Below the pieces are notes generated by a model. It saw only the letters and a program-made list of their open reading frames with translations, had not been told where the DNA came from and made no database searches. From IMG/VR virus record IMGVR_UViG_3300032224_001300, positions 1 to 23,760 of that record: DNA of 23,760 bases; one strand, written 5' to 3'. This document shows positions 1 to 23,760 of the stretch, piece by piece (the stretch's first letter is position 1; each line of letters begins with the position of its first letter). The position numbers and the translations under genes are program-made. This stretch comes from a virus.

Positions 1-768
1 GCGGCCATCGGCCCGGCCGTAGCCCACATTGCTGCATAGGACGACGGGGCTTCCTCGCTCGACCGCCGCGCACAACTCATCCCAAGTGTTTACCTGGGCG
101 ACGGCGAGCGCCTTGTGCTTAAACGCCTCGCGGGCCAGCTCGTCGGGCACCCCGATCGCGCCCCACTCGCGACTCTTCGGAATCGAATACTGCCGAAGGT
201 CATACGCCCCGTAGACCTGCCTATATAGGATGCCGCCAACCCCGGGGGTCCGGCATTTGCCGGCGATCCACCGAGCGGCTCCCGAGCCCGTGGCGCCGTC
301 GCCCCCGGGCTGGCTTGATCGCCCCATGCCGGCGGTGCGAGCCCCGCCATACACCGGCTCAGAGGCGACGGTAGGGGGAGGCATCGGCAACCGTCCGATC
401 GCCCAATCCGTGGCCTGCCCCGTGCGGGCTCCCAAACTGAACGCGAACGACACGCACGTCCCAGCCTGCCCCTGGTCAAGACACTGCCACGGCACACCGT
501 AGACGGACTTATGAGCCTTGTCGGTGAACCGATAAAGAAACGTGTCGACGCCCTTAGCCTGCTGGATCGCGTCCGCGCCGGCCTCCGCAAACGTCGGCTG
601 GTCGAGTTGTTGCAGGAACTCCCGCGTGGCTTCCGGGTTCGGCGTATAACCGAAATTCGCCTCGAGGTGCGTCACCATCCGATGCGTGACAATCTGCACC
701 AGCGTCCCGAGCAGGGCCGCAAAGCAGATGAAGGCGATAGCTCCGAGGCTATATCTACTTCGAGGCAT
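1..768 (-). CDS. Papain-like cysteine peptidase, membrane-anchored, 3' end beyond window
   Basis: An open frame starts at ATG 768 and runs without a stop to base 1, giving 256 residues of a longer protein. Residues 6-26 are a hydrophobic signal anchor. Residues 99-105 read QGQAGTC, which has the same spacing as papain QGSCGSC, so Q99 would be the oxyanion-hole glutamine and C105 the nucleophile. The catalytic His and Asn would lie beyond the left edge. Residues 138-170 are rich in glycine, as in planctomycete-phage proteins of this type that I recall. The start overlaps the previous gene's stop by 14 bases, and a GGGAGG site lies about 10 bases upstream. As the last visible gene of a membrane-protein operon, it could cleave host envelope protein during lysis or entry; that role is inference. 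The family call is fairly secure, the substrate is unknown. Confidence 0.7.
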   Translation of the reverse strand, partial: MPRSRYSLGAIAFICFAALLGTLVQIVTHRMVTHLEANFGYTPNPEATREFLQQLDQPTFAEAGADAIQQAKGVDTFLYRFTDKAHKSVYGVPWQCLDQGQAGTCVSFAFSLGARTGQATDWAIGRLPMPPPTVASEPVYGGARTAGMGRSSQPGGDGATGSGAARWIAGKCRTPGVGGILYRQVYGAYDLRQYSIPKSREWGAIGVPDELAREAFKHKALAVAQVNTWDELCAAVERGSPVVLCSNVGYGRADGR

Positions 769-1222
769 CGGCGGCCGCCCTCCCGACTGCCCGGAACGCC
801 GCTACCCAATCGGCGCGCTTCTCAGGCGTCAGCGGCCCGCCATCGGTGCCGGCCGCCTGGTCAAGAAATTGCTGAATGGCCTCCCGGGCCTTCGGCTGAC
901 GGGCCCCGATCGAATCGCCTTTCATCCGGGCCTCGCGGGCGGCCACCCGCAAATCCTCGACTGCCGCCCCGGTGCGAATCCGCTGTTCGTTCGCCGGCCT
1001 CGCCCCGTCATAGGCCAGACATTCAGCCAGCTCGTCACAGAGGCCGGCGAGGGCGGCCGCATCCGACGCGGCCGATGGAGTCTGAAACTTCCCCCGGAGC
1101 GAAAACTCTCCCGGCCCGGGCGGGGCAGGGGAGGGGGCAGACGGCTCCCAGCTTGCAAGCATGGTCAGCAGCGCGACGGATGCTAGGCCCGCCGCGATCA
1201 TGTAGCGTGTCGTGCGCTTCAT
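755..1222 (-). CDS. Small signal-anchored protein of planctomycete-phage type
   Basis: This is a 155-residue protein from ATG 1222. That start overlaps the preceding stop as ATGA and has a GGGAG site nine bases upstream; an in-frame start at 1249 would overlap the previous gene further. Residues 6-24 are hydrophobic (signal peptide or anchor) and are followed by a Pro-rich linker and the segment FSLRGKF at 40-46. The remainder is predicted soluble and helical, with a DLRVAAREARMKGD segment and a GGPLTPEKRADW segment near the end. There is no lipobox cysteine. I recognise the pattern from planctomycete phage and prophage proteins of unknown function. It sits between a one-membrane-segment protein and the papain-like peptidase, so a role at the envelope is plausible but unproven. 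Confidence 0.65.
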   Translation of the reverse strand: MKRTTRYMIAAGLASVALLTMLASWEPSAPSPAPPGPGEFSLRGKFQTPSAASDAAALAGLCDELAECLAYDGARPANEQRIRTGAAVEDLRVAAREARMKGDSIGARQPKAREAIQQFLDQAAGTDGGPLTPEKRADWVAAFRAVGRAAADASK

Positions 1223-1476
1223 ACCAGATCGCTCCCGTTCACAAGGCACAGCGTCAGCGTCTCGATCGCGGCTTTGGCTTTGTCGTCGAGGGTTTCCGTG
1301 GCCTGCAACCGCTCGCGAATCTCGACCACCAGTTCAAGGGCCTCGCGGCAAGTGACGTGGCGAGGGGCAGCGGGCTCCGCCGCCGGGGCCGGCAGGGAGA
1401 ACGCCGGACGAGCCGAGGGCATCGGCCAGAACGCAACGGCGGCCGCCGCCGCAAGTAGGAAACAAACGGCGATCAT
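1219..1476 (-). CDS. Small single-pass membrane protein
   Basis: This is an 85-residue protein from ATG 1476, coupled to the upstream stop by an ATGA overlap and to the downstream gene the same way. The first 18 residues are a hydrophobic membrane segment. A Pro/Ala linker (about 20-38) leads to a short helical domain containing TCREALEL and DDKAKAAIETLTL. The topology, an N-terminal anchor with a small helical domain outside, resembles spanin or holin partners, but no specific spanin motif is visible. Its place between a holin-like protein and a signal-anchored protein supports a lysis or envelope role by context only. Confidence 0.6.
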   Translation of the reverse strand: MIAVCFLLAAAAAVAFWPMPSARPAFSLPAPAAEPAAPRHVTCREALELVVEIRERLQATETLDDKAKAAIETLTLCLVNGSDLV

Positions 1477-1850
1477 TTGGCAAGCCTCACGAGGGGTACG
1501 AGTTGATCGATAGCACCGGACGCCAGCGCGAGAACCACGGCCCGGAGGGGGCCGCGGCAGGCGACGAACAAGGCGAACGCCGGCAGGGGAACGGCCTTGC
1601 TTGCCACCAGGTCGAAAAGCGATGCAACCGCACTGAGCGCGACGTCTTTCTTTTCTTGCCCGGACAGCCGAGGCATCGCATCAAGGGCACCGACAACAAG
1701 ACGGAGCAACGCGACAAGCAAAGAACCAAATTCGGCCCACGTTATGCCGTTGGCGGCCGACGCCTTGGCGGTCGAGAGGAACGCGCCGACCTGTGCGGCG
1801 AGATCGTTGTGTCCGTCAGCGGCGGCTACGGATGACTCTGCAATGGTCAC
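1473..1850 (-). CDS. Holin-like hydrophobic protein
   Basis: This is a 125-residue protein. I take GTG 1850 as the start because it overlaps the previous stop as GTGA; the longer frame from 1961 would run through the previous gene. Two amphipathic-to-hydrophobic stretches are visible, residues 36-60 (starting ITWAEFGSLL) and about 84-120, separated by a charged loop GQEKKD at 64-69. The shape, two hydrophobic segments and a basic C-terminus, fits a small holin or holin-associated protein, and similar proteins recur in planctomycete prophages. The hydrophobic stretches are not strongly apolar, so a soluble helical protein remains possible. Confidence 0.55.
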   Translation of the reverse strand: MTIAESSVAAADGHNDLAAQVGAFLSTAKASAANGITWAEFGSLLVALLRLVVGALDAMPRLSGQEKKDVALSAVASLFDLVASKAVPLPAFALFVACRGPLRAVVLALASGAIDQLVPLVRLAK

Positions 1851-2104
1851 TTGATGAGCCCCTGTTCCCACATTTGTTTCGCTTGCGTGACGTTGACGCC
1901 CAACTCGTAGGCGAGACATTCCCAAAACGTGACCGTTGGCCGCGGCCTCGAGGTAATGCAACCGAGCCCCGTCTGTTTCGGCGGCTGGTAGTTCAGCGTG
2001 TCGCCCTGCCCGACCGGCGCCATGGCCTCCCGGCCACGCTTCCCATGACGGAACGAGGTCTCTTCTTCCGTCCGATGGCTGTTTGCCCGCCTTATCACCG
2101 GCAT
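1847..2104 (-). CDS. Small hypothetical protein, first gene of left-end operon
   Basis: This is an 85-residue basic protein that I do not recognise. ATG 2104 has an AGGAG site very close upstream and lies just after a promoter-like element. A later in-frame ATG at 2023 is also possible (also behind a GGGAGG, but too close). The N-terminal 40 residues are charged and probably disordered. The C-terminal 30 residues include FWECLAYELGVNVTQAK, which could form a short helix-turn-helix-like fold. Its stop overlaps the start of the holin-like gene (GTGA), so the two are probably translated together. Confidence 0.5.
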   Translation of the reverse strand: MPVIRRANSHRTEEETSFRHGKRGREAMAPVGQGDTLNYQPPKQTGLGCITSRPRPTVTFWECLAYELGVNVTQAKQMWEQGLIK

Positions 2105-2110
2105 AGTCTC

Positions 2111-2139
2111 CTAGCCGTTATTGTACCTTTGTTCACTAC
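2111..2139 (-). promoter_or_regulatory. Promoter-like element ahead of the left-end operon
   Basis: On the minus strand, -10-like TACAAT (2120-2125) is followed directly by AACG. It aligns closely with the element at 22571-22599, including the flanking GTGAACA upstream and GCTAGG downstream. The expected start of transcription is about nine bases before ATG 2104. No convincing -35 box is visible. It lies in the 57-base gap after the kinase gene. Confidence 0.5.
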
Positions 2140-2161
2140 CACCAACGGCGCATACACGCAC

Positions 2162-3007
2162 TTAGGCGATAACACCAAGGGCTTGAAGCACGCGCTCGCG
2201 GAGATCGTCAAGCGTGCCGTAGTTCTCAATCACCGGCTCGTGCTCCTCGAGCCCGATTCCGTCCTCGCTTGAGTGCGACGAGGCGGTCGCCGGCCCATCC
2301 CGACGAACACGCCAAACCTCACCGCCCATCTGGCGGATTGCGGACGCCTCGTTCTCAAAGCGAACATCTGCGACAACGATCGTCCGCACACCTTGGCTTT
2401 CAAGCGTTTCGATCCGCCGCTCGAGCAGACGAATCCAAATGCTTCGATCGATCAGATCGCGTCCCCACTCCGTGCCGAGGGTCTGCATCATCTGCCGAGG
2501 CGATTTGCCGAGCCCGAGAAACGGCACCTCTTTGTACGCTGGCGATCGCAGCATCGACTCAGGCACACCGAGCATTGCCGAGAGTCCGGCGTACAGTGGA
2601 TCGGCAAGTTGAACCACAACGGCCGCGGGAATCATCCCGGCCACGGTCGTCTTGCCAGACCCGGCCCGGCCCGAAAGGCCGATGATCCGAGGGCGGTCTG
2701 AAGCCTGACGGATACGCGCGTGCATATCCTTGTGCCGCTGGCGGACGCCGGCCCACGCATCGGCGGCCCGTTGCTCGTCGATCGAAATACTCTCTTGGTT
2801 GTCGATCGCCTTACGAAGCGACGGAGCCGCGGCGTAGAGTTGTTGCAGCAGTTTTCGGATGGCGTCCAAGAGTCGTTTCCTTTCAAGCAGGAGGCGGGCG
2901 GAATCGGCGGCCAGAGAACCGGCCGTTCCGGTCCATTGCCCTTGATAGCGGTAGGCCCGTTGCCGAGCCTGCTCGATGTAGTCAGCCGGCAAGAGATCGA
3001 GGTTCAC
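2162..3007 (-). CDS. Deoxynucleoside monophosphate kinase-like P-loop protein
   Basis: This is a 281-residue protein starting at GTG 3007, which overlaps the phosphoesterase stop as GTGA. The kinase domain begins near residue 107. It has a P-loop GRAGSGKTT at 113-121, an ADPL motif at 135-138, TLGTEWGRD at 176-184 and DVRFENE at 214-220, the pattern of phage T4 gp1-type dNMP kinases, which phosphorylate dNMPs to dNDPs for phage DNA synthesis. An N-terminal helical extension of about 105 residues is not part of the usual family core and has no recognisable fold. It is odd to find nucleotide metabolism embedded among late structural and lysis genes. Confidence 0.75.
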   Translation of the reverse strand: MNLDLLPADYIEQARQRAYRYQGQWTGTAGSLAADSARLLLERKRLLDAIRKLLQQLYAAAPSLRKAIDNQESISIDEQRAADAWAGVRQRHKDMHARIRQASDRPRIIGLSGRAGSGKTTVAGMIPAAVVVQLADPLYAGLSAMLGVPESMLRSPAYKEVPFLGLGKSPRQMMQTLGTEWGRDLIDRSIWIRLLERRIETLESQGVRTIVVADVRFENEASAIRQMGGEVWRVRRDGPATASSHSSEDGIGLEEHEPVIENYGTLDDLRERVLQALGVIA

Positions 3008-4200
3008 GGGCCGCCCCCGATCCGCGGGCCGGCAACGTGCATCGCCTCAAGCCCGCCGGCCCCGGAGTAGATGAACAGCTCCATCGCCTGACGGTTGTGC
3101 ACCCAGCCGTGGTCCGCGTGATAATCGTCAGCAGGCCCCAGCGACGGCGCAACACGGACCAGCACCCCGTCGATAGTCTCGATCGGCCTCGACCACTCCG
3201 CGGCCTGGTGGTGAAGGTGCCCGGTATGAATCTCGCGGTAGGGGCAGGCGGCCCACTGCTGCGGCGACTCGATCGCCATGAGCTGCGGCAATTTCTTTTT
3301 GGCATGGTTGCCGTGGGCGAACCCGAGAAGGTTCCGGCCGTTCGATGCGTACTTGCGAGAGGTGTACGCCTCATCTACCAGCACGCGCTTGTCGCGGCCG
3401 TAACGCTCAAGCAGCATCCGGTGAAACGCCCATGTAAGGGTCGTGTCGTGATTGCCTGGGACTATCGTGACGTCGGTGGCGGCCGTGTCCGCGGCTTTCT
3501 CAACTATTCCGATCAGCGTTCGCCAACCGACCTCGATCATTTTTTGCAGGCGGCCGTCACGCTCAAGCGGTGTACCATTTGTGGTACTACCGCCCGGGGA
3601 GTCGTAGTGAAACAAGTCACCGAGCATCGCAACCGTCAGCCGTCGCGGCTTGTAGCGGGCCGCGACTTCGAGCAGCTCGTCGGCCGCCTGGCCGACGACA
3701 CGCTCCGCGATGTTCAAATCGTAGTCGCGATCGCCGGTCGTCCTATGCCATGCGTACTTGGCTATGTGCGTGTCTGCCACCACCAGCACGGCCCACCGAT
3801 CGGACGGTTTGGATGCCTTCGCCTTGGGCCGGGCGGGCCGGCGTATTTCTTTTTTCGCGGCGGCAATCATCGCCTCGACCGCCTCGCGAACCCCGGGGCC
3901 TGGCCTAGGCTTGAGCCGAACGAACACCCGGAACAGCTCCGTCACCACGGGCCGGCCGGTTTTTCGATCGACGGAACTTGACTCCCACTTTGTGGCTTCA
4001 CTCTGCGCGACTTCAAACCGCGTCAAGTCAGCATCGATATGTTTGAGCAAATCCTCGACCGTGCGGATCACGCGCGACGTAGAACGGGCCTCGAGCACGT
4101 CGCCGGTCTGCCGCTGCGTGACCTGCTCCGCTTCAACAGGCGGGGCGGGGGCAGGCAGCTCCGCCGCCAGCTCGTCGGCGAGGCTTATTTTTTCAGCCAT
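3004..4200 (-). CDS. Calcineurin-like metallophosphoesterase with N-terminal phage domain
   Basis: This is a 398-residue protein from ATG 4200, overlapping the upstream gene by 16 bases. Metal-binding motifs appear in order: DTH at 143-145, GDLFHYD at 194-200, GNHD at 249-252, AHGNH at 295-299 and GHLHH at 327-331. These define the calcineurin-like superfamily that includes SbcD/Mre11 nucleases. The N-terminal 120 residues (IRTVEDLLKHIDADLTRFEV from 45) match a region often seen ahead of phage phosphoesterases and may bind nucleic acid or partners. The substrate cannot be read from sequence. It is translationally linked to a dNMP kinase, which suggests DNA or nucleotide metabolism. Confidence 0.8.
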   Translation of the reverse strand: MAEKISLADELAAELPAPAPPVEAEQVTQRQTGDVLEARSTSRVIRTVEDLLKHIDADLTRFEVAQSEATKWESSSVDRKTGRPVVTELFRVFVRLKPRPGPGVREAVEAMIAAAKKEIRRPARPKAKASKPSDRWAVLVVADTHIAKYAWHRTTGDRDYDLNIAERVVGQAADELLEVAARYKPRRLTVAMLGDLFHYDSPGGSTTNGTPLERDGRLQKMIEVGWRTLIGIVEKAADTAATDVTIVPGNHDTTLTWAFHRMLLERYGRDKRVLVDEAYTSRKYASNGRNLLGFAHGNHAKKKLPQLMAIESPQQWAACPYREIHTGHLHHQAAEWSRPIETIDGVLVRVAPSLGPADDYHADHGWVHNRQAMELFIYSGAGGLEAMHVAGPRIGGGP

Positions 4201-4445
4201 CTCGCCACCGTGATTTCATGCACCTTAATCCCCTTGGCGCTCAACCACGATGCGATCGCACTTGCCAATCCACCGCGAGTAGCCGCGGCCAGCGGGCCGG
4301 TCAGCGTCCCGGCGATGAAACCGTTTTTTACGCCTTCCATTTCCTCGAGCAGATCGGCAGGCATCCGAGCCAACCAATTCGGCCGAGAGTGCTTCGGCAG
4401 CAATACAGCTAGATCGCTCATCAGATCGGTCTTGATCTTTGCCAT
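4185..4445 (-). CDS. Small helix-turn-helix-like protein
   Basis: This is an 86-residue protein. ATG 4445 is chosen because an AGGAGGG site lies seven bases upstream and the residues before it (frame from 4625) are low-quality. The C-terminal half, with GLASAIASWL followed by GIKVHEITVARWLKK, looks like a helix-turn-helix in which the last segment would be the recognition helix. It is the first gene after the tail-fibre block and leads the phosphoesterase/kinase pair. It could regulate this region or act in DNA metabolism; no family name can be assigned. Confidence 0.6.
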   Translation of the reverse strand: MAKIKTDLMSDLAVLLPKHSRPNWLARMPADLLEEMEGVKNGFIAGTLTGPLAAATRGGLASAIASWLSAKGIKVHEITVARWLKK

Positions 4446-4563
4446 GCGGGCCCTCCTGTGGCGGGGGCAATAAGACTGCCAGATTCCCGGGAGGCGTCCA
4501 GCCCCTTGCGGACGCTGGAAAACAAGGGGCATCGCGCCGACTGTGGCGGACGCCAGAATCAAA
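4446..4563 (-). promoter_or_regulatory. Structured intergenic leader with alternative stems
   Basis: This 118-base gap between a tail gene and the helix-turn-helix gene contains a perfect 8-bp stem, GCCCCTTG (4501-4508) with CAAGGGGC (4523-4530). Flanking it is a 7-bp pair, GGCGTCC (4493-4499) with GGACGCC (4548-4554). A further GGACGC at 4510-4515, inside the inner loop, could compete for the same partner. No U-run follows, so it is not a classic terminator. A leader that affects expression of the downstream gene is an inference. Confidence 0.35.
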
Positions 4564-5070
4564 TCAAGCCGTTTCCCACCAGATATACACGTTTTGAAAA
4601 ACGGTATGGTCGCCCGTGTTTCCAAATCTGATCACAGCACCAGCCGCGACGGTGATCGAACACGAGTTAGTTCCGGTGGCCGGAATGACTCCACCGTAAA
4701 TGCCCGTGCCATCGCCGGAATTGTCGGAGAACGTGTAGGCCGCTGTTCCGTTTTTGTAGATAACCCAGTTGTTCGCGCAGTCGAAAGACGTAGTTGTAAG
4801 ACGGACTGTTCCTGCACCGGGCACCGTGGCGTAAGCGGCGTCAAAAGCGGCGTCGGCGGTAGCTGACTTATAAAACTTGTCGCTTGCCGAAGTGCCGCCG
4901 CCAGACCAGCCGTTTGCCGATGAGCAAAAATTCGTACTTTTGCTCGTCCATCCGCTCCCGCCTCCGCCGCCAGTTGTGTAAACCTGCGTCGATCCCAGGT
5001 AGATCGAGGAGACCGGCGCGGTGCCGAGATAGTAGGCCGACGGAGTAGCGGTCCCAAGGTACACGGCCAT
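4564..5070 (-). CDS. Tail structural protein with YLG repeats
   Basis: This is a 168-residue protein from ATG 5070, two bases after the fibre stop codon begins (TAACATG). The N-terminus carries three YLG(T/S) units at residues 4, 14 and 24, with a period of ten residues, then a Gly-rich linker and a beta-rich domain (about 40-168) with four cysteines in two pairs by position. YLG repeats occur in other phage fibre or appendage proteins that I recall. The protein probably sits at the fibre tip or caps the fibre encoded just upstream. I do not know its ligand. Confidence 0.6.
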   Translation of the reverse strand: MAVYLGTATPSAYYLGTAPVSSIYLGSTQVYTTGGGGGSGWTSKSTNFCSSANGWSGGGTSASDKFYKSATADAAFDAAYATVPGAGTVRLTTTSFDCANNWVIYKNGTAAYTFSDNSGDGTGIYGGVIPATGTNSCSITVAAGAVIRFGNTGDHTVFQNVYIWWETA

Positions 5071-5071
5071 G

Positions 5072-6979
5072 TTACCCCGACACTATGTACAAGGTGCTCG
5101 CGCTCTTTGAAGACAACGCGGTGTATGCCGACGACGTTAGGTAAACGATATTCGTGATTGCGTTGGCGCCCGTGATGCCGGTAGTGCTGCTTGTCAGTGT
5201 CGCCGAAACCGTGCCAGACGAAACGGAGAGGCCCGAGCCGACGATCACGCCGCCGATCGTCGAGGTTGTGGCGGCCGGCAATCGAGCCGCCGGCAGGGTG
5301 CCAGACGTAATGTTTGTCGCCACGGTCGTATCTGTCGTGGCGCTAGCTGCAAGGCCCGTCACAGACGATGAGGCAATTGACGGAGTAACGGAGCTGGCGG
5401 CCGTCAGCCGGCCGGTGCCGTCAACCGTGAACGTGGCGTGAGTGGAAGCGGACCCGTAGCTACCAGCGGTGACGGCCGTCGCGGGAATTCTCGCTGCCGG
5501 CAGTGTGCCCGAGGTGATATTCGTCGCCGAGGTCGTGTCGGTCGTGGCGCTAGCCGCTAGGCCCGTGATTGTGCTGGCCGCCTGCGTGCCCGTGTGATTC
5601 GCTCGCTGTATTGCGTAGGCCTGCACTGCTGCGTCTGCGGCCGCCTGCGCGGTGCTGACGGGCTTACTGGCATCCGCCGTGTTGTCCACGTTGCCCAACG
5701 ACACATCGCTCTTTGTCAGCGTGACGCTGCCAGTTCGACCCGCGACGCTCTGCACGGGAGCGGCCGCCGATGCCCTCGCGTTTGTGAAATAAAGATTGGT
5801 CGATCCTTCTGCAACCGAATCGGTGGAGCCTGGCGACGGACTTATCTCGATGTAGGTGCTGCCTGACCAGCGGTAGATTTTGTTTGTGTCAAGCGCCGTG
5901 TAAATCTTGCCCGTTTCGCCTGTTGCAGGAAAATAGCCTGTGCTCGTGTATTCCAGAACATCATCGACGTAGGACGGTAGTTGACTGCTTGGCACCGTAC
6001 CGCCCACAAGCGTTGCGTATGTTCCGCTGGACTGCTTTCCGTCCAAGGCGCTCTGTAATCCACTCACGTCTGAAATTGCGTGGGAATGAGCGGATGGTGC
6101 AAACGTGCTAGGTATGCCGGTCAACGACGAATAGCTGCCGGTGGTTGCGACGGTCGCCAGCCCGGTGATCGCGGTAGCCGCCAACGTCGTGACAGGGGCC
6201 GCGACCGAAATCGTGCCATCAGATGCGATGGTGGTGTTTGCGCCCTGTTTCACGCCGCCGAGAACGGAGGCCGTAGCGACCGGAAGGGTATACGAGCCTC
6301 CCGATCCGCCCGTCGCAGAAAGAACACCGGACGAGATGTTCAGCCCGGAGCCGACGACCACGACCCCAGCCGTCGTCGTCGAGGCGGCCGGCACGGAGAT
6401 TGTTCCATCGGACGCGATGGCGGTGCTTGAGCCTTGCTTGACCCCGCCCAAAACACTCGCGGTAGCGACGGGCAATGTATACGAACCGCCCGACCCCCCC
6501 GTGGCAGACAACACGCCCGATGAGATCGCGAGCCCGGACCCAACGATGATCGCGCCTGCCGTGCTTGAGCTGGCCGCCGGCAACCTCGCCGCCGGCACTG
6601 TGCCAGCAGAGAGGTCGCTTGCCGATCCGCTCGTGGCGATCGCCGCGAGGCCGGTGATCGTGCTGGCCGCCTGGTTGTGGGCGGCTGGCGTGAACGACGT
6701 TGGCACTCCCGAGAGAGACGAATACGCCACCGGTGGGTGCGAATGATCCGATCGCGAGGCGCTCGTGCTTGTGCCGGGCGACGAGCTGCCGATTGCGGCC
6801 GGCGTTGCGTCAGAAAAATTTACTGTCCCAGTATCGCCCTTCGGGCCGCGGTCCCCCGTGTTCGTCACCGTGACGATCGCGGTGCCGCCGTTGGTGATCG
6901 TTGGCGGGGTGCCGGTCGATCCGGCCACCGTCACCGAAATACTCGCCGGCGTACCGACGCTGACAGAAACGTCGGCCAT
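5072..6979 (-). CDS. Large repetitive tail fibre protein
   Basis: This is a 635-residue Ser/Thr/Ala/Gly-rich protein from ATG 6979. A short beta N-terminus leads to a single collagen-like GPKGDTG (45-51). SDHSHPP (77-83) and AHSHAISDVSGLQSALDGKQ (298-317) are typical of fibre shafts. Two tandem units of about 62 residues (136-197 and 198-259), each with TLPVATASVLGGVKQG, are followed by a second repeat family with TNITSGTLPAAR (486-497 and 555-566). The C-terminus, ending LYIVSG, may be a trimerisation or attachment end. It is almost certainly a trimeric fibre. Unit types are shared with the other fibre at 16381-17361. Confidence 0.8.
   Translation of the reverse strand: MADVSVSVGTPASISVTVAGSTGTPPTITNGGTAIVTVTNTGDRGPKGDTGTVNFSDATPAAIGSSSPGTSTSASRSDHSHPPVAYSSLSGVPTSFTPAAHNQAASTITGLAAIATSGSASDLSAGTVPAARLPAASSSTAGAIIVGSGLAISSGVLSATGGSGGSYTLPVATASVLGGVKQGSSTAIASDGTISVPAASTTTAGVVVVGSGLNISSGVLSATGGSGGSYTLPVATASVLGGVKQGANTTIASDGTISVAAPVTTLAATAITGLATVATTGSYSSLTGIPSTFAPSAHSHAISDVSGLQSALDGKQSSGTYATLVGGTVPSSQLPSYVDDVLEYTSTGYFPATGETGKIYTALDTNKIYRWSGSTYIEISPSPGSTDSVAEGSTNLYFTNARASAAAPVQSVAGRTGSVTLTKSDVSLGNVDNTADASKPVSTAQAAADAAVQAYAIQRANHTGTQAASTITGLAASATTDTTSATNITSGTLPAARIPATAVTAGSYGSASTHATFTVDGTGRLTAASSVTPSIASSSVTGLAASATTDTTVATNITSGTLPAARLPAATTSTIGGVIVGSGLSVSSGTVSATLTSSTTGITGANAITNIVYLTSSAYTALSSKSASTLYIVSG
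6203..6574 (-). repeat. Two tandem 186-base repeats inside the fibre gene
   Basis: The repeat units lie at about 6389-6574 and 6203-6388 and encode nearly identical 62-residue segments with GSGL.ISSGVLSATGGSGG and ASDGTISV. The period is a multiple of three, so gain or loss of a unit keeps the frame. This is internal protein duplication, not CRISPR. Confidence 0.75.
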
Positions 6980-6990
6980 GATGCCCCCGA

Positions 6991-7341
6991 CTATGGATTG
7001 CTGGCAAAGACATTGCCGGCGAGATAGGTCCGCGTAACCCCTCCCGAAGAAACGTACCGCAGGAACCAGCGGTATCGACCGTCAACGTCTAGGCTGCTTG
7101 TCTGTGTCTCCACCAGGCTGACGAGGACGGTGGTCGTTGGAACGCCAGACGACGTGACAACAGACACCGACAGCCCGGGCGTCGTGACCGCTGTAGCCGT
7201 CGTGCTCGTCGCGTCATAGACCGAGGCGGTCAGCGTGCCCGAGGTCAGATCGACGGCCGCAAACTGCGCCGAGAAATTCAGTTCGTCCCCGCGGATAAAT
7301 TGCAGGTCTAAGGCGCCCGGACTTTGGGAGTAGGTGGCCAT
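6991..7341 (-). CDS. Baseplate/tail appendage protein, N-terminal BppU-like
   Basis: This is a 116-residue protein. I choose ATG 7341 (MATYSQSPG) because residues from the earlier ATG 7422 overlap the previous gene and look random. It is a beta-sandwich-like protein with FIRGDEL at about 15-21 and YRWFLRYVS near 87-95, resembling the N-terminal domain of baseplate upper proteins that anchor fibres. It immediately precedes the long fibre gene, 11 bases away. No ribosome binding site precedes ATG 7341; instead a promoter-like element ends 10 bases before it, so a nearly leaderless message is possible. Confidence 0.55.
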   Translation of the reverse strand: MATYSQSPGALDLQFIRGDELNFSAQFAAVDLTSGTLTASVYDATSTTATAVTTPGLSVSVVTSSGVPTTTVLVSLVETQTSSLDVDGRYRWFLRYVSSGGVTRTYLAGNVFASNP

Positions 7342-7347
7342 GCTATA

Positions 7348-7360
7348 CGTCAGTATATCA
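7348..7360 (-). promoter_or_regulatory. Promoter-like element close to start at 7341
   Basis: On the minus strand, TGATATACT is followed by GACG. The -10-like hexamer TATACT (7352-7357) overlaps the last codon region of the upstream gene. It matches the shared TAnAMT-RAYG pattern. Transcription would begin about three bases before ATG 7341. Confidence 0.4.
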
Positions 7361-7669
7361 GCCAGACGCGGCTTTTCGGGCGTTACGGATGGCTCGACGA
7401 ACGAGCAACCTTCCGGCAGCATCTAGGAACGGGAGCCCGCGGGCCGTGGCCTGCTCGCGGAGCCAGCCGACGATCGTGTCAATGTTGTTCTCGCACCACC
7501 CCGGAGTCTCCTGCTCGCGCTGATCCATCTCGGCGGCACGAGCATTGCATGGGCAGTCTGCCGTCGTGGTCAGGTAGAACGGCCAGCCGGCAATTAGCTT
7601 TTTAAGTTCCGTGCCGCACATCGCGCGCTTTTGCGGAACAAACGGAACAATTCTGAATGTTTCTGTCAA
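7358..7669 (-). CDS. Conserved planctomycete-phage protein with Cys motif
   Basis: This is a 103-residue protein, probably from TTG 7669, which overlaps the previous stop (TTGA); an ATG at 7621 would give 87 residues. Residues include GTELKKLI (19-26), CPC at 39-41, WC at 58-59 and GWLREQATARGLPF near 68-81. I recall this arrangement (GTELK..., C.C..RA..MD, WC..N, RGLPF) from many planctomycete prophages, where its function is unknown. C39, C41 and C59 with C18 could bind metal. It lies among tail genes, so a tail or assembly role is possible. Confidence 0.65.
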   Translation of the reverse strand: MTETFRIVPFVPQKRAMCGTELKKLIAGWPFYLTTTADCPCNARAAEMDQREQETPGWCENNIDTIVGWLREQATARGLPFLDAAGRLLVRRAIRNARKAASG

Positions 7670-8358
7670 GACACTACCACATCAATATCGGCCGTCCATG
7701 AATCTTCGGTTCCAAAAACGGCCGTGCCAGTGACTCCGCTGAAACTATATGTCCCTGCACCCGAAAAAGGGAAGGTCTTATACACAGACAATCCTGTCGC
7801 GAAGTTGGCGTATTGTCCCACGGACACTCGGGTCGTAATTCCTTTTTGACCAGTGAAGTTTGCGCGGCCACATAACAGAACTTCTATAGACGCATTTGAG
7901 CCTGATATTTCCACGGTAACTGTCGCGTCTGCGCTAGGGACATAATATGCAAGGCTTGATGTTCCCGCGCGTGCGACTATCGATGAACCCCTATCCGCCT
8001 CTGCGTATTTAACCTTGCAAAACACAGCTTGGTCGGGTTGTGCTTGCGTGATATTTGGGCCTCCAGTTGGCCCATACTCCTCGATTATCCGTCGCGTAAA
8101 ACTATTTCCAAACGTGTTGGCCAGTGTAATTGGCAATGATACGGATTCGCCGTCGACAAATCCGTTTATGTCAATCCAAGGAAGTGCGGCGTTTATCTTT
8201 GACAGGCCCGAGCCAGACGGAACGCAATTACTCACGTTGGCGGTGACTGTAAGCGAATTAAACTGAGCACAACTGAAACCGCCGCAACACGCGCAAGTCT
8301 CCGCAACGCTACCGTTCTTCGTGATGATCGCGCCATTTTTAGTGGCAATAGTCGTCAT
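7666..8358 (-). CDS. Putative tail structural protein with N-terminal Cys cluster
   Basis: This is a 230-residue protein from ATG 8358, coupled by ATGA to the gene before it. The N-terminus carries KNGAIITKNG, a short duplicated unit, and CACCGGFSC (22-30). The remainder is predicted beta-rich, with a Gly/Ser/Thr-rich end. I do not recognise a family; composition and position point to a distal tail or fibre-associated protein. The Cys cluster may bind metal or form disulphides. Confidence 0.55.
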   Translation of the reverse strand: MTTIATKNGAIITKNGSVAETCACCGGFSCAQFNSLTVTANVSNCVPSGSGLSKINAALPWIDINGFVDGESVSLPITLANTFGNSFTRRIIEEYGPTGGPNITQAQPDQAVFCKVKYAEADRGSSIVARAGTSSLAYYVPSADATVTVEISGSNASIEVLLCGRANFTGQKGITTRVSVGQYANFATGLSVYKTFPFSGAGTYSFSGVTGTAVFGTEDSWTADIDVVVS

Positions 8359-9161
8359 GTGCAGGTTGTCGTATCAAGCCATTTCACCGTCCCCGAAGCG
8401 TTGGCGAGGACTTGTGTTTTGGATGCGTCAAAGCCCTGGAGCTGCACAAGGTTAAAGGCAATTAAAATCCACTCGCTTCCCGAGTAGGCGATTGCGCAGT
8501 CCTTTGTTCCCGTCCCGCTGATCGGCGTAAAATAGTTCTTGGCGGTGTATGTCTTGGAGGTTGCGTCAGTCACCGTAGCAGTTGCGCCGGTGGCCCACGA
8601 CCCCGTGAACGTACCGCGAACGACGCCGAGGCTTGCGCCGGTGCCAATGCGAACGAGGCCCCACTTTCCCGTTCCCGTCCCGCCTTCCTTCCAAAGGATC
8701 GCGGCCCCACCTGAATTGCTGGTCTTGAGCGCGGCCGCGCTCGCCTGCGGCGATGCGTATGTGTGCGACCCGGAATCAATGTCAAGTTTGCATTGAACAA
8801 CACCGCTAATCGCGGCGCGGCCGATCCTGCCGGCTTGGATTGGCTCAATCGCGATGACGAAGTTTGCGCCCGTGGCGGCCGTTGGCGCACTACCTTTGAT
8901 TACCGGGCCGTCTTGCCACTGAGCGGCAGACGAGTTGCCGAGCGTCGGATTGTTGACGATGCCGCTGACCTCGAGCACGCCCCAGGCCGGAATGGTCGTG
9001 TAGCCTGTGTTCAGAACTTGAACAACGTGATTTGTGCGAGGAGGGTCTTTGGTTGTGGTTCTGTATTCCGGCCGCACGGCGATCGTGTCCAAAACACGAT
9101 TCCAGCACTTCGCCGAGATTTTTAGCGGTTCGCCGTTGCGAACCTTTTTGAAGTCGCTCAC
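8355..9161 (-). CDS. Putative tail structural protein
   Basis: This is a 268-residue protein from GTG 9161, which begins just after the previous stop. The N-terminus KKVRNGEPLKISAKCWNRV resembles the opening of planctomycete-phage tail proteins that I recall. The middle contains GRIGRAAISGVVQCKLDID and ILWKEGGTGTGKWGLVRIG, a beta-rich segment. No enzymatic motif is visible. It sits between the presumed baseplate protein at 9163-10149 and the Cys-cluster protein, so a distal tail location is likely. Confidence 0.55.
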   Translation of the reverse strand: MSDFKKVRNGEPLKISAKCWNRVLDTIAVRPEYRTTTKDPPRTNHVVQVLNTGYTTIPAWGVLEVSGIVNNPTLGNSSAAQWQDGPVIKGSAPTAATGANFVIAIEPIQAGRIGRAAISGVVQCKLDIDSGSHTYASPQASAAALKTSNSGGAAILWKEGGTGTGKWGLVRIGTGASLGVVRGTFTGSWATGATATVTDATSKTYTAKNYFTPISGTGTKDCAIAYSGSEWILIAFNLVQLQGFDASKTQVLANASGTVKWLDTTTCT

Positions 9162-9162
9162 G

Positions 9163-10149
9163 CTACATCACGTTTTTCTGTGCGTTGTTCAATGGGTGCG
9201 TGAACGTCGCGTCACCAGGAGGCGACAGCCACACTTGCGGCCAATCGACTCCGATGCCCAATCCCTTTGTGGCGTCTGCGAAATCCACCCGCTCGTACAC
9301 CCGAGCGACGTAAACGTATCGAGGTTTTTTGACCGCTACGTCTGACGTCGAAACCGTTTCGTACTCGACCCACAAGTAATCCCAGCCTTTTTTGTTGATG
9401 CCAGTGATTGCGCCTACGCTGAAGTCGCTCCTGTTCAGTCGAGCCGAAAACGAAAACGTAACGGCCACCATCGTTTGCGATCGTGAACTGTCGAACCGCG
9501 CGCCGAGAAACAACACTTCGCCGGCTTCAAAAATACGGAACTTTGAGGAATTTACCTTGCCCGTCATGTTGTAAATATTCTTGACGGCAGGACTCGTGCC
9601 AGACAGCAGATACGACGCTGGTGCCAGCCACGTTTCTGTGAATTGCAGACTCGGCACCGTGACGTCCACGCCTTGCACAGTGTCGGCGTTTGCGTTGATC
9701 GCTCCTTGCATATCCGGCGCGAACCCCTCGACCGAATAGCTTGCAACGTACTGTGATGGGTCGTTGGTATCAGTCCACGCCTGCGTGACGTGTTCCGTGC
9801 CGCCGGTCAAATCAAACGCCAGCACCCCGGGGGCGAGCGTGTGAGCGTTTGATCCGGTGCCATACGTGATCCCGGTGCCCTCGTACTTGTTGACGCCGGC
9901 GTTTCCGTAGCCGGCAGTCGCCTCGTACCAGCCGTTACCGAGGCCGGCGACGTCTAGGCGGGTCCGCTTATGGCCGGAGTAGTAGAGAGGGGCCGCGGCG
10001 ATCGCAGTCTGTTCGGCCTGGTCGTATCCGTTCTGCGCCTGGAACAGCCATTTTATTTCGACCTCGCGGCCGATCAGTCCGTCCGACCCTGCCGTCAGCG
10101 ATCCGGTTCCAGAATCAAATCGCTCGATTTTTGCTGGGATGCGTTCCAT
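9163..10149 (-). CDS. Distal tail/baseplate protein of planctomycete-phage type
   Basis: This is a 328-residue beta-rich protein from ATG 10149, directly after the tape measure gene, where distal tail and baseplate genes are normally found. Visible segments include GGTEHVTQAW near 117-126, GVDVTVPSLQFTETW near 160-174, a NMTGKVNSSKFR segment and GWDYLWVEYE. I recall close arrangements (TGKVN...F.GF..GEVLFLGA...F.F..S) from planctomycete prophages annotated only as hypothetical. I infer a hub or distal tail protein from position; no characterised family can be named. Confidence 0.6.
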   Translation of the reverse strand: MERIPAKIERFDSGTGSLTAGSDGLIGREVEIKWLFQAQNGYDQAEQTAIAAAPLYYSGHKRTRLDVAGLGNGWYEATAGYGNAGVNKYEGTGITYGTGSNAHTLAPGVLAFDLTGGTEHVTQAWTDTNDPSQYVASYSVEGFAPDMQGAINANADTVQGVDVTVPSLQFTETWLAPASYLLSGTSPAVKNIYNMTGKVNSSKFRIFEAGEVLFLGARFDSSRSQTMVAVTFSFSARLNRSDFSVGAITGINKKGWDYLWVEYETVSTSDVAVKKPRYVYVARVYERVDFADATKGLGIGVDWPQVWLSPPGDATFTHPLNNAQKNVM

Positions 10150-10152
10150 GAG

Positions 10153-12084
10153 TTAGGCAAATGCCATCCCTCCCGTGCCTTGATGCGCCAAGATTTCCCG
10201 CAGCAGGGTCACGGCCCTTTCGCTTGCGAGGGCGGTTCGTTCAGCGACATCGATTAAATCCTTGTCTGCTCGAGCTGCGACGCCACGCACGGCTGGCGAA
10301 ACAGACGACACGCCCATGTTCAACTGTTCCGCAGATGGAACATTCGGACTGCCCACACCGCCAGCCGGCAACGCCCCGCCATGTTCGCCCTGCTGCAAAT
10401 CCAGCAGCGACTCCACGGCGTCCGCAGTTCTTTCGGTGGCGGCGGCCGTGCGGGATGAATCCGCCAACTTTGGCCCGATCCCGAGCTGGCCGGCCATCGC
10501 CGCGTGGAACGTCCCGATGGTTTCGCCGCCCCGCGTGTTTCCGCGCTCTGCCCCAGCCGCATCAAGAGGCTTGCGAAACTCGTCTCGCTTGATGCCGGTC
10601 TTTTTCTTCTGGTCCGCTTTTTTCTGTGCGCTGGACATCCAGTACCAGAGGCCTACACCAATGGCAGCAACGCCCGTCAAGATCAGCGCAATCTGACCTA
10701 TCACAGGCAGTGCGTAAAACGCAGCAGCCAATCCCCACACTGCGGTCGCCAGGCCAGTTACGGCTCCCGTCATCGTCACGGTCATCGCGCTGAACAGCGG
10801 ACCGATCCGCAGAAAACTTTTCATGCCGAACGTGACGGCGGCGAGGCCCCAGCCGACTACGACCATTGCGAGCCCAAGGCCAAGGGTAACAGCCGTCAGG
10901 CCCGCGATGATTGGAGATAGGATCGGGATGCCGTTTAGAAGCCACGAAAGAACGTCGATGACAAACGCGATCCCGTGCGCCAGAACAGACAGCACCGGGG
11001 AAAGCCCTGTTCCAAATGCGATCGCCAGACGCTCGACCGCTGACTTCACTCGCTCAAATGCGCCGGTCAGCCCTTCCATCATGATTGAGAACTTGTCGGA
11101 AACGCTCAGACTGCCTTCCATTGCGCTAGCGATGTCGTTGAAACCCTGCTCGCCTGCGGCCGCAAACGCATGAATAACGCGGATTCCTCGCACGTCGAAA
11201 ACTTTGATGAGCGCCTCGTTTGTGAGCATGGCGGCGCGAGCTGATTTATCCATCCCCTTTAGTTTGTCTGCAAAAATCTGCGCTATCTGCGGAAGCGGCA
11301 ACATCTTTCCAGATTCATCGACGAACGACTCCATAGACAGCCCCAGCGACGCAAGCGCCTCTCTGGCGTCATCTGCCGGCGAAAGCAACTTGACTAAGAA
11401 CGTCTTGATCCCCGTGCCAGCTTCCTCGCCTTTAATTCCGAATCTTGCCAACACAGCGAGGCCTTGCGATAAGCTGAACAGTGATTGATTCGTTCCCCTA
11501 GCAACGCTCGCGACGAGCGCGAAACTCTCAATCATCGATGCGATCGATGTTTCACTGGAATCAGCAGCAGCAGACAAAGTATTAGCGGCTTCTTCCGCGC
11601 TAATACCAAACACGTTCATAGCCACCTTCATAAATTCGGCGGCCTGTGCTGCTTCAACCCCCGACACTCTCGCAAACTCAACCGCCGAGCGCGCGGCTCC
11701 ATTCAGCGCATCCTCGACGCTCATGCCTGCCTTTACGAGCAACGCAAAGGCCTGGGCGATCTTGGCGGGGGCGACGCCCATTTCTCTTGACAGACGCAAC
11801 GATTCTTCGCGAACAGCTCTAAGCTGATCGGGCGATAAGTCGCTAACAGAAGCCTTCAGCTCAAGCAGTGCGTCCTCAAACTCAGCCGCTTTTCTGGCGG
11901 CCAGCACCATAGGCAGGCCGAGAGCTGCCGCACCCAATGCGATTTGCGTCCCTACCTGGCGTAGAGAGTGCGAGAGGGCAGCCATCCGGTTGTGAACCGT
12001 CTTGAGCGTGCGCGTAAAGCCAGTGTCATCGGCGAGAATCTCGATGAAACATCGACCGGCTTTGATTGCGCCTGCGGTGCTCAT
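10153..12084 (-). CDS. Tape measure protein, TP901 type
   Basis: This is a 643-residue protein from ATG 12084, overlapping the chaperone stop as ATGA. It sets tail length and is ejected with DNA. The TP901 core spans about residues 70-330, with alternating helices containing REMGVAPAKIAQAF, FMKVAMNVFGIS and GIKTFLVKLL. Hydrophobic membrane-like segments lie at about 360-420 and 432-482, ending in GVGLWYWM, followed by the Lys-rich QKKADQKKKTGIKR and a low-complexity C-terminus. Length is modest, implying a tail of roughly 100 nm if the usual relation holds. Confidence 0.9.
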   Translation of the reverse strand: MSTAGAIKAGRCFIEILADDTGFTRTLKTVHNRMAALSHSLRQVGTQIALGAAALGLPMVLAARKAAEFEDALLELKASVSDLSPDQLRAVREESLRLSREMGVAPAKIAQAFALLVKAGMSVEDALNGAARSAVEFARVSGVEAAQAAEFMKVAMNVFGISAEEAANTLSAAADSSETSIASMIESFALVASVARGTNQSLFSLSQGLAVLARFGIKGEEAGTGIKTFLVKLLSPADDAREALASLGLSMESFVDESGKMLPLPQIAQIFADKLKGMDKSARAAMLTNEALIKVFDVRGIRVIHAFAAAGEQGFNDIASAMEGSLSVSDKFSIMMEGLTGAFERVKSAVERLAIAFGTGLSPVLSVLAHGIAFVIDVLSWLLNGIPILSPIIAGLTAVTLGLGLAMVVVGWGLAAVTFGMKSFLRIGPLFSAMTVTMTGAVTGLATAVWGLAAAFYALPVIGQIALILTGVAAIGVGLWYWMSSAQKKADQKKKTGIKRDEFRKPLDAAGAERGNTRGGETIGTFHAAMAGQLGIGPKLADSSRTAAATERTADAVESLLDLQQGEHGGALPAGGVGSPNVPSAEQLNMGVSSVSPAVRGVAARADKDLIDVAERTALASERAVTLLREILAHQGTGGMAFA

Positions 12085-12491
12085 GAGAACAGCTCTGAAA
12101 CCTCGCCGGCAGTCAGCGTCTTAGTCTTTGGGCTGACAGGCCTTGATCTCATCGGGTGGATTTCTTCAGTGGTGTACGGTCTAGCGCGCCGCTTGGGATC
12201 GCGGTGGACTTCCGCGATTTGCGCGAGGATCGAAGCGGTATGGTTCCACTGCTCTCGCTGCCGGCCTTCGACGGCCCATTGAAGTTCTCGGAGCGACCAA
12301 TGATCGGGCCGACAGCCCAGGATTCCGGCGAACTCGTATCCGAGTCTCCAAACGTCAATCTGTTCACTAGGTCGTCGATTTCCCTCTCCATCTCCGGCAG
12401 CATCTTTTCCGCCTTCGCCACCGCTTTCGCCTCCGCCTCCCTCACCGCTTGATACGTTCTCTCGAGCAGTTTCCTCTGGTTGGGATGGCAA
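12081..12491 (-). CDS. Tail assembly chaperone, T-type extension in -1 frame
   Basis: This 136-residue reading frame encodes the second half of a G/GT-type tail chaperone. Its core (WRLGYEFAGILGCRPDHWSL, then LRELQWAVEGRQREQWNHTA and AEVHRDPKRRARPYT) resembles the T-like domains I recall in other siphophages. Between 12491 and this core there is no ATG or GTG, and the only TTG sits in the slippery run, so the domain is best made as a fusion with the 12149-12781 product. Its stop overlaps the tape measure start (ATGA), as expected of a translated frame. The Gly-rich stretch at its front would be linker. Confidence 0.7.
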   Translation of the reverse strand: MPSQPEETARENVSSGEGGGGESGGEGGKDAAGDGEGNRRPSEQIDVWRLGYEFAGILGCRPDHWSLRELQWAVEGRQREQWNHTASILAQIAEVHRDPKRRARPYTTEEIHPMRSRPVSPKTKTLTAGEVSELFS

Positions 12492-12781
12492 AAAAAAATC
12501 ATCTCGCTGACCAGCGCGTTATGCGCTTCGTGTGCGACAGTGCCGTCGAACGCACCGTAGAAATCCTCGACCGTCACCCCTCGATCCGTCGCCTGCGATT
12601 CGATCATTGTCCAGAGAACGCCGCCTAGAGTCATCGGGTCGGCGATTTGCGTCAAGCTTTCGCGGCTCTCGCTGGTGATGTCATAGAGTTTCACGCCCGT
12701 CGCGGCACGCACCCGGTCGTAGGTGAGAAAGTCACCTTTAAGGAACCACTCCCGCCCTGCGTTGTCTTTGAAGGAGTGCAT
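12149..12781 (-). CDS. Tail assembly chaperone, G-type, zero frame
   Basis: This is a 210-residue frame from ATG 12781, which shares a base with the upstream TGA (TGATG). It starts MHSFKDNAGREWFLKGD, then LTYDRVRAATGVKLYDI and GALDGT-type segments typical of G-like chaperones that bind the tape measure during tail assembly. A helical charged region follows (about 98-140), then FGDSDTSSPES. After that the frame is Ser/Arg-rich and looks non-coding, overlapping the conserved T-type domain in the -1 frame. A run of nine T (12490-12498, codons ATT TTT TTT T) is the likely slip point, giving a fusion of about 233 residues. Confidence 0.75.
   Translation of the reverse strand: MHSFKDNAGREWFLKGDFLTYDRVRAATGVKLYDITSESRESLTQIADPMTLGGVLWTMIESQATDRGVTVEDFYGAFDGTVAHEAHNALVSEMIFFCHPNQRKLLERTYQAVREAEAKAVAKAEKMLPEMEREIDDLVNRLTFGDSDTSSPESWAVGPIIGRSENFNGPSKAGSESSGTIPLRSSRKSRKSTAIPSGALDRTPLKKSTR
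12490..12498 (-). promoter_or_regulatory. Slippery run for programmed -1 frameshift
   Basis: Nine T in a row on the coding strand (codons ATT TTT TTT TGC in the zero frame). Slipping back one base on TTT TTT places the ribosome on TTG CCA in the frame that carries the T-type domain. A secondary possibility is the A AAG in GAA AAG ATG further downstream (near 12410), which would keep more of the zero-frame helical region. Confidence 0.65.
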
Positions 12782-13173
12782 CAGTACGACTTGCCCCACT
12801 GGCGAAAAGTAAATCGCGGCATTACCACGCCATCTAGCAGCTCGTCTGCGTCAATGTCGCCTATCGTAAACGTCGTGTTGATCGCGAACAGTCCCGATGA
12901 AAGCTGAAGATTGATGATCCCAGGAACTTGAAAGATGCCTTGAAGCTGAGTCCTCAGTTTCGCAATCTTTATCGCCACGGCTATGTCAACGATCGTCACC
13001 TGAATTTCAAAGAAGCGATGCGTGGCAATCGCCGACTGAACAGGACTAGCAAATGCCGTCGCGTCTACCTGGTTGACTGTTTCGCGAACAAGAACATCTT
13101 GAGCGGAGTCAATTAAACCACCCTCAATAAAGAGATCGCAGTCTCGCCCAAGCACATACGACGTAACAGCCAC
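12781..13173 (-). CDS. Tail-tube-like protein
   Basis: This is a 130-residue protein from GTG 13173. LGRDCDLFIEGG (8-19), QVDATAF and the ending FTFRQWGKSY fit a small beta-barrel tail-tube-like protein. The neighbour at 13189-13551 has a similar opening (Y.LG.D) and length, so these are probably two diverged tube-type or tube-initiator proteins. The position directly ahead of the tail chaperone supports a major tail or tube role. Which of the two builds the tube cannot be settled by reading. Confidence 0.5.
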   Translation of the reverse strand: MAVTSYVLGRDCDLFIEGGLIDSAQDVLVRETVNQVDATAFASPVQSAIATHRFFEIQVTIVDIAVAIKIAKLRTQLQGIFQVPGIINLQLSSGLFAINTTFTIGDIDADELLDGVVMPRFTFRQWGKSY

Positions 13174-13188
13174 GGCGTCAGCCCTTGA

Positions 13189-13551
13189 TTAGGCAACGGC
13201 CAGATACTTCCGCAAGCTGATCGTGAACTCAATCACGCCGTCGATTTCTTGGGGCGTGCCAATGTTGTTCACATAGAAGGTGCCCGTATAGACGACTCCC
13301 GTGCCACCAATGGTCACAGTGGCCGTCGAGTGCATGGTGCACGTATGGGCAAGACAGACCACCTCGAGCGTCATGTTCTGACGAATCGGAACATATTCGT
13401 TCATATCGGCCGATCCGCGCGTCGTCACCTCACCCTCTGCGCTCGTCTCCTGCGTGATCGTGACGGTTTTCACGTCCTTATTGGCGATCATGTTGCCAAA
13501 CTGAAACGTCTGGTCTTTGCCGAGGTTGTATGTATGGGCGACTGCGGCCAT
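13189..13551 (-). CDS. Tail-tube-like protein
   Basis: This is a 120-residue beta-rich protein from ATG 13551 with a GGAG site seven bases upstream. It begins MAAVAHTYNLGKDQTFQFG and contains VKTVTITQETSAEGEVTTRG and EYVPIRQNMTLEVVCLAH. It is the first gene after a short gap carrying a promoter-like element, which would allow high-level expression as needed for a tube subunit. Assignment rests on position between the neck/tail-completion genes and the tail chaperone. Confidence 0.5.
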   Translation of the reverse strand: MAAVAHTYNLGKDQTFQFGNMIANKDVKTVTITQETSAEGEVTTRGSADMNEYVPIRQNMTLEVVCLAHTCTMHSTATVTIGGTGVVYTGTFYVNNIGTPQEIDGVIEFTISLRKYLAVA

Positions 13552-13586
13552 TGTGTGCTCCGAAGCGGCAAGTGTGCGGGTAAGTC

Positions 13587-13607
13587 CTACTGAACATCAG
13601 TATACCA
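13587..13607 (-). promoter_or_regulatory. Promoter-like element ahead of the tail-tube gene
   Basis: On the minus strand, TGGTATACT is followed by GATG (-10-like hexamer at 13599-13604), about 47 bases before ATG 13551. On the plus strand the same site holds CTACTGAACAT (13587-13597), which also occurs exactly at 22589-22599 in inverted orientation. TACTG and CAGTA form short inverted arms around AACAT. Confidence 0.5.
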
Positions 13608-13621
13608 CCCCACTTAGCGCG

Positions 13622-14428
13622 TCAGTATCCGACACGGACTTGGAACGCTTTCTCGATGTATCCCCTTTCAATCGCTTTGATCATCGCCGGATACATGAAC
13701 GGCCGTGCCGGATAGCGGAACATTCTGGTCATTGACGTCGGGCGCCACTTTCCGCGATTGCGCGGGGCCTTGCCTGTCACGACCCATCGGAATACTCGTT
13801 TGACCTGCTGCGCCTTGCCGTATTCCTCCCGATACCGATCGGCGTTGCCACCGAACATTTTGGAAATCATCTCAACCGTTTTCTTGGAAACTAGCGGGAA
13901 CTTGTAATTCAGTTCCCAGGCTGTTTGCTCGATCCGGCCGCCCACTTCGTGGAGGTGCGGGAGCCCCCATTTCTCTCCTTTTTTGGTTGGGCCGACGACC
14001 GCAACGGAGTTTCCAATGTCAAAGCCATACACGAGATTGCGCCGGAATCCCAACATATGGCTCCACGGGACATGAGTGAACGGCGGCGTTCCTGGTCGCG
14101 ATCCCTTTGGGTTTGTGATTTCACTGATCCGCTGGTGTAGCTGCCTCTGGACGTTGAGCGGCACGCCCGGCATCGCGGCCAGCTCGCCGAGCGTTTTGCC
14201 AGAATTGGCCTTCATGATCTTGAGAAGCGGCCTGGCCATGCCACGCTTTTTTATGGACCGCACGGCTATGTCGCGCGTCTTGCCGGCCGCCCGTTGTAGG
14301 CCGGCGTGCTTGATCTCTGACAGAGCGCCTTTGACCGCAGCGCGGTCGAAAAACATATGCACCGACACCCGCATGGGGATGCCGGAAGCCCGTATTCCGC
14401 TGCCGAACGGGCTAGCGAACGGGTTCAC
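13622..14428 (-). CDS. Tail completion/neck protein, HK97 gp10-like
   Basis: This is a 268-residue protein. GTG 14428 is taken as start because it overlaps the previous stop (GTGA) and is preceded by an AAGGTGAG site; residues before it are a shadow of the previous gene. The protein is basic and helical at the N-terminus (VHMFFDRAAVKGALSE near 23-38), and ends with RYPARPFMYPAMIKAIERGY, matching the RPARPF...P signature of gp10-type tail proteins. It joins tail to head in siphophages. It is longer than the usual 120-150 residues, with an inserted PPFTHVPWSHM region. Confidence 0.7.
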   Translation of the reverse strand: MNPFASPFGSGIRASGIPMRVSVHMFFDRAAVKGALSEIKHAGLQRAAGKTRDIAVRSIKKRGMARPLLKIMKANSGKTLGELAAMPGVPLNVQRQLHQRISEITNPKGSRPGTPPFTHVPWSHMLGFRRNLVYGFDIGNSVAVVGPTKKGEKWGLPHLHEVGGRIEQTAWELNYKFPLVSKKTVEMISKMFGGNADRYREEYGKAQQVKRVFRWVVTGKAPRNRGKWRPTSMTRMFRYPARPFMYPAMIKAIERGYIEKAFQVRVGY

Positions 14429-14889
14429 GGGCTCACCTTGTCTTGAGCGCGCCGATACGTCACCGCGATATCGGCCAAAAACACCGATTGGTTCATGATC
14501 GTATCGCGGTCGAAGGTGACGTTGTTGGCGATCTGAAACCAAATTGTCCCCGAAGGCATTGCCGGATCGGAGGCCGGAAGGGCGTTGGAGCGGATTCTGT
14601 CGGCAATCTGCGTACGGAGATTGACCAGGCCGTCCAATTCCGCCGTGGATGCGAATCGCTTTGCTAGGCAAACGTGCAGCTCGAACTCAAACAGATCGGA
14701 CGTCCTTGTGACCTGAGTTACGTCCACGTTGCCCGGGATCACGCTTACCTTGAGCGTGTCCATATCCGCGCCCTCGAATTCCGGCGTGTAGGCCCGAACT
14801 GCCGACAGGGTTGTGTAGTCTCCAGTGAAGGTTGCCGCCGAGAGGCTGGCCGCAAGGGAGTCGGCCGCGAGTATTTCGATAGCGTCCAC
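14425..14889 (-). CDS. Tail terminator-like/neck protein
   Basis: This is a 154-residue protein from GTG 14889, which shares a base with the preceding TAG and has AAGGAG eight bases upstream. The longer frame from 14955 overlaps the previous gene. The fold appears alpha/beta: helix at the start, TLKVSVIPGN, FEFELHVCLAKRF, NLRTQIADRIRSN and a final AVTYRRAQ strand. This pattern (VxVxP, then a helix and a paired strand) fits tail-terminator-type proteins that close the tail tube at the head end. Position before the gp10-like gene supports it. Confidence 0.6.
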   Translation of the reverse strand: MDAIEILAADSLAASLSAATFTGDYTTLSAVRAYTPEFEGADMDTLKVSVIPGNVDVTQVTRTSDLFEFELHVCLAKRFASTAELDGLVNLRTQIADRIRSNALPASDPAMPSGTIWFQIANNVTFDRDTIMNQSVFLADIAVTYRRAQDKVSP

Positions 14890-15197
14890 TAGGCGGCTCC
14901 TTTTGCAATCCACGAAAATGTAGTCGGGTTTAGTTCGTAATCCTCGCCCGGGCACGGTGGCACAAATGCGTCGATGTCTTGAAGGTAGGCATAACCTGGT
15001 GCCGCATAGTTACCGCGAAACGGCACGCCTCCGTTCTCGTGCACGCCGGCCCGAGTGTTATAGCTCGTCCGTAGGCATCGCTGGCCGCGCACGGCAGCGT
15101 AATACGATTCCCAATCGCAATCGCCGGTAGTTTCGTCGTGTCCGGCGATCACTTCTTGGACTACGTTCTGATCATCAACAAATGCAAAATGTGCCAT
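14889..15197 (-). CDS. Marine-phage type structural accessory protein (MAHFA family)
   Basis: This is a 102-residue protein from ATG 15197, overlapping the previous stop (TAATG). The opening MAHFAFVDDQNVVQEVI, then TSYNTRAGVHENGGVPFRGNY, AYLQDIDAFVPP and a final TTFSWIA, match a small family widespread in cyanophages and other aquatic phages, where it is linked to structural genes but has no proven function. It closes the fibre cassette here. Its presence suggests an aquatic environment. Confidence 0.7.
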   Translation of the reverse strand: MAHFAFVDDQNVVQEVIAGHDETTGDCDWESYYAAVRGQRCLRTSYNTRAGVHENGGVPFRGNYAAPGYAYLQDIDAFVPPCPGEDYELNPTTFSWIAKGAA

Positions 15198-16054
15198 TAG
15201 AAGAACGTCACCGTGTCGGTGCCCTGAGTGATAGTGATCACTCGATCACTGCCGCTTGTGGTCGAAGAATAAGTGAGTCCCGCGCCAAGCGTAATGCCCA
15301 AGGCGGCATTGAATCGCAACGAAATCACGCCGGAGCCGCCGTTCGCGCCATTTGCGGAACCTCCCCCGCCGCCCCCGCCGCCCGTGTTCGATGTGCCCTG
15401 CGTAGCGGATGCGGTATTAACAGACCCCGCGCCGCCGCCGCCGGTGCCGCCTGTCCCAGCCGCGCCGGCCCCCGCCGAACTCGAACCGCCGCCGCCGCCG
15501 CCGCCAAACGACGCCGCTGTTGCCGGTGTTGTTGACGACACACCAGCCCCTCCGGAACCAGCAACGCTCGCGGTCGCGGTGGTTCCTGCACTGGATGCAC
15601 CGCCGCCGCCACCGGCGCGCGTAGATATCCCAGTTGCCCCTGAGTTGCCCTGAAGGGGAGCCAGCGACACGGCGCCGGCAGCAGTGCCATTACCGGCTCC
15701 ACCAGACGCGCCTGGGTTTCCTGTCTGCCCGTTGTTGCCGCTGCCACCACCGCCACCACCGATAGCCGTGATGGTGTGGAAATAGCTCTGGGAACCGTTG
15801 CTTCCGCGCAGGTTGAGTGTCGTCGAGCCGCTGCCACCCGCGCCAACGCTCACCGAGTAAGAGGCTCCGAGAACCACGACAACCGACGTGTCAATCACGC
15901 CACCCGCGCCAGCACCGCCGCCAGCGCTATTAGTTGAATACCCGAGCCCACCGCCGCCGCCGCCGCCGACAACGAGACAACGCACCAGCCGAGACACGCT
16001 TGCGCGTAGCCTCGCGTTGCTCGCCAGCGACGTGGACGCGATACGGTTACTCAC
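15197..16054 (-). CDS. Glycine-rich fibre/adhesin protein
   Basis: This is a 285-residue protein from GTG 16054 (GTGA overlap with the upstream stop). After a helical N-terminus (residues 1-27), residues about 28-245 are dominated by runs of glycine separated by Ser/Thr/Asn strands (for example CLVVGGGGGGGLGY and AIGGGGGGSGNNGQTG). This is the pattern of tail adhesins that pack polyglycine helices to form a receptor-binding tip. A short beta C-terminus (YSSTTSGSDRVITITQG) follows. It is probably a receptor-binding tip for the fibre encoded at 16381-17361. Confidence 0.75.
   Translation of the reverse strand: MSNRIASTSLASNARLRASVSRLVRCLVVGGGGGGGLGYSTNSAGGGAGAGGVIDTSVVVVLGASYSVSVGAGGSGSTTLNLRGSNGSQSYFHTITAIGGGGGGSGNNGQTGNPGASGGAGNGTAAGAVSLAPLQGNSGATGISTRAGGGGGASSAGTTATASVAGSGGAGVSSTTPATAASFGGGGGGGSSSAGAGAAGTGGTGGGGAGSVNTASATQGTSNTGGGGGGGGSANGANGGSGVISLRFNAALGITLGAGLTYSSTTSGSDRVITITQGTDTVTFF
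15486..15505 (-). repeat. CCG/GCC trinucleotide microsatellite
   Basis: Six to seven uninterrupted CCG units encode part of a polyglycine run in the Gly-rich adhesin. A similar tract lies near 15949-15968. Changes in copy number would remain in frame. Confidence 0.7.
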
Positions 16055-16380
16055 GTTACCTCGACTCCAAACGCCGAAAACGCGACGTTTGTCGCACCGG
16101 CGTAGACGCTGATGACATCGGTTGCAGCCAGCGCTATGCCCAGAGTTAGCGTCACCGTGTCGTTCGCAGGCAACGCCGCGTCGTAGGCGATGTAGTGCTG
16201 TGTTGCCACTGTCGCCCCGGATGGACGGATAGCGACTCGGTAGGTGGTAGCGCTGCTTGTCGTGTTGCAGACCGTCAGCGACGAGCAGACGGCCTGCGTA
16301 GAGGCCGGAACGGTGTAGAGCGTCGTTAACGTCGTGGCCGATGGGCTTGATTGCCCGAGCACCTTATGCGCTTGTGCCAT
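16051..16380 (-). CDS. Small fibre-associated structural protein
   Basis: This is a 109-residue protein whose ATG follows immediately after the previous stop (TAA, ATG). It starts MAQAHKVLGQSSPSATTLTTL and contains YTVPASTQAVCSSLTVCN, YDAALPANDTVTLTLGI and VYAGATNVAFSAFGVEVT. This is a compact beta-sandwich pattern common among phage and prophage structural proteins that accompany tail fibres. It may be a decoration or capping protein for the fibre. Function is unproven but the family pattern is easy to recognise. Confidence 0.65.
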   Translation of the reverse strand: MAQAHKVLGQSSPSATTLTTLYTVPASTQAVCSSLTVCNTTSSATTYRVAIRPSGATVATQHYIAYDAALPANDTVTLTLGIALAATDVISVYAGATNVAFSAFGVEVT

Positions 16381-17361
16381 TTATCCTCCCATCAACAGAA
16401 ATGGATGTATCGGGACAAAATCAAGTCGTGCCTGCGACAAAGTTCCGGCGGTCAAATCCGATGCCGAAGTGGTTGCCGACGGAATCGTCGGCAGGCCAGA
16501 CAGATCGGAGTACGCCCCAGAAGTGGCCACGGCAGCGAGGCCGGTGATGGCCGAGGCCGCCAGCGTCGTCACGGGCGCTGATACCGAGATCGTGCCGTCT
16601 GTGGCCACGGAAACATTGCTGCCCACCTTTACGCCGCCAAGCGTTGCCGAGCTGGCCGCCGGCAGCGTGTAAGCGGCCGGGATGCTTGGTTTATTTGAGA
16701 GGTCTGCATAGCTTCCGGTTGTCGCCACTGTGGCGAGGCCGGTCACTGCGGTTGCCGCCAGACTCGTCGTAGGAGCCGCTACAGAGATTGTGCCATCAGA
16801 GGCCACCGAGACGTTGGCGCCCGCTTTCACTCCCCCCAAAACTGATCCAGTGGCCGCCGGAAGGGTATAGGCCCCGGGGATCGTCGGCAGGCCAGATAGG
16901 TCGCTGTAGCTTCCGCTTGTGGCCACAGTGGCCAGGCCAGAAATCTGACCGGCATTGTGCGTATGGACCGACGCGGCGTAACTGCCGGCCACCTGCTTTG
17001 AATCAAGCGCGGCCTGCAATCCGCTTGTGTCTGCAATGACGTGCGTGTGTGCGGACGGAGGAAAAGTCGTCGGCCTTCCTGTTATGTCAGCCCATGCTGT
17101 AGAAGCCGTTCCAGACGATCCGGCACTGAATTCGGACCAGCTCGTCAGGTCGACCGCCAGTTTCCAGACCTTGCCGTCAGCGGTCACAAGGACAAGCATC
17201 CCCGCCTCGCGTCGAAGCGACGGTATTGCGTCTCGGTCGGCAGTCGTCGCTACCGATCGGAATCCTCCCTTGCCGTAGGCTGCAAGATGCGAGGGGTATT
17301 GGTCTGCCGTGTCGAGCGGCACGATGGGCGCGATGACGTTTGTTCCGGGTATGCCGCTCAT
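16381..17361 (-). CDS. Repetitive tail fibre protein in the neck-region cassette
   Basis: This is a 326-residue protein from ATG 17361. An N-terminal globular part (about 1-80, with GGFRSVATTADRDAI and DGKVWKLAVDLTSW) resembles fibre attachment domains. From residue 85 it is built of TAWADITGRPTTF-type units with HTH motifs (105-107, 133-135), then tandem 66-residue repeats (142-207, 208-273, with a partial third) carrying YTLPAA...LGGVK.G.NVSVA.DGTISV. The same unit type occurs in the fibre at 5072-6979. The C-terminus ends FVPIHPFLLMGG. Confidence 0.75.
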   Translation of the reverse strand: MSGIPGTNVIAPIVPLDTADQYPSHLAAYGKGGFRSVATTADRDAIPSLRREAGMLVLVTADGKVWKLAVDLTSWSEFSAGSSGTASTAWADITGRPTTFPPSAHTHVIADTSGLQAALDSKQVAGSYAASVHTHNAGQISGLATVATSGSYSDLSGLPTIPGAYTLPAATGSVLGGVKAGANVSVASDGTISVAAPTTSLAATAVTGLATVATTGSYADLSNKPSIPAAYTLPAASSATLGGVKVGSNVSVATDGTISVSAPVTTLAASAITGLAAVATSGAYSDLSGLPTIPSATTSASDLTAGTLSQARLDFVPIHPFLLMGG

Positions 17362-17364
17362 GCG

Positions 17365-18063
17365 TCAGGACACCCCTATCGAAATACTGCCCGTGACCGG
17401 GTAGAGCGATCTGTAGATTTGGTAGTCGCGAATCGCCTGGCCGTCGAACGTGATGGAGCGCACGGCTGTTTGCCATGCCGTCACCCGGAGTCCGTTGACG
17501 TCGATTAGCGGGGTGCCGAACGATGCCGGCACCACGATGTAGACATATTGCCCGGCGGCCGCCACGTTGCGCGTCAGGGCCCTCGAGGACTGAAGCTGCG
17601 CCGTCAACTGCGATTTAATTTCCGTGTCGGTGATTGCGGTAGAGGCCGAGGCCCCGACGCACACCACCAAGAGTGCTGCGGTGCTTGTGGACGGCGTGTG
17701 TGTGGTTGCCATCGTGTGAATCCGCCGCACTTTCTGTGATCGATCTGCCCACTGCCAAGGCGATTGCGCCCCTTCAGGGATCGAGACTTCGTACACCTGC
17801 GCGGCCCCGTTTTCCGTGACCGTGATTTTGTCGTGCCGCTTCGGGTCGCCGGGCAGCTCGTCGCGGTGAATGAAAAAATCCCGCGTCTCCGAACGAATCA
17901 CTTGGCCGGAGGCATCGATCGCCTGCCACCGCCCGATCACCAGTGTCGCGTGGCAGGTCCGAGACAAGAGCGAACCGGCTGGAAGGTATTCCACGAAAAC
18001 GGACAGATGATCCCGCCGCTTCTGCTCAAACCATGCCTCGGCCGCGGCGATCATGTCAGCCAT
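17365..18063 (-). CDS. Head-tail joining protein fused to fibre-like beta domain
   Basis: This is a 232-residue protein from ATG 18063 with a GGGAG site seven bases upstream. Residues 1-117 form a complete head-tail joiner-type domain, with TCHATLVIGRW, ETRDFFIHRDELPGDPKRHD, QVYEVSIPEGAQSPWQWADR and a final RRIHT, the usual ending of that family. A second domain (about 125-232) continues in frame and contains YVYIVVPASFGT, DVNGLRVTAW and YQIYRSLYPVTGSISIGVS, like beta domains of phage fibres. An internal ATG (17712) lies exactly at the junction but lacks a convincing ribosome binding site. Either one fusion or two products is possible. Confidence 0.65.
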   Translation of the reverse strand: MADMIAAAEAWFEQKRRDHLSVFVEYLPAGSLLSRTCHATLVIGRWQAIDASGQVIRSETRDFFIHRDELPGDPKRHDKITVTENGAAQVYEVSIPEGAQSPWQWADRSQKVRRIHTMATTHTPSTSTAALLVVCVGASASTAITDTEIKSQLTAQLQSSRALTRNVAAAGQYVYIVVPASFGTPLIDVNGLRVTAWQTAVRSITFDGQAIRDYQIYRSLYPVTGSISIGVS

Positions 18064-18087
18064 CGAAATACTCCCGGGAGGTCAGTA

Positions 18088-18127
18088 GGGCCGGACGGGC
18101 GGGCCTAATGCCCGCGCCGCCCGGCCC
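18088..18127. promoter_or_regulatory. Strong GC hairpin after the decoration gene
   Basis: Left arm 18088-18103 and right arm 18111-18127 can form about 15 base pairs with one mismatch and one bulge around a 7-base loop. It lies between the decoration gene stop and the joiner start. No U-run follows on the transcript, so it would act as an mRNA-stabilising or pausing structure rather than a classical terminator. Confidence 0.55.
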
Positions 18128-18144
18128 GCATGGCCGCATGACCG

Positions 18145-18160
18145 ATCAACCCTGGTTGAT
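18145..18160. repeat. Short palindrome at the decoration gene stop
   Basis: ATCAACC and GGTTGAT are perfect 7-base arms separated by CT, spanning the last codons and stop of the decoration gene. It could be a small hairpin or protein site; no further evidence. Confidence 0.45.
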
Positions 18161-18475
18161 GATGACCTTCACGGTCGCATCGCCCGACGCAGCGGCTTCA
18201 GCGGCCTTGCCGGCCCGCTTGTTGCTGCCCACGGTCGTCGTGATGTTGCCAGCGCTGGCGTCCCAATAAACGATCACGCCGGCAGCGATGGCCCCGGTCG
18301 CCTTCGGGAAGATGTAAGTCCCCTCGATCGACAGAGCGCCCTTGCTGGCAATCGCGATCGGCCGCTCGGCGACGCAAACGAGATCACCGAGAACCACGAC
18401 GTCGCCAACGGCCACCGCCGAGGAAGGCGTGTAGTCGATTTTGCAGTCGCCCGAATAAGAAGAAACAGTACCCAC
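18146..18475 (-). CDS. Capsid decoration protein, DUF2190-like
   Basis: This is a 109-residue protein from GTG 18475 with AGAGGTGA just upstream. The pattern of beta strands, VAVGDVVVLGDLVCVAERPI, GALSIEGTYIFPKATG, AGVIVYWDASAGN and a C-terminal KAAEAAASGDATVKVIIN, is that of DUF2190-type capsid cement/decoration proteins, usually made in high amounts next to the major capsid protein. The gene is bracketed by two strong hairpins, 18531-18562 upstream and 18088-18127 downstream, consistent with separate control of its message stability or level. Confidence 0.75.
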   Translation of the reverse strand: MGTVSSYSGDCKIDYTPSSAVAVGDVVVLGDLVCVAERPIAIASKGALSIEGTYIFPKATGAIAAGVIVYWDASAGNITTTVGSNKRAGKAAEAAASGDATVKVIINQG

Positions 18476-18530
18476 AGATCACCTCTTTTCTTTGTTCTGG
18501 AAACGGAAATTGGAAAATGTCGTTCGTCAT

Positions 18531-18562
18531 GCCGGCGGGCGGTTTTTAGGCCGCCCGCCGGC
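18531..18562. promoter_or_regulatory. Perfect 12-bp GC hairpin after the capsid gene
   Basis: GCCGGCGGGCGG (18531-18542) pairs perfectly with CCGCCCGCCGGC (18551-18562), with an 8-base loop. It follows the stop of the capsid polyprotein by 26 bases. The transcript lacks a U-run after it, so it is likely a partial terminator, a message-stabilising element or a processing site. Confidence 0.6.
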
Positions 18563-18588
18563 TACGTTTTGCCGTTACGCCGCTAGGA

Positions 18589-20496
18589 TCAAGCGGTCGC
18601 CATGCGGTAGGCCGAAAGGCTCTCGCTCTTGGCAACTCCGAAATCCATGTACCCCCTCATCGCCACGCCCAACAGCGAGTAGTCCGCTTGGACCTGCTCG
18701 ATGGTTGGGACCTGTTGGCCGTTGAGGAAAACAACGTCCAGCGCGGGAAGGTCCAGCGCATCGGCCATCAGCCACCAGGTCGAGGACGACGACAGGTAGG
18801 CCGACGTCACCACGCGATACCGACCCTGAAGGACGTTCCCGTTGGGGGCGGCGGTCGTGTTGCCGCTGATGAGCAGGGCGCTCGTCATCAGCTCCGCGGC
18901 CGTCAGTTCCAGCTCCGGGGGAACGAGCAGCACCTTCGGCGCGATGCCGAGAGGGTTGCCGTCCGGGTCCTTCAGCCGACGCCACGCGGTGGACGCCGTT
19001 TTCAGGCTGGACAGAGACAGGGCATTGCCCGCTGCCGCCGTTGCCGCCTGAAAGTAGGAACTGTTCGAAGCCTCGAACTCGGCCCAAATGGACTCGTTGA
19101 GACTCAGGGCAGCACCGCGACCGATCCGCTGCGGAATCTGACTCAGCGCGTTGGCGTCGTCGTTGATGATGTCCTGCCGCGTGAGGGACGTCTGGATGCC
19201 CCATGTGTCAGCCGAGAGGGTCCGCTTGGTATCGCTACCCTGCGCGACCTTCAGCTCACCGCCGTTGCCCACCTTCTGGAATTTGAACGAACCGTTCAAA
19301 CGCAGGAGGTTGATGTTCTTGAAATCGCTGACGCTGCGGACGTTTGAAATCGACTTCCAAGAATCCTCGACGCTCATGAAACCCGCGAGCAGGAACTTGT
19401 TGACCAGAGCGGCCAGCAGGTTCGAAATGTCGTGGGTCGCGAACGCCGCTTGCAGGATCGGGCCGAGGCTGCTGCTCGACAGACGATCCGATCCGCTGTA
19501 GTCGTTGCTCTTGGCGGCCTGGAGCAACACCTGGCCGATCGAAACGTCTCGCTTGCACTTCTCGGCGGCCTCGAGGGTCCGGCCGTCGAACACCTTCTCG
19601 ACGTTGGGGAGCCCGCTCTGCAAGCACAGCGCGGCCTCCACCACCTTGCCGGAATCGATTTCCGGCTGCACATGGATTCCGACCCCGCCGCGGCTCATCC
19701 GCAGCTCGGCCAGTTCCACGCGCTTCGCAAGGGCCTCGCGAGCCTCGCGCTCGGCCTTCAGTTGGGCCTGGAGCACTTCGGTCGCACCCTTGGAATGGTC
19801 GTCGGCAGCAGCGCCGTCGCCACCCTTGGCGTTGATGATGGGAGTTTCCACGGCGCCGGTCGCCGCGGCTTCCACCGGATCGGTGGGCGAAAGGTTGGCG
19901 TCGTGCGCCATATCGCTATCCTCGCTCGCCTCGGCGGCGATCGCCGCGGACGTAGAGGCGTCCGCTCCCATCAGAACAATCGAGGTCTCGCGAAGTGCGG
20001 AACCTCGAACCACGGAAATAGGGCCGGCAAACTCCCGGCCGTTGACGGTGACCGCAGACCCGGCCGCGATGTTTTCGATGCGGCTTGTGTCCGCACCGAT
20101 GGACGCTTGGAATCGCATCCCGCGCTTGGCGAGTGCGATCACCTTCTGAGCCGTCTGGCCCTCGCCAATCAACTCGCCCGACACGATGAGTTGCTGGCCG
20201 TCGTTCACGATGCTCGTGGACTGCCCAAGCACCGAGTCGATGCTTGAATCGTGCCCCCACAGAATCGGGATCGACTGCCGGCTGTTGTCCATGCCGGCGA
20301 GGTCAACCACCAAGGCGTTGCGTGACCACGATTGCCGGATCGCCCGGCCGGTGTAGGCCACCAGTTCAAACGTCGGCGTCGTGCCGGCGACGTCTGCGGC
20401 CTTCAGCGCAAACTCTGCGTCGATGGCACAGATGCGACCCGGGGTCGCCGACGCGGCAATTCGCGCGCTGGTTGATTTCTGATTTTTTTGTTTCAT
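18589..20496 (-). CDS. Prohead protease, scaffold and major capsid protein in one polypeptide
   Basis: This is a 635-residue protein from ATG 20496, overlapping the portal stop (ATGA) with an AGAGGTG site upstream. Residues 44-180 form a prohead-protease domain, with WGHD at 80-83 (H82 a likely catalytic residue), FQASIG at 129-134 (S132 a likely nucleophile) and LRETSIVLMGAD at 168-179. Residues 200-270 are charged and helical, with a coiled coil near 238-266, as in scaffold segments. From about 315 onward it matches Mu gpT-like major capsid proteins, including DFKNINLLRLNGSFKF (391-406) and TRQDIINDDANALSQIP (439-455). Autocleavage would release the capsid subunit. No separate protease or capsid gene is present. 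Confidence 0.85.
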   Translation of the reverse strand: MKQKNQKSTSARIAASATPGRICAIDAEFALKAADVAGTTPTFELVAYTGRAIRQSWSRNALVVDLAGMDNSRQSIPILWGHDSSIDSVLGQSTSIVNDGQQLIVSGELIGEGQTAQKVIALAKRGMRFQASIGADTSRIENIAAGSAVTVNGREFAGPISVVRGSALRETSIVLMGADASTSAAIAAEASEDSDMAHDANLSPTDPVEAAATGAVETPIINAKGGDGAAADDHSKGATEVLQAQLKAEREAREALAKRVELAELRMSRGGVGIHVQPEIDSGKVVEAALCLQSGLPNVEKVFDGRTLEAAEKCKRDVSIGQVLLQAAKSNDYSGSDRLSSSSLGPILQAAFATHDISNLLAALVNKFLLAGFMSVEDSWKSISNVRSVSDFKNINLLRLNGSFKFQKVGNGGELKVAQGSDTKRTLSADTWGIQTSLTRQDIINDDANALSQIPQRIGRGAALSLNESIWAEFEASNSSYFQAATAAAGNALSLSSLKTASTAWRRLKDPDGNPLGIAPKVLLVPPELELTAAELMTSALLISGNTTAAPNGNVLQGRYRVVTSAYLSSSSTWWLMADALDLPALDVVFLNGQQVPTIEQVQADYSLLGVAMRGYMDFGVAKSESLSAYRMATA

Positions 20497-22253
20497 GAAA
20501 ACACCTCTTCCTCGGTTTGCCACTCGGCTTCGGCTCGCTTCAAGACTCCTTCAGCGAACCGTCGTCCAGCGTCTCCACCCCACAGGCCCCACGCGATTCG
20601 CCCCGCAGACGGGTAGCCTTTTTGACCGGGCGCCCATCCTTGCCCCTTCTTGTCAACCTCGTGCCTGGCGAAATAGCTGACCATCCGACCGATCGTGTCG
20701 AGGCTGAGTGCCTTGCCGTTGGATATGTCGCGAGCGCGGGCTACGCCGACTTCGGTGCCACCGCGGTTGAACTCGCGCCGCCACTCCAAGGCTCGGGCCG
20801 CCTCTTTCTGCGCTTCCTTTGGTGGCACATAGCCGTCCGCGGCCTTCGTGTCCGCTGGCGCATCTACTGGTGCAGCCGGCTCGGCCGCTGCTTCCAGGCC
20901 AAGCTCGCGCATCAGCTCTTTCTCGGCGGCCCGCTGGCGAAGAATCTCCCGCCAATCTGCGCCGACCTTGCTGCACTCGTCGGCGAGGGTTGTCGTGTTG
21001 TTCGCGAGGCGGATTGTTTGCGCGTCGGCTTCCTTCGTCGGATCGACGTGTTCCCATCCCTGCCAAATCCAACGCCAATTCCACTCGGCCACCGGAGGCA
21101 GGCCGTTTGGGATCAGGCCGCGGATGAGCGCCGCCTCGTCCAGCCAATCCACGAGAAGCGGATCGAGCACGTTTCGCTCGAGGTCCTCCCGCAGGCAGTT
21201 CACACTCTTGCGGTAGACCAAGTAGTCGCCACGCATCGATGAATAGGACGCCTGCGAGGAATCAAGGGCCGCGACGATGTACGGCAAATTCAGGCAGCGG
21301 GCGATTTGGTTGAGCAGTCGCTTTTCAAAGTCGCTGTAGGTGCTCGTCGGATGCTCTGGCTTCATCTGCGTGGCATCCCAACCGTCCGGCAGGCTCATCG
21401 CCATGCCGCGCACAATCGGCATCGTGTCCCACGACGGAACAGCGGCCGTGCCGGTATCGCCGGCTGGCGTATTCGTGTGAATGAGCGCCGCGAAGTCAGC
21501 GGCAGTCTCGGCGGCCTGCACCGTTGCGAGCGTGAACCGGCGGAGCATGGCGAACAGCTCAAGGGCCGGGACGATTTCCCCGACGCCTCGATGCTGGCCC
21601 GGACGAACCTTGTGCGCCCAGTGCAGGATTCGATCGGCCGGAATCCAATCGCCGGTATTGTGCGCCCAAGTCAGAGAACCCGGGTGATTTTTGAGCAAGT
21701 GCCATTCGACGATGTTGCCGCTATCGTCCAAGCGAAGGCCGTCGATCTGGCCTAGCGCGAGAATCCATTGCGGGTTGGCGATCTGATCGGCCTCGATCAG
21801 CTCAATGTCGAGCTGAACGCCGTCGAGCAGTCGATTTGTTTTCTTTCGAGCGAACACTTCGCCGTCCACCGCGCGAGCCCGCCGCATGATTCGCAGCTTG
21901 GCGGCCAGGTCGATCGCCCTCGCCCACTCGTGTACGTTGTGCTCGACCGACCGAACGCTTTGATCTTCGGGCTGGACGCCCGGGATGATGAGCTGAAGGC
22001 GTGGGCCAGTGCCCACAAGGTCCGTCGCGAGCGTTGACAGCATCCCCGCCAGATACGAATTGTTGTCGGCCTCGTACCTCGCTCGAGCCCGCAGGGTACG
22101 CCGGACGCCCGGGTGCAACGCTGCATCAGCGGAATACCAATCCGACTGAGCCCAATGCCGCTGATTGTTGGTCGTCGTCTGTGCGGCGTCGTACCTCGCC
22201 TGCACCGCAGGCGGGTCCGGTTTCTTCCGAGAGAAGAACGACAGCAGGCTCAC
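20493..22253 (-). CDS. Portal protein, lambda type, with C-terminal extra module
   Basis: This is a 586-residue protein. I take GTG 22253, right after the previous stop; the earlier ATG frame (22343) overlaps that gene. Residues 40-440 carry lambda-portal features: WYSADAALHPG, YEADNNSYLAGMLSTLATDLVGTG (split across 60-83), RAVDGEVFARK near 128-137, VRPGQHRGVGEIVPALELF and SSQASYSSMRGDY. The portal forms the dodecameric DNA gate. Residues about 475-575 form an added module with WRREFNRGGTEVGVARARD, SLDTIGRMVSYFARHEVDKK and GYPSAGRIAWGLWGGDAG, seen elsewhere as a separate domain in phage head proteins. The linker (455-472) is Ala/Pro-rich. Confidence 0.85.
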   Translation of the reverse strand: MSLLSFFSRKKPDPPAVQARYDAAQTTTNNQRHWAQSDWYSADAALHPGVRRTLRARARYEADNNSYLAGMLSTLATDLVGTGPRLQLIIPGVQPEDQSVRSVEHNVHEWARAIDLAAKLRIMRRARAVDGEVFARKKTNRLLDGVQLDIELIEADQIANPQWILALGQIDGLRLDDSGNIVEWHLLKNHPGSLTWAHNTGDWIPADRILHWAHKVRPGQHRGVGEIVPALELFAMLRRFTLATVQAAETAADFAALIHTNTPAGDTGTAAVPSWDTMPIVRGMAMSLPDGWDATQMKPEHPTSTYSDFEKRLLNQIARCLNLPYIVAALDSSQASYSSMRGDYLVYRKSVNCLREDLERNVLDPLLVDWLDEAALIRGLIPNGLPPVAEWNWRWIWQGWEHVDPTKEADAQTIRLANNTTTLADECSKVGADWREILRQRAAEKELMRELGLEAAAEPAAPVDAPADTKAADGYVPPKEAQKEAARALEWRREFNRGGTEVGVARARDISNGKALSLDTIGRMVSYFARHEVDKKGQGWAPGQKGYPSAGRIAWGLWGGDAGRRFAEGVLKRAEAEWQTEEEVFS

Positions 22254-22254
22254 G

Positions 22255-22548
22255 CTATTGGCACCCGTAGGGCGGATAGCCCGGCAGACCAGCCATGCCG
22301 GGGGGCGGATACACCGCGTCGGAAACGGCCGGGTCCGGGGCACCGGAGGCGTTGGGGGCGATCGTGGCCGCGAACCGGAGCGCGGCGAACGGCGATCGGC
22401 TCACGCCGGCCATCGCGATAGCGAACTTGGCCGCGGCCACCTGCTGGCCCAGGTCGTGCTGCTCAACCTCGCCGGCATCCGTGCGGGCACGCTTCGGCTG
22501 GGCGAGATTCGCCGCAATCGCTGCCAGAATGTCGTCGGTAGCGGACAT
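22255..22548 (-). CDS. gpW-like head-tail joining protein
   Basis: This is a 97-residue protein from ATG 22548 with a CGGAG site about eight bases upstream; an earlier ATG (22578) lacks one. It begins MSATDDILAAIAANLAQPKR and contains TDAGEVEQHDLGQQVAAAKFAIA, the G-x-x-V...L pattern of gpW-like joiners, with a Pro/Gly-rich tail. It lies directly before a lambda-type portal, which is where gpW-like proteins occur. A promoter-like element lies 31 bases upstream. The family match is moderate because the protein is short. Confidence 0.65.
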   Translation of the reverse strand: MSATDDILAAIAANLAQPKRARTDAGEVEQHDLGQQVAAAKFAIAMAGVSRSPFAALRFAATIAPNASGAPDPAVSDAVYPPPGMAGLPGYPPYGCQ

Positions 22549-22570
22549 AGGTACTCCGTGCAGGCCGGTG

Positions 22571-22599
22571 CCTAGCATTAGTGTACCAATGTTCAGTAG
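22571..22599 (-). promoter_or_regulatory. Promoter-like element ahead of the head operon
   Basis: On the minus strand, TGGTACACT is followed by AATG (-10-like hexamer at 22580-22585). Upstream it carries CTACTGAACAT, downstream CTAGG. It aligns over most of its length with the element at 2111-2139. Transcription would start about 25 bases before ATG 22548. Confidence 0.5.
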
Positions 22600-22609
22600 C
22601 CAATCGGGC

Positions 22610-22690
22610 TTACAGGAACTCGATCAGCAGCATTTCCTCAACTTCGGCGTCCAGGTCGTCAAAGAAATCGGACTCGTCCGCACTCCACAT
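22610..22690 (-). CDS. 26-residue acidic peptide
   Basis: This is a tiny gene from ATG 22690 to TAA 22610. The start has a strong GGGAGG site seven bases upstream and a promoter-like element 32 bases away. The product begins MWSADESDFFDDLDAEVEEM and ends LLIEFL, with at least ten acidic and no basic residues. I recognise no family. Acidic mini-proteins of phages often bind host proteins, but nothing in the sequence shows which, if any. It stands alone between the small-gene chain and the head operon. Confidence 0.55.
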   Translation of the reverse strand: MWSADESDFFDDLDAEVEEMLLIEFL

Positions 22691-22718
22691 GACGCACCTC
22701 CCTTTGCCGGGTTGATGC

Positions 22719-22730
22719 CGTCATTTTATT
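22719..22730 (-). promoter_or_regulatory. Promoter-like element ahead of the 26-residue peptide
   Basis: On the minus strand, AATAAAAT is followed by GACGG (-10-like TAAAAT at 22723-22728). It fits the shared pattern but lacks the TG extension. It lies in a 91-base gap that otherwise shows only GC-rich sequence. Confidence 0.4.
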
Positions 22731-22781
22731 TGGGCGGGCATCGCGGCCGGTCGCCCGGGGAGGGCAGGGCAGGGGAGTGTG

Positions 22782-22988
22782 CTATGGGCCGATCTCGTCA
22801 AATTCTTCGTTGGGATCGATGGCATCCCAATGCCGCATCACTGGACGGCCGCCGCTTTCGCACAAGAAATACGCGTGCGTGATCCCTTCGTGCTCGATCG
22901 TCAGCGTGTCGCACCCTTCGATGATGCTGCCAACGGCACCGTCGATGGGGCCGCCGACAAACTCGATCTTTCGGGAACGGACTTTCAT
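22782..22988 (-). CDS. Small hypothetical protein, last of the right-end chain
   Basis: This is a 68-residue protein from ATG 22988, which overlaps the previous stop (ATGA); the longer frame from 23387 is a shadow. It begins MKVRSRKIEFVGGPIDGAVG and continues with YFLCESGGRPVMRHWDAIDP. The segment VGGPIDG followed by a hydrophobic strand and YF is a recurring pattern in small planctomycete and phage proteins that I recall, probably a single beta-rich domain. Function unknown. Confidence 0.6.
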   Translation of the reverse strand: MKVRSRKIEFVGGPIDGAVGSIIEGCDTLTIEHEGITHAYFLCESGGRPVMRHWDAIDPNEEFDEIGP

Positions 22989-23242
22989 CGCGGCGGCGGC
23001 GCCTTCACCTGGTCGAGCGTGTCGCGGACGACAACGTGCGCCTGCATCAGCCTGTTCGTCCAACGGGCGTCCCATTTCTCTAGGTCGAGGGCGTCGGACA
23101 CGAGCTGAAGCGACGACCGGAGCCGGCGGCACTCTCGTTCCCTCTCGGCTACCGTCGCCTTGAGTTGTTCGATTTCGTCGGCTGGTGTTACGGAATCGAT
23201 GCCGGCCGCGTGTTCGGGCACTGGTTTCGTAACAGTTGTCAT
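22985..23242 (-). CDS. Small coiled-coil hypothetical protein
   Basis: This is an 85-residue protein from ATG 23242, coupled by ATGA to the genes on both sides. Residues about 22-52 form a charged coiled coil (DEIEQLKATVAERERECRRL). The C-terminal segment WDARWTNRLMQAHVVVRDTL is amphipathic. No known family. Its coiled coil suggests it oligomerises or pairs with a chain neighbour. Confidence 0.6.
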   Translation of the reverse strand: MTTVTKPVPEHAAGIDSVTPADEIEQLKATVAERERECRRLRSSLQLVSDALDLEKWDARWTNRLMQAHVVVRDTLDQVKAPPPR

Positions 23243-23517
23243 TTTGTTCGTTCCAGCAGGTTGCGGAGCGTGTCTGTGTGCGCTGAAAACAGTCCGTATC
23301 CTTCGTTGTGAATCGCTGCGAAGAACTCAATCGCCTCCCGCTCCGCGTCGGTGAGGGCGGGCGATCGGTAGAGCGAAAACAGTTCAATGGATGGCGTTCC
23401 GGTTGAAACTATTTCAAGGCGATTTCGTTCTTTTTTGGCATCGTCAAGCGTCCACGCAACGTGGCACGGCTCGCCGTTTCTTGCCACCATCCACGCCACC
23501 GGATCGTTGTCGCTCAT
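23239..23517 (-). CDS. Small protein with EREAI...LLER motif
   Basis: This is a 92-residue protein from ATG 23517, overlapping the previous stop (ATGA); the longer frame from 23658 overlaps that gene. It starts MSDNDPVAWMVARNGEPCHV and includes the C-terminal motif LTDAEREAIEFFAAIHNEG followed by TDTLRNLLERTK. The same motif ends the preceding gene, so the two are partial paralogues sharing a helical module that recurs in planctomycete genomes and phages. The N-terminal 50 residues differ from the neighbour. Confidence 0.65.
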   Translation of the reverse strand: MSDNDPVAWMVARNGEPCHVAWTLDDAKKERNRLEIVSTGTPSIELFSLYRSPALTDAEREAIEFFAAIHNEGYGLFSAHTDTLRNLLERTK

Positions 23518-23760
23518 TTCAGCCTCTCCAGTAATTTGCGGAGGGTGGCGGCGTGTTGCACAACCTCCGCACGGGGCCGCCACAGATATGGCATATTCGT
23601 AGGCACAACGGCACGGGAAGCATATTTGATGGCTTCCCGTTCCTCGGGCGTCAACCATGGCCCGCGTTCGTCATGCCATTTTTTTTGCACTAGCACCCAT
23701 TCGTTTGTTTCTAGCTCCGTTGCCAGCGTTTCCAACTGATTGCCGGAAACATATTGCTCC
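23514..23760 (-). CDS. Small protein with EREAI...LLER motif, 5' end beyond window
   Basis: The frame is open through the right edge (residues EQYVSGNQ precede the first TTG at 23735), so the true start lies beyond base 23760 or at that TTG. It contains WLTPEEREAIKYASRAV and ends AATLRKLLERLK. It is a partial paralogue of the next gene. Function unknown; the motif is a helical pair of about 45 residues that I associate with planctomycete phages. Confidence 0.55.
   Translation of the reverse strand, partial: EQYVSGNQLETLATELETNEWVLVQKKWHDERGPWLTPEEREAIKYASRAVVPTNMPYLWRPRAEVVQHAATLRKLLERLK

Follow-up and report, generated by a model that had tools for sequence, protein, structure and literature searches.

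Lysis by double-stranded DNA phages needs, in the textbook view, an endolysin that cuts peptidoglycan, and the locus described here raises the question of whether some tailed phages could leave their hosts with proteases in place of such an enzyme. The stretch of DNA analysed (the window) is an entire IMG/VR record of 23,760 bases; it is a fragment of a tailed phage. Its main genes all lie on the minus strand and include those for lambda-type portal, capsid, cement and tape-measure proteins. Its last five genes (A-E, Table 1) had been proposed to form a lysis cassette, in which five overlapping genes would follow one promoter-like element and a papain-like peptidase would open the host by proteolysis. 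All five reading frames are indeed present on the minus strand, and neighbours overlap by 4 nt (GTGA or ATGA) at A/B, B/C and C/D and by 14 nt at D/E. Although short open reading frames may arise by chance in GC-rich DNA, for B, C, D and E this worry is countered by purifying selection, as dN/dS values of 0.07-0.26 were obtained against near relatives (dS near 1). Gene A had to be removed from the proposed core, since its conservation is confined to phages that share the post-tail context. As to the promoter-like element, the 16-mer GAACAAAGGTACAATA is identical in the window and near relatives, though the adjoining genes have dS near 1, and it is likely regulatory; however, no sigma-70 match was found in it.

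Table 1. Positions of the cassette genes and adjoining features in the window
Feature	Position	Strand	Remarks
Gene E, papain-like (C1-type) cysteine peptidase, predicted membrane-anchored	1-768	minus	First 256 of about 360 aa; open at base 1
Gene E landmarks			Anchor about residues 9-27, Q99, C105; half with H and N past base 1
Gene D, predicted N-terminal membrane anchor and conserved extracytoplasmic domain	755-1222	minus	Domain without family match
Gene C, predicted single anchor	1219-1476	minus	85 aa; optional in cassette
Gene B, holin candidate	1473-1850	minus	125 aa; two amphipathic/hydrophobic segments
Gene A, small basic protein	1847-2104	minus	Post-tail context only
Intergenic 16-mer, promoter candidate	2119-2134	minus	Upstream of gene A
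dNMP kinase	2162-3007	minus	Context marker; left boundary of cassette slot in the window's lineage
Metallophosphoesterase/exonuclease-like protein	3004-4200	minus	Context marker for finding phages without E

Among the structural genes of the window, the portal gene (20493-22343, minus strand) encodes a C-terminal domain, residues about 505-607, which recurs at 53-66% identity in other phages; these show no other portal similarity and carry the domain in reading frames of about 340-380 aa. A single 644-aa reading frame at 18589-20523 (minus strand) seems to combine a head-protease-like N-terminal half, recognised by eye, with the major capsid protein, the Pfam family Phage_capsid_4 being matched at residues 360-631.

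The proposed assignment of E to papain-like enzymes was based on the spacing of Q99 and C105, and this is borne out, as the two residues (WQCLDQGQAGTCVSFAF) stand at the +6 distance found in papain. The second half of the active site lies past base 1, and an objection could have been that the remainder of the protein lacks the catalytic His and Asn. This objection does not hold, because Q, C, H and N (the latter two at 274 and 297) are invariant in 210 of 210 full-length homologues, a distant plasmid copy included, and the W-x-H-[AC] and N-S-W motifs are present in all full-length copies. An AlphaFold (AF2) model built from 77 sequences reached a pLDDT of 90.9 and a pTM of 0.86 (a run with 11 sequences gave a pLDDT of 40 and was not used). 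When this model was compared with the PDB by Foldseek, 164 matches at E <= 0.001 were obtained, those listed being C1 proteases; the best was xylellain (3ois, E 1.2e-8), followed by cathepsins, and the S-layer protease Cwp84 was among the top matches. In a viral library, the model matched unstudied phage proteins named Peptidase C1A. Thus, E shares with the papain-type C1 peptidases (xylellain, cathepsins, Clostridioides difficile Cwp84) the Q-C-H-N site, the NSW motif and the overall predicted fold. It differs from them in being phage-encoded, membrane-anchored by prediction and placed in a late cassette, and in its sequence, which was recognised in Pfam, PHROGs and PDB sequence searches by none of the entries and gave no match to Peptidase_C1 (PF00112) in either protein or six-frame searches. 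By the criteria of active site and modelled fold, E is a papain-type C1 peptidase, though one outside the Pfam model.

One N-terminal hydrophobic anchor is predicted in 76 of 77 copies of E, and the architecture consists of this anchor and the peptidase only, with no wall-binding, amidase or glycosidase domain. The number of viral contigs found to encode E rose from 25 in the first scan to 183 in later alignments and finally to at least 582, and no credible match was obtained in a public phage collection. A scan of bacterial genomes with a short query returned a lone match, a 55-aa chance reading frame in Gallacutalibacter, which was rejected.

The company that E keeps was assessed at 79 distinct loci, with peptidases more than 10% different from one another; most of the contigs are fragments, and the denominators given for each gene are the loci with enough sequence. 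Upstream of E, D was present in 74/74 loci, B in 67/74 and the optional C in 34/74, whereas two genes that lie past base 1 of the window, G and F, followed E in 70/71 and 58/71 loci, respectively. C, D and F are predicted single-anchor proteins without family match, whereas G is small and rich in Cys; the expectation of small membrane-anchored proteins beside the peptidase is supported, in the form of a compact cassette that includes the predicted single-anchor C and D. A small membrane protein of the GlsB/YeaQ/YmgE-like type (PF04226) joins the cassette as a further optional member at about half of the E loci (e.g. L026:11481-11735), and a CxxCxGxG-like motif is seen in the Cys-rich G (L136:2215-2619, on the plasmid pPLIM01 described below; e.g. 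L066:11551-11835 among the E loci).

This gene group occupies at least three genome positions: after the tail module (33 loci), in the interval between the head protease and major capsid genes (26) and before the terminase (12), and when these slots are placed on the tree of E, 21 changes are needed. In mosaic phage genomes, lysis or immunity modules stay intact while their surroundings change, and the cassette, kept together amid changing surroundings, behaves like such a module. The frequent location of E between the prohead protease and major capsid genes might also be taken to mean that it is a morphogenesis or entry protease, processing capsid or tail proteins. We find this very hard to accept: E carries a predicted membrane anchor at its N-terminus, lies among genes for membrane proteins and occurs in phages equipped with a head protease of their own, and the same cassette is also found behind the tail module and in front of the terminase. 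An entry system, offered as an alternative in the original prediction, is likewise disfavoured, the proteins being membrane-anchored and not tail-associated.

The strongest new evidence came from phages without E, which were found by seeding on the phosphoesterase adjoining the cassette and whose backbone and B are those of the E-bearing phages. In one of them (L300), the space separating B from the next conserved gene holds two other genes: CYS2, which encodes a Cys-peptidase-like protein with conserved Q, C and H and no family, and TRYP, which encodes a trypsin-like protease (L300:14650-15522 and 15528-16271). The latter has an apparent signal peptide, matches Pfam Trypsin_2 at 1.8e-20, and its His, Asp and Ser are invariant. 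The N-terminus of TRYP also bears a motif similar to the CxxCxGxG of G, which may connect the two cassette types functionally. For CYS2, a profile comparison revealed no relation to E, and no match was obtained in the PDB and no relative in Pfam, PHROGs or public phage collection searches; because of the missing relation and PDB match, only the conserved Q, C and H suggest a papain-like enzyme. The CYS2 family comprises 51 loci (L344-L393 among the examples of the alternative cassette), where it stands with B and TRYP, and never with E, in slots that the E set also uses (post-tail and protease-capsid); conversely, CYS2 or TRYP was present in 0 of 212 E loci. An independent scan seeded on B yielded 67 further loci, of which 41 carried E, 19 CYS2/TRYP, none both and seven neither; at the latter seven, the sequence ends 454 bp or less from B. 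All 60 B loci with enough sequence hence carry exactly one protease set, and no third cassette type behind B was seen among the 67. Two unrelated sets of predicted extracytoplasmic proteases, exchanged in one slot behind one B, are the pattern expected of endolysin replacement, with the enzymes being proteases.

B is the sole component common to both cassette types. Its hydropathy is borderline (about 1.2-1.5), its Pfam match is sub-threshold (E 0.034), and it matched no holin family and no relative in Pfam, PHROGs or public phage collection searches. A role of B as a holin or pore former is thus put forward as a candidate one.

A hint of the host comes from pPLIM01 (NC_014149.1), a plasmid of Planctopirus limnophila that is circular, 37 kb in size and available as a complete record. 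It carries genes for terminase, portal, head protease, capsid, tape measure, ParB and integrases, and is on this gene content regarded as a phage-plasmid. Directly upstream of its HNH-TerL region lies a homologue of E (27% identity, E 7e-8; 97.6% probability in profile comparison), in which all four catalytic residues align. When used as a seed against viral contigs, the plasmid-borne E gave no match. The structural genes of pPLIM01 add no link to the host, because their similarity to the contigs (best TerL 41%) does not exceed that to other phages. The gene preceding the E homologue (L136 region, 21-2622) encodes two N-terminal hydrophobic segments and, as judged by eye, a lipobox-like LAGC in its interior and a C-terminal portion that recalls D. 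A planctomycete host for the window phage is likely, though short of proven, as the link consists of one distant plasmid-borne homologue. Planctomycetes, P. limnophila included, have peptidoglycan (PMC4432640), and the phage should therefore need some way to deal with it.

The statement that no muralytic enzyme is visible was extended from the window to its relatives. When 29 records (1.23 Mb), among them the window and pPLIM01, were searched in all six frames, the families NLPC_P60, SLT, Phage_lysozyme, CHAP, Peptidase_M23, Amidase_3 and Peptidase_M15_4 were absent, and Amidase_2 was not found in 20 of the same records; each of these searches was positive in control genomes, while a search for GH108 was uninformative, because its control stayed silent. 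No muralytic family occurred among all 18 Pfam families matched by a 49-kb contig of the window's own lineage (G021) or among the best 25 of the 39 matched by the circular pPLIM01. The search for a classical endolysin thus came out in favour of the original prediction, in pPLIM01 as well, though an unrecognised muralytic enzyme may remain, since most genes match no family. In phages with neither protease set, the 25 families listed for the genes downstream of the phosphoesterase contain no muralytic one; 22 further families lie outside this list.

A separate problem is a possibility that E, and CYS2 likewise, are themselves endolysins, i.e. papain-fold enzymes cutting the cross-bridge peptides of peptidoglycan, as NlpC/P60, CHAP and LysA N5 domains probably do. 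The hosts have peptidoglycan (PMC4432640), N5 domains of mycobacteriophage LysA, which reside within endolysins, were assigned to the papain family (PMC3314691), and the viral fold matches of E include proteins named N-acetylmuramidase and peptidoglycan binding-like. Nevertheless, E matched neither NlpC/P60 nor CHAP in HMM searches and has no wall-binding domain, its top PDB fold matches are C1 proteases that cut proteins, and one enzyme of the alternative set is a serine protease of the trypsin-like kind. To our knowledge, no trypsin-like serine protease cleaves peptidoglycan. We consider an endolysin role of these enzymes unlikely.

The cassette could also alter the cell surface without lysis, the protease serving superinfection exclusion, receptor shaving or lysogenic conversion from a prophage or phage-plasmid. 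Such a function would agree with the predicted envelope location, with mobility between genomes and with occurrence in a phage-plasmid and integrase-bearing phages, and a planctomycete phage was reported to exit its host without lysis (PMC10945688). The cassette lies, however, inside late structural operons and on the same strand, either between the head protease and major capsid genes or directly behind the tail genes; moreover, it is near-universal in dissimilar phages in which no other lysis gene was found, and an essential late role fits these facts better. A surface-modifying function thus appears rather improbable.

We therefore favour exit, and regard it as fairly probable that B, C, D and E, together with F and G, form a cassette for late exit from the host, with proteolysis replacing the cleavage of peptidoglycan; late expression is suggested by the genome position. 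The active site, the anchor, the cassette of small proteins, the lack of a recognised muralytic enzyme and the substitution of one protease set by another all speak for this part of the original prediction, whereas the inclusion of gene A and the entry variant were not upheld. In the proposed mechanism, B would permeabilise the inner membrane or signal at it. E would be held by its anchor with the catalytic domain outside the cytoplasmic membrane, as its predicted topology indicates, and C, D and F would face the same compartment; these proteins and G may keep the protease in place, inhibit it, activate it or provide a scaffold for it, or may act in a spanin-like manner. On a trigger, E would cleave those envelope proteins on which the cohesion of the wall or outer membrane depends, and the cell would open. 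In other phages, B is paired with CYS2 and the secreted trypsin-like protease, which would do the same job. As planctomycetes have peptidoglycan, either a protein part of the envelope would have to be critical for its integrity, or E would also cut peptide stems. Protein is the more likely target, because the alternative set has a trypsin-like enzyme, while some action of E on peptide stems is conceivable in view of the papain/C39-like N5 domains of mycobacteriophage endolysins.

The closest parallel in organisation is the holin-endolysin-spanin system S-R-Rz/Rz1 of phage lambda, with which the cassette shares compact overlapping late genes, a small membrane protein followed by a predicted extracytoplasmic hydrolase, more small anchored proteins, and the exchange of non-homologous enzymes in one slot between phages. 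In contrast to lambda, the hydrolases are here proteases, no muralytic enzyme was found, and B, C, D, F and G match no holin or spanin family. As far as gene content tells, the cassette lacks the muralytic enzyme that defines a classical lysis cassette, yet it is built and exchanged like one. Like E, mycobacteriophage Lysin A N5 is a cysteine peptidase with a papain fold, and it serves in phage lysis (PMC3314691), but it is one domain of a modular endolysin that also has a muralytic domain, whereas E stands alone with its anchor. Signal-anchor-release (SAR) endolysins are extracytoplasmic lysis enzymes that, like E, carry a membrane anchor at the N-terminus; they differ from it in that E is a protease and not muralytic. 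In the literature consulted on papain-type lysis, protease lysis and lysis genes of planctomycete phages, no equivalent was found. It may be, and we propose this tentatively, that a large group of tailed phages exits by proteolysis through two unrelated protease sets convergently coupled to B, a lysis system not described before.

Proteases in the place of the endolysin, in a group with at least 582 contigs encoding E, would represent a new exit strategy. Exit by protease is testable in culture, as P. limnophila harbouring pPLIM01 is a cultivated strain. If proteolytic exit is true, the integrity of the host envelope depends on protein; it would then also bear directly on a long-standing question, the extent to which planctomycetes rely on protein in their envelope, and the phage enzyme would indicate the load-bearing substrate.
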